Of a stretch of DNA of 64,000 nt, positions 1 to 64,000 are shown piece by piece. A program made the translations under genes and the position numbers. Location of the stretch: contig JAABSX010000001.1 of the NCBI GenBank assembly GCA_011390205.1, forward strand, positions 1-64,000, in the 5' to 3' direction. This DNA is from Microscillaceae bacterium (GTDB lineage Bacteria > Bacteroidota > Bacteroidia > Cytophagales > Microscillaceae). The notes below the pieces were generated by a model. The model was not told the origin of the DNA. It ran no database searches and worked only from the letters and a program-made list of their open reading frames with translations. Numbering within the stretch: position 1 is the first letter of the stretch; every line of letters begins with the position of its first letter.

Positions 1-1862
1 GGAGGCATACTCTCTAAAAAGCGATGGATTTTTCCACCACCTCTACTGATTGTTCCGCCACGCCCATGGAAAAAACAAAGCTCGATGCCGTGTCGGCGGG
101 CTACTTCGGTAAGGTTTTCCTCTGCCTTATAAATAGTCCATCTACTGGTCAGGATTCCGCCATCCTTGTTGCTATCACTGTAGCCCAGCATGACTTCTTG
201 TATAGATGTTTTATTGCTTATTTGTGCTTCTCGAACCGCAGGGTGAGTCAAAAAAGCCTCTAGTATCTCAGAGCCAGCCACCAAGTCATCAATCGTTTCT
301 AATAGTGGTACTACAGGTAGGTGCGTATCTTTCAGACCTACCTCTCTCAAAAACAGAAAAACAAGAAGTAAATCACTTAAACTGCGGGTCATGCTCACAA
401 TCACAGAACCAATGCCCTCTGCCCCGTGCAGGTCTATGTGTGCTTTGATTACTCTAAAATACCCCAGCACGTTGTCTGCCTCTGGGCCTGCTGCCGTTCC
501 AGCCACCAAAAAAGGTCGGTTACTGAGCAGTTCTTCATTGATGAAGGAAAGTCTTTTTTCTTCATCCCAGTCTGCATAGTCAGTATCTACATATCCCGAG
601 GCTTGGAGTATCTGGCTGATGGCTTTTTCGTGATAGGCACTGTTTTGTCTAATATCTAGTTTTGCCAAATGAAAACCAAAGCAGTCTAAGGAACGCTCAA
701 CGGGAAATAGGTATTTTTTATTGATTTGACTTGCCCCTAGATGCTTTAAAAGGTTTCTTAGCTTTTTTAAGGAAACCTTTAGTTCTTCTGGTCTGCGATA
801 ATAGCAATCTTCATCCAGTTCAAAACGCTCATGAATGGTATTATCCAGCCGTAAGATTAATAAGTTAATGTACTGACGCAAGGGTTCGGAGGGGTTACGC
901 TCTAGGGCTTTCTGTCCTGCTTCGCCTAGTTTCTCGGCACTTGCCTTTAAATCAGTAAGAAAATCCGAGGGGATTTTATTTAGGTATGCAGAGAGGCTGA
1001 GTTCTTTGGCCAACTGTAATAGCTTTTTTCTGACAATCTTCAATGCAGACTGCCGATGTAGCTTTAAAGTAGAAGCTGTAAACTCAGGCGTAACATAGGG
1101 GTGTCCGTCTCTATCTCCACCGACCCAACTGCCAAATTCTAGTTTGGGAAATTGTGCTGGGCTTTCCAATAGTTTTTCAGAAAAGCCCGCATATTTCCAA
1201 GCCTCCTGTAAACGTTGGTCGGTGAGGTGTAATACTTCTGGGAACACATTTTCAAAGTAGTGCATCACATTGCTGCGTTCATCCTCTAACCTTGGCTTTT
1301 GTAGGTAAATCTCTCCTGTACGCCACCAACGTTCTAGCAAACTTTTGATGTCTTGCTTGATGATGCCACGCTCTGAATTAGACCAAAGTGGATTTTCGTT
1401 TTTTACCAATAGAACATAGAGCTCTCTGTGAATGTCTAATACTGTCAAGCGTTTTGCCTCTGAGGGGTGTGCTGTGAGCACAGGCATAGCCCTGATTTTG
1501 GGCAATATTGCTGCGATTTCTTGCTCTTTGATTCCAGAATTCTTCCACAATGTGAGGGTTTCTCCCCAAGAGCCACGGATGCTTTCTAAGCCAAACTTAT
1601 TTTCTTTTTTTCTGCGAATTTGAGTGGCGGCATTTTCTTCTACTGCATTGTGAAGTTCAAAACACATTCCGATAGCCTGTGCTACTTTTTCATCTGAAAT
1701 ACCATTGTGATTTATAGAGGGATGATGGTCTTCTAAGGGAATGATAGCAGCGACCTCTTCCTCGCCCAGTGATTGCAACATCTCCTTAAATATGGACATG
1801 AGAAAGGATAAATCCGTTTTGATTTTCTGTAATTCTTCGAGTTCAAGTTTTTTTTTCTCCAT
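1..1862 (-). CDS. ppc: Phosphoenolpyruvate carboxylase, 3' end outside window
   Basis: Carboxylates phosphoenolpyruvate to oxaloacetate, an anaplerotic cytosolic reaction. The frame is open from the ATG at 1862 to the left edge, giving about 620 residues of a family usually 850-930 long. Family signatures are in the right order: LTAHPSEAKR, with the catalytic His at residue 132, corresponding to E. coli H138; YSDSNKDGG; and FHGRGGTISRGGG around residues 598-610, whose second Arg (607) corresponds to E. coli R587. The first motif reads HPSE where most family members have HPTE, a conservative change. The last third, with the aspartate-binding C-terminus, is outside the window. It has its own upstream spacer and is followed upstream by cinA on the same strand. 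Family assignment is certain; no frameshift was seen. Confidence 0.95.
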   Translation of the reverse strand, partial: MEKKKLELEELQKIKTDLSFLMSIFKEMLQSLGEEEVAAIIPLEDHHPSINHNGISDEKVAQAIGMCFELHNAVEENAATQIRRKKENKFGLESIRGSWGETLTLWKNSGIKEQEIAAILPKIRAMPVLTAHPSEAKRLTVLDIHRELYVLLVKNENPLWSNSERGIIKQDIKSLLERWWRTGEIYLQKPRLEDERSNVMHYFENVFPEVLHLTDQRLQEAWKYAGFSEKLLESPAQFPKLEFGSWVGGDRDGHPYVTPEFTASTLKLHRQSALKIVRKKLLQLAKELSLSAYLNKIPSDFLTDLKASAEKLGEAGQKALERNPSEPLRQYINLLILRLDNTIHERFELDEDCYYRRPEELKVSLKKLRNLLKHLGASQINKKYLFPVERSLDCFGFHLAKLDIRQNSAYHEKAISQILQASGYVDTDYADWDEEKRLSFINEELLSNRPFLVAGTAAGPEADNVLGYFRVIKAHIDLHGAEGIGSVIVSMTRSLSDLLLVFLFLREVGLKDTHLPVVPLLETIDDLVAGSEILEAFLTHPAVREAQISNKTSIQEVMLGYSDSNKDGGILTSRWTIYKAEENLTEVARRHGIELCFFHGRGGTISRGGGKIHRFLESMP

Positions 1863-2010
1863 GATTGATTTTATAGGTTCATTATCCCAAATATAAGAAT
1901 ATATGTTTGAGTATCTAGCACAAGAAGTATTTTTCTGAGAAAGGTTCAAATACAACTACACGAAGAATACGTATGAGTGAACAGAAAAATCACTCTTCAT
2001 GCCATCTATA

Positions 2011-3258
2011 CTAAGCCTTCAGTTTTCTACGGATAAGGTCCAAGACAATGTAACTTGTCATTCGGATATTAATCAAGCGGTCATTGGTCAGAGAGAGTTT
2101 TCGGGTGGAGGTCTTGATGCCATCTGCATAAGCAATCCAGACTGTACCTACGGGTTTTTCGGGGCTTCCTCCGCCTGGGCCAGCCACGCCACTGCTTGCC
2201 ACACCGATGTCGGTATTGAGTTTTTTTCTGACTCCTTCTGCCATTTCTATGATGGTCTGTTCACTGACTGCCCCGTGTGTATCTAAGGTATCAGATTGTA
2301 CGCCTAACTGGCTCATTTTCACAGCATTGCTATAAGAAATAATGCCTCCTTCATAATAAGCCGAGCTGCCTGCTATTTTGGTGAAAAGATGCCCTATGAA
2401 GCCTCCTGTGCAGCTTTCTGCCGTAGAGATGGTTTTGCCTTGTGATTTGAGCAAATCACCCACGATAGACTCCAGCTCGTCTCGGTCATAGCCATAGACA
2501 TATTTTTGAATAAGTGGCACTACTTTCTGTACCTCTATTTCTACTTCTTCTTCTAGGCTTGCTTTGTCTGCTCCAGTGGCAGTGATTCGGAGTTTTACCT
2601 CACCCCAAGTAGGCAAGTAAGCCAGTTTCATATGCGGAGGAAGTGCATCTTCCCATTGTTCTATGACTTGTGAGAGCATAGATTCACCTGCACCGAAGGT
2701 TTTGATTACTTTATGGTAAATGACAGGTGTCTCAAAAAGACTTATGATTTTAGGGATGACCATTTCGTTCATCAGTATTTCCATTTCTTGGGGCACGCCA
2801 GGCATAGATACGACCGCCTTTCCCCCTTGCGCAAACCACATAGCGGGGGCAGTGCCAAGCCTGTTAAAAAGCACTTCACAGCTTTGAGGCATCAGGGCTT
2901 GGGTGCGGAGGTTACTGGGCAAAGCACGGTTTCTTTTTTCAAAATAATCCGTAATCATCTGCAATGCTTCGGGATGCTCTACGAGTTTTGTATTGAAATA
3001 TTTGGCGAGTGTCTTCTTGGTAATGTCATCTTTGGTAGGGCCTAGACCTCCCGTAAGCAGCACTACATCAGCCCTTTGCTGTGCTTCTTGGAGTGCTGTC
3101 AAGATTTCTTCCTCATCGTCAGAGATAGAGGTCATTCTTTTGACTTTGATACCGATTTGGTCAAGGGCTTGGCTCATGAAGCCCGAATTGGTGTCGGTAA
3201 TTTGTCCGTAGAGGATTTCATCCCCGATGGTGATAATTTCGGCAAAGATATTTTTCAT
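2011..3258 (-). CDS. cinA: CinA-family protein (MoCF-like domain plus NMN amidohydrolase domain)
   Basis: About 415 residues. The N-terminal half is a molybdopterin-binding-like (MoCF/MogA) domain beginning IITIGDEILYGQ, with GGLGPTKDDIT. The C-terminal half is the PncC-type domain, with STAESCTGGFIG and SSGVAGPGGGSPEKPVGTV. In characterised relatives the latter converts nicotinamide mononucleotide to nicotinic acid mononucleotide during NAD salvage, and the N-terminal part has ADP-ribose pyrophosphatase activity. The frame stays open to 3342, but the family starts at the ATG at 3258 (MKNIFAEIITIG). The longer version would overlap the upstream polyketide synthase, whose stop is only 16 nt away. 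That tight spacing suggests co-transcription with the synthase and aroA. No SD-like sequence precedes the start. Confidence 0.93.
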   Translation of the reverse strand: MKNIFAEIITIGDEILYGQITDTNSGFMSQALDQIGIKVKRMTSISDDEEEILTALQEAQQRADVVLLTGGLGPTKDDITKKTLAKYFNTKLVEHPEALQMITDYFEKRNRALPSNLRTQALMPQSCEVLFNRLGTAPAMWFAQGGKAVVSMPGVPQEMEILMNEMVIPKIISLFETPVIYHKVIKTFGAGESMLSQVIEQWEDALPPHMKLAYLPTWGEVKLRITATGADKASLEEEVEIEVQKVVPLIQKYVYGYDRDELESIVGDLLKSQGKTISTAESCTGGFIGHLFTKIAGSSAYYEGGIISYSNAVKMSQLGVQSDTLDTHGAVSEQTIIEMAEGVRKKLNTDIGVASSGVAGPGGGSPEKPVGTVWIAYADGIKTSTRKLSLTNDRLINIRMTSYIVLDLIRRKLKA

Positions 3259-3274
3259 GTCTGTTTGCAAGGGG

Positions 3275-4408
3275 TCAGATAGGTGATTTTGTGTTAAAAT
3301 GAACTGAAAGCAGGGCAGCTTCAAGGGTAAGCCCTGGCCCAAATGCCATGCTGAGTATTTTTTCTTGGTGATTGCTGCTTTGCATTCTTTCCCAAAGGTA
3401 TTTTAGTACAAATAAAATAGTAACGGATGACATATTGCCATAGTTACGCAGGGTTTGGTAGGCTGCTTTGTTTTGTTCTTTACTGATGTGTAGGCTAGAC
3501 TCAAGCACTTCTAAGATTTTGCGCCCTCCAGGGTGAATGGCAAAATGCTGAATACGCTCTAAGGGGAGGTTCATTTGCTGCAAAAGCTGCCCGATGACAG
3601 GGTGAACACCTTCTTCTAAAAAATCAGGAACATAAGAGCTGAGTCTCATAAGAAAGCCTGCATCGTGGATTCTCCACGCCATTTCTTTTTTTCCAGAGGG
3701 GATGAGCCCACATCTAAAATGCTCTAAGACAAAGCTTTTTTGGGCTTTTGAATTGGCTTCAAACAAGACAGCCCCTGCACCGTCTGCGAAAATAGCATTG
3801 GAGATAAGGTCATCATTTTCGGCAGATTTTTGTAGGTGCAGCGTGCAGAGTTCCACACCTACCATCAGCACCTTGGCATCGGGGTTGCTTTTGCAGATGG
3901 CATCTGACACTTTGAATGCATTGAAAGAGGCATAACAGCCCATAAAATTAATACAAGTACGCTGCACTGAGGGCTCAAGCCCTAGCTTTTCTATGAGTTC
4001 TATGTCTATGCCAGGGGCATACATCCCCGTACAACTGACCGCAATGAGGTGTGTGATGCTGCCCTTGTCAAATTGTTTTCCTTGATTTTGGCCTGCCTGT
4101 TCGATGCAGTTTTCGGCGGCAATTTGGGCATATTTGATGGCCTCTTGCTCATAGATTTGCATACGCCTCGAAGTGCTGGGAAACAAGTCATCTCCTTTTT
4201 TATAAAAATCTCCTGCATTGCCCAGTGCAAAATCTTCCAAGACAGAGTAGCGATATTTAATGGCACTGGCGCGGTAAATCACTTGAAGTTTTCGTGCCTC
4301 TTGGCTATTAAGGTCTAAGATACTTGCCATAAATTCTGCCGTTTCGCTTTGGGGCATTCTGACAGGAGGCACCGCCGTGGCAATGGCGATGATGTGTGTA
4401 TTTACCAT
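3275..4408 (-). CDS. Type III polyketide synthase (chalcone synthase-like)
   Basis: A 377-residue thiolase-fold condensing enzyme. The catalytic triad is visible: Cys158 in INFMGCYASFNAFK, His292 in FAIHPGG and Asn325 in NYGNMSS. These match chalcone synthase C164/H303/N336. The C-terminal loop reads AFGPGLTLEAALL, the hallmark GFGPG loop of type III PKS with the first Gly as Ala. Such enzymes extend acyl-CoA starters with malonyl-CoA to give pyrones, resorcinols or phloroglucinols; starter and product cannot be read from sequence. It lies 82 nt after aroA and 16 nt before cinA on the same strand. No methyltransferase, oxidase or other tailoring enzyme is adjacent, unlike most bacterial type III PKS loci. 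Family certain, product unknown. Confidence 0.9.
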   Translation of the reverse strand: MVNTHIIAIATAVPPVRMPQSETAEFMASILDLNSQEARKLQVIYRASAIKYRYSVLEDFALGNAGDFYKKGDDLFPSTSRRMQIYEQEAIKYAQIAAENCIEQAGQNQGKQFDKGSITHLIAVSCTGMYAPGIDIELIEKLGLEPSVQRTCINFMGCYASFNAFKVSDAICKSNPDAKVLMVGVELCTLHLQKSAENDDLISNAIFADGAGAVLFEANSKAQKSFVLEHFRCGLIPSGKKEMAWRIHDAGFLMRLSSYVPDFLEEGVHPVIGQLLQQMNLPLERIQHFAIHPGGRKILEVLESSLHISKEQNKAAYQTLRNYGNMSSVTILFVLKYLWERMQSSNHQEKILSMAFGPGLTLEAALLSVHFNTKSPI

Positions 4409-4490
4409 TTTATATAATTCAGATATTTTAATGCTATAATGCTGTAAGTTACCAAAAGGTTTGTGTGTTTCTATAAATTGGAAGGCTATC

Positions 4491-5762
4491 TTATCCTACC
4501 TGAAAGCCTGCCTGCTTTAAATCATCCCAAAAGCTAGGGTAAGACTTGTCTACTACACTCGGGTTTTGGATGATGAGCGGCTGCTTAAGTGCCAATGGAG
4601 CGAATGCCATCGCCATTCGGTGGTCATCATAAGTATCTATGGAGATGCGCTGCGTATTTTGTTTGGTAGGTAAGTTTGCCCATTCATCAAACTGCAAGCT
4701 CCAGTTAAGGTCAGTAATGGTTTCTTTGAGCTCTACGCCTATTTTGGCAAGTTCATTTTGGAGTGCCTTGATTCGGTCTGTTTCTTTGATTCGGAGGCTT
4801 TCGAGTCCTTTTGCCTGTATCGGTATTCTGAGGGCAGCGGCTGCCGTGATGATGGTTTGGGCAAGGTCAGGGCAGTTTGTGAAATCAATTTGAAGGGCTT
4901 GAGCCATAAAATGTGGGTCTTTGGAGAGTACAAGCCCTTCGGGTAGGAAGCGTGTCTGTACACCCAAGCCCCTCATCAAGAACTGTATGTGGCTATCTCC
5001 TTGCTGTGATTCAGGCCTGAGCCCTTTGAGGGTGATTTCGGCTTTGGGTGCAAGTGCCACGATGCTATACCAGTAACTTGCTGCAGACCAATCTGCCTCT
5101 ACCTCAAAAGCATTGGCTTGGTATGTTTGGGAGGGTATTTTGATGATATTCCCTTCCCATTGGTGTTGTATTCCGAAGTGCCTCATCTGTTGAAGTGTCA
5201 TCAGGATGTACGGTCTAGAGCCTATTTTGCCTGTGAGCTCTAGTGCCAGCCCTTGTGGGAGCAGGGGCGCTATCATGAGCAATGCTGAAATAAACTGACT
5301 GCTGATATCTCCCCTTATCTTGAGTTGGTTTTTTTTGGGGGTGAAGTTTTCTTGTGCTTTGATGCGTAGTGGCGGAAAGCCCTCTTTTTGGGTGTATTCT
5401 ATCTCAAAACCTATCTCACGTAGTGCTTCTACCAGAATACCAATGGGTCTTTGGCACATGCGTTCTGTGCCTGTGATTTCTTTATTTTGCTGTGTGATGG
5501 CTGCAAATGCTGTCAAAAAGCGCATTGTAGTGCCTGCATCAAGCACATCCCAAGTGCTTGCTTCTGTGCTGTGGAGTAGCCGCTGCATCGTCTGGCTGTC
5601 TCTTGCTTGTGAGATATTAGCGAGCTCGATGTGGCTTTTGCTTTGGTATTGGGCAAGGGCTTGTATAATAAGGGCACGGTTACACTCACTTTTGGAAAAA
5701 GGCAGTGAGATTTGTGCTTTGATGGTCTTGCTAGGGGCATTGATTTCTAAGAATTTCGTCAT
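4491..5762 (-). CDS. aroA: 3-phosphoshikimate 1-carboxyvinyltransferase (EPSP synthase)
   Basis: Penultimate step of the shikimate pathway: transfers enolpyruvyl from PEP to shikimate-3-phosphate. It is 423 residues long, normal for the family. Visible motifs are LPFSKSECNRALI, with Lys24, Ser25 and Arg29 matching E. coli K22/S23/R27; DAGTTMRFLTAF, the PEP-contact loop; RIKETDRIKAL, with the catalytic Glu; and DDHRMAMAFAPLAL. The loop position equal to E. coli Pro101 is Phe here, probably a lineage trait. It starts the aroA-PKS-cinA run and is divergent from the GT117-like gene across a 204-bp spacer. Confidence 0.96.
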   Translation of the reverse strand: MTKFLEINAPSKTIKAQISLPFSKSECNRALIIQALAQYQSKSHIELANISQARDSQTMQRLLHSTEASTWDVLDAGTTMRFLTAFAAITQQNKEITGTERMCQRPIGILVEALREIGFEIEYTQKEGFPPLRIKAQENFTPKKNQLKIRGDISSQFISALLMIAPLLPQGLALELTGKIGSRPYILMTLQQMRHFGIQHQWEGNIIKIPSQTYQANAFEVEADWSAASYWYSIVALAPKAEITLKGLRPESQQGDSHIQFLMRGLGVQTRFLPEGLVLSKDPHFMAQALQIDFTNCPDLAQTIITAAAALRIPIQAKGLESLRIKETDRIKALQNELAKIGVELKETITDLNWSLQFDEWANLPTKQNTQRISIDTYDDHRMAMAFAPLALKQPLIIQNPSVVDKSYPSFWDDLKQAGFQVG

Positions 5763-5903
5763 GTTTTATTAAGTTTTTGGGTAAATGCCAGTGTGTCATT
5801 GGTTTTGACAGAGAAAAAAAGAAGGCCAAATTACTGAAAATTCATCCTTTTGGCAGTATGTTCACTTAAAATTTACTGTAAAGTGTTAAAGTATTTTAAA
5901 AAA

Positions 5904-5935
5904 TTTAGTTAATCTCTTATTGTTCTTTATTTTCG
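5904..5935 (+). promoter_or_regulatory. Candidate Bacteroidota-type promoter for the GT117-like gene
   Basis: TTTAG at 5904 and TATTTTCG at 5928-5935 are separated by about 20 nt. This resembles the Bacteroidota -33 TTTG / -7 TAnnTTTG pattern with one mismatch in each box. The implied leader to the ATG at 5967 is about 30 nt. In such AT-rich DNA this can occur by chance. Confidence 0.3.
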
Positions 5936-5966
5936 CAACCTGTAACACCATACTAAGGAAAATACA

Positions 5967-8900
5967 ATGCGTAAGGAAAAAATAAGTGCAACAGCACAAA
6001 AGAGTATTAGCAACGAAACATCTCGTCTGAAATTCAAACAACTTAATAACCTTGTAGGTTGGGGAGTGTTTGCAATCGCCACTGTGGTCTATTTGATGAC
6101 TGTGGAGCGGACTGCCAGTTTTTGGGACTGTGGAGAGTTTATCGCCTGTTCGTATAAGCTAGAAGTGCCACACCCACCAGGTTCACCTTTTTACCTACTT
6201 TTTAACAGGGTTTTTTCTCTTTTGGCACATGATGTTTACCATGTTGCTTTTTGGATTAATGTATCTTCAGCTTTGTGCAGCTCGTTCAGTATTCTATTTT
6301 TGTTTTGGAGCATCACGATGCTAGGGGTCAAGCTTTTCCCTGAGCGCAGTATTAAGAACCTTACTGACAGTCAGATACTTACACTTTTAGGAGCTGGGAC
6401 AGTAGGTGCATTGGCATATACTTTTTCGGATTCGTTTTGGTTTTCGGCAGTAGAGGCGGAGGTCTATGCGATGTCTTCATTTTTCACGGCATTGGTCGTG
6501 TGGGCGATGCTAAAATGGGAGTTGATAGAAGACCCTGCAGCAGAGAATCGTTGGTTGATTATGATAGCCTACACAATGGGACTTTCGATAGGCGTTCACT
6601 TGCTCAACTTGGTAACTATCCCCGCACTTGGGTTGATATATTATTATAAAAAATACAAGCAGACTGATTTTTGGGGTGTAATGGCGACCTTGGCAGTCAG
6701 TGGAGTCATTGTGATGATTATCTTGGAAGGGGTTATCCCTGGTTTGCCGACTTTTGCAGGCAATTTTGAGATATTTTTCGTCAATACTTTAGGACTTTCT
6801 TTTGGAGTAGGGATTATTTTTATCTCTGTGCTGCTCATCGCTGCGCTTGTTTATGGGGTCTGGTATTCTCAAAAACAAGGAAAAGTAGTTTTAAACACAG
6901 CCCTGCTTTCTCTTACTTTTATTTTGATAGGTTATTCTTGTTATGCCATTGTGCTGATTAGGGCCAACTATAACCCACCCATCAATGAAAATGACCCTAG
7001 TGATATTATCAAATTTGTGTCATATCTTAAAAGGGAGCAATATGGTGATAGACCTTTGCTCTATGGGCCTTCATTTAATTCAGATGTGCAGCGAAACCAA
7101 GACGGAAGCCCTGTGCAGATAAGCAAAGGAAAGCTTTATAGAGTAAACCGTGAAAAAGGCATCTATGAAATCTACGATGAGCGTAAATCATACCTTTACG
7201 AAGACAACATGCTGCTTCCTCGTATTTATAGCCGCCAAGACAACCACAGAGAACTTTATTTGCAGAAAATATTCGGTGACCGAGTGCCGCCAGAAGACTA
7301 TAAGCCCAATATGGGCGATAACCTCAGTTTTATGTTTAGCCACCAACTAGGGCATATGTATTGGCGTTATTTTTTATGGAATTTTGCTGGGCGTGCAGGT
7401 GATTTTGAAGGAGCAGGTGCATTGACCCCTTTTGATTCTACGGCTGATTTGCCTGAGCCACTTGCCAATAATCCTGGCAGAAACCAGTATTATATGTTGC
7501 CACTTTTAATAGGACTCTTGGGCTTGTTTTATACCTATGTAAAAAGCAAACAGACCTTTTTTATCACTTCGTTGCTGTTTTTCTTGACTGGGCTTGCCTT
7601 GGTCATTTACCTTAACTCACCCCCTGTAGAGCCGCGTGAGCGTGATTATATTTATGTGGGCTCTTACTATGTATTTGCGATGTGGATAGGCATTGGAGTA
7701 ATGTACCTTGCCGAAGTATTGCAAGGGCTCTTAAAAAATGGACGAACCGCAGGGCTTGCTGCCACAGCCATTTGTTTGTCTGTGCCAGTGATTATGGCAG
7801 TAGAAAACTGGGATGACCACGACCGCTCTAACCGCTATCACTCTGTGGACTCCGCCAAAAACTTGCTGAACTCTTGCGCCCCCAATGCCATTTTGTTTAC
7901 AGGAGGTGATAATGACACCTTCCCACTTTGGTACGTGCAAGAGGTGGAAGGCTTCCGCACCGATGTAAGGGTCTGTAACCTGAGCTTGTTGGGCACAGAT
8001 TGGTACATAGACCAAATGCAAAGACAAGTCTATGAATCAGCACCCTTGCCTATTTCTTTGCCCAAAGAGCAGTATTATCAAGGCACAAATGACCAGATAC
8101 TCTATCCACCGTCTTGGAGAATTACACCTAATCTCTCTCAAAAAGAACTACAAGCCCTAGACAAGCAAGGAATGGACTTGGCAGGATATATCAAACTCGT
8201 GGCACAAGGAGACCGCCGCATCAAAGCCGTAGCACCTGGTGCAGAGGCCGAAGAGCTGACCATCTTCCCGACTAAGAAAATGGTACTCAAAGTAGATATC
8301 GAGAAGGTCAAAAAAATGAACTTTGTGCCCAAAGATAGAATAGACTCCCTCAAAGAATTTATCGCTTGGGATATCCAACGCAATGATTTGTATAAAAGTG
8401 ATTTGATGATTCTGGATATGATAGCCACCAATGAATGGAAAAGACCCATTTATTTCTCTACGACACTTGCCAACTCTAGCTACTTAAACCTCAAAGAATT
8501 TATGCAGCGTGAAGGCTTGACATTCAGGCTGATGCCTTTCAAGGTAGAGGGTGCTTCACAGGGCTTTGTAAATTCAGACCTGATGTACAAAAATTTACTA
8601 GAAAATTTCTTCTGGAGAGAGCTAGATAACCCCAACACATATTATGATGAAAATTATCAACGCTTCACGATTAACCTCAGAAATGCCTTCGCCAAACTGG
8701 CAGAGCAACTTTTGAGAGAAGGAAAAGAAGATAAAGCCAAAAAAGCCATTATGTTTTGTTTGGAAAAAATGCCCGACAATGTCATTCCTTATGATGTCTA
8801 TACCACACAGTTTATAGATATTTTATTCGCACTCGGTGAAGATAAAAAAGCAATGGAAATAGCCCAGAAAATGGCAAAAAGAGCCGATGAACTGCTGGAG

Positions 8901-9059
8901 TATTACCTCGCTCAAGAAAAAGTAAACGAAATGGAGATGTCCACCAACTTTGCGATATTGAGTCAGGTATCTTCTGCCTTAGAGCGTGCTGGCAAAGAAA
9001 AAGAAGCCAATAAATACAAAGCCATCTTAGACAGACATTATACCAAGATAGCCCCTTGA
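5967..9059 (+). CDS. GT117-like (DUF2723) polytopic membrane glycosyltransferase
   Basis: A 1030-residue membrane protein. The N-terminal half carries many hydrophobic helices (about 30-360, then about 505-620). The DUF2723 signature is at residues 48-80: RTASFWDCGEF, then PHPPGSPFYLLFNR. The acidic residues Asp54 and Glu57 sit in the first outer loop after TM1, where GT-C glycosyltransferases such as protein O-mannosyltransferases place their catalytic Asp. A second landmark is PVEPRERDYIYVGSYY. The C-terminal 400 residues are soluble, with a helical, TPR-like end (about 880-1030). NCBI names this family glycosyltransferase family 117; the acceptor is not known to me. It is monocistronic, with a candidate promoter upstream and a strong terminator 30 nt downstream. 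Confidence 0.88.
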   Translation: MRKEKISATAQKSISNETSRLKFKQLNNLVGWGVFAIATVVYLMTVERTASFWDCGEFIACSYKLEVPHPPGSPFYLLFNRVFSLLAHDVYHVAFWINVSSALCSSFSILFLFWSITMLGVKLFPERSIKNLTDSQILTLLGAGTVGALAYTFSDSFWFSAVEAEVYAMSSFFTALVVWAMLKWELIEDPAAENRWLIMIAYTMGLSIGVHLLNLVTIPALGLIYYYKKYKQTDFWGVMATLAVSGVIVMIILEGVIPGLPTFAGNFEIFFVNTLGLSFGVGIIFISVLLIAALVYGVWYSQKQGKVVLNTALLSLTFILIGYSCYAIVLIRANYNPPINENDPSDIIKFVSYLKREQYGDRPLLYGPSFNSDVQRNQDGSPVQISKGKLYRVNREKGIYEIYDERKSYLYEDNMLLPRIYSRQDNHRELYLQKIFGDRVPPEDYKPNMGDNLSFMFSHQLGHMYWRYFLWNFAGRAGDFEGAGALTPFDSTADLPEPLANNPGRNQYYMLPLLIGLLGLFYTYVKSKQTFFITSLLFFLTGLALVIYLNSPPVEPRERDYIYVGSYYVFAMWIGIGVMYLAEVLQGLLKNGRTAGLAATAICLSVPVIMAVENWDDHDRSNRYHSVDSAKNLLNSCAPNAILFTGGDNDTFPLWYVQEVEGFRTDVRVCNLSLLGTDWYIDQMQRQVYESAPLPISLPKEQYYQGTNDQILYPPSWRITPNLSQKELQALDKQGMDLAGYIKLVAQGDRRIKAVAPGAEAEELTIFPTKKMVLKVDIEKVKKMNFVPKDRIDSLKEFIAWDIQRNDLYKSDLMILDMIATNEWKRPIYFSTTLANSSYLNLKEFMQREGLTFRLMPFKVEGASQGFVNSDLMYKNLLENFFWRELDNPNTYYDENYQRFTINLRNAFAKLAEQLLREGKEDKAKKAIMFCLEKMPDNVIPYDVYTTQFIDILFALGEDKKAMEIAQKMAKRADELLEYYLAQEKVNEMEMSTNFAILSQVSSALERAGKEKEANKYKAILDRHYTKIAP

Positions 9060-9090
9060 TTTTTAGAAAATAATACAACTCTTAAGATAA

Positions 9091-9128
9091 AAAGAGGCTA
9101 CCCATATCTTGGGTAGCCTCTTTTTATT
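9091..9128 (+). terminator. Rho-independent terminator after the GT117-like gene
   Basis: A perfect 14-bp stem (AAAGAGGCTACCCA, with its complement) and a 5-nt loop are followed by a T tract. It begins about 30 nt after the stop codon at 9059. Confidence 0.9.
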
Positions 9129-9318
9129 TTTACCTTGCCCTTGTCTTTGATAGGAGAAGTAAAATCGTTTTTTATTGGAATAGATTTAATGCAGATTTCT
9201 ATTTTTTGCTTAAGTTTGTGCCCGTGATTGGTCTCAAATAGGAAAGCAAGCCCTGTTCTTGGTTTATGTAGGTTATGAAAAGAGGCCCCTAATTGTTTAA
9301 AAATTTAATTTTTTTAAG

Positions 9319-9765
9319 ATGGATATACAATCCCTAATCAAATGCTACCTTCAGGATAGACACAGCGAGGCACTCAGCCTTGTTTTTGAAGAAGTCGGAG
9401 AAATGGAGGCTTCTAAAAAGTTTTATGAAGAACTTGGCAAGCAAGCAGAGGAAATAAATATTCCTAAAAACTTGTTTTTGAGCATCGTGGAGTATCTAGA
9501 TAAAGGTGAAAAAATAATGGCTGTCAAGATGTATTTAGATGAAACAGGCATTGGCCTAAGACAATCTAAAGACAAGGTGGATGCTGTTGAAAGGTTTTTG
9601 AGAGGGGAAAGCATATCTGCCAATAGCCCTCAAGACGACATCACTCAAGAAGTCAAAAAACTGCTAGGTGCAGGCAATGTTTTAGCAGCAGTGAAGTACG
9701 TACATACACAGACAGGCTTAGGGCTGAAAGAGTCCAAGGATTTTGTGGATAAATTAAGGTCTTAG
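9319..9765 (+). CDS. Protein with two ribosomal L7/L12 C-terminal-like repeats
   Basis: A 148-residue cytosolic protein. Two segments match the helix-loop-helix of the L7/L12 C-terminal domain: AVKMYLDETGIGLRQSKDKV at about 73-92 and AAVKYVHTQTGLGLKESKDF at about 122-141. Both keep the AVK-(V/x)-TG-GL-(K)-(E/Q)-(A/S)-K-V-D pattern. The N-terminal dimerisation helices and the Ala-rich hinge of genuine L7/L12 are absent, so it is not the stalk protein. In the ribosome this surface contacts translational GTPases; whether this protein does so is unknown. It lies 34 nt upstream of the carbamoyltransferase gene and may share its transcript. The spacer before it (9129-9318) shows no clear element. 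Confidence 0.75.
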   Translation: MDIQSLIKCYLQDRHSEALSLVFEEVGEMEASKKFYEELGKQAEEINIPKNLFLSIVEYLDKGEKIMAVKMYLDETGIGLRQSKDKVDAVERFLRGESISANSPQDDITQEVKKLLGAGNVLAAVKYVHTQTGLGLKESKDFVDKLRS

Positions 9766-9799
9766 CATTTGTTTTTGTACTGTACGCTATGAATTTTTT

Positions 9800-10753
9800 A
9801 TGAAGCATTTTACACAGTTTTCAGACATAGGAGATTTTCAAGAATCTCTGAAAGAAATGAAGAAGATAAAAGAGGATCCCTTTGCTGAGCACGCACGAGG
9901 CAAGCACAAGACATTGGGGCTTTTTTTCTTTAACCCTAGCTTACGTACACGCCTGAGCACCCAAAAAGCAGCCCAAAACTTAGGACTAAACATCATCGTG
10001 ATGAACTTCACCCATGAAGGCTGGCAGCTAGAAACGGCAGAAGGGGCAATCATGAACGGTGATAAAGCGGAGCACGTCAAAGATGCCGTCGGGGTTCTAG
10101 GGCAATATTGTGATATTATCGGATTGCGGAGCTTTGCCAATCTAAAAAATCTAACCCAAGATTATGAAGAAGAAACACTGAGCCAATTTATAAAATATGC
10201 AGGTGTGCCTATCCTGAGTCTTGAGTCTGCTAGCAGACATCCCCTGCAATCTCTAGCTGATGCCCTCACTATCTCCGAACATAGCACTCAGCCTCGCCCC
10301 AAAGTAGTACTCTCTTGGGCTCCTCACCCTAGAGCCTTACCTCAGGCAGTCCCTAACTCTTTTGTAGAGTTTATCAAAAATATGGAAGTAGAGCTTATCA
10401 TCACGCATCCAGAGGGCTATGCACTCTCCGAACAGTTTACGGAAGGTGTACGGATAGAGTATGACCAAGACAAAGCCCTTACCGGAGCAGACTTTGTGTA
10501 TGCCAAAAACTGGTCTTCTTTCACACAATATGGACAAATACTGACTCAAGATTTGTCTTGGACCATTAGTGAAGAAAAAATGAAACTGACTCAAAATGCC
10601 AAATTTATGCACTGCCTGCCTGTCAGGAGAAATGTCGTGGTGAGTGATGCAGTCATAGACAGCCCCCAAAGCCTTGTGTTGGCACAGGCAGAAAACCGAA
10701 TATATGCAGCACAGTGGGCTTTGCAAACACTGTTAGGGGGCTTGTCAAAATAA
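9800..10753 (+). CDS. argF': N-succinyl- (or N-acetyl-) ornithine carbamoyltransferase
   Basis: Arginine biosynthesis: carbamoylates an N-acylated ornithine. It has 317 residues and resembles Bacteroides fragilis SOTCase along its length. Motifs are FFNPSLRTRLSTQKAA (carbamoyl-phosphate binding), SRHPLQSLADALT, WAPHPRALPQAVPNSF and FMHCLPVRRN. The residue known to set acyl specificity is Pro90 in B. fragilis SOTCase and Glu92 in Xanthomonas AOTCase; here it is Ala90 (GDKAEH). Absence of Glu favours the succinyl substrate, but Ala is not the reference residue. It converges with ilvA, with 13 nt between stops. The matching aminotransferase candidate is at 25.5-26.6 kb, so the arg genes are not in one operon here. 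Confidence 0.9.
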   Translation: MKHFTQFSDIGDFQESLKEMKKIKEDPFAEHARGKHKTLGLFFFNPSLRTRLSTQKAAQNLGLNIIVMNFTHEGWQLETAEGAIMNGDKAEHVKDAVGVLGQYCDIIGLRSFANLKNLTQDYEEETLSQFIKYAGVPILSLESASRHPLQSLADALTISEHSTQPRPKVVLSWAPHPRALPQAVPNSFVEFIKNMEVELIITHPEGYALSEQFTEGVRIEYDQDKALTGADFVYAKNWSSFTQYGQILTQDLSWTISEEKMKLTQNAKFMHCLPVRRNVVVSDAVIDSPQSLVLAQAENRIYAAQWALQTLLGGLSK

Positions 10754-10766
10754 AATTACTTGTCTT

Positions 10767-12041
10767 TTAGACCAGCATTTTGAATAAATCCGAACGCTGC
10801 AACAGTGGCTCATACACGATTTTGTGTTGCTCCATTCTATCCAAAAGCCCTTGATAATCTTCGGCACTTTGCAGCTCTATGCCTACCAAAGCGGGGCCTT
10901 TTTCTCGGTTATTTTTCTTGGTATATTCAAAATGGGCAATGTCATCTGTAGGGCCTAGCACATCCATCACAAATTCTTTCAAAGCACCAGGTCTTTGTGG
11001 AAAACGAATGACAAAATAATGCTTCAAACCTTGGTGAATCAGCGAGCGTTCTTTGATTTCTTCCATGCGTGTGATGTCATTGTTGCCTCCCGAAACCACA
11101 CATACCACGGTCTTTCCCTTGATTTCTTCTCTAAAATCATCCAAAGCAGCTATTGCCAAAGCCCCTGCAGGCTCTACCACGATGGCATCTTCATTGTAGA
11201 GTTTCAGAATCACACTGCATACTTTGCCCTCTTGTACAGTTACTACCTTGTCTAAAACCTTTTGAGCAATTGAGAAATTCAGATCTCCCACCTGTGCTAC
11301 AGCTGCCCCATCCACAAATTTATCTATTTTGTCTAGGGTAATCACTTTGCCTTCTTCCAGTGATTTTTTCATGGCTGGTGCCCCTGCGGGCTCTACTCCG
11401 ATGATTTTTATCTTGGGGTTGATTTGTTTTAAGTAGCTTCCCACACCTGAGGAAAGCCCACCTCCACCAATGGGCATAAAAACATAATCAATATTCTGGG
11501 GGCAATCTTCAAAAATCTCCAAGCCAACTGTGCCCTGTCCTATGATTACTTTTTCATCATTAAAAGGGTGAATAAACACTCGTTTGTAGGCCTTTTCAAA
11601 CTCCAAAGCAGCTTGGTATGCTTCATCAAAAGTATCTCCTTTTAAGATGACTTCTATAAATTCCTTTCCGAACATCTTGGTCTGCCTTACTTTTTGCTCG
11701 GGTGTAGGGATGGGCATAAAAACCGTCCCTTTGATGCCTAATTTTCGGCAAGCAAAAGCCACTCCTTGAGCGTGATTGCCTGCACTCGCACAGACGATTC
11801 CCTGCTGCCGCTGGGTTTCGGGCAGAGAATTAATTTTGTGATAAGCTCCTCTCAGTTTGTAAGAACGAACTACTTGCAAATCTTCTCTCTTAAAATAAAT
11901 ATCGGCTTGGTATTGCTCAGAATAATTCAGGTTATGCTGTAGGGGTGTGCGAGTAACCACTTTTTTAAGAATCTGATATGCCTTGATAATGGCCGTAACG
12001 GAAGGTAAGACAGGGTTTGATAGTTTTTCTTGCGTTTTCAT
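10767..12041 (-). CDS. ilvA: Threonine dehydratase (threonine ammonia-lyase), biosynthetic
   Basis: PLP enzyme that deaminates threonine to 2-oxobutanoate, the first step to isoleucine. It has 424 residues. The PLP lysine is Lys62 in VVRSYKLRGAYHK. The glycine loop GGGGLSSG and the cofactor motif SGGNND are both present. The last ~80 residues (from KHYFVIRFPQRPGALKEF) form one ACT-like regulatory domain, so it is the shorter single-domain biosynthetic form rather than the E. coli ~514-residue two-domain form. Isoleucine feedback is expected but not shown by sequence alone. The kinase gene lies 45 nt upstream on the same strand and may be co-transcribed. Confidence 0.93.
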   Translation of the reverse strand: MKTQEKLSNPVLPSVTAIIKAYQILKKVVTRTPLQHNLNYSEQYQADIYFKREDLQVVRSYKLRGAYHKINSLPETQRQQGIVCASAGNHAQGVAFACRKLGIKGTVFMPIPTPEQKVRQTKMFGKEFIEVILKGDTFDEAYQAALEFEKAYKRVFIHPFNDEKVIIGQGTVGLEIFEDCPQNIDYVFMPIGGGGLSSGVGSYLKQINPKIKIIGVEPAGAPAMKKSLEEGKVITLDKIDKFVDGAAVAQVGDLNFSIAQKVLDKVVTVQEGKVCSVILKLYNEDAIVVEPAGALAIAALDDFREEIKGKTVVCVVSGGNNDITRMEEIKERSLIHQGLKHYFVIRFPQRPGALKEFVMDVLGPTDDIAHFEYTKKNNREKGPALVGIELQSAEDYQGLLDRMEQHKIVYEPLLQRSDLFKMLV

Positions 12042-12086
12042 TTTGCTGAGATTAAAATAAAATAGGTGTTTTTGGGTGATGAGTAC

Positions 12087-13160
12087 TTATTTTTTGCCGA
12101 TTCCTAAGCCTTTGCCACGCAGTTTATTGTTGCTGGTGTCTGGGTTTTCAGTTTTAGGAATGGTAGGTGTTTTACCAAAGGGGTTTTTCATTTTTAAATC
12201 ACCTTTTAGTGATAGACCTAGTGGTTTTGTGCTGATTTCTTCTGGTTCTTTGGAGGTATAGGCCGTTAAATCTAGAGTCTTAAGACGCTGAAAGACTGCC
12301 GCCACATCGGGGCGTTTTTGGTAATCTAGCTGCCACATTTCTTGGATAAGTTGCAGCAGTTCTTCGGGCAAATCAGCTTCATTTGTTCCCAATACTTCTC
12401 CTGCCTGCACTGCGGCACAGGCATAATGGTACTTGCTATGGTCAAAACCAGGCAAAGCACCCGTGAGGTACTGATAAAATAGCAAACCCAATGCAAAAAT
12501 ATCCGAAAGTGTTGTCAAATCTTCGCCCTTTACCCGTTTATCTTCCTTGATATACCAAGCCAACTCTGGCGAGTAAAAAACCATATCTCCTACCAAATCT
12601 TCACTAAACTCAGGCGGATTGCTTGAGAAGTAACTATTGTCAAAATCAATCAATTTAGCAGTATAATTGCCTGTTTTGGTTTGCTTAATCAGCACATTGT
12701 CTGGTTTTAAATCTCCGTGCACGACTTCTGCTTTGTGCAGCACATTGAGGCTGTGGGCAATGGTTTTTAGAATCAAGATTTTTTTGGACAAAGGCAAAGC
12801 AGCGACCTCCTGAATGCTCAGAGAAGCCACATCCACTTTTTCGGTTACTTTGTAATACTTGGTTTCATTTCTAAAAAAATCTACTGTAAACACCAGATTT
12901 CCTCCTTCACCACATTTGGCATTGATTTCTTTGATGAGTGATTGATGATGGGCTTCAAATTTTTCACAGATTTTTAGTTTTTTAGCTTTAGATTTAGGGC
13001 TTCCAGGGGCATTTTTGGTAGGAAATTTTGGGGAAAGAAATTCCTTCATAAAATATTCTTTGCCATTTTTTTGGGCAAAAGTCCATTTACTCAAGCCCCC
13101 GCCCGCTGTCGTAAAATCTTTTAGTACAGTATAGCCTTTGATTATATCACCTTTTAACAT
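12087..13160 (-). CDS. Divergent Ser/Thr protein kinase (HGD / DFD motifs)
   Basis: A 357-residue eukaryotic-type kinase fold. Landmarks are a glycine-rich loop TTAGGGLSKW (17-26), candidate VAIK lysine Lys39 (FMKEF), catalytic loop VHGDLKPDNVL (147-157, Asp150) and metal loop DFD at 172-174. An APE-like SPEL lies at 197-200, followed by SDIFALGLLFY at 219-229 and the late Arg at 283. HGD in place of HRD implies no activation-loop phosphorylation control of the usual kind; DFD in place of DFG is unusual. There is no transmembrane or PASTA segment; residues 300-357 are a low-complexity Lys/Pro/Gly tail. No phosphatase or VWA gene is adjacent, so partners are unknown. It was probably transcribed towards ilvA. 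Confidence 0.85.
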   Translation of the reverse strand: MLKGDIIKGYTVLKDFTTAGGGLSKWTFAQKNGKEYFMKEFLSPKFPTKNAPGSPKSKAKKLKICEKFEAHHQSLIKEINAKCGEGGNLVFTVDFFRNETKYYKVTEKVDVASLSIQEVAALPLSKKILILKTIAHSLNVLHKAEVVHGDLKPDNVLIKQTKTGNYTAKLIDFDNSYFSSNPPEFSEDLVGDMVFYSPELAWYIKEDKRVKGEDLTTLSDIFALGLLFYQYLTGALPGFDHSKYHYACAAVQAGEVLGTNEADLPEELLQLIQEMWQLDYQKRPDVAAVFQRLKTLDLTAYTSKEPEEISTKPLGLSLKGDLKMKNPFGKTPTIPKTENPDTSNNKLRGKGLGIGKK

Positions 13161-13438
13161 TTCTAAGCAATTTTTTGTGAGGTATCATCACAAAAATAAA
13201 GCATTCATCTCAATCTTTTCTTGATACACCGTATAATCTCCTAGTATTCTTTTCGAATCACTTAATTTTAATATTTATTCTTGATAAAAGTAAAAAGCAC
13301 ATATTTCTCAAAATTTAGTATGCACGCATAACATTATTGATTCTAGCTCGTATAGGCATGCAAACAACTAAATTTTATATGAAACTAAGATTACCCAATA
13401 AAACAAACTAAATTTATCATCTTTAATTTTTATGTATT

Positions 13439-13711
13439 ATGGAATCACAAAATAGTTCATCATTTTACTTTTTGGCTTGGGCATCTTTCGCCATAGCGGG
13501 TCTTGGTTCTTTGCTAGGGATTTATTTTTTACCTGTTGATTTTTGGATAAAAGGCTATATCGGTATTGCGTATATGTTTACATTGACCACCAGTTTTGTG
13601 TTGGCAAAGACCATCCGAGACAAGCATGAAGCCACACAGTTCTTGAACCGATTACGCAGTGCCAAGACCGAGAAGTTGCTTACTGATTTTGAAAAGGCAG
13701 AGTTAAATTAA
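13439..13711 (+). CDS. YiaA/YiaB family two-helix membrane protein
   Basis: A 90-residue protein with two hydrophobic helices: about 10-31 (FYFLAWASFAIAGLGSLLGI) and 37-56. These are followed by the family's conserved LAKTIRDKHEA and a charged C-terminal tail. It is located in the inner membrane. Function of the family is not established. The start ATG at 13439 follows an AT-rich 278-bp spacer that separates it from the divergent kinase gene; I see no clear promoter box there beyond TAAATTTT-like stretches. Confidence 0.8.
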   Translation: MESQNSSSFYFLAWASFAIAGLGSLLGIYFLPVDFWIKGYIGIAYMFTLTTSFVLAKTIRDKHEATQFLNRLRSAKTEKLLTDFEKAELN

Positions 13712-13780
13712 AATACAAAAACCTTACGGCTTGTTTTTGCGTCTTTGAGTTTTTAGAAAACCTATTTTAATTTACCCATC

Positions 13781-14191
13781 ATGACAAAAAAACACCTTTC
13801 TTTTCTACTTGCTTGTTTGATGCTTTGTGCATTTTTTACTTTTTCTACGGTGAATGAAGCACAAGCGCAGACACCAGTTTGCAAATTTGTATTTAAAGGC
13901 ACACTGGCGGGGCAGCAAGTTACTTTTTGTTTTTATCCTGACAATAATGACGGAAACGTAAGCGGACATTATTTTTATGGTTCAGGAAATACAGGCACGC
14001 TCGGCTTTAATGGCACAGCGGTATATAATCAAGCAAGTGCAGCTTACACCCAAAGATTCACAGAATACAATGCTCAAGGGCAAGTAACTGGATATTTTGT
14101 GGGAACACTCAAAAACGGAGTCATGCAAGGCACTTGGACAAGCACTAACGGCAGTAAGTCTTACCGTTATAATTTGGTTTTGCAGCGCTAA
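13781..14191 (+). CDS. Small secreted protein, function unknown
   Basis: A 136-residue precursor. Residues 1-29 form a Sec signal peptide: Lys-rich start, hydrophobic core LSFLLACLMLCAFFTF, and an AQA-like cleavage site near residue 29. The mature part is Gly/Thr/Tyr-rich with a short repeating beta pattern (GHYFYGSGNTGTLGFNG, VTGYFVGTLKNGVMQGTW). This looks like a small beta-sheet or MORN-like fold. I do not recognise a named family. It sits 69 nt after the YiaA-like gene and ends at a clear terminator, so the two may form one transcript. Confidence 0.7.
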   Translation: MTKKHLSFLLACLMLCAFFTFSTVNEAQAQTPVCKFVFKGTLAGQQVTFCFYPDNNDGNVSGHYFYGSGNTGTLGFNGTAVYNQASAAYTQRFTEYNAQGQVTGYFVGTLKNGVMQGTWTSTNGSKSYRYNLVLQR

Positions 14192-14230
14192 TTTACAAGG
14201 TTTATTTTATTAGATTTGATGTAAACTTAA

Positions 14231-14267
14231 AAAAGCAGATACTCTTTGTGAGCTATCTGCTTTTTTT
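14231..14267 (+). terminator. Rho-independent terminator after the small secreted protein
   Basis: The stem AAAAGCAGATA pairs with TATCTGCTTTT (14254-14264) across a 12-nt loop, followed by T residues. It also serves the convergent FAS1 gene poorly, since the A-rich side faces it. Confidence 0.8.
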
Positions 14268-14322
14268 ATGATTTACTTGCTATGGTGGTTTAAATCATTT
14301 GATTCAAACCATATTTATTGAT

Positions 14323-15708
14323 TTACTGAGGAAGCAAAACTCCATCAATGACGTGTACGACACCATTAGAGAACCTCAAATCAAATTTGGTGATATTGCG
14401 TGTATTGCCTGAGGGGTCAGTTACTGTCACACCATTTACAGTAGAGAAAGTAAGGTTAGAGCCTTCAAGACTGGCGACACTTGCATTGGGCACACCCGAA
14501 GAATAGACTTCACTGCCCAATCCGTGCAGACTGATTACAGACTGTAGTGTAGATGCTCCGAGTGCAGTTACGTTGGCACTTGCTGCAAAGCCCGAGGCAT
14601 TAAAAGCTGCATTGCTTGGTGCAAATATGGTATAAGTACCTGCACTGCTCAAAGCTGTAGGCAGATCAATGGGGCTAGTGGCAGCAGCCGTCAATCCAGC
14701 AGTGAGCAATGAGAATGAAGGATTGCGTGTTACAAAATCAGCAATAGAACCTGTAGAAATCACACGGTCAATGACATGAATCACTCCGTCAGTAGTCAAT
14801 ACATCTGTAGCAGTTACTTGAGCCTCATTTAAGAATACTCCTGCATCTGAAATAGACACATAAAGATTGCCCTCAGTCAATAGAGTAGCTGGGTTAGCAG
14901 CATCTGTAAGGTCGCTTGAGAATACTCGTCCAGCCACGATGTGGTATTGTAGTATTTCGGTCAAAGCAGCCGCTCCCAAGTTTCTTACTGCGGCTTCTGT
15001 CATGAGTCCTGCTTCTTTGAAAGCTGCATTGGTAGGTGCAAAGACAGTAAGCGTCCCGCCATTGTTTGTTGCTATTGTATTAAGATTTAGCCCTGCTTCA
15101 TTGATGGCAGCCAGCAAGAAAGAAAATCCTGCATCCGCATTGCTTGCAGTGGCAGTAATATTGGTGGCAGTCGTAGCAATGTTATCAGGTTTTTCAATCA
15201 CTGCATCCACCACATGGATTACTCCATTAGAAGCCAATAAATCGGTCTGAGTTACGGTTACAGTGCCATTAATTTTTACGGCATCACCTGCATTGATATA
15301 CATCTGATTATTAGAAGTGGCTGCTGTAGTTACCAGCCCTGTAGATACATCAGCGGCACGCACCTCACCCGCCAACACATGGTAAAGCAAGATTTCTTGC
15401 AAGGCAGGGTCTCCTGCGGCAAAATTATCAATGGTCGCTTGTGTAATGCCAGCCGCCTCAAACGCTGCATTGGTAGGTGCAAACACAGTGTATTTGGTCG
15501 TGCCACTGAGTGTCTCAGCAAGTCCTGCCTTCACTACTGCAGATGCCAAGATAGAAAAATTAGCATTGCCACTAGCTACATTTACAATGGTATTGGGTGC
15601 TGGTGCATCATCATCATCGTTTTTACAAGAGGTTATTAGAATGGATAAACCTAATAAGCATAGTAATAACTTGTAGCTCAAAATCTGAGAGAAATTAAAT
15701 AATTTCAT
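14323..15708 (-). CDS. Lipoprotein with three fasciclin (FAS1) domains
   Basis: A 461-residue predicted surface lipoprotein. A signal peptide ends in the lipobox LITSC (Cys28), followed by an acidic KNDDDD linker, typical of Bacteroidota export signals. Three FAS1 repeats of ~130 residues follow (about 40-172, 183-314, 316-461). Each has the H1-like FAPTNAAF box (FAPSNAAF in the third) and a VIHVIDxV(I/L) H2-like end. FAS1 domains mediate adhesion and matrix binding; the ligand is unknown. The gene is divergent from the ECF sigma factor gene with a 209-bp shared spacer, so it is a plausible regulon member, by inference only. Confidence 0.92.
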   Translation of the reverse strand: MKLFNFSQILSYKLLLCLLGLSILITSCKNDDDDAPAPNTIVNVASGNANFSILASAVVKAGLAETLSGTTKYTVFAPTNAAFEAAGITQATIDNFAAGDPALQEILLYHVLAGEVRAADVSTGLVTTAATSNNQMYINAGDAVKINGTVTVTQTDLLASNGVIHVVDAVIEKPDNIATTATNITATASNADAGFSFLLAAINEAGLNLNTIATNNGGTLTVFAPTNAAFKEAGLMTEAAVRNLGAAALTEILQYHIVAGRVFSSDLTDAANPATLLTEGNLYVSISDAGVFLNEAQVTATDVLTTDGVIHVIDRVISTGSIADFVTRNPSFSLLTAGLTAAATSPIDLPTALSSAGTYTIFAPSNAAFNASGFAASANVTALGASTLQSVISLHGLGSEVYSSGVPNASVASLEGSNLTFSTVNGVTVTDPSGNTRNITKFDLRFSNGVVHVIDGVLLPQ

Positions 15709-15917
15709 AAAAAAATAGGATTTAGTTGTTAAAAATTGATTTAGTTTTTTGTATATAACCCCATGACACAGGCAAAGCTCAAAGGGTTGGAATGCCTGAA
15801 AAAAAAGTCAAAAAATTTTTAAGAAACATTTTCTCCAAGATGTTTCTTAAAACATTTGTGTTCATTATAGGTCATATAGGGGTGAAGACCAAGACACGTC
15901 ATCAAATACGAGTCAAT

Positions 15918-16487
15918 ATGAAACAAGAAAAACAACTCATTAAGCAATGCATACAGGGCAAGCGCCAAGCTCAACAACAGCTTTACCAGCTACACAGCCA
16001 GCAGCTCTATGTAGTGGCATTGCGTTATGCTCAGAATCAGGCAGATGCAGAAGATATTCTGCAAGAGGCTTTTATTAAAATATTCACTAACTTGGCACAA
16101 TTTCGAAAAGATTGCCCGCTTTTTCAGTGGATGAAGCGTATTTTAATCAATACAGCACTGAATCACAACCGAAGCAAACTGTATCTTTACCCTGTAAAAG
16201 ATGTCAATGAAATGGAAGAATACCTGAGTACTGAGCAAGTAAATTTATCTCAATACAGCTTAGACGAACTGCTGCAGATGGTACAGACACTGCCCACACG
16301 ATGCCAAGTCGTGTTTAACCTCTATGCCATTGAAGGCTACAAACACCAAGAAATTGCCCAGATGCTCAGCATCAGTGAAGGGACATCCAAATCACAGTAC
16401 TCTAGGGCTAAATCACTATTACAAGACATGATTAAAGAAGAAAAATTGTTTTATGGAAAAGGAATCAAACAACAAATACAACTTTGA
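15918..16487 (+). CDS. ECF-type RNA polymerase sigma factor
   Basis: A 189-residue sigma-70 family protein. Region 2 is at about 10-75 (YVVALRYAQNQADAEDILQE, then FRKDCPLFQWMKRI). Region 4 is a C-terminal helix-turn-helix with LPTRCQVVFNLYAIEGYKHQ and EIAQMLSISEGTSKSQYSRA. The frame is open back to 15792, but the family begins at the ATG at 15918 (MKQEKQLIKQCIQGKRQ); the extra 42 residues are unrelated and basic. The 3' end overlaps the next gene by 35 nt in another frame, implying translational coupling to an anti-sigma-like partner. Confidence 0.9.
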   Translation: MKQEKQLIKQCIQGKRQAQQQLYQLHSQQLYVVALRYAQNQADAEDILQEAFIKIFTNLAQFRKDCPLFQWMKRILINTALNHNRSKLYLYPVKDVNEMEEYLSTEQVNLSQYSLDELLQMVQTLPTRCQVVFNLYAIEGYKHQEIAQMLSISEGTSKSQYSRAKSLLQDMIKEEKLFYGKGIKQQIQL

Positions 16488-17931
16488 GGAGGCTTGGCGG
16501 AAAGCCTTGTCAGATAAAAAGAAAGTGCCCGATGATGCCCTCTGGGCAAACATAGAAGCGGCACTTCCTCCCCAAAAAGCAGCTTGGAAACGCCTGCTTC
16601 CTTGGCTGGCAGTAACTCTTTTGCTTGTGCTAGGCGCTATCTACTTTTTTATAAAATCTCCTGAAAATATTTTAAGCATAGAAACAAAAAATATATCGAG
16701 AAAATCTACCAAAACCACTGAATCGGATGCGCTGCCTACACTGCACCAAAAAGAAATACCAAAGACAGCACAAGCCAAAGATTTGGGGAATGCAGAAAAA
16801 GACACTTTTACGCCCATATTGCCCCAAACACAAACAGATGCGGCCACAGATATTTTATTTCCATTGGCTACATCAAATACAGTATTGCCTTCTTACCATC
16901 CTCTTGATAGCACAAAGTCTTTAAATCCTGATAATCAGATAGTTAAGGTCGGGTTTGAGAAAAGGAACAGTATAGTAGATAGTGCCAGTTTTGTGGTGCT
17001 CTCCAAAGCCATACCGATGCCTGCCCACACTGAAGAATTGAATGTAAAAACTCCTCCTACGAGATTTGATGCTATAGCCGCCGAAGTGCTTTCGGCAAAG
17101 CCTGACAGACACTGGTGGACAGTGCATTTTGGGGTAGCACAGGTCAATAGTCATTTACAAAATAACTACCAAAGCTACCTCTTAGATTATATGAAGGCAC
17201 ACCAGCACGAGATGTTTGAGACACGCAATTTTTTTGAGCAATCACAGGAGCAACTGAGCAACACGCAGGGCTACCAAGTAGGGCTGGAGCTTGGCACTTG
17301 GCTAGGCCCAAAATTTTATCTGCAAGGGGGCGTGGCTTATCACTTTTGGCAGTTTGAGCGGCAAAGCAATAATTTTTATAAAAATGAAGCCGATGGTACA
17401 CAGCATGATTTTATGCTAGATATGCTCAAAGACAATATCAGCGCTCCTGACTTCATACATGCTTTGCAAGCACACAGTATCTATAGAGATTATCTACAAG
17501 GGGCTGCCCCAAGTGATTTGCACCTTGCCCAGTTCAATGCTGAAAATGCAGAGGCAGTGCTTCGCAGTCGTTACCATTTTTTAAATATTCCTGCGAAGCT
17601 AGGTTATCAAAGACAGTTTACAAGCCGCCTCAAATTGAATTTTGAGCTGGGAGTGGCAATGAATTATTTTTTACGCAACACCAACGACAGCAAAACGCTG
17701 CAAAACTTGCAGGATTTTAACCCTAAAAAAAGAGGGGATTTATCACAAATTCACTTTAATTGGTCGGCGGGTGCTTTTGCAGAATATGCGCTTAAATCAA
17801 GGCTGAGCACTATAGTAGGTGTAGAATATCAGCGGGCACTTGGCACCATCACCAAAGATTCAAAATCATATACTCAAATACAACCTGAGTCTATTGGCTT
17901 GCGTCTGGGCTTGCGTTATTATTGGCGTTAG
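16453..17931 (+). CDS. Anti-sigma-like membrane protein with large envelope domain
   Basis: A 492-residue protein overlapping the ECF sigma gene by 35 nt. Residues 1-46 are cytosolic (FEEAWRKALSDKKKVPDDAL, then WANIEAALP), a typical sigma-binding position. One membrane helix follows at about 47-68. Residues 70-210 are a Ser/Thr/Lys-rich linker. Residues 215-492 have alternating polar/aromatic beta-strand character (YYLQGGVAYHFW-like, then LNFELGVAMNYF) and end in LGLRLGLRYYWR. This end resembles outer-membrane beta-barrel proteins. A barrel fused to an inner-membrane helix would span the envelope; alternatively the domain is a periplasmic beta fold. It converges with the MYG1-family gene, stops overlapping. 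Confidence 0.7.
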   Translation: MEKESNNKYNFEEAWRKALSDKKKVPDDALWANIEAALPPQKAAWKRLLPWLAVTLLLVLGAIYFFIKSPENILSIETKNISRKSTKTTESDALPTLHQKEIPKTAQAKDLGNAEKDTFTPILPQTQTDAATDILFPLATSNTVLPSYHPLDSTKSLNPDNQIVKVGFEKRNSIVDSASFVVLSKAIPMPAHTEELNVKTPPTRFDAIAAEVLSAKPDRHWWTVHFGVAQVNSHLQNNYQSYLLDYMKAHQHEMFETRNFFEQSQEQLSNTQGYQVGLELGTWLGPKFYLQGGVAYHFWQFERQSNNFYKNEADGTQHDFMLDMLKDNISAPDFIHALQAHSIYRDYLQGAAPSDLHLAQFNAENAEAVLRSRYHFLNIPAKLGYQRQFTSRLKLNFELGVAMNYFLRNTNDSKTLQNLQDFNPKKRGDLSQIHFNWSAGAFAEYALKSRLSTIVGVEYQRALGTITKDSKSYTQIQPESIGLRLGLRYYWR

Positions 17932-18800
17932 AGGTGTTGATTTTGTTTATCTGGAAGCGTAGCCACGAGCTTTTGAGCTACTTCTAGGGCAGCTGCTTTG
18001 GTCTGAAATCCTGCAATAAAACCACTCGGATGCACAAAAATAAATTCTTCAGGTTGGCTCATTGCTTGCTTGATGGCTTGCTCATTGGGCATCAAAAAAA
18101 GATGTGTGTTGATGCTAAAGATATTCCATCTATTGCCATCACAGAAGACTTTACAAAGCACAGATGAATCTTTTGCCTTTTCTTTCCAGATGGCACAAAA
18201 TTCCTCAAAAAGGATGATTTTCCCTTCGGCAAGTTCTTGGCGTTTTTCCCAGATAAGCTGTGCATCTATGCGTTTTTGGGCAGCTCGGATTTCATTTTGG
18301 AGGATTTCTGTGGCAAACATCACAGCCTTTCCAAACTGTGCATCTTGCTCACTGTGCATTGGCTCATAATTAAACCCTGAAACAATGTGGCTCAAAAGCC
18401 TGAACTTATTGTCAAAATTAAACTTGCCAAACTCTTGGAGCGTACCACCCTTGTTGGTATCATAATCACTGATTCCACTCATAAAAGGCATCATCTCTTG
18501 CTTTATCTCAGGCTCAAAGGGCAGGTGTTTCCAGATGAGTAAATTGCTGGCATCCATTTCTTTTTCTTGGTGGTGGTCAAAGTTAAGCTTGCTTGTGTCA
18601 TGCTCCAGCCCGATGTCTATCACCCAGCATTCGGGTGATTTTTGTGCTTCAGAGATGCGTTCTTTGTCTCGGGTACGGGTGATATGGGCTTTTTTCTGAA
18701 AGAAAGTCTCGAGAATTGCCACTGCAAATACCTCGTCAGCGTGAAAAATGCCACTGTGTGTCAATATTTCTAAATCCATTAATTTGTAAGTTCTGTTCAT
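17928..18800 (-). CDS. MYG1-family metal-dependent hydrolase (UPF0160)
   Basis: A 290-residue DHH-like phosphoesterase/exonuclease-family protein. The N-terminus shows the family motif LTHSGIFHADEVFA (residues ~13-26). Next come WVIDIGLEHD and the metal-binding FDHHQ. Eukaryotic MYG1 is a 3'-5' RNA exonuclease; bacterial members are not characterised as far as I know. The ATG at 18800 is used here; an internal Met at 18779 (MDLEILTHSG) fits the family start equally well. Its stop overlaps the stop of the convergent anti-sigma-like gene. Confidence 0.88.
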   Translation of the reverse strand: MNRTYKLMDLEILTHSGIFHADEVFAVAILETFFQKKAHITRTRDKERISEAQKSPECWVIDIGLEHDTSKLNFDHHQEKEMDASNLLIWKHLPFEPEIKQEMMPFMSGISDYDTNKGGTLQEFGKFNFDNKFRLLSHIVSGFNYEPMHSEQDAQFGKAVMFATEILQNEIRAAQKRIDAQLIWEKRQELAEGKIILFEEFCAIWKEKAKDSSVLCKVFCDGNRWNIFSINTHLFLMPNEQAIKQAMSQPEEFIFVHPSGFIAGFQTKAAALEVAQKLVATLPDKQNQHL

Positions 18801-18956
18801 CAGTGTTTGGGCAAAAGTACAGATTATATTTTTATCTTTTCTTTTTGAATGTTTGTCTTTTAGAAGTCTTCATTGATAAATTACCTGAGTGCTTAGGGGC
18901 TATTTCCTGAAAATCTCTTTAATTTGGCAAGAATTTTTAATCCAAAACGAAGATAC

Positions 18957-20213
18957 ATGGAAGCTTTAATTCAGAATGATGCAGTGGTGCTAGGTCTATT
19001 GATGTTGATATTGATGTTGGTTTTTCAGACCTCCAACAGCCCCAAACCGATTTATGCCAATTTCTACAGGTATGTCCCTAGCCTTTTGCTTTGTTATTTT
19101 GTACCCTCTTTGTTAAACATTACTTGGTTTGAAGGCACATCTTGGGCTTTTAGGCTTGTCAATGGCGAGGAATCTAGTTTGTATGGAGTAGCTTCTCGTT
19201 ATTTATTGCCAGCTAGTTTGGTATTATTGACTTTGAGCATTGATTTTAAAGCCATTCGTAACCTAGGTTCTAAGGCACTGATTATGTTTTTTACGGCTAC
19301 GGCAGGCATTATCATAGGTGGGCCCATTGCTTTTTGGGTGGTGTCTATGATTTCTCCAGAGACTACGGCGGGAGATACTTGGCGGGGGCTTACCACAGTG
19401 GCAGGAAGCTGGATAGGAGGAGGGGCAAATCAGACTGCCATGAAAGAAGTATTTCAGGTAGATGAGGCACTTTTTTCAGCAATGATTGCCATAGATGTCA
19501 TTACTGCCAATATATGGATGGCGTTTTTGCTCTACGGCACGGGTATGTCAGAGCGTATTGATGCTTGGCTGAAGGCTGATAATTCTGCCATCAAAGCCTT
19601 ACAAGAGAAAGTAGCTCAATACCAAATGAGCATACAGAGAAACCCCACACTTACAGACCTGATGAGCATCACAGGGGTAGCCTTTGCGGTAGTGGCGATT
19701 TCTCATTTTTGTGCAGATTTAATCGCACCAGCCATAGAAAAGTATGCACCTTACTTGGCAAAATTTAGCTTGACTTCAGGGTTTTTCTGGATAGTAGTAG
19801 TGGCTACTACCTTGGGTCTGTTACTCTCTATGAGCAGATACCGCAGCTTAGAGGGGGCAGGGGCTTCTAAGGTAGGAAGTTTATTTTTGTATGTATTGGT
19901 GGCCACGATTGGTCTTCAGATGGACATCACGGCTATTTTTAATACGCCTTTGCTTTTTTTGATAGGCATTGTCTGGATGCTGGTGCATATTACCTTGCTT
20001 TTGATGGTAGCAAAACTCATCAGAGCGCCTTTCTTTTTTGTGGCTATAGGCAGCCAAGCCAATGTAGGGGGTGCAGCCTCTGCCCCGATTGTGGCTTCAG
20101 CTTTTCATCCTTCTCTTGCCCCTGTGGGTGTGCTTTTGGCAGTGCTAGGCTATGCCGTGGGTACATATGGGGCTTGGTTTTGTGGAATGATGCTGCAGTT
20201 TTTGGCAGAGTAA
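18957..20213 (+). CDS. DUF819 family polytopic membrane protein
   Basis: About 418 residues with roughly ten hydrophobic helices. The DUF819 signature is seen in WRGLTTVAGSWIGGGANQTA and again near the C-terminus in IGSQANVGGAASAPIVASAF. Two inverted, related glycine-rich half-motifs suggest an internally duplicated transporter-like fold. Substrate unknown. The ATG at 18957 (MEALIQNDAVVLGLLM) is preferred over one 33 nt upstream because the extra residues are basic and not part of the family. It is divergent from the MYG1-family gene. Confidence 0.85.
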   Translation: MEALIQNDAVVLGLLMLILMLVFQTSNSPKPIYANFYRYVPSLLLCYFVPSLLNITWFEGTSWAFRLVNGEESSLYGVASRYLLPASLVLLTLSIDFKAIRNLGSKALIMFFTATAGIIIGGPIAFWVVSMISPETTAGDTWRGLTTVAGSWIGGGANQTAMKEVFQVDEALFSAMIAIDVITANIWMAFLLYGTGMSERIDAWLKADNSAIKALQEKVAQYQMSIQRNPTLTDLMSITGVAFAVVAISHFCADLIAPAIEKYAPYLAKFSLTSGFFWIVVVATTLGLLLSMSRYRSLEGAGASKVGSLFLYVLVATIGLQMDITAIFNTPLLFLIGIVWMLVHITLLLMVAKLIRAPFFFVAIGSQANVGGAASAPIVASAFHPSLAPVGVLLAVLGYAVGTYGAWFCGMMLQFLAE

Positions 20214-20224
20214 GGTCAGAAAAA

Positions 20225-20256
20225 AATATCCCTTCTAAAATTTTAAAAGGGATATT
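20225..20256 (+). terminator. Stem-loop after the DUF819 gene, probable terminator
   Basis: A perfect 10-bp stem, AATATCCCTT / AAGGGATATT, with a 12-nt AT-rich loop. It begins 11 nt after the stop codon. The plus strand has only a weak T-rich tail (ATTCTGT), so termination efficiency is uncertain. Confidence 0.55.
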
Positions 20257-20471
20257 CTGTAAAGACACACAAAAATACGTTTCTTGATGCAATGATAATG
20301 CATTCATAGAACAAATGCAACTATTTGTCTAAAAAAAAAGGTTATTTGTCTAAATTATTTCCATTTCAAGTGTTTATCCTTGCTAGGAGGCAGTTCATTC
20401 TTAAAAATTGATTGATTTTTTTCTTAACTTTTTGGCTTAAAATACTGTTCTAGCAAAAAATAACAGTACCT

Positions 20472-20750
20472 ATGAAAGCAATCTGGAACGGACAAGTCAT
20501 TGCCGAAAGTAATGAGACCATCGTAGTGGAGGGAAATCATTATTTTCCGAAGTCAAGCATTGAGCCATTATTTTTCAAAGAAAGCAGCACACAAACCACC
20601 TGCCCTTGGAAGGGAAAGGCTTCTTATTATAGCCTCGAGGTAGATGGAAAATTAAATCAGGATGCCGCTTGGTATTATCCTAGCCCCAAAGATGCCGCAA
20701 AGCATATAGAAAATTACATAGCCTTCTGGAAGGGTGTCAAAGTTGAATAA
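20472..20750 (+). CDS. DUF427 domain protein
   Basis: A 92-residue cytosolic protein that is almost entirely the DUF427 domain. Features are a start MKAIWNGQVIAES, then VVEGNHYFPKSSI, the conserved TTCPWKGKASYYSL core, and AWYYPSPKDAAKHIENYIAF. Family function is not established. It is the first of a two-gene unit with the DUF547 protein, whose start lies 9 nt downstream. Confidence 0.85.
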   Translation: MKAIWNGQVIAESNETIVVEGNHYFPKSSIEPLFFKESSTQTTCPWKGKASYYSLEVDGKLNQDAAWYYPSPKDAAKHIENYIAFWKGVKVE

Positions 20751-20759
20751 GAATTTATC

Positions 20760-21497
20760 GTGCAGAATCATCAAAAAGACGTATTTTCTCAGCCCGAGAA
20801 ACTAGCCCAAGACCTGCTCAAAGCCGTCAGGTTTGGTCAAGACAGTATTTTTATACAGACCCAGTTATCAGAAATCAGCCCTCAGAATTTAGAAAGTGCC
20901 CTCCAAAGCGATGCCCAAAAGGTAGCTTTTTGGGTAAATATTTACAATGCATATATCCAAATTGTTCTAAAACAAAAGCCACACCTTGCCCGTGACAAAA
21001 CGGCTTTTTTTACCAAACCACAGCTCAACATTGCAGGGCAGCCTCTTAGCTTTGATACCATTGAGCATGGCATTTTGCGTAAGTCCAAGATGAAATATGG
21101 GCTAGGTTATCTCCCTAAGTATCTAATAAGTAATTTTGAACGCACACACAGGGTCAGCAGAGTAGATGCCCGCTTGCATTTTGCACTAAACTGTGCTGCG
21201 GCAAGTTGCCCGCCGATTGCTTTTTATCACTCAGCAAAACTTCAAGAACAGCTAGACATGGCAGCACACAATTATTTAGAACAACATACAAAATATGATG
21301 CTGCAAAAAATCTAGTGGGCGTTACAAGGCTCGTATTTTGGTTTAAAGGAGATTTTAGGGGCAAATACAGCATTTTAGCACTTCTCAAAAAATACCAGAT
21401 TATCCCTCAAGATGCCAATCCGAGAATAAAATACCTCCCTTATGATTGGCAGATAGAACTAGACAATTATCTTGGAGAATATTCGGACATGGATTAA
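20760..21497 (+). CDS. DUF547 domain protein
   Basis: A 245-residue protein starting with GTG, 9 nt after the DUF427 stop. No ATG lies near enough to replace it. The DUF547 core is visible: KVAFWVNIYNAYIQIVL, LSFDTIEHGILR, then DARLHFALNCAAASCPPI and the C-terminal IKYLPYDWQIE. The Cys pair in ALNCAAASCPP is typical of the family. There is no signal peptide. Family biochemistry is unknown to me; a thiol-dependent hydrolase fold is sometimes proposed. Confidence 0.85.
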   Translation: MQNHQKDVFSQPEKLAQDLLKAVRFGQDSIFIQTQLSEISPQNLESALQSDAQKVAFWVNIYNAYIQIVLKQKPHLARDKTAFFTKPQLNIAGQPLSFDTIEHGILRKSKMKYGLGYLPKYLISNFERTHRVSRVDARLHFALNCAAASCPPIAFYHSAKLQEQLDMAAHNYLEQHTKYDAAKNLVGVTRLVFWFKGDFRGKYSILALLKKYQIIPQDANPRIKYLPYDWQIELDNYLGEYSDMD

Positions 21498-21824
21498 ACC
21501 CACAGAAAATACCACCTCATAAAAAAACACTTCAAAAATTTTTATGCTACACAGTTTTTTTTGGTAAAAATGGGGGAGGGGGCTTTCGAATCTAAAAAAT
21601 CACTTATAGATGCTGCCTTGCTTCAGTTTTGCGTTGTTTTTTACCTTCTCATAAAAGGAAAATGACTCATAAAAGATACAAAGTGCTAAAAAAAATAAAA
21701 AATGTATAAAAACTAAGATTCAAGTATGGCATAAATACATCAAAAGGTTAAATTTGGCATTGGAATACAAAGCTTACAAAATAGGAAATCCATTTATCAG
21801 CCAAAAACTAACCAATAAGCACAT
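21498..21824. other. Intergenic spacer upstream of maltokinase
   Basis: An AT-rich 327-bp spacer. It contains T8 and G-rich tracts near 21550-21580 and no open frame with coding character. It presumably holds the mak-glgB promoter. I could not identify a convincing -33/-7 pair, hairpin or operator. Confidence 0.5.
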
Positions 21825-23453
21825 ATGAAAGCAAAAGAAAGCATATTCAGTTCTACAAAAAAATGGACAAATATATTTGAAGACAATGCCTGGAAAACAA
21901 CCTTACTCAATGACATCTTACCAAATTATCTTAAAAAATGCCGTTGGTTTGGTGGAAAAGCCAAAAAAATCAAACAATTATTGATTCAAAATGCACTTAT
22001 TTTTCCTGTAAATGAAACCCAAAGTTACTTCTTGATTCTGGAAGTCGTGTATGTAGCGGCTTATTCCGAGAGTTATTTCCTGCCTGTGTTCTTAGCAGAT
22101 GAATCACAAGAAATAGACAAAAAAGCATTCATCACTAGCACCCAAATAGAAGGAAAAATAAGCCAACTTGTAGATGCATTGTATGTAGAAGCTTGCCGAA
22201 AATCTCTGTTTGAACATATCGTACAGCAGAAAAAAGTATCAGTCAGTGAAGGCACATTGCTCTTTGAGCGTGGCTCTGTGGTAGACAAAGCAGCAAGAAC
22301 AGAAGCGGTGAGTTCTGTCATACTCAAAGCAGATCAAAGCAATACTTCTATTATTTACAATGACCGTTTTTTCTTGAAAATCTACCGCAATCTTTTCAGA
22401 GAAAATAACCCTGATTACGAAATCACTAAGTTTCTGACCGAAGAATCTAACTTCTCTAATTCGCCTCGCTATGCGGGCAGTATTACTTGGGTAAGGGCTG
22501 AGATTCCGAATATCTCCATAGGACTTATGCAAGAGAAAGTACCCAATGAAGGAGATGCATGGGTTTATTTTAAGGCAAAGGTAGGGCAGTTTTTTCAAAA
22601 AATAATAGAAAAACCCAGCCTTGCTCCCTCATTACAAAAAGTAGCACTTTATAAGCCCCTAGATATCAGAGATTTAGACCCTGAACTGGTGGACTTGATA
22701 GGCTATGAATCACTCAAAAGTGTAGGCACACTTGCCCAACGCACTGCCGAGATGCACGTTGCTATCTCTTCGCACCGTAGCAATTACATCTTTTTGCCCA
22801 TTACTTTTAATGAAGATTATGTAGTCTGGCTTAAAAATAGGCTCATTTATCAGTTTGACCGCCGCCTTGATTTGATAGAGAAGACCTTAGATGTATTGGA
22901 GGGTTTGTCTCGTGAATATGCCGAAACATTCTTAGAACGTAAGGAAGACATTATCAATACCATTTTGAGTTTTGATGAATCAAAGCTCATCAGCAAACGC
23001 ATACGCATCCATGGGGATTATCATTTGGGGCAGGTCTTGAAGCAAGGAGATGACTTTATCATTCTTGATTTTGAGGGCGAACCCGAAAGCACCATCAGAG
23101 ATAGAAAAGTAAAACAGCCTCCGATTAAAGATGTAGCAGGAATGATTCGCTCTTTTCATTATGCCATTTATGCCAATATCTTTGAGATAGAAAAAGAACA
23201 CCCTAAGCTAAGAGGTCAGCTTTTTGAGGCAGGAAGTGTTTATTATCGTGCTACAGTAGCAATTTTTTTGAATACATACCTCAATGTGGCTATGAAAAAT
23301 AATCTTAGCATAGGCTATGCCGAAGAGATTAATTACCTTCTACGCTATCATTTGTTAGAAAAAGCAATTTATGAACTGGGCTACGAACTTAATTCTCGCC
23401 CTGATTGGGCAATCATTCCCTTGAGAGGAATTATGAATCTGCTGGAGAATTGA
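21825..23453 (+). CDS. mak: Maltokinase (GlgE-pathway type)
   Basis: A 542-residue aminoglycoside-phosphotransferase-fold kinase predicted to make maltose 1-phosphate from maltose and ATP. The N-terminal cap has the family RWFGGKAK motif at ~40-47. The catalytic loop is HGDYHLGQ at 396-403 and the metal motif DFEGEP at 415-420; both are diagnostic for Mak/Pep2. It stands alone rather than fused to trehalose synthase. The branching enzyme gene follows by 65 nt on the same strand, consistent with the trehalose-to-alpha-glucan (GlgE) route. TreS and GlgE themselves are not in this window. Confidence 0.9.
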   Translation: MKAKESIFSSTKKWTNIFEDNAWKTTLLNDILPNYLKKCRWFGGKAKKIKQLLIQNALIFPVNETQSYFLILEVVYVAAYSESYFLPVFLADESQEIDKKAFITSTQIEGKISQLVDALYVEACRKSLFEHIVQQKKVSVSEGTLLFERGSVVDKAARTEAVSSVILKADQSNTSIIYNDRFFLKIYRNLFRENNPDYEITKFLTEESNFSNSPRYAGSITWVRAEIPNISIGLMQEKVPNEGDAWVYFKAKVGQFFQKIIEKPSLAPSLQKVALYKPLDIRDLDPELVDLIGYESLKSVGTLAQRTAEMHVAISSHRSNYIFLPITFNEDYVVWLKNRLIYQFDRRLDLIEKTLDVLEGLSREYAETFLERKEDIINTILSFDESKLISKRIRIHGDYHLGQVLKQGDDFIILDFEGEPESTIRDRKVKQPPIKDVAGMIRSFHYAIYANIFEIEKEHPKLRGQLFEAGSVYYRATVAIFLNTYLNVAMKNNLSIGYAEEINYLLRYHLLEKAIYELGYELNSRPDWAIIPLRGIMNLLEN

Positions 23454-23518
23454 GAATTTATTTAATGACTAATAACTTAAGAAAGCACTAAAAAAATAAA
23501 ACTTTACAAAATAATAGA

Positions 23519-25438
23519 ATGAAAACACAAGAAAATGTACTCCCTTTTTCTCTCCTTACTGATTTTGATATACATCTTTTTCGATCGGGAAAGCACTTTA
23601 AACTCTATGAAAAATTAGGCTCGCACCTCGTAAAGCACGAAGATGTGGACGGGACTTACTTTGCCGTATGGGCACCTAATGCCAATAAAGTAGCTGTTAT
23701 TGGTGATTTTAATGGTTGGGATGATACGCAGCACCCGCTTCTCGTCCGCTGGGATGGCTCAGGTATTTGGGAAGGGTTTATCCCGAATGTAGGCAAAGGA
23801 ACAGTTTATAAATATAAAATTTACTCTAATAATAATGGACAAATCTTAGAGAAAGGAGACCCCTTTGCCTTATTCTGGGAAGTGCCTCCTAAGACGGCAT
23901 CGATAGTCTGGGACAATGACTACAAATGGAAAGATAAGAAATGGATGGACAAAAGAGCACAGTATAACTCCCTCAACAGTCCTTTTTCAGTCTATGAAGT
24001 GCATCTAGGCTCTTGGAAACGCAATGCCGAAGATAACTACCGTTCACTTAGCTATGCCGAACTGGCAGATGATTTGGTGGAATATGTAAGCGAAATGGGC
24101 TTTACACACGTAGAGTTTTTACCTGTGATGGAGCATCCTTTCTTTGGGTCTTGGGGCTATCAGGTTACAGGCTATTTTGCGCCTTCTTCTAGATATGGCA
24201 CCCCTCAAGACTTCATGGCATTGATTGACCGTTTTCACCAAAAAAACATCAGTGTTATCTTAGATTGGGTGCCTTCTCACTTTCCTGGTGATGCACATGG
24301 GCTGATTGATTTTGATGGGACAGCACTCTACGAACACGCTGACCCTCGCAAAGGCTATCATCCTGATTGGAGCAGTTATATTTTTAACTACGGACGCAAT
24401 GAGGTTCGTGCTTTTTTGATTAGCAATGGGCTTTATTGGCTAGATTTATTCCATGCTGATGGGCTAAGGGTAGATGCTGTCGCCTCTATGCTTTACTTAG
24501 ATTACTCCCGAAAGGCAGGAGAATGGATTCCAAACATACACGGAGGGCGTGAAAACCTAGAAGCTATTTCACTTTTACAAGAGCTAAATGTGGCAGCTTA
24601 TGAAGGCTTTCCAGGCATACAAACCATTGCCGAAGAGTCCACTGCTTGGCCTGGGGTCTCTCGCCCTACCTACACAGGTGGCTTGGGCTTTGGGATGAAG
24701 TGGATGATGGGCTGGATGCACGATGCCTTGGATTATTTTACCAAAGATCCTATCTACAGACAATACCACCAAAACGAAATTACGTTTAGCCTTGCGTATG
24801 CCTTTACCGAAAACTTTATGCTCCCCCTCTCTCATGATGAAGTCGTACACGGCAAAGGGGCTTTGATTCAGCGAATGCCTGGCGATGACTGGCAGCGTTT
24901 TGCCAATTTGCGTCTGTTGTATGGATTTATGTTTACGCACCCTGGCACTAAATTACTTTTTATGGGAGGCGAAATCGGGCAGACCTCCGAATGGAAGCAC
25001 GACAATAGCCTTGACTGGGGCTTGCTTGATTTTGAGCCGCACCAAGGTATTCAAAACCTATTCAAAGACCTCAATAAAGTCTATAAAAAAGAAATCGCCT
25101 TGCATCAGCAGTCTTTTGATTCGGCAGGTTTTGAATGGATTGATTTGAGTGATGCCCAAAACTCAGTACTGGTCTATATTCGCAAAGGAGATTCACCCAA
25201 AAACCGTATTTTGGTCATTGCCAATTTTACCCCTAACGTACACGAAAGCTACCGTGTAGGCGTGTTTGAGGCACATGAGTTCAAAGAAATCTTTAACAGT
25301 GATGATAGCAAATACTGGGGAAGTGGTGTAAAAAATACAGGTAAAATCAAAGCAGAAGAAATCCCCTCACACGGGCGTAATTTTTCTATTAGCTTAAAAT
25401 TACCACCATTAGGCTTGATTATGCTCAAAGAAAATTAA
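23519..25438 (+). CDS. glgB: 1,4-alpha-glucan branching enzyme
   Basis: A GH13 enzyme of 639 residues that makes alpha-1,6 branches in glycogen-like glucan. An N-terminal CBM48-like domain (about 35-125, KVAVIGDFNGWDDTQHPL) precedes the barrel. The nucleophile is Asp319 in GLRVDAVASML, the acid/base is in EESTAWPGVSRP (Glu372), and the third acidic residue is in LSHDEVVHGKGAL. The downstream FMGGEIGQTSEW matches GlgB. It lacks the extra N1 domain of E. coli GlgB, fitting its shorter length. It is co-directional with maltokinase and ends convergent with the aminotransferase gene. Confidence 0.95.
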   Translation: MKTQENVLPFSLLTDFDIHLFRSGKHFKLYEKLGSHLVKHEDVDGTYFAVWAPNANKVAVIGDFNGWDDTQHPLLVRWDGSGIWEGFIPNVGKGTVYKYKIYSNNNGQILEKGDPFALFWEVPPKTASIVWDNDYKWKDKKWMDKRAQYNSLNSPFSVYEVHLGSWKRNAEDNYRSLSYAELADDLVEYVSEMGFTHVEFLPVMEHPFFGSWGYQVTGYFAPSSRYGTPQDFMALIDRFHQKNISVILDWVPSHFPGDAHGLIDFDGTALYEHADPRKGYHPDWSSYIFNYGRNEVRAFLISNGLYWLDLFHADGLRVDAVASMLYLDYSRKAGEWIPNIHGGRENLEAISLLQELNVAAYEGFPGIQTIAEESTAWPGVSRPTYTGGLGFGMKWMMGWMHDALDYFTKDPIYRQYHQNEITFSLAYAFTENFMLPLSHDEVVHGKGALIQRMPGDDWQRFANLRLLYGFMFTHPGTKLLFMGGEIGQTSEWKHDNSLDWGLLDFEPHQGIQNLFKDLNKVYKKEIALHQQSFDSAGFEWIDLSDAQNSVLVYIRKGDSPKNRILVIANFTPNVHESYRVGVFEAHEFKEIFNSDDSKYWGSGVKNTGKIKAEEIPSHGRNFSISLKLPPLGLIMLKEN

Positions 25439-25505
25439 AGAACAAAGCATTCTATCCTTGGTTTTTGGGCAGGCGTGGTGCTTTTTGAAAAGTACTACGT
25501 CTTCT

Positions 25506-26645
25506 CTATCCATTCAATTCCGTCAATTTTTTGAGTGTATTGGCAAAAAGCCCTGCTTCATTTTCTGTCAGGTTGAGCGGAGGGAGTAAGCGAATTATGT
25601 TAGTTCCAGAATAACCCGTAAAAATATGGTGTTCAAAAAGTAACTTTTCTCTTAATTCTTTGATAGGAAAATCAAATTCTAAGCCGAGCATTAGCCCTTC
25701 ACCTCGTACTTCTTTGATGGCAGAAATTTCTTCGAAAGCTTCTTGCCAATAATTACCTATTTTGATGGCGTTTTCCATCAGATTTTCTGATGCTATCACT
25801 TCTAAGACGGCAGTAGCAGCCGCACAAGCCAAGTGATTTCCACCAAAGGTAGTCCCGAGCATACCACTCCACGCTTCTATGCTTGGGTGAATCAACACGC
25901 CTCCAATCGGAAAGCCATTGCCCATTCCTTTTGCCATCGTGATAAGGTCAGGTTGTATATCTGCTCTCTGAAAGGCAAAGAAATTTCCACTACGTCCATA
26001 ACCCGACTGGATTTCGTCTAAAATTAAAATTACTTTGTATTGATTGCATAGATTTCTCAATGCTACCAAAAATTCAGTATTGGGTAAGTAAATCCCACCC
26101 ACACCTTGTATGCCTTCTATGATGACCCCTGCCAGTTCGCTGCCTTGCTCTTTGAATACTTGATGAAGTGCTTCAGTATCATTGAGGGGGATTCTGAGGG
26201 TTTCATGTCCTTGATTCAGTGGAGCTTGAATTTTGGGATTGTCCGTAACGGCTACTGCTGCGGAGGTTCGCCCATGAAAGGCCTTGTCAAAACAAAGTAT
26301 CTTTTTTTTATTGGTCTGAAAAGAAGCAATTTTAAGGGCATTTTCATTGGCTTCTGCTCCAGAGTTGCACAGAAATAAGGCATATTCTTCTAATCCAGAG
26401 AGTTCTCCAAGTTTTTGGGCAAGGGTATCTTGCAAAGGATTTTGCACCGAGTTAGAGTAAAAGACAATCTTATCTAGTTGCTCTTTCAGCCTTTGGACAT
26501 AATGCGGGTGATTATGCCCTATGGAGATGACCGCATGCCCTCCGTAAAGGTCTAAATAAGCATCGCCATTTTTATCCCAAAGGGTAGCCCCTTGGGCTTT
26601 GACTGGTTCTATATCAAAAAGCGGATAGACAGGGAATAATTTCAT
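25506..26645 (-). CDS. argD: Acetyl/succinyl-ornithine-type class III aminotransferase
   Basis: A PLP aminotransferase, about 379 residues from the ATG at 26645 (MKLFPVYPLFDIEPVKAQG). The frame continues to 26786, but the added 47 residues are not family-like. Motifs are NPLQDTLAQKL, FLCNSGAEANENALK, FHGRTSAAVAVT, DEIQSGYGRSG and ITMAKGMGNGFPIGG (PLP Lys). This set fits the ArgD/succinylornithine aminotransferase subgroup of class III enzymes. It would pair with the carbamoyltransferase at 9.8 kb, although ornithine or 4-aminobutyrate aminotransferase activity cannot be excluded by sequence. It follows the ABC-F gene (153 nt from its stop). Confidence 0.87.
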   Translation of the reverse strand: MKLFPVYPLFDIEPVKAQGATLWDKNGDAYLDLYGGHAVISIGHNHPHYVQRLKEQLDKIVFYSNSVQNPLQDTLAQKLGELSGLEEYALFLCNSGAEANENALKIASFQTNKKKILCFDKAFHGRTSAAVAVTDNPKIQAPLNQGHETLRIPLNDTEALHQVFKEQGSELAGVIIEGIQGVGGIYLPNTEFLVALRNLCNQYKVILILDEIQSGYGRSGNFFAFQRADIQPDLITMAKGMGNGFPIGGVLIHPSIEAWSGMLGTTFGGNHLACAAATAVLEVIASENLMENAIKIGNYWQEAFEEISAIKEVRGEGLMLGLEFDFPIKELREKLLFEHHIFTGYSGTNIIRLLPPLNLTENEAGLFANTLKKLTELNG

Positions 26646-26798
26646 GTTTATATTGTATTGGTTTCTATAGTCATCATTCAAATGGATTTTGGTACGACAC
26701 CAAAATTTACGAAGGTGTAACACCTTACGTGGAGAAACGTCAGACTCAATTTTGCCGTTACAGACTATCTTCACAAGCCGCCGCACCTTGAATACCTG

Positions 26799-28676
26799 CT
26801 AAATAAACTCCGCCAACTCTAACCATCGGTCTGTTTTTTGTTCTATTTCTGAAATAATTTTACCCAGAGCCTCTGCTTTTTCTTGTAAATCTTGGTGCGA
26901 TAGATTCTGTACAGACATTTCTTTGGTCAGGTCTTCTTTTTTGCCTTCAAGCTGTTCTATTTCCTTTTCTAGCTTCTGATATTCTTGTTGTTCTTTGTAA
27001 GACAATTTTCTTTTCTCAGTGTCTGTATTTTTTGGTTTTACAGGTTCTTTGCTTGGTACAGGCGTTTCTTTTTTGGGTTTTTTGGCTTGCTCTTCTTCGT
27101 AGGCTTTCAAGATTCGGTATTCATCATACCTTCCATTAAAATCTCTAATCACACCTTCTCCCTCAAAAATCAATAAGTGATCCACCAGTTTATCCAAGAA
27201 AAACCTATCGTGGGTAACCACTACCAAGCAGCCCCCAAAATCTTGCAAGAAATCTTCTAAGATATTGAGTGTCAGGATGTCTAGGTCATTGGTAGGTTCA
27301 TCTAAAATCAAGAAATTGGGCTGTTGCATCAAGACAGTGAGCAGATAAAGCCTGCGTTTTTCGCCACCGCTGAGGGTAGAGACATACTTGTATTGCACTT
27401 TTCTATCAAACAAAAACCGCTCAAGGAGTTGGGTAGCCGAAACCTCTTGTCCGTTTTCCATTTTGGCAAATTCGGCAATGTCTTGGATGACCTCGACCAC
27501 ACGTTTGTCTTCTGGCAGTTTAAGCCCATCTTGGCGATAATAGCCATAAGAGACCGTTTCACCTTTGATGATTTCGCCTGAGTCGGGTTTGATTTGCTCA
27601 GTGAGCAGGTTTAGAAAAGTAGATTTTCCTACGCCATTTTTGCCCACAATACCCACTCTTTCTTGTCTTTTGAAGACATAATCAAAATCTTTGAGGATGG
27701 GTAAATCTTCATACCCTTTAGAAACTTTGTGCATTTCTAAGATTTTTTTGCCGAGGCGTTGCATCTGTACGCCCATTTGCAGCTCTTTGCTTTGTGTGTT
27801 TTTAGAAGCCTCTTTTTTGATTTCTTCAAAAGCATCCAATCTATATTTTGCTTTTGTGCCCCTTGCCTTGGGCTGTCGGCGAACCCAATCAAGCTCTTTT
27901 CGCATCAGGTTGCGGGCTTTTTCTACGGTTTGGGTTTCGTTGGAGGCACGTTCTTCTTTTTTTTCTAAGAAAAGAGAGTAGTTGCCAGGGTAATGATAAA
28001 GATTGCCCTCATCTAGCTCTATGATTTGGTTACAGACCCTTTCTAAAAAGTACCTATCGTGCGTTACCATGAAAAGTGTACGGTTATTTTGCCCGAGGTA
28101 CTCTTCAAGCCACTCAATCATATCTAGGTCAAGATGGTTGGTAGGCTCATCTAAGATTAAAAAATCAGGCTCATCGATGAGCAATTGTGCTAGAGCGACT
28201 CGCTTGCGTTGTCCTCCTGAGAGCGTATGCACATCTTGCCCGAGTTTACCTACCTCAAAGCGCGTCAAAATCTGATTGATGCGGGTTTCATAGTCCCAAG
28301 CCTTGTGATTGTCCATTTCTACAAGGGCTTTTTCCATCATCTCGTGGTCATCAGGATTTTCTAGGGCTTCACTATATAGCCTCACAGCACTCAGGATAGG
28401 ATTATCAGACTGTAAGACGGCCTCACCCACGGTTTTGACTCCATCAAATTTGGGGTCTTGGTTTAGGAAGCCAACTCTGATGCCGTTTCGGAAGCTAAAC
28501 TCACCTGAGTCTGCTATTTCGTAGCCCATTAGTATGCGCATAAGGGTAGATTTGCCGCTGCCATTTTTGGCAACAAGGGCTACTTTTTCACCTTTTTGGA
28601 TGCCAAAGCTGATGTCTTTAAAGAGTGTTTTGTCGCCGTAAGACTTACTAAGCGTTTCTATGGAGAGGTAATTCAT
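26799..28676 (-). CDS. uup: ABC-F ATPase, Uup type
   Basis: A 625-residue soluble protein with two ABC domains and no membrane segment. Walker A sites are AKNGSGKST (~35) and GKNGVGKST (~345). Signatures LSGGQRKRVAL and LSGGEKRRLYL are each followed by LDEPTNHLD / LDEPTNDLD. An ABC-F interdomain linker follows the first domain. The C-terminal ~80 residues (from about 545) form a charged coiled coil, as in Uup. ABC-F proteins act on ribosomes; Uup has a role in translation/ribosome assembly and DNA structure tolerance. It sits upstream of argD and downstream of a terminator. Confidence 0.9.
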   Translation of the reverse strand: MNYLSIETLSKSYGDKTLFKDISFGIQKGEKVALVAKNGSGKSTLMRILMGYEIADSGEFSFRNGIRVGFLNQDPKFDGVKTVGEAVLQSDNPILSAVRLYSEALENPDDHEMMEKALVEMDNHKAWDYETRINQILTRFEVGKLGQDVHTLSGGQRKRVALAQLLIDEPDFLILDEPTNHLDLDMIEWLEEYLGQNNRTLFMVTHDRYFLERVCNQIIELDEGNLYHYPGNYSLFLEKKEERASNETQTVEKARNLMRKELDWVRRQPKARGTKAKYRLDAFEEIKKEASKNTQSKELQMGVQMQRLGKKILEMHKVSKGYEDLPILKDFDYVFKRQERVGIVGKNGVGKSTFLNLLTEQIKPDSGEIIKGETVSYGYYRQDGLKLPEDKRVVEVIQDIAEFAKMENGQEVSATQLLERFLFDRKVQYKYVSTLSGGEKRRLYLLTVLMQQPNFLILDEPTNDLDILTLNILEDFLQDFGGCLVVVTHDRFFLDKLVDHLLIFEGEGVIRDFNGRYDEYRILKAYEEEQAKKPKKETPVPSKEPVKPKNTDTEKRKLSYKEQQEYQKLEKEIEQLEGKKEDLTKEMSVQNLSHQDLQEKAEALGKIISEIEQKTDRWLELAEFI

Positions 28677-28794
28677 TCCGTTTTTTGGGGTTTTTGCTTA
28701 TCTAATGAGTTGCAAATTTAAGCTAAGTTGTGTGTTATTTTTAATACTCTGAGAGATTTTATTGAGATTCTGCTTGAGTTAGAAAGTGTGTGTG

Positions 28795-28844
28795 TATAAA
28801 AAACCTCCACAGCAAAACTTTTGGGAGAATTACTGTGGAGGTTT
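28795..28844 (-). terminator. Rho-independent terminator of the TonB-like gene
   Basis: A perfect 12-bp stem (AAACCTCCACAG at 28801-28812 with its complement at 28833-28844). On the minus strand it is followed by T residues. It lies just beyond the stop at 28879 and 120 nt before the ABC-F start. Confidence 0.85.
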
Positions 28845-28878
28845 ATGGAATTGCTCTGAGAAGGCGTTTTTTTATATT

Positions 28879-29280
28879 TTATCTTACTTGGATAGACATT
28901 GTTTTTTGAACCCTTACCTTTTTGCCTTTTTGGACACCTGGAATCCATTTAGGAGAATTTTCAAGGAGTTTTACGACTTCTTCATCGCAGCCGCTTCCGA
29001 TGCCTTTGATTACCTTGATATTGCTCAGGCTTCCGTTTTTTTCTACGATAAACTGCACGAACACATTTCCTCTCACACCTTTGCTGATGGCTTCTTTGGG
29101 TCTTTTTAGATTGTCTTGGGTATATTCATAAAACGCATACATGCCGCCCTCTGGTTTTGGGGGCTGCTCTGTCATTTTGTAAATCATCTCAGGAGCTACA
29201 GAAGCGATTTGTGCTTCTGATACGTTTTGTGTACTGATGAATATGATAATAAATAAAAGTAGTTTTAAAAATTCGCCCAT
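28879..29280 (-). CDS. Small exported TonB C-terminal domain protein
   Basis: A 133-residue protein. Residues 1-24 look like a signal peptide (FLKLLLFIIIFISTQ then SEAQ). The remainder is a TonB C-terminal fold: GVRGNVFVQFIVEKNGSLSN, VIKGIGSGCDEEVVKLLE, then WIPGVQKGKKVRV. It lacks the long Pro-rich periplasmic spacer and cytoplasmic tail of a full TonB. It is therefore probably a free periplasmic or lipid-proximal TonB-like domain, common in Bacteroidota. No exbB/exbD or TonB-dependent receptor is adjacent. Confidence 0.85.
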   Translation of the reverse strand: MGEFLKLLLFIIIFISTQNVSEAQIASVAPEMIYKMTEQPPKPEGGMYAFYEYTQDNLKRPKEAISKGVRGNVFVQFIVEKNGSLSNIKVIKGIGSGCDEEVVKLLENSPKWIPGVQKGKKVRVQKTMSIQVR

Positions 29281-29637
29281 GGTATTTTTATGTTTTAATT
29301 TACTTTGTTATCTTTTTTCTTTGAGAGGAGGCAGATGCATCACTTATTAAACTGTAAAATTATGTGTTAATAGAAGAATAAACAAGTTTTAACGATAAAT
29401 TCATATACTTTCGTAAACAAAAAAAAGATAATTACGTTCTAATTATTCTTCTTTTTACTGTTCTATTAAGGCGAAAATCTTTCAATGTCAGATTTTTGAA
29501 CAGATACACTTTTTTATTATCTTCATTACTTTTGTAGGATTACCCAATATTTTTTGGAGTGTACCTAAATGCATGACTGTTAGGCAGCCATCGGGTCACT
29601 AAATTATTAAAGTAAGGAAGCCAATCTGTTATAAGCC
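29281..29637. other. Spacer between TonB-like and PtuB-like genes
   Basis: A very AT-rich 357-bp region. It contains an imperfect inverted repeat: TTAATAGAAGAATAA near 29367-29381 against ATTATTCTTC...GTTCTATTAA near 29443-29468. It also contains an A8 run near 29420. No open frame looks coding. It should hold the TonB-like gene's promoter and the end of the PtuB-like transcript. I do not see a retron-type ncRNA layout. Confidence 0.45.
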
Positions 29638-30324
29638 CTAAGAAAGTGTTTCGAGGTAGTGTATGACTACTTCATTAAATCGGCGGTATTTTCCTGTTTT
29701 GGGGTCTCTGCGTTTTAAGCTTTCTATTATTTTTTGTATTTGTGTTTTGCTCATTTTGCGCACATTGCTTAGTACCTCATTGAAGATAATCTTTCTTTGT
29801 TCTTTAAGTCTATCTGCATTGAGGTTCAGAATATCAATTGTACTCATGAGCATTTGCTGTTCGGGGCTTAGTTTTCGGTAGTTATCGTGGCATTTCTTGA
29901 CCGTTCGGTAGTTGCCAGTGCCTGCGGGGATAATCTCGCCAAGGGTATTGTATCTAAAATAGCTTGGGCATCTGTAATCATGCAGATAATTAGGGATGAC
30001 TGTATCTTTTTTGGCAAGGTATCCTACTTTATAATCGGGGGGCAGTGATTCGGGTTGTCTGAGTGCAAGGTATAGATTTCTGTAATCTAGCTCTAAATAA
30101 GCAAAATGCTCTGCGGGGTAGAAATGCACGAGTACTGCAGTTTCGGCAGTGATTTCATCAAGGGTATAGCAACACAAGAAGCCTTGGTCGGTCAGGAGTT
30201 GATTGACGATGTCAGTCCAGACATTGACGGGCAGGTTATGAAATCTGGGTTTATAATCTGTGTATTTCAGATTTTTCAGTTTGGTAAGAGACTGAGGTTC
30301 TGGATTTTTTTCGATATATTTCAT
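29638..30324 (-). CDS. PtuB-like (TIGR02646) protein with degenerate HNH site
   Basis: A 228-residue protein from the ATG at 30324 (MKYIEKNPEP); a second ATG at 30342 adds six residues. The family layout is present: an N-terminal helix, an HNH core GFLCCYTLDEI / LVHFYPAEHF / LDYRNLY, then CPSYFRYNTLGEIIPAGTG, and the C-terminal IDILNLNADRLKEQR. PtuB-type members normally carry CAYC, IEHFxP, NLxxxC and a later Cys/His. Here CxxC became CCYT, EHF became VHF, and the NLxxxC Cys is Leu. The single His (73) and Asn (89) remain. Metal binding, hence nuclease activity, is doubtful. It follows the ATPase gene by ~115 nt on the same strand. The Septu assignment is by architecture and remembered family features. 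Confidence 0.65.
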   Translation of the reverse strand: MKYIEKNPEPQSLTKLKNLKYTDYKPRFHNLPVNVWTDIVNQLLTDQGFLCCYTLDEITAETAVLVHFYPAEHFAYLELDYRNLYLALRQPESLPPDYKVGYLAKKDTVIPNYLHDYRCPSYFRYNTLGEIIPAGTGNYRTVKKCHDNYRKLSPEQQMLMSTIDILNLNADRLKEQRKIIFNEVLSNVRKMSKTQIQKIIESLKRRDPKTGKYRRFNEVVIHYLETLS

Positions 30325-30438
30325 CTTAATCTTACAAATCAAATAGACTTAGGTGTACATTTTATTTAAAACCATCAAAGGAGAGTGCACTTGTTTTTTG
30401 TCAGAGTGTTGTATTGCTCGGTATGTTTGCAGTTTTTT

Positions 30439-31671
30439 TTAAAGATAAAAGTGAAGCAGTGTATCAGCCCTGATGAGTTCGGGGTCTCCTTTGCCGATGC
30501 GTTCATCTAATTTTTCACGGATACTGAGTGCCTCTTCGGAGTGTCCTTCTCCATTTTCTATGAGTTCAAAATATTCTTCTAGCATGGCTTGGATATCGTC
30601 TAATCTTTCGGTGGTATCCATTGCATTTCTGAGCACGTGGTCGGCGGTGCGTCCGTAGATATTTTCGAGATAGTAGGCATTTCCTTTTCTCATGGTGATG
30701 ATTCGGTCTTGGACACTGCTCAGGATAAGTGGGGAGTGTGTGGTTACGATAAACTGAATCTTAGGAAAAGTAGATTTAAGGCCTGAGACCACCTTTTTTT
30801 GCCAAGAGGGATGTAAGTGCAGGTCTAGCTCATCGATGAGTACGACTCCTGTGGTCTTTTCGGCGGCTTCGTGCTTGTGTTGAGGGTTCAGTACTGCACA
30901 TCTGAATGCAATATCAGCCACCATGGCCAGCATATTTCTGACTCCATCACTGAGGTATTTAAAAGGTAATTTTCGTCCATCATTAAACTCCATCACTAGC
31001 TCACGGCGGTTATAATCAAAATAAAGGTTATCACAATCTTCTATGGCATTACTCACTGCCTTTCTGACTACTTGCAGCCCTGCGGAGTCTTTGCGTTGCT
31101 GAAGCACTACCATTTCTTCTTTTTCAAACCACTTCGTAAAAAATTTATTGTTAGAAGTAGCTTTCAGTCCATTGTAGTAGCCATCTTGCAATCGGGAGCC
31201 TGTCAGTTTAGAGGTATCTGGGCGTTCTTTCCAGAGTCTTTCGGTAGAGTAATATGCGATGACGGGCAGGTCTATGGTTTCCCCTGCCCTTATTTGCTCT
31301 TGCATTCCTTTTGCCAGATTTTTTACATTTATGGCATTGACGTAGGTAGTCTTGTTTTTGGGGCCAGTGAGTTCACGGGTCCAGTTAAGTTCTTCTCCTT
31401 GGATTTCTCCCCAGGCTTCTATTTCTACGGGAAACTGCTCATTGATGTCATATTCAGAGTTTACGACCCTAATATCTTCTGAACGGATGTGCCTTGTTTC
31501 TGCATAGTCTATACCCAAAAAAAACGAACCCATGGCGATGGTGAGTGCCTCTAGCACGGCAGTTTTGCCTACTCCATTGCTGCCTATCACAATGTTAAAA
31601 TTAGGATGAAATTCTATTTCTGTGGCCGCATAAGCACGGAAATTTTTTAATCTTAGTTTATCGATGCGCAT
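30439..31671 (-). CDS. PtuA-like AAA/SMC-type ATPase (COG3950)
   Basis: A 410-residue soluble ATPase of the RecF/SMC/OLD group. Walker A is GSNGVGKT (30-37). The signature-like YLSDGVRNMLAMVADIAF is at 239-256, Walker B VVLIDELDLHLHP at 276-288, and the H-switch TTHSP at 310-314. The insert between them is short, with no long coiled coil, so it is not an SMC or RecN. These features match the PtuA ATPases of Septu and retron-Ec78-type systems, which pair with an HNH protein encoded next door, as here. No reverse transcriptase is nearby. In known Septu, PtuA oligomers hold PtuB and nucleotide depletion or phage cues release nuclease. A DNA-repair role is the alternative. Confidence 0.75.
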   Translation of the reverse strand: MRIDKLRLKNFRAYAATEIEFHPNFNIVIGSNGVGKTAVLEALTIAMGSFFLGIDYAETRHIRSEDIRVVNSEYDINEQFPVEIEAWGEIQGEELNWTRELTGPKNKTTYVNAINVKNLAKGMQEQIRAGETIDLPVIAYYSTERLWKERPDTSKLTGSRLQDGYYNGLKATSNNKFFTKWFEKEEMVVLQQRKDSAGLQVVRKAVSNAIEDCDNLYFDYNRRELVMEFNDGRKLPFKYLSDGVRNMLAMVADIAFRCAVLNPQHKHEAAEKTTGVVLIDELDLHLHPSWQKKVVSGLKSTFPKIQFIVTTHSPLILSSVQDRIITMRKGNAYYLENIYGRTADHVLRNAMDTTERLDDIQAMLEEYFELIENGEGHSEEALSIREKLDERIGKGDPELIRADTLLHFYL

Positions 31672-31736
31672 ATTGTATGTTTGATAATGATTTTTTATAG
31701 TAAGTAGTAAAAAACGCTTTAGCTTAGCAATATAGC

Positions 31737-32204
31737 CTAAGACATAATTCCCAAAAGTAATAAAACAAGCCCTGCGACGAGCCCTAGCCCTCCTATTGCC
31801 AGAAAACTAACATAAAGCCCTACATTGAGGGATAATACGAGCAAAACAAGGCCCAAAACTATGCAAAAAAGACCTCCCACGATACATACGATTCCGTAGG
31901 TAGCAAGGTCATTCTGTATTTTTTGAATTTTGGCTACTTTGTCTGTTTTTCCTTTTTCAATCCAGTGATTTTTTCGTTTTTCGAGTTTGAATTGTTTTCT
32001 ATTGATTTTTCTTTCTAGTTTCTTAAGATACCATTTGCCTATTTTAGAGTGTAGAAAATTCTCTAACTGGGCTTTTTTCTTGGTTTTTGAAGAAGAAACA
32101 ACATTTATATCAGCGCTAGGTGTGAGGGTATTTGCCTCTGATGAAGATACAAATAATACCAGACTTATACAAATGAGGAGGGTTTTTAGAGTGTATATTT
32201 CCAT
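31737..32204 (-). CDS. Small exported membrane protein, function unknown
   Basis: A 155-residue protein. Residues 1-24 look like a signal peptide or first helix (LLICISLVLFVSSSEA). Residues ~40-95 are strongly basic and helical (YLKKLERKINRKQFKLEKRK). Two hydrophobic helices end the protein at about 104-125 and 130-153, rich in Gly/Leu/Val. No family recognised. It lies 65 nt upstream of the PtuA-like gene and 33 nt downstream of trpD, all on the same strand, so it could be co-transcribed with either. Confidence 0.65.
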   Translation of the reverse strand: MEIYTLKTLLICISLVLFVSSSEANTLTPSADINVVSSSKTKKKAQLENFLHSKIGKWYLKKLERKINRKQFKLEKRKNHWIEKGKTDKVAKIQKIQNDLATYGIVCIVGGLFCIVLGLVLLVLSLNVGLYVSFLAIGGLGLVAGLVLLLLGIMS

Positions 32205-32237
32205 GATAGATACATTTATGGCTTGATGTAAATATAA

Positions 32238-33230
32238 TTAATTCAGACGTAAAAATTTCTCAAAAGTAGTCAAAGCTTTGCCAGATTTTAGGGTTTCTTT
32301 GGCGAGTGCCATACAATCTTGGCGGCTCAAGGCAGGTTTTGCACAGTGAATCGCCATGCCTGCATTGGCACAGACTACATCTTGCTGTGCTTCTGTGCCT
32401 TCTCCCCGAAGGATTTTTTCAAATACCTTGGCAGAGTCTGCTACAGTATCTCCTCCAAACAGCGCCTCTGGGTTCAGGGTCTTGAAGCCGAGGTCTTGTG
32501 GCGAGAGAAGGCTGTCTTCTTGGTTGGAGAGTAGTTTAAAACTACTTGTGAGTGAGATTTCATCATAGCCATCTAGAGTGTGTAAGATTGCATATTGTTT
32601 GTTGGTTTTTTGGTAAAGGTAGTTATAGAGGCGTGCCAGTTCAAGATTAAAGACACCCACAAGCTGTATCTCAGGGAAAGCTGGGTTTACCATAGGCCCT
32701 AGCATGTTAAAAAAGGTTTTTACGCCAAGTTCTTTGCGAATCGGGGCGACATTCTTCATGGCAGGGTGGAAGAGGGGGGCGTGTAAGAAACAAAGCCCTG
32801 TCTCAGCAATCATTTTTTCTAAGCTTTGTGGGTCATTGGTAAATTTAGCTCCAAAATACTCCAAGACTGTAGAAGAGCCTGAGATAGAAGAAACGCCATG
32901 GTTGCCGTGTTTGGCTACATTGACCCCGCTGCCCGCTACCACAAAGCAGGCAAGTGTAGAGATATTGAAAGTGTCTTTGCCATCACCTCCTGTACCGCAG
33001 ACATCCATGGGCTTGTATGCCTTCAAATCTATGCCTACGCACAAATCAAGCATGGCATCTCGGAATCCTTCTAACTCTTCTACGGTGATACTTCTCATGA
33101 TATATACCGTAAGGAATGAAGCAATCTGGGAGGGGTTGTATTTTCCTAAGGCTATATTTTTGAGGATTTCAGTGGCTTCGCTTTTGTTGAGTGTTTTGTG
33201 CTCAAATAAGTGGTTTAAGACTTCTTTCAT
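32238..33230 (-). CDS. trpD: Anthranilate phosphoribosyltransferase
   Basis: Tryptophan biosynthesis: couples anthranilate to PRPP. It has 330 residues, the usual size. Motifs: PRPP-binding VCGTGGDGKDTFNIST (~80-95), VAKHGNHGVSSISGS, and the anthranilate-contact region MKNVAPIRKELGVKTFFNML. The KHGN and GVSSxSGS segments are typical of Bacteroidota TrpD. No other trp gene is in the window, so it is detached from, or at the end of, a trp operon lying elsewhere. Confidence 0.95.
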   Translation of the reverse strand: MKEVLNHLFEHKTLNKSEATEILKNIALGKYNPSQIASFLTVYIMRSITVEELEGFRDAMLDLCVGIDLKAYKPMDVCGTGGDGKDTFNISTLACFVVAGSGVNVAKHGNHGVSSISGSSTVLEYFGAKFTNDPQSLEKMIAETGLCFLHAPLFHPAMKNVAPIRKELGVKTFFNMLGPMVNPAFPEIQLVGVFNLELARLYNYLYQKTNKQYAILHTLDGYDEISLTSSFKLLSNQEDSLLSPQDLGFKTLNPEALFGGDTVADSAKVFEKILRGEGTEAQQDVVCANAGMAIHCAKPALSRQDCMALAKETLKSGKALTTFEKFLRLN

Positions 33231-33317
33231 GTGTTTGCTAAGGGTTTTATGAAAATTTACCTTTCAAATAAAGACAAAAAAAATGAATTTAGTGTTATTG
33301 TATTCTCAAAAAATAAG

Positions 33318-33344
33318 GGCAGCTTTGCATACCGCAAAACTGCC
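33318..33344 (-). terminator. Terminator of alanine dehydrogenase gene
   Basis: Stem GGCAGTTTTGC / GCAAAGCTGCC on the minus strand, 11 bp with one G-T pair and a 5-nt loop. A T-rich run follows on the minus strand (plus AAAAAATA at 33308-33316); the plus side also has T6, so it may act in both directions. Confidence 0.8.
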
Positions 33345-33393
33345 ATTTTTTAAGTGTGGGATATGTGATTTAGTAGATAAGCATCATACAAAC

Positions 33394-34512
33394 TTATACC
33401 ATCAAGAAGTTATCTACCAAAGTATGCGGAAGGCCAAAGGTATCTGCCACTCCTTTATAAACTACTTCTCCTTTGATGATATTAAGCCCTAAGCGCAGCC
33501 CTAGGTTGTGCTTACAGGCAGTTTCCCAACCTAAGTTAGCCAACTGTAAGGCATAAGGTAAGGTAGCATTAGTTAGGGCAAGCGTGGAGGTATAAGGTAC
33601 AGCCCCTGGCATATTGGCTACACAGTAATGTACTACTTCATCTATGATATAAGTAGGGTTTTCGTGTGTGGTGGGCTTACAAGTCTCTATACATCCCCCT
33701 TGATCTACGGCTACATCTACTACTACTGAGCCAGGGCGCATGAGTTTGAGCATGTCTTTGGTAATCAAGTGAGGCGCTTTAGCACCAGGGATAAGGACAG
33801 CACCTATCACAAGGTCTGCAGTCTGGATAGCTTCTAAGATAGCATAGTGATTAGACATGAGTGTCTCTACGTTGGCGGGCATGATGTCTGCTAGGTAACG
33901 CAAACGAGGTAGGCTCAAATCCATGATGGTAACATTTGCTCCCAGACCTGCGGCCATTTTGGCAGCTTGCGTACCTACTACACCGCCACCCAAGATGAGT
34001 ACATTGCCAGGCTTTACACCTGGTACGCCACCCAGCAAGATACCTCTGCCTTTGAGGGGTTTTTCTAGGTATTTTGCTCCTTGCTGTACGGCCATTCGTC
34101 CTGCTACTTCAGACATAGGCACGAGCAAAGGCAGTGACCTGTCAGGGTTTTCTACGGTTTCATAAGCCAAGCAGATAGCTTTGCGCTCTATCATGGCATG
34201 TGTCAGTGTTTCGGAAGAAGCAAAGTGAAAATAAGTAAAGAGGAGTTGATTTTCACGGATGAGTGCGTACTCTTGCTCGATAGGCTCTTTTACTTTGATA
34301 ATCATTTCTGCTTTTTCATAGACGGCTTCTATGCTTGGCAAAATCTCTGCACCTGCTTGCTGATATTCATCATCTGTGAAGCCACTGCCCACACCTGCTT
34401 CTGTCTGCACAAAAACACTGTGTCCGTATTTCTTCATCTCTGCAACTCCTGCGGGGGTGAGGGCTACACGATTTTCATTGTTTTTAATTTCTTTTGGAAC
34501 ACCAATAATCAT
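33394..34512 (-). CDS. ald: Alanine dehydrogenase
   Basis: NAD-dependent interconversion of alanine with pyruvate and ammonia; 372 residues. Family features: MIIGVPKEIKNNENRVALTP start, KVKEPIEQEY, the catalytic His region LFTYFHFASSE, and the Rossmann loop VLILGGGVVGTQAAKMAAGL. Further on are the nicotinamide/substrate segment VVVDVAVDQGGCIETCKPTT and VANMPGAVPYTSTLALTNAT. It is monocistronic: a terminator follows, and about 150 bp of upstream spacer precedes the DUF1573 gene's terminator. Confidence 0.96.
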   Translation of the reverse strand: MIIGVPKEIKNNENRVALTPAGVAEMKKYGHSVFVQTEAGVGSGFTDDEYQQAGAEILPSIEAVYEKAEMIIKVKEPIEQEYALIRENQLLFTYFHFASSETLTHAMIERKAICLAYETVENPDRSLPLLVPMSEVAGRMAVQQGAKYLEKPLKGRGILLGGVPGVKPGNVLILGGGVVGTQAAKMAAGLGANVTIMDLSLPRLRYLADIMPANVETLMSNHYAILEAIQTADLVIGAVLIPGAKAPHLITKDMLKLMRPGSVVVDVAVDQGGCIETCKPTTHENPTYIIDEVVHYCVANMPGAVPYTSTLALTNATLPYALQLANLGWETACKHNLGLRLGLNIIKGEVVYKGVADTFGLPHTLVDNFLMV

Positions 34513-34662
34513 TTGGGTAAATTTATGTTGTGAAACAATAAGTTTTGCCGAAGCAAATAAAATCTTGTATTTTTCTATTCGCTTTGAGATTGTACTGCGC
34601 TTAGAATGAGCAAAGATATGATTTTAAGTGCATTTTATGGTAGTTTTGGGGTATTTAGCCAC

Positions 34663-34693
34663 AAAAAAATCCGACAAGAGAAGCTCATCGGAT
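34663..34693 (-). terminator. Terminator of the DUF1573 gene
   Basis: On the minus strand ATCCGATGAG pairs with CTTGTCGGAT (10 bp with two G-T pairs, 5-nt loop). T7 follows it. It lies 30 nt after the stop at 34723. Confidence 0.8.
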
Positions 34694-34722
34694 AAGTGGG
34701 TGAGAAACAGTTTGGGCTGTCT

Positions 34723-35547
34723 TTATTTTTCAAAAGGTGCTGTGTCGCTTGTATTTTTGAAGAGGTGCTGCGAAAAATCTTCATAAATCTTTGCTTTGAG
34801 TCTGATGGCTCTTGAGGGGTTTTGGGCATCATTGGTGATGAGCACAAAATCTTCTTCTAACTCTTGCACACGCTTGGCTTCTAGGGCTATTTCTAAGATT
34901 CCTGTCTGATTAGGCCCAATTACTGAGCTTGAGACACCAAAAGAGACACAATCACATTGCTTGTCAAAACCTGTAATGATGAGATTTTCTTGCCCTGCAT
35001 TGTAGATATTGAATCTCTGACGGATGACCTGCCCTGTCTTGACACTCCCGAAGTCAAATTCTTCTTTGTCTATTCTGATAGAAGCGGGTGTTTTGGTTTT
35101 GCCGAAAGCACTTTGCTTGACAGTCTCGACGTATTGTTGTCCTTGATCACTTTGTGTAGAGCTTTGAGCGGGTTCGGCAAATCCTTTGATGTAGAGTACG
35201 GTTACATTTCGTTTTGCATTGCTTTGCACAGTGATGCTTTTGCTAAATCCTCCTGGGCGGTCTTTGCTGTTGTAAGAGGCTTTGATGCTGCCTTTTTCAC
35301 CAGGCTTGATAAGTTCTCTTGTCCAAAAAGGAGTAGTACATCCGCAAGAAGCTTTGACCGTAGCGATTTCTATGGGTTGGTCTCCTGTATTGGTGAAGAT
35401 AAATTCATACGTAGCTACTTCTCCTTCTTTGATAGTGCCAAAATCATGGGTTTCTTTCTCGAAGCTCATAATCCCTTGTGCTGATAAGCTCAATATGCTC
35501 AGACAAAAAAACAGGGTATAAGTGGTAATAATGGATGGTATATTCAT
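34723..35547 (-). CDS. Exported protein with two DUF1573 (Ig-like) domains
   Basis: A 274-residue precursor. Signal peptide about 1-23 (TLFFCLSILSLSAQ). The first DUF1573 domain (~28-125) carries HDFGTIKEGEVATYEFIFTN and the family's ASCGCTTPFWT Cys motif. The second (~148-245) has FDFGSVKTGQVIRQRFNIYN and a matching FDKQCDCVSFG. These are immunoglobulin-like beta folds that occur widely in exported Bacteroidota proteins. Function unknown. Single gene with its own terminator and a 253-bp upstream spacer in which I see only a short 6-bp hairpin. Confidence 0.88.
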   Translation of the reverse strand: MNIPSIITTYTLFFCLSILSLSAQGIMSFEKETHDFGTIKEGEVATYEFIFTNTGDQPIEIATVKASCGCTTPFWTRELIKPGEKGSIKASYNSKDRPGGFSKSITVQSNAKRNVTVLYIKGFAEPAQSSTQSDQGQQYVETVKQSAFGKTKTPASIRIDKEEFDFGSVKTGQVIRQRFNIYNAGQENLIITGFDKQCDCVSFGVSSSVIGPNQTGILEIALEAKRVQELEEDFVLITNDAQNPSRAIRLKAKIYEDFSQHLFKNTSDTAPFEK

Positions 35548-35800
35548 AGTATAAAGTACGTATTTTTAGGGTTTTATGACTTTTTAACTTTTAAAACTAA
35601 CGATTATTTTATGAAAGAGTCGGAGTCTCTTTTAAAATTAACAAAATATTGGTATTGTTTGGTACTCAGCACCTTCAAACAAAACGTGCCGCCCTCTACT
35701 TGCACAAGGCTTGATGGCTTGGTTTATTCTTTACATAACATACTGATAATTAGCAAATTACTGATTAATAAATTCATGTATTTACTTGGGCTGCCTTGCT

Positions 35801-37315
35801 TTACACTTCCTGGGCGTCTGCTTTCTGAAAAAGGTGGTCTTTGATTTTATCAATCAAATACATATAAAAAGCAAGCACCAAGACCCCAATATGAATATTG
35901 AATAGAAAGAAAGAAATGATAGAAACGATGGCAAAATAAATAGTATAAACTGTAAAAGCCTCCAAGGCATTGACTTTGTTGCTGCGAGTGATTTTTTTTA
36001 TCCAGTTATGATACACATGCTCAAACCTAAAATTCATATAAGCCACCAGTCCAAATGCAAACAGAAGGAAGAGTACAAAAGTAGCCCTGATGACATTATC
36101 ACCAGATTCTAATGCCAGAAAAGCATCTAACAAAATAATAGGTCCTGGTGTGTTGCCATAAATGGTCTCGTGCATGTCTCTGTCTTCAAAATCACCTACA
36201 AATATGATTTTATCTTTAATCAGTGGGTAAATAAACGCCTCTGCATAAGCAGAGTCTAGGTATTTTACATCATAAGTACCTTCCCAGTTGGGTTCTGTGT
36301 CAGTACTTTCTTCTTTTTCTTCTTCTTCTCCCAAGTCAGTATTTAGTCCCTCCGCTTTTTCAAGGGAGTCTAGCCAAGCTTGAGTATCCGCATCGGTGTT
36401 TTTTTCTGTGTTTGAGCTTGTTTTATTTTCTGCTTTTTCAAGGGAGTCTAGCCAAGCTTGAGTGTCTGCATCGGTGTTTTTTTCTGTATTTGAGCTTGTC
36501 TTGTTTTCTATAAAAACCTCTTCTGTGCCCAATGGCACTTCTTCGGGATAGATTCCGTAGGCATTGTTAATCCATTCGCCGAGGTGTACTTTGGGATAGA
36601 CCTTAGATTGATAGTGAAAATTTCTGATTCGGTAGTCTAATATAAAAGAGTTAAAGACAGGAGATTTATCAAGGGAATAGAAGAAAGACTTTGTATTGAG
36701 TTTTTTGTGATGAATCTTCTCATACATCAGCAGGGGAGTAGATTTGAGAGAATCATTAAAAAAAATCTTAAACTTGAGGCATTTGTCATCAGTTGTTTCT
36801 ATGTCAGATAATCCCAGTGGTTTGATGTCTAAATCAGGTTTATCAGGTTCGTCTTTTTCGTTTCGGTGATAAGAGACAAGCACATTGGGCAGCTCGTTGA
36901 GGAGTTTTGTGAGGGTAGAATCATAGGGTGTTTTTCCTTTGAAAAAAATATCAAAGACCACAAATTTATACTGGGGATTTTTTTTGAGTAGCTGCAGGAG
37001 TCCTATCAGTTTTGCACGGTCTGTAACGGGTTCATTGCCTATGAAGTGGTCAGGGATGTCTGCATCTGGTTTAGGGGCAAGTTTTTTGTCCCAAGCCACA
37101 TTGATGAACAAAAACCTGTTGGTATCGGGTTTTTCTCCGAGGTCTAGTACGATGCTCTTGGCTATGGAGCTATACCTTACGAGCATAAACTCATCTGGGA
37201 GTACGTAAGGTGTAGATAACAAAAAAAACGTAATGAACAACATAGACAGGGCGTGTATGATGCTCCAAGACAATCGGTTTTTGAAGTTATTTTTGAATGT
37301 ATTGCCTAACCACAT
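35801..37315 (-). CDS. CHASE2-like membrane protein with acidic internal repeat
   Basis: A 504-residue membrane protein. TM1 is at ~17-40. The large extracytoplasmic part has CHASE2-like landmarks: FLFINVAWDKK near the start, KFVVFDIFFKGKTPYD, and near its end DKIIFVGDFEDRDMHET followed by GPIILLDAFLALESG. Three C-terminal hydrophobic helices follow (~405-428, 448-470, 472-492) and only ~15 residues of cytosolic tail. Typical CHASE2 proteins carry an output domain such as a cyclase or kinase; here none remains. Residues ~280-335 are an acidic Asn/Thr/Glu linker containing an exact 26-residue duplication. A terminator for the upstream gene ends only 19 nt before this start codon. Confidence 0.7.
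   Translation of the reverse strand: MWLGNTFKNNFKNRLSWSIIHALSMLFITFFLLSTPYVLPDEFMLVRYSSIAKSIVLDLGEKPDTNRFLFINVAWDKKLAPKPDADIPDHFIGNEPVTDRAKLIGLLQLLKKNPQYKFVVFDIFFKGKTPYDSTLTKLLNELPNVLVSYHRNEKDEPDKPDLDIKPLGLSDIETTDDKCLKFKIFFNDSLKSTPLLMYEKIHHKKLNTKSFFYSLDKSPVFNSFILDYRIRNFHYQSKVYPKVHLGEWINNAYGIYPEEVPLGTEEVFIENKTSSNTEKNTDADTQAWLDSLEKAENKTSSNTEKNTDADTQAWLDSLEKAEGLNTDLGEEEEKEESTDTEPNWEGTYDVKYLDSAYAEAFIYPLIKDKIIFVGDFEDRDMHETIYGNTPGPIILLDAFLALESGDNVIRATFVLFLLFAFGLVAYMNFRFEHVYHNWIKKITRSNKVNALEAFTVYTIYFAIVSIISFFLFNIHIGVLVLAFYMYLIDKIKDHLFQKADAQEV
36354..36509 (-). repeat. Tandem 78-bp in-frame duplication in the CHASE2-like gene
   Basis: Two adjacent 78-bp units (36354-36431 and 36432-36509) encode the same 26 residues, containing NTEKNTDADTQAWLDSLEK. 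They differ at five bases, all synonymous, so the duplication is old enough to have drifted and the protein sequence has been retained. Confidence 0.92.
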
Positions 37316-37333
37316 AATTTTTGGGGGTTTGCC

Positions 37334-37369
37334 TAAAAAAAATCAGGCTTTAAGTGTTAAAGCCTGATT
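37334..37369 (-). terminator. Strong terminator between the secreted-protein and CHASE2-like genes
   Basis: A perfect 13-bp stem (AATCAGGCTTTAA / TTAAAGCCTGATT) with a 3-nt loop. T8 follows on the minus strand. The T tract ends at 37335, leaving 19 nt to the ATG at 37315. Confidence 0.9.
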
Positions 37370-37418
37370 CACTTTATACAAATATAATACAAAAGAGGAG
37401 GATACCGAGCTTAAAAAA

Positions 37419-38294
37419 TTATTTCTTCTCAATAAACCCTTTTTCTTTGGCCCAATCTTCTAGGAGGTGCTTGTCGGTGCGTCCATAGACATCCAGTACA
37501 TATCCGTTAATGATAGAAAGTTTGATACCGTTGCTCATTTCTTCACCCTCATAGAATCCGAATAGTTCTTTGATTTGTGCTTCTAGCTCGGCATCAGACA
37601 CAAATAAGATTTTGAAAGAAGCCAATTTATCTGCAGATTTGGGCTTGTTATTGGCATCCATATCTTTGAGATAATAAAGCTCTATTTTGTCTAGAGCATC
37701 TGTATTTACGAGTGCATCTTTGTAAGTAAAATGCGTTTCTTTGTTAAGTTTGACCACATTGTCTTCAAAACCTACGGTTTTTAAAACGATTTTACCTTTA
37801 TAATCTTCATTATCCCCTTGATATTCATATCGAATTGCGATTTGATTTTGAGCATTGAGGGGATATTTACTGGTATTTACCTTGAAGGGAAGTTCATCTC
37901 CTACAACCACAAAGATAGAATCACCAAAAAAATCTTTAAAATTAATGATGGGTGCAGATTCACCGAATCCTCTTGTGCTTAGAGATGAGTTTGATTTGAG
38001 CGGAGAAGCCACTTCTTTGACCACAGATGCTAGTTCGCTGCCTGCAGCTGCAGCTTTGGGGCTCATCACAAAACGCCCCCGAGTCTGACTGAGCATGATG
38101 GCACGTGCATCGGAAGATTTAAAAACAACCTTGTCTGAGGCTTTGATGGTAGCACCACGGCTGAGTAAAGACTTGCTGCTGGAGTTGTAAATCGTGCCTT
38201 GTGTCATGATTACGTGGTAGAGCTCTCCGTCTGATTGGGCATGAAGTGAACCTGACAGCATTAGAGCGAAGAAAATTAGCGTAATGAATCTCAT
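37419..38294 (-). CDS. Secreted protein, function unknown
   Basis: A 291-residue precursor from the ATG at 38294, chosen because it begins a clean signal peptide (MRFITLIFFALMLSGSLHAQ). The frame stays open to 38405 but adds a basic, aromatic stretch. The mature part starts with LYHVIMTQGTIYNSSSKSLL and a RGATIKASDKVVFKSSDARA beta segment. It ends in an acidic helical region (ELEAQIKELFGFYEGEEMSN). No named domain recognised. It ends at a strong terminator, so despite the short spacing it is probably not a simple operon with the CHASE2-like gene. Confidence 0.65.
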   Translation of the reverse strand: MRFITLIFFALMLSGSLHAQSDGELYHVIMTQGTIYNSSSKSLLSRGATIKASDKVVFKSSDARAIMLSQTRGRFVMSPKAAAAGSELASVVKEVASPLKSNSSLSTRGFGESAPIINFKDFFGDSIFVVVGDELPFKVNTSKYPLNAQNQIAIRYEYQGDNEDYKGKIVLKTVGFEDNVVKLNKETHFTYKDALVNTDALDKIELYYLKDMDANNKPKSADKLASFKILFVSDAELEAQIKELFGFYEGEEMSNGIKLSIINGYVLDVYGRTDKHLLEDWAKEKGFIEKK

Positions 38295-38664
38295 GGATTT
38301 GGTATTTTTGTTTATTGGATTTTTACAAAAAAAATGAATGTAGGAATATTTCAACAATAAAACGTTTTGCTTAAAAAATGTATTATTCTTTGACTTATTA
38401 AACACTTGTTAATGTGTATTTTCATTGGCAATTAGTTTAAATTACGGATTCTTTGCACAAATGTTTTTATCTATTTATTTAGGATGCCATACAAGGATCA
38501 AAATTTCTTTTACCAAAAAAATATACCTATAAAACAATGATTTTGCTTAATTTTGCTCAAATCATTACGTACAATCTTGGTTTTCTAAAATAGAGTAACT
38601 CAACAGAAAAGTATCGTAGCTTAAACACTGCCATACCATTGTCTAAAACTACCCAATACCTCAG
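38295..38664. other. Divergent promoter spacer, secreted protein / serine hydrolase
   Basis: A 370-bp AT-rich spacer with no coding frame. An 8-bp inverted repeat (AATGATTT at 38536, AAATCATT at 38559) flanks two TTTTGCT-like copies. It could be a regulatory site for the plus-strand hydrolase, but is short enough to be chance. No clear promoter boxes identified. Confidence 0.35.
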
Positions 38665-40002
38665 ATGTCATCAAAGATTCTTATAAGTGCCTGCTGCATT
38701 TTACTATTGGGGCTAGGGCTTCATAAATTTACACAGCCAGTGAAATATCCTAAGCCCTTGGCATCCAGTGCAAGTGCTCCCGATAATTTCCGTCCAGACC
38801 TGTATTTTGCATTGAGCAATGCCTATGCCGAGCGGGCAGAGTTTAAGGAATTGAATCAGCGCATGGCATCATTCGTCAGGCGTTGGGAGATAAAAGGTGC
38901 ATCTCTTGCCATCGTCAAAGACGGAAAACTTATCTATGCCCGTGGTTTTGGCTATGCCGATGAAGAACAGAAAATCAAGGCACAGCCCTACCACCAGTTT
39001 AGGATAGCCAGTGTCTCTAAGCTTTTTACAGCAGTAGCGATGATGAAACTCGTAGAGCAAGGCAAACTCAAGCTAGAAGACAAAGTATTTGGGCCGCAAG
39101 GCATTTTAAATGACAGTCTTTACCAGCAGATAGCAGACCCGCTTGCTCTCAAAATAGAAGTGCATCACCTTCTAAAACATACTGCAGGCTGGCGCAATCA
39201 GCTCAGAACAGACCCTATGTTTGCTCCCTTAGAAGTAGCTGAGATTATGGGTGTAGCATCTCCGCCTTCAATAGAGACCACCATACAGTTTATGCTCCGA
39301 CAGCAAGGCTATTTTGAGCCAGGCACACTTTATGATTACTCTAACTTTGGCTACTGCCTAGCGGGCAAAATCATAGAAGAAGTCAGCAAAACGCCCTACC
39401 AGCAATATATGCAAGAAGAGATTCTGATACCTGCAGGCATACAACGCATGCACATAGGCAAAAACCAATATGCCCAGAAATATCCCCAAGAAGTACGCTA
39501 TTATCCGCACAAAAAAACTGAGCGAAAACTCTCCGCATACGGTACGGGTGATTCGGCATCGAAGGCTTATGAAGCGACACACATAGAAGCACTCGGACCA
39601 GCAGGAGGCTGGATAGCTACTCCTACAGATTTACTCCGATTGGTCAATGTCATAGATGGCTTTGATACTGTCCCAGATATTCTTAGCCCACAAAGCATCG
39701 CCCAGATGAGCAGCCCACAGTTGGCACTGACCGACAGCACAGCACAGCACGGGCAGCTCTTAGGCTGGAAGGGGGTAGATGCTGCCAAATGGTGGCGTAC
39801 TGGCAGCCTCGTGGGCACTTCGGCAGTGTTGGTGAGGCAGCACAATGGCATTTCTTGGGCTTTCTTGAGCAATACAGATACTTGGAGAGGGCCTTATTTT
39901 AGCTATGAGATAGAAGCAGAAATGCGCCATATTTTGGCAAGAATTCCAAACCTTCCTCAATGGGATTTGTTTTTATTAGAGAAAACTACAGAAATACAAT
40001 AA
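38665..40002 (+). CDS. Exported serine hydrolase of the beta-lactamase/class C family
   Basis: A 445-residue precursor. A hydrophobic N-terminus (ILISACCILLLGLGLH) indicates export, perhaps with a lipoprotein-like Cys, though no clear lipobox. The catalytic SxxK is Ser116-Val-Ser-Lys119 in FRIASVSKLFTAV. The YxN element is YDYSNFGYCLAG at ~222. The third motif, normally HTG or KTG, is WRTGSLVGTSAVLV. Such proteins include esterases, D-aminopeptidases and DD-peptidases; the substrate cannot be read. recR follows 53 nt downstream on the same strand. Confidence 0.88.
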   Translation: MSSKILISACCILLLGLGLHKFTQPVKYPKPLASSASAPDNFRPDLYFALSNAYAERAEFKELNQRMASFVRRWEIKGASLAIVKDGKLIYARGFGYADEEQKIKAQPYHQFRIASVSKLFTAVAMMKLVEQGKLKLEDKVFGPQGILNDSLYQQIADPLALKIEVHHLLKHTAGWRNQLRTDPMFAPLEVAEIMGVASPPSIETTIQFMLRQQGYFEPGTLYDYSNFGYCLAGKIIEEVSKTPYQQYMQEEILIPAGIQRMHIGKNQYAQKYPQEVRYYPHKKTERKLSAYGTGDSASKAYEATHIEALGPAGGWIATPTDLLRLVNVIDGFDTVPDILSPQSIAQMSSPQLALTDSTAQHGQLLGWKGVDAAKWWRTGSLVGTSAVLVRQHNGISWAFLSNTDTWRGPYFSYEIEAEMRHILARIPNLPQWDLFLLEKTTEIQ

Positions 40003-40055
40003 ATAATTTTGAGTAAATCTTTTTATAATGGAAAAATCTTGGTTTTCTTTGCAGT

Positions 40056-40658
40056 ATGAACTTTTCTTCTAATTTGATTGAGAATGCCGTCAGGGAAATC
40101 TCCAAACTACCTGGTATAGGCAGCAAAACTGCTCTCAGGCTTGTGCTGCATTTGCTCAAGCAAGAAGAACAAAGCACACTCACCCTCACCGAAGCCCTCC
40201 GAAAGCTACGGCAAGAGATTCAGTATTGCCGAAAATGTCATTTTATTGCAGACAAAGCCCTGTGCAGTATATGTGAATCTTCACAAAGAGAGCAGCATAC
40301 CATCTGTGTAGTAGAAAACTCACAAGATGTGATGGCAATAGAAAATACAGCCCAATACAAGGGGCTTTACCATGTGCTAGGAGGTGTAATCTCTCCTATG
40401 GAAGGGGTCAGCCCCGCAGACCTTCACATAGATACACTCTTGGAGCGTTGCTTTGCAGTAGATTTTCAGGAGATTATCTTTGCACTTAGCCCTACTATGG
40501 AGGGAGATACGACTGCCTTTTATATCAGTAAAAAAATCCAAAATCCTGAGATAAAGATTACTTCTATCGCTAGGGGAATCCCTGTAGGCAGCGAGATAGA
40601 ATACACAGATGAAATCACATTAGGGCGTAGTATTTTATTCAGAACTGCACAAAACTAG
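40056..40658 (+). CDS. recR: Recombination mediator RecR
   Basis: A 200-residue protein acting with RecF/RecO to load RecA at single-strand gaps. It shows the helix-hairpin-helix KLPGIGSKTALRLVLHLL, the four-Cys zinc finger CRKCHFIADKALCSIC, and the Toprim domain ICVVENSQDVMAIENT followed by YHVLGGVISPMEGVSP. Length and order are standard. It stands alone; recO and recF are elsewhere. Confidence 0.97.
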   Translation: MNFSSNLIENAVREISKLPGIGSKTALRLVLHLLKQEEQSTLTLTEALRKLRQEIQYCRKCHFIADKALCSICESSQREQHTICVVENSQDVMAIENTAQYKGLYHVLGGVISPMEGVSPADLHIDTLLERCFAVDFQEIIFALSPTMEGDTTAFYISKKIQNPEIKITSIARGIPVGSEIEYTDEITLGRSILFRTAQN

Positions 40659-40782
40659 CTATTTTGTAAAAAAATTACATTACTCGGAAAAAATTTCGGG
40701 TTTATTACTTGTTTTCAAAATAAAATTTTGTTTTCTTAGCAGATTATTTCTTAATTAAAGTTTTATTAAAATATTTTTTTGA

Positions 40783-41253
40783 ATGAAAGGTATAAAAATT
40801 GACCAAACTGACCGTAAGATTCTTCAGATTTTACAATCCAATGCAAAGATTACCAATGCACAACTGTCCAAAGAGATAGGTTTATCACCAGCACCTACCC
40901 TAGAGCGAGTTAAAAAACTAGAAAATCTAGGAATTATCAAAAGTTACCACGCCACCCTAGAAACCGAAAAGGTAGGATTGGGCGTCACTACTTTTGTGCA
41001 AGTATTCTTACAAAACCACAAAAAATCTTGTCTGGATGCTTTTGTAGAAAAAATCAACAAAATAGACAATGTCATAGAGTGCCATCATATTACGGGCTCA
41101 TGTGATTTTATTCTAAAGGTGATCGCTGCAGATATTCAGTCTTACCAAAAACTGATGCTTGAAGAAATCAGTGAGATAGAAGAAATTAGCAATATGCAAT
41201 CTATGGTGATTTTATCTACATTCAAAGACAACAAGGTGCTACCTATCCCTTGA
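40783..41253 (+). CDS. Lrp/AsnC family transcriptional regulator
   Basis: A 156-residue regulator. An N-terminal winged helix (IDQTDRKILQILQSNAKITN, then QLSKEIGLSPAPTLERVKKL) is followed by the RAM/ACT-like ligand domain (VTTFVQVFLQNHK, HHITGSCDFILKVIAADI). Members respond to amino acids. Its target is not evident: the genes either side are recR and a COG4389 membrane protein. It ends at a strong terminator. Confidence 0.93.
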   Translation: MKGIKIDQTDRKILQILQSNAKITNAQLSKEIGLSPAPTLERVKKLENLGIIKSYHATLETEKVGLGVTTFVQVFLQNHKKSCLDAFVEKINKIDNVIECHHITGSCDFILKVIAADIQSYQKLMLEEISEIEEISNMQSMVILSTFKDNKVLPIP

Positions 41254-41289
41254 TTTGTGGGATAATTATTTGAAGCATTGAAAACAATG

Positions 41290-41334
41290 AAGAGAGGCTT
41301 GGCTGAATACATAGATGCCCAAGCCTCTCTTTTG
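41290..41334 (+). terminator. Rho-independent terminator after the Lrp-type gene
   Basis: Stem AAGAGAGGCTTGG at 41290-41302 pairs exactly with CCAAGCCTCTCTT at 41319-41331, followed by T residues. Confidence 0.88.
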
Positions 41335-41583
41335 ATTTTGGGGCAGGGCAGGAGGAGTTGCATGTCATTATCCACAAAAATAATTAACTTTTTGCCCTAA
41401 AAGTCTAGGTTTATTGGATAAAATTGCATACTTATTTGTAAGCACCCACCCAAAATGAATCAGAGCTTATAATGGTTGTTTTTTATAGACCACATTGATC
41501 GTTGGCATATTTACTCAAATCAAATGCTAGTGGGAAGGCGCAAAAAGTACATCTGATTATTCTGAACAATACATAAGCAAGAC
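41335..41583. other. Spacer upstream of the COG4389 gene
   Basis: 249 bp after the terminator, with no coding frame. It has TACTTATTTGTA near 41428 that only loosely recalls a -7 element. No hairpin or operator seen. Confidence 0.4.
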
Positions 41584-43587
41584 GTGAAAGAAATTTTAGA
41601 AAAAATAGCCCTCAACCCTCAGCAAAATCACTATCTTCTGATAGATTTGGTAAATGAAATACGCCCACCTCGCCACAAAAAAGGCTACAAAGCGATTTCT
41701 CAAATAGAAAATCTCATCGCACTGCTATACACCTACCCCAAGCTAAAGGAGGGGCTGGCACAATACTGGACGCACCTCACACAGAAGCGTACCATTTTGA
41801 GGCTTCTTACAGATTTGGGCTTGCAGTCTAACCTTGGCTTTTTGACGGAAACAAGCAGCAAAATCACACAAAGAATCTTGCCCGAGCTTCAAAACGAAAA
41901 TAGCTTTGTACATCTCTTAAAAGCTGTTTTTTATAAAAGAAGAGATTACCTATGGGTCAGTGAAGTGCCCGATGTCGTCTGGATGAGGCTTTTAGAAACC
42001 ATGGGCTTGAAGCCAGTCTGGGATTTAGAAAAAAACAATATTGCCACAGAGCAGATTTTAAATGCTTTCTTGATTATTTCGCTTCGCATCACTACCATAG
42101 GGCTTGACCCTGAGATGGTAGAGCGTCTGCCTGAGCTAGAGAAATTTGGCTCTCCCTTTCTTGCCCAAAACGAAGAAGTGGACAGGTACATTACCAAATT
42201 TAGGAACGAGCCTGATTTTGATAGAAGCACCGAAAACAGTGATTACAAACAGATTATGGTCATGCTCACACAGTGTGATGAGTACATCAAAATCATCCGT
42301 AAAAGCCGTGAAAACCATGGCATTAGTCTAGGAATTACTTACATGCTCTTGCGTCTTTCTCAAAACATAGCACAGCTCAAGGTCTTGCTTTCTTTGCTGG
42401 TCAAAAACGAAGAAGTGCCTCACTACAAAGGAGAAGTGCTTTTTATGAAGAATGCCATCAAATCTAGCAATCAAAAAGACAGCATTGCAGGGCATATCAG
42501 CAATAGCCTTAGCTTACTGGCATTTCAGATGACAGAGTACGCAGGCAAAGTAGGTGGGCAATACATCACCTCTACACGCAAAGAATACTGGAAAATGCTT
42601 AGGTCTGCTACTTGGGGCGGCTTTATTGTGGCTTTTTTGTGTGTGATTAAAAACTCAATTTATTATCTACAGTTGGCCCCTTTTGGTAGAGCAGTATTTC
42701 ACAGCAGCAATTACTCTTTGGGTTTTATCACGATTTATGCGAGCAAATCAGTCTTGGCAGCCAAGCAGCCCTCCATGACAGCGAGCAGCATCGCCCAATC
42801 ACTGGATACAAGGCAGCCCAAGGAGACACACTATGCTGAGAAATTCTCTATACTCACCTCCAAGATAGCACGCTCTCAGTTCATTGCAGCAGTAGGGAAT
42901 GTCTTGATTGCCTTTCCTGTGGCTTTCATCATCGCTTTGGTATATTATTTTTTGGCACAGGAGCACATCGCAGATGCAGAGAGGGCACAGATGATGGTCA
43001 GTGATTTGCACCCTATCCGTAGTTATGCCCTTTTTCATGCAGCAATAGCAGGTGTGTATTTATTTTTGACAGGGCTTATCTCAGGCTATTATGACAATAA
43101 AAATGTGTCTAACCAAATCCCGAAGCGTATCCAGAAGCATCCATTTCTCAATAGATTTTTGCCCAAAAAATGGATTCAGAGCTTTGCCGATTACATAGAA
43201 AAACACTTGGGTAGCTTGGCAGGTAATTTTTATTTAGGAGTATTCTTAGGCTGTACAGGGATTGCAGGAGAGTTTTTGGGGCTTCCACTTGATATTCAGC
43301 ATGTGAGCTTTGCTGCTGGCAATCTAGGAATCTCGATTGTATGCCTAGACAATCAGCTCGGTTCAGCAGATATTTTTATAAGTATGCTGGGTGTGTTGGG
43401 GATTGGCTTTATGAATTTTACAGTCAGTTTTGGTCTTGCCCTCACAGTAGCAATGCAGTCTAGGCGTGTGAATTTTAGAGAAATCAGGAAGATTTTTGTT
43501 GGTCTTCGTAAGTTTTTTGTCAAAAAACCAATGGGTTTCTTTTTCCCACCCAAAGAAGTACAAGCGCTGTCAGAAAAGACTACATAA
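41584..43587 (+). CDS. COG4389 'site-specific recombinase'-named membrane protein
   Basis: A 667-residue protein starting with GTG; no nearby in-frame ATG. Residues 1-330 are soluble and helical. Residues ~335-640 hold several hydrophobic segments (ATWGGFIVAFLCVI, VAFIIALVYYFL, FHAAIAGVYLFLTGLI, FYLGVFLGCTGIAGEFLGLP and a final IGFMNFTVSFGLAL). This matches the family named site-specific recombinase (Gcr). No tyrosine or serine recombinase catalytic motif is visible, and the protein is plainly membrane-embedded, so that name should not be read as function. The next gene is convergent, 2 nt away. Confidence 0.8.
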   Translation: MKEILEKIALNPQQNHYLLIDLVNEIRPPRHKKGYKAISQIENLIALLYTYPKLKEGLAQYWTHLTQKRTILRLLTDLGLQSNLGFLTETSSKITQRILPELQNENSFVHLLKAVFYKRRDYLWVSEVPDVVWMRLLETMGLKPVWDLEKNNIATEQILNAFLIISLRITTIGLDPEMVERLPELEKFGSPFLAQNEEVDRYITKFRNEPDFDRSTENSDYKQIMVMLTQCDEYIKIIRKSRENHGISLGITYMLLRLSQNIAQLKVLLSLLVKNEEVPHYKGEVLFMKNAIKSSNQKDSIAGHISNSLSLLAFQMTEYAGKVGGQYITSTRKEYWKMLRSATWGGFIVAFLCVIKNSIYYLQLAPFGRAVFHSSNYSLGFITIYASKSVLAAKQPSMTASSIAQSLDTRQPKETHYAEKFSILTSKIARSQFIAAVGNVLIAFPVAFIIALVYYFLAQEHIADAERAQMMVSDLHPIRSYALFHAAIAGVYLFLTGLISGYYDNKNVSNQIPKRIQKHPFLNRFLPKKWIQSFADYIEKHLGSLAGNFYLGVFLGCTGIAGEFLGLPLDIQHVSFAAGNLGISIVCLDNQLGSADIFISMLGVLGIGFMNFTVSFGLALTVAMQSRRVNFREIRKIFVGLRKFFVKKPMGFFFPPKEVQALSEKTT

Positions 43588-43589
43588 AA

Positions 43590-45185
43590 TCAATCTTTAA
43601 AAATAGAGATAAGTTCTTCTTGACTGATAAGTTTGCCTTGGGTATTTGTGATTTCTTGCTTTAAGATAATATTTCGTTCTAAATCTAAGTAAAAAGTATA
43701 AGTATTTTTATCCTTTGAGTAGAGATAAGTCTTGGTATAGACATAAGAGGTATCACAGCGTGCCACTGTATTGAGTGCATAAGGTGCTTTGATGTCAGTC
43801 AGACAGGTGATGTACTTGCCGTCTTGGTCTGTACCCTGCCAGCAGTCCTCTTGTTTTGCATTTAAAAATATTTGTTTGTTCAGAATCAAGGTGTCCCCTG
43901 ATTGTGATGCGTGTATTTGTCGGTTTTCGGCGGTTAGCCTCAGTGAGGGCGTATCTGAGAAGTTGTTTACACGGTAGAGAAGCGTAGTAGATTTTTGTGC
44001 AGACATTGGGTGTATGTTCGTAGTCGTTGTGTTTTCGGTTTGATAATAATCATAGTGCCGAATAAATACTTTTCCTTGTGAAAAGTATATGAGCAAAAAC
44101 GGAATTACAAAGAAAACCAACATCACATATGCGAAGCCAAACCCCCTGTTTTTTAAAGTTGCTTTGCCTAGATGGCGTGCCAAGCGGATGGGGATATTTC
44201 GAAGATAGGGGATAGGAAAAAATATCAGTGCTCCCCCCAAATTAAATAGAAGGTGCGCAAGTGCAATACTTACCGCAGCCTCTGACTCAGCCACTGCAGC
44301 AAGCAAGGCTGTGAGTGTAGTGCCGATATTGGCTCCCATAATAAAGGGAAAAGCTTTTTTGATAGACAAGCGGTTGCTTGCCACAATAGGGACTACCAAA
44401 GAAGAAACCAAAGAACTTGACTGCAGCACACCCGTAAAAAAAATGCCTAAAGTCAAAGATTGAAAAGGGTTGTTAAAAAAGCGATGCTCAAATTGATTGG
44501 GCTCATCATCCAGAAGCCAAGTCTTGAATAGCTTGCCGATGTAGCGGATGGTCGTAAATACCAATATAATGGAGATGATAGAGCCTATCCAGTTAAAATC
44601 ACCTACTTGAGACTGTAAAAACTTGGCAACAGGGAAAAATAAAAATCCCGCAAGATTGAAGTAACCCAGAAAGGTAAAACTCTCACTAATCGTCAGAACC
44701 GAAGCCAAGTTCGCCGAAACTTTTGAGAGCAAACCAAAATAGTACTCCAATGGGAGCATAATGGCTGCCGTCAGTATATTGAAGAAATCATGGACTGTAG
44801 CCGCTGCAATGGCTTTTCTAAACTCTTTACGCCTTGTGATATGCCCCAAAGATACGAAAGTACTCGTGATGGTAGTGCCGATATTGACTCCCATAATCAT
44901 AAATACAGCACTCTCTAAAGTAGTAGTGCCTGAGGCTACCATAGCCACGATGATGGTGCTGGTCGTAGAGCTGCTCTGAATCAGTGCCGTAATGAGCAAG
45001 CCTATAAACAAGCCCGTGAAGGGGTGAGATGTCGTTACGATAATCTGCTCGATGACACTCCGATTCATAAGCCTTAGAGACAGTACCATCCACTGTACGC
45101 TTATCAAAAAAGCCATTAATAATAAAAACAAACGTACCGAAAACGATAGGTACTGTTTTCTCTGCTGCACCGTCATCACAATCAT
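43590..45185 (-). CDS. Na+/phosphate cotransporter family protein (NptA/PNaS)
   Basis: A 531-residue inner-membrane transporter. Two repeats each contain the diagnostic QSSS: ALIQSSSTTSTIIVAMVASG (~65-84) and GVLQSSSLVSSLVVPIVAS. Each is followed by a GANIGTT-type motif (GVNIGTTITSTF, GANIGTTLTALLA). About eight membrane helices occupy 12-365. The last ~145 residues (from ~385) are a polar, beta-rich domain with two Cys (EDCWQ, YITCLTD). This extracytoplasmic tail replaces the PhoU-like tail of many bacterial members. No phosphate regulatory gene is adjacent. Confidence 0.9.
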   Translation of the reverse strand: MIVMTVQQRKQYLSFSVRLFLLLMAFLISVQWMVLSLRLMNRSVIEQIIVTTSHPFTGLFIGLLITALIQSSSTTSTIIVAMVASGTTTLESAVFMIMGVNIGTTITSTFVSLGHITRRKEFRKAIAAATVHDFFNILTAAIMLPLEYYFGLLSKVSANLASVLTISESFTFLGYFNLAGFLFFPVAKFLQSQVGDFNWIGSIISIILVFTTIRYIGKLFKTWLLDDEPNQFEHRFFNNPFQSLTLGIFFTGVLQSSSLVSSLVVPIVASNRLSIKKAFPFIMGANIGTTLTALLAAVAESEAAVSIALAHLLFNLGGALIFFPIPYLRNIPIRLARHLGKATLKNRGFGFAYVMLVFFVIPFLLIYFSQGKVFIRHYDYYQTENTTTTNIHPMSAQKSTTLLYRVNNFSDTPSLRLTAENRQIHASQSGDTLILNKQIFLNAKQEDCWQGTDQDGKYITCLTDIKAPYALNTVARCDTSYVYTKTYLYSKDKNTYTFYLDLERNIILKQEITNTQGKLISQEELISIFKD

Positions 45186-45325
45186 CCTTCTTTACACAAA
45201 ATATGATAGAGTGTTTTTAAATCTTCCATAAACTTGTTCAAAGTAAAGCAAGTCTAAGGAGTTTATAACTACTCAACACAAAAATTAACCATAACTTAAT
45301 ATACCTTCACCTCAGGTTTATCTTG

Positions 45326-46534
45326 TTAGGTGCCTTCTGTAAGCTCTTGGATAGTAAGCCAAGCCATCAGCCCACAGCCAAGCTCGAGGGCTGTTTCATC
45401 TATATCAAAGGTGGATGTATGCACGGAAGATGTAATGCCTCGGGCTTCATTTCTAGTGCCTAACCTATAAAAAGAAGCATCTATTTCTTGTGAATAATAC
45501 GCAAAATCTTCTCCTGCCAGCCACAAATCTAGGTCTAAGACATTCTCTTCTCCTAGATAATCTACGGCATAGCCACGAAGCCTTTTGGTAAGTTCGGGAT
45601 TGTTTTTAAGGTGAGGGTAGCCTACTTTGATGTCTATCTCACAGGTAGCCCCCATAGATTCGGCAATACCACAAGCCATTTTTTTGATTCTTTGGTGGGC
45701 ATCTTTGCGCCAGTCTTCATCATAAGTTCTGAAAGTGCCTTCTACATAGACATCATTCGGGATGACATTGGTAGCACCCTGAGCGATTACTTTCCCGAAG
45801 GAAAGCACAGAGGGCATTTTGGGGCTACAATTGCGGCTAATCACTTGCTGCAGAGCCACTAAAATATGTGAAGTAATCAGAATAGGGTCAATGGTATTCT
45901 CAGGCATGGCTCCGTGTCCTCCTTTACCCCTGATGGTCATATAGATTTCATCAGCACTTGCCATATACAAGCCCTCCCTAAAACCCACTTTGCCAGCAGG
46001 GATAAAGGGCATCACGTGTTGCCCCACCATCCCTCTCGGGGCGAGGGTTTTTCCTTGTGCTTTGAGCACACCTTCTTTAATCATGAGTGAAGCACCTCCA
46101 GGGAATTTCTCTTCACCAGGCTGAAATACAAGCTTGACAGTGCCCTCAAATGAATCTCTGACCTGCTGCAAAATATGTGCTGTACCGAGCAAGGATGCTG
46201 TGTGTACATCATGCCCGCAGGCATGCATGATGCCTTCTTTGGTAGATTTATAAGGCACATCATTGGCTTCTTTGATGGGGAGTGCGTCCATGTCTGCACG
46301 CAATGCAAGGGTTTGTTTTTGGGGGTTTTTGCCTTCTATGAGTGCCACCACACCCGTATCTGCCACACCTATCTGTGGCTGTAAGCCCATGCTTGAGAGT
46401 TGCTCCGCCACATAAGCCATCGTATTGTATTCTTGAAAAGAAAGCTCAGGGTTTGCATGCAAATGACGGCGATACTCGATTACTTTTGGGCTGTATGTCT
46501 GGGCAAGCGATTTTATTTTTTCCGATAACTGCAT
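45326..46534 (-). CDS. M20-family amidohydrolase (N-acyl amino acid / hippurate type)
   Basis: A 402-residue metallo-amidohydrolase. Motifs: RRHLHANPELSFQEYNT start, LALRADMDALPIKE with metal Asp, MHACGHDVHTASLLG, and VFQPGEEKFPGGASLM with the Glu pair. The late metal-binding VHTSTFDIDE is also present. Such enzymes cleave N-acetyl or N-acyl groups from amino acids; the precise substrate is unknown. No signal peptide, so cytosolic. Single gene. Confidence 0.92.
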   Translation of the reverse strand: MQLSEKIKSLAQTYSPKVIEYRRHLHANPELSFQEYNTMAYVAEQLSSMGLQPQIGVADTGVVALIEGKNPQKQTLALRADMDALPIKEANDVPYKSTKEGIMHACGHDVHTASLLGTAHILQQVRDSFEGTVKLVFQPGEEKFPGGASLMIKEGVLKAQGKTLAPRGMVGQHVMPFIPAGKVGFREGLYMASADEIYMTIRGKGGHGAMPENTIDPILITSHILVALQQVISRNCSPKMPSVLSFGKVIAQGATNVIPNDVYVEGTFRTYDEDWRKDAHQRIKKMACGIAESMGATCEIDIKVGYPHLKNNPELTKRLRGYAVDYLGEENVLDLDLWLAGEDFAYYSQEIDASFYRLGTRNEARGITSSVHTSTFDIDETALELGCGLMAWLTIQELTEGT

Positions 46535-46667
46535 ATTTATTCGTTTTTTAGATTTTTATGAGCATTATAATTGTGCAAACTTAGCTTTGTGTTTTTTTCT
46601 CTATCAAAAATCTGCACATCCAAAATTAATGAAAATACTTGTCTTTGCATAGATTTTTGTGGATAGT

Positions 46668-47654
46668 TTACGTGTATTTCAGTAAGATGGGAAGCCCTTT
46701 CCAGTAGTTTTGCCAGCGAGTTTCTATCCATTGAATTTCTTTTTCGGGGTATTCGTCTAGCCTAAAGCTACCTTCTCCTTGCAGTGCTTTGAGCCTTTTG
46801 AGGTGTACTGTGCCACTTGTACCTATGATTTGAAAGCGATAGAGGGCTTCATTTTTGGTTTTTGTGGGGTAGTTTAGTTTTTTGATAGCCTCAAAGGCAA
46901 TTTGGGTTTGTTGTTTGAGGATGTTTTCTAGTTCTTCTATTTTTTGGCAAGTAGTCATGAGTGTAGCCATTTTTTCTCGGCGGTCTTTGGCTATGTCCAC
47001 GATGTCATCTAGTATTTGAAACCAAGCCCCGAGCTGATAGACTGCCTCCGCTTCTTGCTCATCAGGGGGAGGTGCCATGAGCAAGCGTGAGAGCAAGAGG
47101 GCATAGCCTCCTTTGTCAAAACTAATCTGCTGAATGACTGATTGAGGCAGATGATGGCCTTCGTATTGCTTTCTGCTGGTATCTTGGTTTTGGTGAAATT
47201 TCCGAAATACCTCTTCAAAATAAGTATCTCGAGGATAAATTCTCCACAATTCTAGCCACAAATCTCTGCAAATAGCCTGCTTGGTATTCTGTGCTCGGAA
47301 GCCTTTCGGGTTTTGGTAAAATGCCCATATCTCATCACTTGCGAGCATTTCTTCATCAAAAAAATCATCATACAAGCAAAGCAATGCAGCATAAGTCGTC
47401 AGCCTTTGTCGCTCTACTTGGCCCAATGCCTGCCCTCTCATCAGTGCAAAGAAATCTGCAAAAAACACGATGAATTGCAAGGGATAATCACGCATTCGGC
47501 GCAGGTCTTTTTTCTGAAATGAAGCATCACAGGGTTGCCAGTTTTGGTATTTCTGAAGAAAATCTTGAGTGAATTGCTGCTGTCGCTTGTATTGCTTTTG
47601 GAGGGTGGTAAAAGTGCGTGTAAGCCGAGCAATATTTGTAAATGGCAAAATCAT
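46668..47654 (-). CDS. Class I isoprenoid synthase-like protein
   Basis: A 328-residue, nearly all-helical protein. Two acidic motifs stand where class I terpene/prenyl synthases bind Mg-diphosphate: YDDFFDEE (95-102, a DDxxD) and QILDDIVDIAKDRREK (213-228). The second has Asp216, Asp217, Asp220 and Asp224 with basic residues after it. The 120-residue spacing and soluble helical character fit that fold. Substrate and product are unknown. No other isoprenoid gene is nearby; ileS lies 163 nt upstream on the same strand. Some Bacteroidota annotations call such proteins class 1 isoprenoid biosynthesis enzymes. Confidence 0.7.
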   Translation of the reverse strand: MILPFTNIARLTRTFTTLQKQYKRQQQFTQDFLQKYQNWQPCDASFQKKDLRRMRDYPLQFIVFFADFFALMRGQALGQVERQRLTTYAALLCLYDDFFDEEMLASDEIWAFYQNPKGFRAQNTKQAICRDLWLELWRIYPRDTYFEEVFRKFHQNQDTSRKQYEGHHLPQSVIQQISFDKGGYALLLSRLLMAPPPDEQEAEAVYQLGAWFQILDDIVDIAKDRREKMATLMTTCQKIEELENILKQQTQIAFEAIKKLNYPTKTKNEALYRFQIIGTSGTVHLKRLKALQGEGSFRLDEYPEKEIQWIETRWQNYWKGLPILLKYT

Positions 47655-47817
47655 AAGATATTGGTCAATTCGTATTTAGACAAATGAGGCTTGCTAGATA
47701 TTCAACAAGGCATCTGTAAATGATGAGGGTGTGCAAGGAAAGACCCAAAAAAGCAGTGCCTCCTTGTTTTATGAATTACACAAACAAGAAAGAACTGCGT
47801 TTATTTTAGTTATTTTT

Positions 47818-50800
47818 CTAGTTTTTCTGCACTTCTACTTCAAGCACAAATGCTTCTATCTCAAAACTTGTGGGCTGAGAGAGTGATTTCACAAAATCTA
47901 GGGCAAGTGATTGTGTCTCTTGCTGGATGTATTCTTTGTGTGCTAGAATGGCATCTCTGACGATTTTTTCTTCAGAAACGACCTGTACCCTGATTTTATC
48001 TTGCACTTCTAAGCCTGAGTCTTTGCGGAGGTTTTGAAGGCGATTGATGAAATCTCTAGCCAAGCCTTCCTGACGCAGGGCTTCATCTATTTCTAAATCT
48101 AGGGCTACGGTGAGTCCATTTTCACTGGCTACAGAGAAACCCTCTACCTGCTCAGATTGAATCAAAATATCTTCCAAAAGAATTTCATATCCTCCTTTTA
48201 CTAGCTTTTGATTGCGTTCTATTTCGGCTATTTCGGCTTTGTCTAAAGTCTGGATAACGGCGACTACCTTCTTGACTTCTTGCTTGTATTTAGCGCCCAA
48301 AGCCTTGAAGTTGGCTTTGACACTTTTGACTACCAGCCCAGAATCATCACCTACTATCTCGAGGTCTTTGGCATTGATTTCTGACAAAATCAAATCTTTG
48401 ACAGCCAGTACCTGTTTTTGGGTAATCTCATCTAAAACAGGGATTAAGATTTTTTTAAGTGGCTGACGCACACGTATTTTGGCTTCTTTGCGAAGGGCAT
48501 GTGCCAGGGAAGACACCCGCTGTGCGATGTCCATACGGGCTTCCAAATCCTTGTCTATTTGCTCAGGGTTTGCCTTCGGGAAAGCTGCCAAATGCACAGA
48601 TTCGTGTGGATTTTTTCCGCTTGCTTGGTTTAAATCTCTAAACAAACGCTCAGAATAAAAAGGTGCAATCGGCGAAATCATAATGGCAAGATTCTCCAAA
48701 CAAGTATAAAGTGTCTGGTAAGCAGAGATTTTATCTTGGGTATAATCACTCTTCCAAAAACGCTTGCGGTTTAATCTGACGTACCAGTTGCTCATATCAT
48801 TGCTGGTAAAATCTTGAATCAAGCGAGCGGCTTTGGTTGGTTCATAATCTTCGTAAGCTTCTTCTACGGCTTGCATGAGGCTATTGAGTTTGGAGATAAT
48901 CCAGCGGTCGCTTTCGGGGCGGTCTGCCATCAAGATTTCTTCTTGCTCAAAATGGAAGCCGTCCAGATTGGTGTAGAGTGCAAAGAAAGAATACGTATTT
49001 CTGAGTGTTCCAAAGAATTTACGCTGTACTTCTTCTATTTTATCAGATTTTTGGGGTTTTCCTTCTTCTTGTTCTTCGGGCGTAGTCCAGCTAAAGCGGA
49101 GGTTATCCCAAGGATTGGCATTGGAAATCATATACCAACGTGTGGCATCTGCTCCATATTTATTCATCACAAAGAAAGGATCAACGGCATTGCCCAAGCG
49201 TTTAGACATTTTGCGTCCTTCGGCATCTAGCACCAGCCCTGTAGAAACTACATTGCGAAAAGCCACTGAATCAAACAACATCCCTGCAATAGCGTGCAAG
49301 GTGAAGAACCAGCCACGTGTTTGGTCCACGCCTTCTGAAATAAAATCAGCGGGGAAAGCTTTCTCAAAATTTTCTTGCTTCTCAAAGGGGTAGTGCCATT
49401 GTGCATAAGGCATTGCCCCTGAATCAAACCATACATCTATCAAATCAGCCTCACGCTTCATAGGCTTGCCACTGGGCGAGAGCAAAATAATATCATCTAC
49501 ATAAGGTCTGTGCAAATCAAATACATTGGGAGAAAAAAACGCATCTATGACCTTGGAGTCTATGATTTTGCCATCTTTGTCTTTTTTGACTTCGCTGACT
49601 ACCTCGTGAGCCCCGATGGGGTTCTCCTTCATCAAACCTGCTTCTTTTGACTTCTCTATCTGCTCATAAAGCTCATAGACAGAGCCGATGCAAATTTCTT
49701 CTGTGCCGTCTTCTGTACGCCAGATAGGGAGTGGAATCCCCCAATAACGCTGGCGAGAAAGATTCCAATCTACCAGATTTTCGAGCCAGTTTCCAAAACG
49801 CCCCTCGCCTGTGGCGGCAGGTTTCCAGTTGATTTCTTTGTTGAGGGCTACGAGTCTATCTTTCATAGCCGTCGTTTTCACAAACCAAGAATCAATGGGA
49901 TAATACAAGATAGGCTTGTCAGTACGCCAGCAATGAGGGTAGGAGTGAAGGTATTTTTCTACTTTGAATGCTTTGTTGTCTTCTTTGAGCTTGATGGCGA
50001 TGAGCACATCTGTAGATTTGTAATCAGGGTCTGCCAATACAGTATCTTCTTCGTATTCAGCTTTGACATATTTACCTGCAAAATCAGTAACTTCTTTCAC
50101 AAAGCGTCCTTGTTTATCTACCAGTGGTGCTTCGTGTCCGTTTTCATCCAAGACCATCACCGAAGGCACGCCATTTTGCTGGGTTACTCGGAAGTCATCC
50201 GCACCAAATACGGAAGCCGTGTGGACAATGCCCGTACCGTCTTCTGTGGTTACAAAATCACCAGGAATGACTCTGAAAGCATTTTTTTCTAGGTTTTCAT
50301 TCGTAACATAAGACATGAGCTGCTCATAGCGAATTTCTACCAGTTCTTTTCCTAAAAATTCTTTGGCAATGCAATAGGGTATGAGTTTAGCCCCTGGCTC
50401 ATAATCTTCCATTTTAAGCTCTTGAGCTTTGGGAGAGAAGTGTGCCGAGACCAAATCTTTTGCCAATACCACTGAGACAGGTTTGAAAGTATAAGGGTTA
50501 AAAGTCTGGACTTTTACATAAGTGATTTTTTCACCGATGGCGAGGGCACAGTTAGAAGGCAAAGTCCAAGGCGTGGTAGTCCAAGCCAAGATACGTACAT
50601 CTTCGTCTTCACTTTCAAATAAAAAGGCTGATTTTTCGGATTTTTTTACTTTAAACTGTGCAGTGATAGAAGTATCAGACACATCACGGTAAGTGCCAGG
50701 CTGGTTGAGTTCGTGCGAGCTAAGCCCTGTGCCTGCCTTGGGTGAGTAAGGTTGTACGGTGTAGCCCTTATAAAGCAAGCCTTTGTCATAGAGTTTTTTG

Positions 50801-51336
50801 AGTAAATTCCAGACAGACTCTATGTAGTCATTGTGATAGGTAACATACGGATGCTGCATATCTACCCAATAGCCCATTTGTTCGGTGAGCTTTGTCCAAG
50901 TATCGGTATAGCGCATCACCGTTTCACGGCATTTTTGGTTGTATTCTTCTATGCTGATTTTGACTCCGATGTCATCTTTGGTGATGCCCAGTTCTTTTTC
51001 TACACTCAGCTCAATGGGCAAGCCGTGTGTATCCCAGCCCGCTTTGCGTTTGACTTGGTAGCCTTTGAGGGTTTTGTATCTGCAAAAAATATCCTTAATC
51101 GTACGAGCCATCACGTGGTGAATGCCGGGCAAGCCATTGGCAGAAGGAGGGCCTTCATAAAAAGTAAATGACTGGTTGCCTTCACGGAGGTTGATAGATT
51201 TTTCAAAAACCTTGGCTTTCCCCCAGAAATCAAGGATTTCTTTTTCTTGCTCTGGGATATTGCTATCTTTATATTCTGGATATTTTTTCACGATGTATGC
51301 AGTATTTTTTGACTTATCAAATGAATAAGAGTGCAA
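47818..51336 (-). CDS. ileS: Isoleucyl-tRNA synthetase
   Basis: Charges tRNA-Ile. 1172 residues. The class I HIGH-like motif is in FYEGPPSANGLPGIHHVMAR, KMSKS is KMSKR (GRKMSKRLGNAVDPF), and the editing CP1 domain lies between (SSHELNQPGTYRDVSDTSIT). A C-terminal anticodon-binding region and a ~230-residue extension from ~930 follow, typical of the longer (ileS2/eukaryote-like) form. The ATG at 51336 is used. A GTG at 51291 (VKKYPEYKDSN) aligns better with relatives that begin near this sequence and may be the true start. The longer form is the type associated with mupirocin resistance, an inference only. Confidence 0.96.
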   Translation of the reverse strand: MHSYSFDKSKNTAYIVKKYPEYKDSNIPEQEKEILDFWGKAKVFEKSINLREGNQSFTFYEGPPSANGLPGIHHVMARTIKDIFCRYKTLKGYQVKRKAGWDTHGLPIELSVEKELGITKDDIGVKISIEEYNQKCRETVMRYTDTWTKLTEQMGYWVDMQHPYVTYHNDYIESVWNLLKKLYDKGLLYKGYTVQPYSPKAGTGLSSHELNQPGTYRDVSDTSITAQFKVKKSEKSAFLFESEDEDVRILAWTTTPWTLPSNCALAIGEKITYVKVQTFNPYTFKPVSVVLAKDLVSAHFSPKAQELKMEDYEPGAKLIPYCIAKEFLGKELVEIRYEQLMSYVTNENLEKNAFRVIPGDFVTTEDGTGIVHTASVFGADDFRVTQQNGVPSVMVLDENGHEAPLVDKQGRFVKEVTDFAGKYVKAEYEEDTVLADPDYKSTDVLIAIKLKEDNKAFKVEKYLHSYPHCWRTDKPILYYPIDSWFVKTTAMKDRLVALNKEINWKPAATGEGRFGNWLENLVDWNLSRQRYWGIPLPIWRTEDGTEEICIGSVYELYEQIEKSKEAGLMKENPIGAHEVVSEVKKDKDGKIIDSKVIDAFFSPNVFDLHRPYVDDIILLSPSGKPMKREADLIDVWFDSGAMPYAQWHYPFEKQENFEKAFPADFISEGVDQTRGWFFTLHAIAGMLFDSVAFRNVVSTGLVLDAEGRKMSKRLGNAVDPFFVMNKYGADATRWYMISNANPWDNLRFSWTTPEEQEEGKPQKSDKIEEVQRKFFGTLRNTYSFFALYTNLDGFHFEQEEILMADRPESDRWIISKLNSLMQAVEEAYEDYEPTKAARLIQDFTSNDMSNWYVRLNRKRFWKSDYTQDKISAYQTLYTCLENLAIMISPIAPFYSERLFRDLNQASGKNPHESVHLAAFPKANPEQIDKDLEARMDIAQRVSSLAHALRKEAKIRVRQPLKKILIPVLDEITQKQVLAVKDLILSEINAKDLEIVGDDSGLVVKSVKANFKALGAKYKQEVKKVVAVIQTLDKAEIAEIERNQKLVKGGYEILLEDILIQSEQVEGFSVASENGLTVALDLEIDEALRQEGLARDFINRLQNLRKDSGLEVQDKIRVQVVSEEKIVRDAILAHKEYIQQETQSLALDFVKSLSQPTSFEIEAFVLEVEVQKN

Positions 51337-51639
51337 AGTTAAGTATTTTTTGAAAAACTGCTGTGAATGAAGCCTTAGTTTTCTGGATTTATTGTATTCT
51401 TTGTAGTCTGATAGGAGGTGTTTTTATGGGCATTCTCGGGGTGTTTTGTGGGCTTCAGACGGGGCAAGCCTCATTTTTGTAAAAGGATGTTTGGGTAGGA
51501 TAGGATAGTTGGTTTACATAGCTATTTTGGTGTATGGCAATGTGGTTTGGGACATTCAAATTTTCTGGCTAAGGATGCAGCCACTTCGAGCGACCATATT
51601 CTTTTAACTTCATGTACCGACAAAAACCCATTGGATAGT
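51337..51639. other. Spacer between ileS and DUF268 gene
   Basis: 303 bp, G/T-rich on the plus strand, with no coding frame, terminator or tRNA-like fold that I can support. A T-box leader would be plausible upstream of ileS in Firmicutes, but no T-box bulge or specifier loop is visible. Confidence 0.45.
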
Positions 51640-52434
51640 TTACTTTTTTATCAAAGTAAATATTCCGCAGCCAAAATGACAGCCGAAGTTAGATTTGATG
51701 TGCTCTTCCGTTAATTCAACACACTCAAAAAAATCTCCCTCATCATTTACATAGGAAAATGAATGAATATCAAAATTTTGAGACAAAATCTCTATTAAAT
51801 ACGCTACCGAGAATACTCTATGGGCATTAAATTCAATCCTTTGAGGGCCTATTGGCACAGAAAAATAAAAATGGCCTTGACTTTTTAGAATTAATGCAAT
51901 GTTATTGATGGCTTTCAAATATCCATAATAATCAATCGGGTCTCCATATCTACCAAGACCAAAATGCTCTAACACGTGCAAGGACGAGATAGAGTCACAG
52001 TACCCAATCAGGTCAGGTGGAAGTTTCATCAAATCTGCTTGCCTAAAGACAATATTGGTTACTTTGTTTTTAATGTCTCTAATATCAATCAATTCTATTT
52101 CTCTAAAAGATGCCACATGTGCCACAAAGCCATCGGTTCTTGAGCCAATGTCTAAATGTTTTACAGGCTTCGCCAAGTGAATTAACCTTGCTACATACAG
52201 GTCTTGGTGGAAGTAAGGCCCTTTCATGGTTCCTCCCTGATCATTTTTATCTGTCAAAATAGGATAGATAGAAATAGTATCAAATGTATTGTCTGAGCCT
52301 TTTTGCTTTTTCAGGGCTTTCAAGTCGGCATAAAACCATCTCATATTCCTGCTTTTGATGGCTTTTAGGAAGATTTTTGCGTCAAAGCCGTGGCGCAGCA
52401 ACATCCTGTAAATTCTGATAAGAGTTGGTTTCAT
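51640..52434 (-). CDS. DUF268 protein with methyltransferase-like core
   Basis: A 264-residue protein. The DUF268 signature is clear: HLDIGSRTDGFVAHVASF (~95-112), SISSLHVLEHFGLGRYGDPI, and FYFSVPIGPQRIEFNAHRVF. The first of these resembles an AdoMet-binding GxGxxx loop, so a Rossmann methyltransferase fold is likely. The family also occurs in glycan clusters. Neighbours are ileS and a DUF4132 gene, which do not point to a pathway. 126 nt separate it from the DUF4132 gene on the same strand. Confidence 0.85.
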   Translation of the reverse strand: MKPTLIRIYRMLLRHGFDAKIFLKAIKSRNMRWFYADLKALKKQKGSDNTFDTISIYPILTDKNDQGGTMKGPYFHQDLYVARLIHLAKPVKHLDIGSRTDGFVAHVASFREIELIDIRDIKNKVTNIVFRQADLMKLPPDLIGYCDSISSLHVLEHFGLGRYGDPIDYYGYLKAINNIALILKSQGHFYFSVPIGPQRIEFNAHRVFSVAYLIEILSQNFDIHSFSYVNDEGDFFECVELTEEHIKSNFGCHFGCGIFTLIKK

Positions 52435-52561
52435 GTTTTGTCAGTGTATCATTTTAATTCGCTGCAAAAATAAAGGATTTCATTTAAAACGAGACAAAAA
52501 AAGGAAGTGTAAGTTTTATCTACATACTTCGTATAGGCAGCAAACACAGAAACACACAAGC

Positions 52562-55069
52562 CTATCTTAACTGACTAATAATCGTACTGTCGGTAATTTT
52601 GCTGTCTTCTGCCAATAAAAACGCCTTGCTGATAATGATAGAAAGTACATTGTCTCCCTCAAAAGGTAAGAAAACTTTGCTTCCGACATCATCTGCTTTT
52701 CTATCAGGCACGATGCAAAGATACTGGTCATTAGGCTCCATGAGGATATTACCGCTGCCGATGTGTATTTTGTAAGTGCGGATACTTCCCTTCACGACTA
52801 CAAATTTATCTGTGATTTCGCATTGCTTGGCTATTTTGAGGCGGGGGATGATTCGCTCAAGCACCTGCTTGCGTGTTTTGGCTACTTCGGTAAGATTTCC
52901 GAATGAATAAGACTCCCAGTAATTTCTAAACTGCTGTAGCCCACCATCACGCCAGTTGGGGTCATTGCCTACACTTGCGACACCCACAAATAAGTCCACA
53001 TCTCGCATTGCCTCCGAAAAAATCAACGGTGGCACATCAGCCATTAAGATTTGCTGCTCATTCTGGTAAAAACGCACTTGGTCTGTGCTTACATAATTAT
53101 AAATGCCTGAGTCTGTCCATTCTCCATCGGCAAAGACTTCTTGCACCCAAAACTCAGCTTTGTAATCATCAGGCAGTTGGATGCTTGCCGTCTCTGAGTC
53201 GTAGCCCTTGTCATACGCACCGAGCAGGCTGTATTTCCAGCCCCTAATCTTGGCAAGTGCATTGAACTGATGTTGTTTTAAGACGTGAGCAGCCATTCGG
53301 TTGCTGTAGTTGATGGTGTTTATTTCAGCATCTGTGAGGAGGTAAATCTCACGGTAGGCTTGCTTCATGGGCTGTTGAATCTCATATTTGGCTAAGAAAT
53401 TTCGCCAAGCCAATATTTCATCGGCAGTTTTATGGATAGGATGCCAGAAACTTACTTTGGTATCTTTCGAGATTTCTCCTAGAGGTTTTTCGTCAATGTC
53501 TATCCATTGCCCATTCAGGTAAAACGCATCTTGTTTCTGTTCTGCTATTTCAAAAGTCCAGATGAGTTTTTTGGTCAAAAAAGACATCAAGCCGTGTGCA
53601 AAGTAATAATCTTGGAAAGCTTGCCAAGACCAAGTTCTGCCTTCTACCAGTGAGCGGTCTAGCCTATCACGCTGTGCAGTGAGTGTTTTTTGGATTTGGG
53701 TATTGTCGTTTTTGAGTTCTTTGTAGGTGTCTTTGTATTCCTCTTGCTTTGCTACAGAAGGCGCCGATTTTAGGGGGCTACCGTCGGGTTTGTACCATTG
53801 CAGTCTGGTCTTACCGATGCCCTCTATGCTCAGGATTGCTTTGTATTCACCAAAGGATTCTTCTAGTTTTCCATCTTCCAGCCCGAAGCTAGGGGTTGCC
53901 ATATCTTCTATTTCAGAAGGCGTTACACCAAGGTTTTGTGCCGTTTCACGGATGTATTTTTCTATCAAGGCTTGAGTGCTTGATTGTCTGATGCGTAGCT
54001 TTAGCCTAGAAAGATAGCTTACACCTTCCAAACCAGACTGAGCAAGCACATACAGACAGGCATTGCCAGCACCCATGGCGAGAGGACCCTTGCCAGGGAT
54101 TTTTTTGTAGCATTTCTCGGCATAGTCTGCCAAGAGTTGTAAGATTTCGGCATCTGTATATTGCTCTGTACTCCATATCAGCCCCTTCACAAAAATCAAA
54201 TTGCTTTCTCTGAGGTAGGTATGGGTGGTATGGGTATATTCATAATTATGTCCATTGCTTCTGTAGGTATTGGTATGTGTTTCTATGATTACAGAAATCT
54301 TTTTGAGGAGTGACAGCCAGTTTTTAATAGTTTTGAGAAAAGATTTTTCATCAATTTTAGCAACATTTTCGGCTACAGATTTTTGAAATTTGGCAGTGGG
54401 TTTGCCTTGAGTAGCTTTTTTGAAAAGAGTGAATAGCTCGTAGTACGCAATTTTGGGCGTATCTTCTAGGACGGCTATTTCTTCATTGATGGCTTTGCCG
54501 AGTTCGTCTTCGTCATCAAGCAATACGGGGGCTATTTCTCCGATGCTTTTGCCCTGAGCTTGGGCGATGATTTCTTTGATTTTAAGAATACTTTTTTCAC
54601 TTTCTCTGTATGAAAAAGAATAGCCTTGTAATTTTTCTAAAAATGCAGTTTGTTCTTCAGTCAGTCCGTTTGCTTTGACAGCGTTCTCGAGCTGTTTGAG
54701 GGCAAGCCCTGCTGGAAACCAGTAGGGTAGATTTTGGGTGGTGGTGATATTCTTAAAAATCAATATTACTTCATCTACTGAAAAATCCAGTTTGCTTCTC
54801 AGCAGCATCGAGATTAACTGTGTGCAGACTTGGTATTCTGGGTCGTTCCAAGCATTTTGTTTTTTATTTACTTTAAGAACTGCCAGACTCAATATCTCCT
54901 TCTTAAACGCTGTATCTTTTTTCTTTAAGATTTTATAAGAGTCTAAGCCTCCCAATTTAAGGTTATGATAATACGTAGTATTTTTGGTAGCCTCTATTTT
55001 AATATCGTCTAGTAATTCTTTTACTTCTTTGGACGTATCTTCTTGGTTGAAGATGTTAGGTGTTTTCAT
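52562..55069 (-). CDS. DUF4132 domain protein
   Basis: An 835-residue cytosolic protein without signal or membrane segment. The C-terminal DUF4132 region (~550-760) shows RMAAHVLKQHQFNALAKIRG, WKYSLLGAYDKGYDS and a following acidic YKAEFWVQEVFADGEW segment. The last ~80 residues hold a conserved PRLKIAKQCEITDKFVVVKG and YKIHIGSGNILMEPNDQYL. The N-terminal ~400 residues are alpha-helical repeats. Proteins with this domain are related to E. coli MolR/YehI; function is unknown. It lies upstream of DUF268 and downstream of the sensor gene with a 61-nt gap, so co-transcription is possible. Confidence 0.82.
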   Translation of the reverse strand: MKTPNIFNQEDTSKEVKELLDDIKIEATKNTTYYHNLKLGGLDSYKILKKKDTAFKKEILSLAVLKVNKKQNAWNDPEYQVCTQLISMLLRSKLDFSVDEVILIFKNITTTQNLPYWFPAGLALKQLENAVKANGLTEEQTAFLEKLQGYSFSYRESEKSILKIKEIIAQAQGKSIGEIAPVLLDDEDELGKAINEEIAVLEDTPKIAYYELFTLFKKATQGKPTAKFQKSVAENVAKIDEKSFLKTIKNWLSLLKKISVIIETHTNTYRSNGHNYEYTHTTHTYLRESNLIFVKGLIWSTEQYTDAEILQLLADYAEKCYKKIPGKGPLAMGAGNACLYVLAQSGLEGVSYLSRLKLRIRQSSTQALIEKYIRETAQNLGVTPSEIEDMATPSFGLEDGKLEESFGEYKAILSIEGIGKTRLQWYKPDGSPLKSAPSVAKQEEYKDTYKELKNDNTQIQKTLTAQRDRLDRSLVEGRTWSWQAFQDYYFAHGLMSFLTKKLIWTFEIAEQKQDAFYLNGQWIDIDEKPLGEISKDTKVSFWHPIHKTADEILAWRNFLAKYEIQQPMKQAYREIYLLTDAEINTINYSNRMAAHVLKQHQFNALAKIRGWKYSLLGAYDKGYDSETASIQLPDDYKAEFWVQEVFADGEWTDSGIYNYVSTDQVRFYQNEQQILMADVPPLIFSEAMRDVDLFVGVASVGNDPNWRDGGLQQFRNYWESYSFGNLTEVAKTRKQVLERIIPRLKIAKQCEITDKFVVVKGSIRTYKIHIGSGNILMEPNDQYLCIVPDRKADDVGSKVFLPFEGDNVLSIIISKAFLLAEDSKITDSTIISQLR

Positions 55070-55130
55070 ACAGCATAAAAATAGTTAGGGTATTGGTGTA
55101 TTTTTTAGTAAATCCTCTGCTTTACTTTGT

Positions 55131-57071
55131 TTAATCTGTTTCGCTTCGTCTGAAGATGGCAGCAAATAAATGTTCGTCATTAAGATTCACCTCTGTTACG
55201 GCAAGGTGAACAGGGAAAATATGTCCGTCTTTGTGTTTGCCTTCTACGATTCTCCCGATACCTATAATTTTCTTTTCTTTGGTATTTAGGTAATTTTCCA
55301 TATATTGTTCGTGCTCTTTGGAGTAGATAGCGGGCATCAGTATTTTAATATTTTTGCCGATGACTTCTTCTGTTTTCCATCCGAAAAGCTTTTCAGATGC
55401 TTGGTTAAACACTTCAATTCTGCCTTGTGCATTGGCGATGACGATAGCTTCCATGATGTTAGAGAGTACGGCATTGAGTTTTTCATTTTCACGGTGTACT
55501 TCGTGCAGTTGGTGCTCTATTTCTTTTCGGGCATTTTGTAAGTCTAGGCTAATTTTTCTAGCCTCTTGTTCTTTTTCTTGGAGATTTTCAGTATTTTTTT
55601 GAAATTCGTTGAGTAGTTTTTGGTTGCTCAAATAGGTATTGATGACCAAGACAGTAGAGGCGATATGTGTGCAGAGGGTTTCCAAAAAATTAATTTCATA
55701 GGGTTCAAATTTTTTGAGAGATGCCAGCTCTATAGCCCCTTGCAAGCGTTGGTTTTCATCTATCAGTGGCAGCAAGAGGATGGTATTGGGGAGCGTATTG
55801 CCGAGCCCAGAGCTGATATTGGTATAGTTTTCAGGAATTTCTTCTAGATACACCCTGCCTTTTTCGTGATACACCCTGCCGAGAAGCCCCTCGTGCACAC
55901 TGATTTTTCTTTGGATAAATTTTTCTCTTCCTGAGGCATAAGTCGCCATGAGTTCAAAAAAGGTTTCTTCATCTGAGAGCAAGAACATAGCTCCTTGCAC
56001 GGCATCCATATATTCTACCAGTTTGCTGATGATTTGCCTAGAGAGTGCCTGGATGTCTTCGTCATGGTTTCGGAGTATTTCTGAGAAGGTGCTGATTCCG
56101 TTGCCTGCCCAGACCCTCTGCCTTTCTTCTCGGCTAAACTGCTGCAAGGTATGCTGCATTTTTTGTAGATGTTTGCCTAAGATTCCTTCATTTCGGAATA
56201 GGCTATTTTTATTTTGCAGATTTTGGGCTGCTACCTCTTCGGCATAGGTGTTTAGTTCTTCAAGTTTTTGTTTGAGTTGGTTGGCATAGTTGCTGATATT
56301 CTTAAATTCATTTTCTCGTGGGGGGATGTCTTCTGGGAAATTACCTTTGTTCAATTCAGACAAAAAGTTTCGGACTTCTCGTATCCACTTAAAAATACGT
56401 GTAAACAGGAAAATCCCCAAGCCATAAGCCATCAAGAATCCAAGCAATGCCGAAATACCCAAGATGACATTGTTTCTTTGTTTGTCTTTATCAATTTCTC
56501 TGACGAGTTTTTTTTCGTTTTGATAGACTCGGTTGATGAGGTTTTGAATACTTTTTTCTAACTCGGTTTGGGCATGTAGCAAGTCATTTTCTATTTGCTG
56601 TTTGATGGCAGCTTGGTCTTGCCCTGTGCTTAGTGAGCGTTCTAAGAATCTTTGCTGCTGTTTGAGCTCACCCAAATATTTATTGACTTCAGTATATAAA
56701 AGTTTTACTTCGGCATTGTCATAGATTTTGACATAGTGCCAAAGCGTATCTTTTTGGGCAGGGATATCCACGAGCCAGTATTTGGCATTCTCTCTTTCGT
56801 ATTTTCTGTCTTTGAGGTAAGCATAGCGAATCATGTTCGCTTGTGTTTTTCGGGTGATGTCCATAAACTTGATAGATTCACTTTGTATGGGTCTCATCTG
56901 TGAGAGTATGACCTCTTTTTTATACTCTGTCTGCCACCAAAGTATATTATTGAGAAACAACAAAACCACACCCATCATGAGTGTTATTAAGAATCCAGAG
57001 GTGATCCGCCCTTGAATACTGCCTAAGTTGGTATTAAAGTAATAAAATAATTTATTGTGCTCTTTGCTCAT
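55131..57071 (-). CDS. Membrane sensor: TM-HAMP-like-GAF-coiled coil-PAS, no output domain
   Basis: A 646-residue inner-membrane protein. TM1 ~21-44, a helical periplasmic sensor (~45-200, many Gln/Lys/Glu), TM2 201-224, a HAMP-like stretch ~225-280, and a GAF domain ~340-478 (AMFLLSDEETFFELMATYAS, GLLGRVYHEKGRVYLEE). A coiled coil (480-535) leads to a PAS domain (536-646) with GRIEVFNQASEKLFGWKTEE and a PAC-like DGHIFPVHLAVTEV end. The stop follows the PAS domain. There is no histidine kinase, cyclase or receiver. An adjacent or trans-acting partner must exist if it signals. Confidence 0.85.
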   Translation of the reverse strand: MSKEHNKLFYYFNTNLGSIQGRITSGFLITLMMGVVLLFLNNILWWQTEYKKEVILSQMRPIQSESIKFMDITRKTQANMIRYAYLKDRKYERENAKYWLVDIPAQKDTLWHYVKIYDNAEVKLLYTEVNKYLGELKQQQRFLERSLSTGQDQAAIKQQIENDLLHAQTELEKSIQNLINRVYQNEKKLVREIDKDKQRNNVILGISALLGFLMAYGLGIFLFTRIFKWIREVRNFLSELNKGNFPEDIPPRENEFKNISNYANQLKQKLEELNTYAEEVAAQNLQNKNSLFRNEGILGKHLQKMQHTLQQFSREERQRVWAGNGISTFSEILRNHDEDIQALSRQIISKLVEYMDAVQGAMFLLSDEETFFELMATYASGREKFIQRKISVHEGLLGRVYHEKGRVYLEEIPENYTNISSGLGNTLPNTILLLPLIDENQRLQGAIELASLKKFEPYEINFLETLCTHIASTVLVINTYLSNQKLLNEFQKNTENLQEKEQEARKISLDLQNARKEIEHQLHEVHRENEKLNAVLSNIMEAIVIANAQGRIEVFNQASEKLFGWKTEEVIGKNIKILMPAIYSKEHEQYMENYLNTKEKKIIGIGRIVEGKHKDGHIFPVHLAVTEVNLNDEHLFAAIFRRSETD

Positions 57072-57286
57072 AGAGATTTTTATTAATCATTTTGCTCAGA
57101 TTGTCAAATCTTCAACAATTATATCAATTTTCGAGCAGAAAACGACAAGATTACTTTTTATATCTCTGTATGGGAGTATATTTTTAGTTTTGATGTAGTA
57201 GTATAAGTTATTGATAATCAATATTTTGAACTCTATTTTTTGTTTTAAAAATAAAGGTATTTTTTTGAATCTCATTGTTATGTTTT

Positions 57287-57922
57287 TTAAATCAATGAAG
57301 GTTTTTTATAGGGTTTGGGGTAGGTCAGTCTGCCAAGTTTTTGTCCTGTATAATAAGCATCTAAGCCTGCACAAGTAACAGTGCCTAGTTTTTCTAGGTC
57401 TATGAATCCATCTTCGGCTACACAGTCTTCCTGTATGATGATTTCTTGCACAGAGCCTATGAGCATAATCGTGCTGTTGATGGCGAGTGGGTGCTTCTCT
57501 TCTAGTTTTAGCCCTATTTTTAAAGGAGATGATTTGACATAAGGGGCAGGAAAACCTTCACTAAACAGGGTATCAAGCCCTACTGCCTCAAACTCTGAGC
57601 CTTCATAGCGTGCAGCAGCTTGATGGGCTTCTTGATAAAAATCACTGTGGACGTGGTTTAGTGTATAATACCCTGTGGCTTCTATATTTTGCAAGGTATG
57701 TCTGGGCACAGAATCAGGGCGGATAATCATACCCATTAGTGCGGGGCTGGCTCCAAGGTGAAACACTTGGCTAAAGGGAGCAAGGTTTGTCTGCCTTTGT
57801 GCATCCATAGTGCCCACTAGATTAAGGCTTTTGTAGCCACTGAGGCAGTTCATAAGGTTGCGGCGAAAATATTTTTCTAAATCAGCGAATTGTTCTATTC
57901 GGAAGGTTTTTGTATGGCTCAT
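57287..57922 (-). CDS. Flavin reductase-like domain protein
   Basis: A 211-residue protein from the ATG at 57922 (MSHTKTFRIEQF); an upstream ATG at 57946 adds eight residues without family match. The FMN-binding split-barrel is indicated by NLAPFSQVFHLGASPALMGM, PRHTLQNIEATGYYTLNHVH and EKHPLAINSTIMLIGSVQEI. Such proteins bind FMN/FAD and reduce flavin or act as oxidoreductases; partner unknown. It is divergent from the FkbM-type gene. A 215-bp AT-rich spacer (57072-57286) separates it from the sensor gene; nothing recognisable there. Confidence 0.87.
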   Translation of the reverse strand: MSHTKTFRIEQFADLEKYFRRNLMNCLSGYKSLNLVGTMDAQRQTNLAPFSQVFHLGASPALMGMIIRPDSVPRHTLQNIEATGYYTLNHVHSDFYQEAHQAAARYEGSEFEAVGLDTLFSEGFPAPYVKSSPLKIGLKLEEKHPLAINSTIMLIGSVQEIIIQEDCVAEDGFIDLEKLGTVTCAGLDAYYTGQKLGRLTYPKPYKKPSLI

Positions 57923-58057
57923 AAATGTAAGATTAAAAAAAGACAATGGTTTCTTTGTTGATTTCCTTTGGGCAAACTTACAAATTCATAAATGGTTTAC
58001 AAAAATTCACTTAGTTTCGCAACTAAATAATTCTAAAACTCATAACTACCTAGGCAT

Positions 58058-58891
58058 ATGCTATTCATTAAAATCATACTACGTGAGATATACCATTTGT
58101 GTAGGAAGCAAGGCAATAGACGATTTCTTTGGCTTTCTTTCTGGTATGGCAAGCGAGAAAGATACTTGCCCCTTCGCCTAAAAATAGGTGGAGGGCAGTG
58201 GCACATCCCTGATGCACTTTCCTTTTTGTGGCAATATAAGGAGATTTTTGGAGATGAGTCTTATCGTTTTTATACTTCTCAATCAAAACCCATCATCTAT
58301 GACTGCGGTGCAAATGTGGGCTTGAGTATTTTTTATTTTCACAAACTATATCCCCAAGCACAGATAAAAGCCTTTGAGGCTGATGCCAAAATAGCTGCTT
58401 ATCTCAGAGAAAATCTAAAGAATAACCACATAGGGGGGGTAGAAATCTGCCAAAAAGCCGTCTGGATACACGATGAAGGCGTAGAAATGCAAAGTGATGG
58501 AGCAGACATGGCATCCCTAGTCAGTGCTTTTGACAGCTCCCAAGAAAAGCATCCTGTTCCCTCTATCAGGCTGAAAACTTTGCTGGAAAGTGAAACCGAG
58601 ATCACCATGCTCAAAATGGACATAGAAGGAGCAGAAGTAGCTGTGCTAGAAGACTGTGCCGAACAACTCCCCAAAATACAGCATCTCTTTATAGAGTACC
58701 ACGCTTACATAGGGCAAGCCCAATCACTCTCTAAAATCCTCACACTGCTAGAGGCAAAAGGATTTAGATATTATCTCAGCAATCCTCATCAAAAAGAAGC
58801 TCCCCTTGTCAATCATTTTCCCAAAGAAAAAGAGGCTACTATGGATTTGCAAATGAACATTCACGCATATCAATCCATCAAATCAGCCTAA
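58058..58891 (+). CDS. FkbM-family methyltransferase
   Basis: A 277-residue AdoMet-dependent methyltransferase. The AdoMet loop is YDCGANVGLSIFYFHKLYPQ (~86-105), with the acidic motif IKAFEADAKIAAYLREN. The late LKMDIEGAEVAVLEDCAEQL and HLFIEYHA are characteristic of the FkbM family. Members commonly O-methylate sugars or polyketides. No glycan or polyketide cluster adjoins it, so the substrate is unknown. It ends 5 nt from the convergent sulfur-transporter gene. Confidence 0.9.
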   Translation: MLFIKIILREIYHLCRKQGNRRFLWLSFWYGKRERYLPLRLKIGGGQWHIPDALSFLWQYKEIFGDESYRFYTSQSKPIIYDCGANVGLSIFYFHKLYPQAQIKAFEADAKIAAYLRENLKNNHIGGVEICQKAVWIHDEGVEMQSDGADMASLVSAFDSSQEKHPVPSIRLKTLLESETEITMLKMDIEGAEVAVLEDCAEQLPKIQHLFIEYHAYIGQAQSLSKILTLLEAKGFRYYLSNPHQKEAPLVNHFPKEKEATMDLQMNIHAYQSIKSA

Positions 58892-58896
58892 ATGAC

Positions 58897-59310
58897 TCAG
58901 TGAGGGAGCTTATCACGCAGTAGCCCATACGTAAATGTACCCAGCACCGCACTGAGCAGTACCACTATAAAGGCAAGGTAACCCTGGCCAATCAGCACAA
59001 AAATAGGCCCAGGACAAGCCCCAGTGAGTGCCCAACCCAGTCCAAAACAGGTACCGCCAATTAAATAACGGGCTATGCTTGGGCTCTTAGGGTTGAGCTG
59101 AATGTCACTGCCTTGAAATGATTTTAGATTGAAATATTTAATCGCTTGTATCAGCACAATGCCTAGCACCAATGCAGAACCTATGATGCCGTACATGTGA
59201 AAAGACTGAAACCGAAACATCTCCTGTATTCTGTACCAAGAAATCGCCTCTGATTTGCTCATTACTATCCCAAAGAAAATACCCAACAATATATAAATTA
59301 GCTTGCGCAT
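58897..59310 (-). CDS. YeeE/YedE-type sulfur transporter, smaller half (DUF6691)
   Basis: A 137-residue polytopic membrane protein, about four helices. It carries the conserved ALTGACPGPIFVLIGQG cysteine motif (Cys in GACPGP), matching one of the two thiosulfate-pathway cysteines of YeeE. The complementary half is the upstream gene 27 nt away, in the same orientation. Together they reconstruct one full YeeE fold from two genes, as in many bacteria. Confidence 0.88.
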   Translation of the reverse strand: MRKLIYILLGIFFGIVMSKSEAISWYRIQEMFRFQSFHMYGIIGSALVLGIVLIQAIKYFNLKSFQGSDIQLNPKSPSIARYLIGGTCFGLGWALTGACPGPIFVLIGQGYLAFIVVLLSAVLGTFTYGLLRDKLPH

Positions 59311-59337
59311 GAGTATAAAAAGTAAAGTTTAAAAAAA

Positions 59338-59895
59338 TTAACCTAAAAATAAAGGCAAAAGAAAGTGTGTACTCACCAAACCTCCAATGAAAAAACCAAT
59401 CACCGCAATCAGTGAAGGAAACTGTAAGTTGGAAAGCCCCGTGATGGCATGCCCAGAAGTGCAGCCCCCAGCATAGCGAGTGCCAAAACCAATCAGAAAA
59501 CCTCCCAAAACCATCATCACGAAGCCCGAGAAGCTAAATAATTGCTCAATAGAAAAAATAGAAGTAGGCACATAACCCTCTTTGCTGTCTATCCCCAGAT
59601 GCTGTAAATCTGATTGGGTAGTCGCCGAGATAAGCACAATGTTACTCTCTGTGAGGTACTGCTGTGCAATAAAACCACCCAACAATGCACCTATCACAAA
59701 CAACAGATTCCAAGAATCATTCTTCCAGTCTAGCTTAAAAAAATCACTGTATTTGCCTGCCCCTGCTATGCTGCACATGGTGCGGAGGTTAGAAGATACG
59801 CCAAAGGTTTTGCCCGCAAACAGCAATGCCGCCATAGTCAGTGTAATCAAAGGCCCAGAAACATACCAAGGCCAAGGCTGATAAATCCATTCCAT
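59338..59895 (-). CDS. YeeE/YedE-type sulfur transporter, larger half
   Basis: A 185-residue polytopic membrane protein. The second cysteine motif is [20 protein letters not shown] (~149-168), with a conserved Cys in a short loop between helices. The N-terminus contains [20 protein letters not shown] with another Cys. It pairs with the downstream 137-residue gene. YeeE relatives import thiosulfate or related sulfur species through these cysteines. The gene begins just right of its promoter region, which holds a large nested palindrome. Confidence 0.88.
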
Positions 59896-59931
59896 ACATC
59901 ATAATTTTTAATAGTGTAAACCAACCAAAAT

Positions 59932-59981
59932 GTCAGTTCAACATATAAACATATTTATATGTCTTGATATGTTGAATTGAC
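59932..59981. promoter_or_regulatory. Nested inverted repeat upstream of the sulfur transporter genes
   Basis: Outer arms GTCAgTTCAACATAT (59932-59946) and its near-perfect complement (59967-59981) match at 14 of 15 positions. An inner perfect palindrome ACATAT-TT-ATATGT occupies 59949-59962. It lies 37-86 bp upstream of the transporter start, in a divergent spacer. Operators of ArsR-family repressors have AT-rich ATA/TAT half sites of this type, and several sulfide- or persulfide-sensing repressors belong to that family. The assignment is an inference; no repressor gene is in the window. Confidence 0.6.
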
Positions 59982-60132
59982 CCTTTAGATACAAAATCAA
60001 TAAGCAGCCAAAATGTTATGAGTGCAGGTTAAAAATCAAAAAAACACAAACCTGCTTTCATTCTCAAAGTTCTTCTTATTTTTTTTGGCAAAGCCCACAA
60101 AGCATATGTATATTTGAAGAAAAATCTTTGAA

Positions 60133-63100
60133 TGATTGGAGATATTATCGCAAAAATACTGGCAGGTTCGGCAGTAGGGTACATCACAAACTACCTTGCC
60201 ATTCAGATGCTGTTTCAAGAATACTTAAAAATCAATAAAAAAAGCTTTAAGTTTAGCTTAGGAGGGGTGATTATCAAGGAAAGGCAAGAGTTTGAAAGCC
60301 AAATATCTCGCCTTGTGGAGAGTGATGTCATTCATCATAGAGCCATTGACGCAGAGCTAAGAAAACCTGCTTTCGAGAAAGCCCTTCAGCAAATCATTCA
60401 GGATATTTTCGAAAAACAGCTCGTTACTGCATTGCCTCCCTCGCTTTTGCTGGGTGAAGTCCCTAAGATTGAAGAGAGTTTTCTGGCACTCAAAACCTTG
60501 CTTACACAGACACTCTCTGCCCAAAGCAATGATTTGATATCAGAAATCCTTCACAAAGTAGCACTCAAAGATATTTTATCTCCCACACAGATAGCACATA
60601 TCTCTGCCCAAAGCAGCAGCTTGCTGTCAGACTTTGTGGGTCAAAAATATGACTTAGCTCCCCTGATAGAAAACCTAAGCTACTCTCTTGAAGGAAAATC
60701 TGCCGAACATTTTATTAGCCCATCTGCTGCCGAACAAATAAGTCAAAATATTGCAGGGCATTTTGAAGGCTTTCACGAGTTTATCAAATATAACTATGCC
60801 TCTCCTCTAGAAGATTTAATACAAAGCACTGCCCAAAAGGTAGATTTAGACACACTCATCCAGAAACTAGCTGCCCACACTGCTCCCCGAAAGCTTGAGA
60901 CCCTCCTCAGGCCTGAAAACTTGGACCACCTGCCCGAAGCCATAGCGGTTCACCTCAGAGAATTGTTTCAGTCTGAAGTCAGTGCAGACATCATACAGAC
61001 CCTCTTGCGCTTCTTGCTCAATGTATTCAAAGAAGAAAAATCTACCCTCTTTGAATTGCTTTCTGATGATTTAAAACAGACTTTTGAGAGTTTTTTGGCA
61101 CAGAAACTCCCCGACCTCTTGGCTACGCTCATCCCGTGGGTGAGGCGCAAAAAAATCAAATTAGAAGCCCTTATCCAAGAAGCTTTTAAAGAAAATACCA
61201 ACCCTGCGGGCAGGCTGCTCATCACACTTTTTATTGGCAATGTGGGCAAATATGTGGGCATAGAAGAAAAACTGGTAGATTTGATAGAAAAACAAGATAA
61301 AACTGCCCTCGCCGAGCGTGCATCGACTTATCTGCTAGATTATCTCAAAAATAACTCCATCGGTGAGATAGTACAGCGCTTCAACGAACAAAAAATCTTG
61401 GATACACTGACCCCTATTTTGACCAAAAATATCCAAGAGTCTGTTGCCAATCTTAAATTAGATAATTTTAATAACCTGTTTGATAGACCCATTTCAGCCT
61501 TTTTTTCGGAGCAAAGAATTATACAGACACTCACACAGCTCAAAGATACTGCCCTGAATGAATTTGTACTAGAAAAAGGGATTTTCTCAAAAAAACTAGA
61601 TGATGTATTGCAAGGCCGCATTCAGAAAGGAGTGATGCAGCTGCAGCACTATCCTTTTGAAAAGATACTGCCTGCCGAAAAATCTTCTTTGTTTGCACAA
61701 AGATTACAAAATACACTGGCAGATTTCTTACCCCGCCAGCAGGCACAGATAGCACAGGCGATTGAAAAACAACTCACAGGAATGAGCCAAGACACAAATG
61801 CCTTTGCACTTGCCAAAGGGCTGGGGCTGAGGGCAGATACATTGCTGATTCAGGGCTTAGATAATTTTTTGCAAGCAGAGTTTGAAAGAATAAGCCTAGA
61901 CCCCCTACATATCCATCTCCAAAAAGTAGCACAGCTAGAAGGCATCAATGTGCAGCTAGGAGGCACTATCAAAGACTATCTTTTGCAAAATCTGCCACAG
62001 ATTATGGAAGGGCGAATCGCTGATTTGGTCAGTGATAACCTAGCCAAACAGCCCGATACACGCCTGCGAGATATGGTCAGAAAAGCAATGGGTGAGGAGT
62101 TAAGGCCTTTGAGTTTCTTTGGGGGAGTCTTAGGTACGATTACGGGGGCGGCACTCTTGGGATTACCCGAATTTGGCAGTGCTGGAGCTACTTTGGCAGT
62201 GTCAGGAACTGCCTACGGGCTGACAGGCTGGGGCACTAACTGGCTGGCTATCAGGATGTTATTCAAGCCCTACCATCCTGTGAGGCTATTCGGCACTAAG
62301 CGGGTATTGCCTTTTACACCTGGAGTCATCGCCAAGCACAAGGGAAGATTTGCACAAAGCATGGGGCGTTTTATTGGGGATAGATTGCTCAACCAAGAGA
62401 ATCTACAAGGCAACTTTTCTAAAAACCAAGCCCAGCTAGAAAAGGCCATGAATGAAGTGCTGCTCAAAAATGACTATGCCTTTCTGAACAATCTCTTGAC
62501 ACAGCACAAAGACAGCATCAGCCAAGATACAACCGAATATATCCTCAGAATACTGGCACAGCAAGGAGACTTTTTTGATGCCCAAATCAAGCCTTTGCTA
62601 GATAAAAATGCAGCAAAAACACTGGCTATTTTAGATTTGAGTGCTGTAGCGAAAACCATAGAAACCTATCTCCAAAAGGAAGAAACTGCAGAGCAAGTGC
62701 AATCTTACTTACAAAATCAGGCTGGGATATGGCTCAAAACAGACAAAAATCTACAAGATTTACTCTCAGAAAACCAAAGCAATTCCCTCAAAAAACAAAT
62801 CAGTCAGTGGCTTGAAAAGGAAATAAAAGGATTCTCTCAAAAAATGAATCCTGCCCAAATATGGACATGGGTAGATTGGAAACAGGTAGAGCAAAGATCC
62901 GAAGGATTCTTACAAAATAGCCTTGCACAGCTGCTCAATGATGCCCAAGAAGACAAACTCAAAGAAGAGGTCTTTCAATTTTTAAACAGTAAAATACAAA
63001 GTGCAGAACTCAAAGACCGTCTGTATCAGTTTATAGACCAAAAACTCAATGCAGAGTTTTCTCCCGAAAAAAATCTCAAAGATTTCTTTGGCGGAAGGAT

Positions 63101-64000
63101 GATGGAGCTGCTCGAGCAAAATCTCAATAATATCTTAGAAAGGGTCATAGAAATGGGCATGACTTGGATGAAAGACAACAAACAAGACATCATCACCCGT
63201 GTCTATAATGATGCTTACAAAGAAAATGCACTGGCATGGACTTTCAGGAAACCCATCGAAGGGACTATCGATGATTTGGTAGAAAAAGGTATTCCAGGCT
63301 TTTTTGAGAAAGAATTTGACAGCCTCAAGCTAGAAATCAAGACAAAAGTAGATGAACTCGGAAACTCTCCGCTGCACAATACCAATTTTATAGCTCTAGA
63401 CAATGCAAGCCTCAAAAAAAGAATAGATACCATCTTAGAAAACCCCAAGCTGCTGCGCAAAATCAAACAACTGAGCAATATCATTTTAGAAGAACGGATT
63501 TTTAAGATTCCTCTAGAAAAACTACTCATAGATGATGCATCTGCGCTGATGAAGCACCTCAAAAAAGTACTCGAACCTGAGGTGCAAATCATCCTTGAGC
63601 ATGCAAAACAAAAGTTAGAAAATGATGAAAGCCTCAGTACTATAGCACAGCCTGTGCTTCACCTGGTCTGGGATATTGCCTTGCGCTACTTAGGAAAAGT
63701 GCCACTGAAGCATTTTTTCAAGCATATTAAAGAAACAGACATCAGCCTTTTTGCCGAGCGAGTAAGTGATTTTTTACTCAAAAATCCGCAGCTAGATGCC
63801 GAAAAAAAGCGAATCATCCCCAGTATCCTTGCTACTTTACAGACCCAAGAGCTGCAAGAAATAGCCAATTGGCCCCAGCTTACCCAAGATTTAGAAAAAG
63901 TCTGGAAGCAGCTGCAGCAAGATGAATCTCTAAACCAAAAGCTTAAGCAGACCATTCAGAATACACTCCGAGAAAGCTTGCCACACATCAACGAAGCCCT
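60133..64000 (+). CDS. Giant two-repeat DUF445 protein, frameshifted near 5' end, 3' end outside window
   Basis: Membrane-linked helical protein of at least ~1290 codons. The ATG at 60133 encodes a membrane segment typical of DUF445 (AGSAVGYITNYLAIQMLF, residues ~11-28). That frame hits TAG at 60259-60261. From 60240 onward another frame is open to the window end without a stop. The two are continuous in the family pattern if one A is added to the A6 run at 60238-60243. A second, fuller DUF445 block lies near 62.1-62.4 kb: FFGGVLGTITGAALLG, GWGTNWLAIRMLFKPY, then LPFTPGVIAKHKGRFAQSMG. Between and after the two blocks are long charged helices. Function unknown. The frame breakage could be real, programmed or a homopolymer error. 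Confidence 0.8.

Follow-up and report, generated by a model that had tools for sequence, protein, structure and literature searches.

Related systems

Septu systems pair a PtuA-family ATPase, in which Walker A, Walker B, signature and H-loop are intact, with an adjacent PtuB-family protein which carries an HNH site (E/D-H ... N). The Septu of Escherichia coli has been solved (8ee4, 8ee7 and 8eea): Its PtuB retains E-H-N and lacks the zinc cysteines (CCYS, NLAASAL). PtuAB of the type I-A retrons Ec78 and Ec83 (TIGR02646/NF041761) belong to the same protein families and have the same fold. In ptuXYZ-type loci a PtuA-like ATPase is found with a non-canonical partner, as in our case, but those partners are unrelated to PtuB, while in our locus it is PtuB that accompanies the ATPase, its site being apparently dead (PMC11980606). 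Loss of a nuclease activity in a protein which is kept is known elsewhere: PMC8097288 describes fungal Dis3/RNase II proteins, where activity has been lost repeatedly and the protein retained as an RNA binder, an evolutionary analogy only, as fold and organism are unrelated. Our literature search, for which most subscription papers were out of reach, turned up no PtuB described as catalytically dead.

The locus we describe lies in a window (the whole stretch of DNA analyzed) of 64,000 nt from a genome, G000, of the Microscillaceae, a family of gliding bacteria. It resembles E. coli Septu in its homologous ATPase, its HNH-fold partner, its gene order, the lack of a reverse transcriptase and the lack of zinc cysteines in PtuB. 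It differs from it in that the PtuBs of its clade have all lost the Glu and in part the His of the active site, the genes do not overlap and the pair is vertically inherited.

The ptuA and ptuB genes

Both genes are real open reading frames on the minus strand, adjacent and co-directional, as the earlier note had read them. The first, ptuA (30439-31671), codes for a 410 amino acid SMC/ABC-type ATPase with all its catalytic motifs intact. The second, ptuB (29638-30324), codes for a 228 amino acid HNH-fold protein with a degenerate active site; it starts with ATG at 30324, although an upstream TTG at 30342 could lengthen the frame. The gap between the ptuA stop and the ptuB start (30325-30438, minus strand) has 114 nt.

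The proposed PtuA-like ATPase is borne out: The protein matches the PADLOC PtuA profile (E=5.6e-144), it also matches the E. coli PtuA structure 8ee4 (E=5e-58), and it contains Walker A, LSDGVR, Walker B and THSP. These motifs are retained in nine PtuA family members, and the PtuAs of the clade, found in nine Microscillaceae genomes, are 64-83% identical.

PtuB matches the PADLOC PtuB profile (E=9e-34). Its assignment to TIGR02646 holds only in part: It matches the model (E=3e-10), but its 40.3 bits are under the curated cut-off of 52.15, which the relatives from G003 and G012 do pass. The score with NF041761 (E=1.6e-14, 54.3 bits) is also under the cut-off, 150. A Pfam search with the PtuBs of the clade gave nothing significant. 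An AlphaFold2 model, built with an alignment of its relatives as input, has a pLDDT of 95.7, and its only strong structural matches are PtuB structures, the best one being E. coli Septu PtuB 8eea (TM 0.73). The G006 relative, which lacks both active-site Glu and His, is modelled with a pLDDT of 95.5, from an alignment which includes canonical relatives. The LNLN..LK.QRK region, a feature considered for PtuA-PtuB complex formation, is conserved.

A type I-A retron (Ec78-like) was ruled out: As the earlier note had stated, none of the neighbouring genes codes for a reverse transcriptase, and an Rfam search of 28600-32300 gave no match. The locus also differs from Ec78 and Ec83 in its shorter form of PtuA and in the PtuB scores under the curated cut-offs.

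The two genes usually share 4 nt in canonical loci, an overlap which is absent in this clade. Gaps calculated by hand from the ORF coordinates are about 118 nt in G003, 388 nt in G004, 185 nt in G002 and 54 nt in G011. In one genus, represented by G006 and G014, the genes are unlinked: In G006 they point towards each other at a distance of about 2 kb, separated by genes which by eye are dprA- and yraN-like, and in G014 they are found on different contigs. A gene which by eye codes for a D12-class adenine methyltransferase (L105, 6289-7251) adjoins the unlinked ptuB of G006. In G010 ptuB is frameshifted and ptuA is absent, as expected if PtuB is useless without PtuA, a pattern seen in this one case. 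Frameshifts are also found in ptuA and ptuB of G009, whose rpoB is split as well, so we ascribe them to low coverage.

The genes around the locus are housekeeping genes: branching enzyme, aminotransferase, ABC-F, trpD and alanine dehydrogenase. No third gene is common to the loci, except a gene with a TonB_C domain found in three genera. In the window it lies downstream of ptuB (28879-29280, minus strand); we use it as a synteny marker common to G009, G003 and G012, and do not claim a functional part for it.

Active site of PtuB

The active site was studied in an alignment of 45 PtuBs: that of the window, its seven nearest full-length homologues, all from Microscillaceae and 45-60% identical to it, and an outgroup of 37. 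The motifs listed in the earlier note (CCYT, LVHF, NLYLAL and LNLNADRLKEQR) are exactly those present in the protein. The site triads of His-Me nucleases are D148/H149/N165 in Hpy99I and D839/H840/N863 in Cas9; by analogy, E66 and N83 of PtuB should hold the metal and H67 should act as the base.

Position 66, the presumed metal ligand, is Glu in 36 of the 37 outgroup proteins and Asp in the other one. In the window it is Val (GTG, 30127-30129, minus strand), and either Val or Ile is found in all eight proteins of the clade. Two incomplete relatives have also lost the acidic residue, with Val in the truncated G011 protein and Thr in the frameshifted one of G010. The general base at position 67 is His throughout the outgroup (37/37). 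It is present in the window (CAT, 30124-30126, minus strand) and in four more members of the clade, while two have Pro and one has Gln. Asn83 (AAT, 30076-30078, minus strand in the window) is unchanged in all eight, perhaps for structural reasons, perhaps as a sign of remaining catalytic activity. One His and one Asn do therefore remain in the window, as previously noted, and the same pair is found in G009, G004, G003 and G012. H100 is missing in the window and in G009, and the window protein has VGY where HC is usual.

Given the composition of positions 66 and 67 in the outgroup, the change of E66 to Val is the unusual one in this protein, and these two positions are the ones that count. The earlier note had called for a check of the degeneracy in close homologues, and none of the seven has the full HNH set. 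Several of the assemblies compared are MAGs; an assembly error behind the degenerate site is ruled out, as eight genomes agree. Since mutation of PtuB H75 or N91 abolishes immunity in a tested Septu (PMC13096335), that mechanism is not expected in the members of the clade without His.

The cysteines, on which the earlier note had put weight, turn out not to be diagnostic. Residues 51-54 (CCYT, 30163-30174, minus strand) occupy the zinc-knuckle position with the second cysteine missing, and within the clade Cys54, Cys88 and Cys101 are missing only in the window and G009. Nevertheless, Cys54 is also absent in three canonical PtuBs with E-H (L030, L037 and L071) and in one with D-H (L042), and the solved E. 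coli PtuB has no zinc cysteines either. Their loss recurs in PtuBs that retain E-H, which rules it out as the key change. Next to the zinc knuckle there is a clade-specific charge reversal: Glu57 (30154-30156) is found in all eight members and in 3 of the 37 others, most of which have Arg.

Selection and inheritance

The eight PtuBs form a single clade (support 100/96), whose sister is a canonical PtuB, L012, also from a Microscillaceae genome. The tree requires a single loss of E66, two changes of H67, both later than this loss, and three changes of Cys54. The loss of E66 spans at least seven genera.

Selection was measured in pairs of genomes from two genera. For ptuB, dN/dS is 0.040 in G003/G012 (95% bootstrap interval 0.010-0.086) and 0.043 in G006/G014 (0.021-0.072), a pair which has neither E66 nor H67. 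The values for ptuA are 0.000 in G003/G012, with no amino acid change in 412 codons and 34 synonymous differences, and 0.084 in G006/G014. Eleven neighbour genes of the G003/G012 locus have values from 0.055 to 0.342. The low ptuB values, which include those of the pair without Glu and His, indicate that PtuB is maintained without its catalytic residues.

Relatives of PtuB are found in 10 of the 15 Microscillaceae genomes, and the named matches place the clade in this family (Microscillaceae, Cytophagales and Bacteroidetes MAGs, and Microscilla sp.). A comparison with 375 further genomes of the order gave no PtuA more than 41% identical to those of the clade: Outside Microscillaceae the best are 36-39% identical, and the other PtuA copies inside the family reach 41% in this comparison. 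Distances between PtuAs parallel those between RpoBs (Spearman 0.92, from 28 non-independent pairs); the agreement is looser for PtuB (Spearman 0.23, Pearson 0.71). The pair is mostly vertically inherited, as follows from its confinement to one family, the PtuA and RpoB distances and the ptuA-ptuB-TonB_C gene order common to G000, G009, G003 and G012.

Mobile defence systems are recognized by patchy spread, carriage by plasmids or phages and an island context. None of these features is found here: The clade is limited to one family, the phage records and viral contigs searched contain no relatives, a plasmid search gave only relatives at 24-36%, and the neighbours are housekeeping genes.

Proposed function and alternatives

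The locus is a real and conserved Septu variant and not a decaying copy. It belongs to Septu by family, since it has the ATPase and an adjacent protein with the PtuB fold. Its status by function is left in doubt, as the HNH site, a defining feature, is lacking: Glu is replaced in the window and in the whole clade, and H67 is gone in three of the eight members. Ancient loss of the cutting site in a pair which is still under strong selection suggests that the system now works without cutting. To judge from the sequences, we are probably dealing with a Septu-derived pair which is vertically inherited, with an active-looking ATPase and a PtuB which is a non-cutting pseudonuclease.

A Microscillaceae ancestor would have derived the pair from a canonical Septu. 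PtuA, with its ATPase motifs intact, evolves slowly. PtuB has lost the acidic ligand of its HNH site once and then the catalytic His twice, keeping its fold. As a pseudonuclease, PtuB would still bind PtuA by way of its C-terminal half, which is conserved, and perhaps nucleic acid as well, and may now serve in recognition or regulation as a subunit which does not cut. Binding and release could be driven by ATP turnover in PtuA, and the complex would be an ATP-dependent binding or sensing machine, by which a nucleic-acid substrate is held, blocked or passed on without being cut. We also suggest, more tentatively, that Septu has been domesticated in at least seven Microscillaceae genera: It would have become an ATPase complex which is vertically inherited, does not cut, has a pseudonuclease as a subunit and plays a cellular role, possibly in DNA transactions, tRNA binding or regulation. 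The earlier note had proposed a Septu variant with altered effector chemistry: The variant is confirmed, but the word effector presumes a role in defence, which vertical inheritance across the family and the housekeeping neighbourhood make less certain.

The main rival explanation is that some members of the clade have a PtuB which still acts as a nuclease, where H67, N83 and an acidic ligand at a new position, such as E57, would form a reduced His-Me site. The retention of H67 and N83 in five members and the presence of E57 throughout the clade agree with it, and His and Asn alone are close to the minimal site of some His-Me nucleases of the I-PpoI type. We consider it unlikely, as three relatives have Pro or Gln instead of H67 in what is otherwise the same protein, the pair with Pro is under the same selection, a hydrophobic residue replaces E66 in every member, and H100 is also gone in two of them. 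There is a smaller chance that a separate nuclease is recruited in trans, PtuB being a mere adaptor in what would still be a Septu-like killer. The ATPase and its partner are conserved together, and PtuA-type ATPases do pair with quite different effectors, such as those of ptuXYZ (PMC11980606). On the other hand, no third gene is common to the loci apart from the TonB_C gene of three genera, ptuA and ptuB are themselves separated in G006 and G014, and G000 has no second full-length PtuB, the match of TIGR02646 at C101 being weak and partial.

Two other explanations seem to us very improbable. Catalytically dead partners can be dominant-negative, and canonical PtuB-type genes are present in several of the same genomes, so PtuB might be a decoy or antidote which shields the cell from the PtuA of an incoming canonical Septu or retron. 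However, the clade retains a highly conserved PtuA of its own, and other PtuA-like proteins in these genomes share no more than 32-43% identity with it, which makes cross-binding doubtful. Even less probable is a decaying defence system on its way out, one of the two options in the earlier note (non-nuclease effector or decay). It would account for the stepwise loss of active-site residues, the frameshifted ptuB of G010 and the five Microscillaceae genomes (of 15) without a ptuB match. Decay of a single copy is ruled out by the dN/dS values and the clade-wide loss, and decay in general is rejected by a low dN/dS (close to 0.04 in ptuB, no higher than 0.084 in ptuA), by reading frames which are open in most genomes, by the loss of E66 common to at least seven genera and by a fold modelled at high confidence. 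The other option, a non-nuclease role, seems to fit the sequences best.

If PtuB is indeed a non-cutting pseudonuclease, the clade is a natural experiment in which the action of the PtuA ATPase alone can be studied. Since the HNH residues are reported to be essential for Septu immunity, a lineage which is under strong selection without them must have an activity different from the known cleavage. A mobile defence module has apparently been turned into a resident, family-wide gene pair.

Other PtuA- and PtuB-like genes

Other genes of these families were found in our searches. Another contig of G000 (L140, G000:C2, 578-5637) contains cas2, cas1 and a RAMP-superfamily gene, a type III CRISPR-like arrangement. 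They are followed by a gene for a 600 amino acid PtuA-like AAA ATPase, about 43% identical to PtuA over 136 residues, and by an ORF without Pfam match, after which the contig ends. In G003 there is a PtuB-like gene (L016, G003:C33, 1474-2259) with the canonical E-H and an insert of about 45 amino acids between the Asn and HC parts of its HNH site; the insert is LysM-like by eye, with no Pfam match. In five genomes (L017, L018, L019, L021 and L022) the match to the best PADLOC PtuB model crosses a TGA, which may simply be the true stop. Finally, a single 746 amino acid frame in G112 (L046, 1429-3666) holds both PtuB-like and PtuA-like parts.
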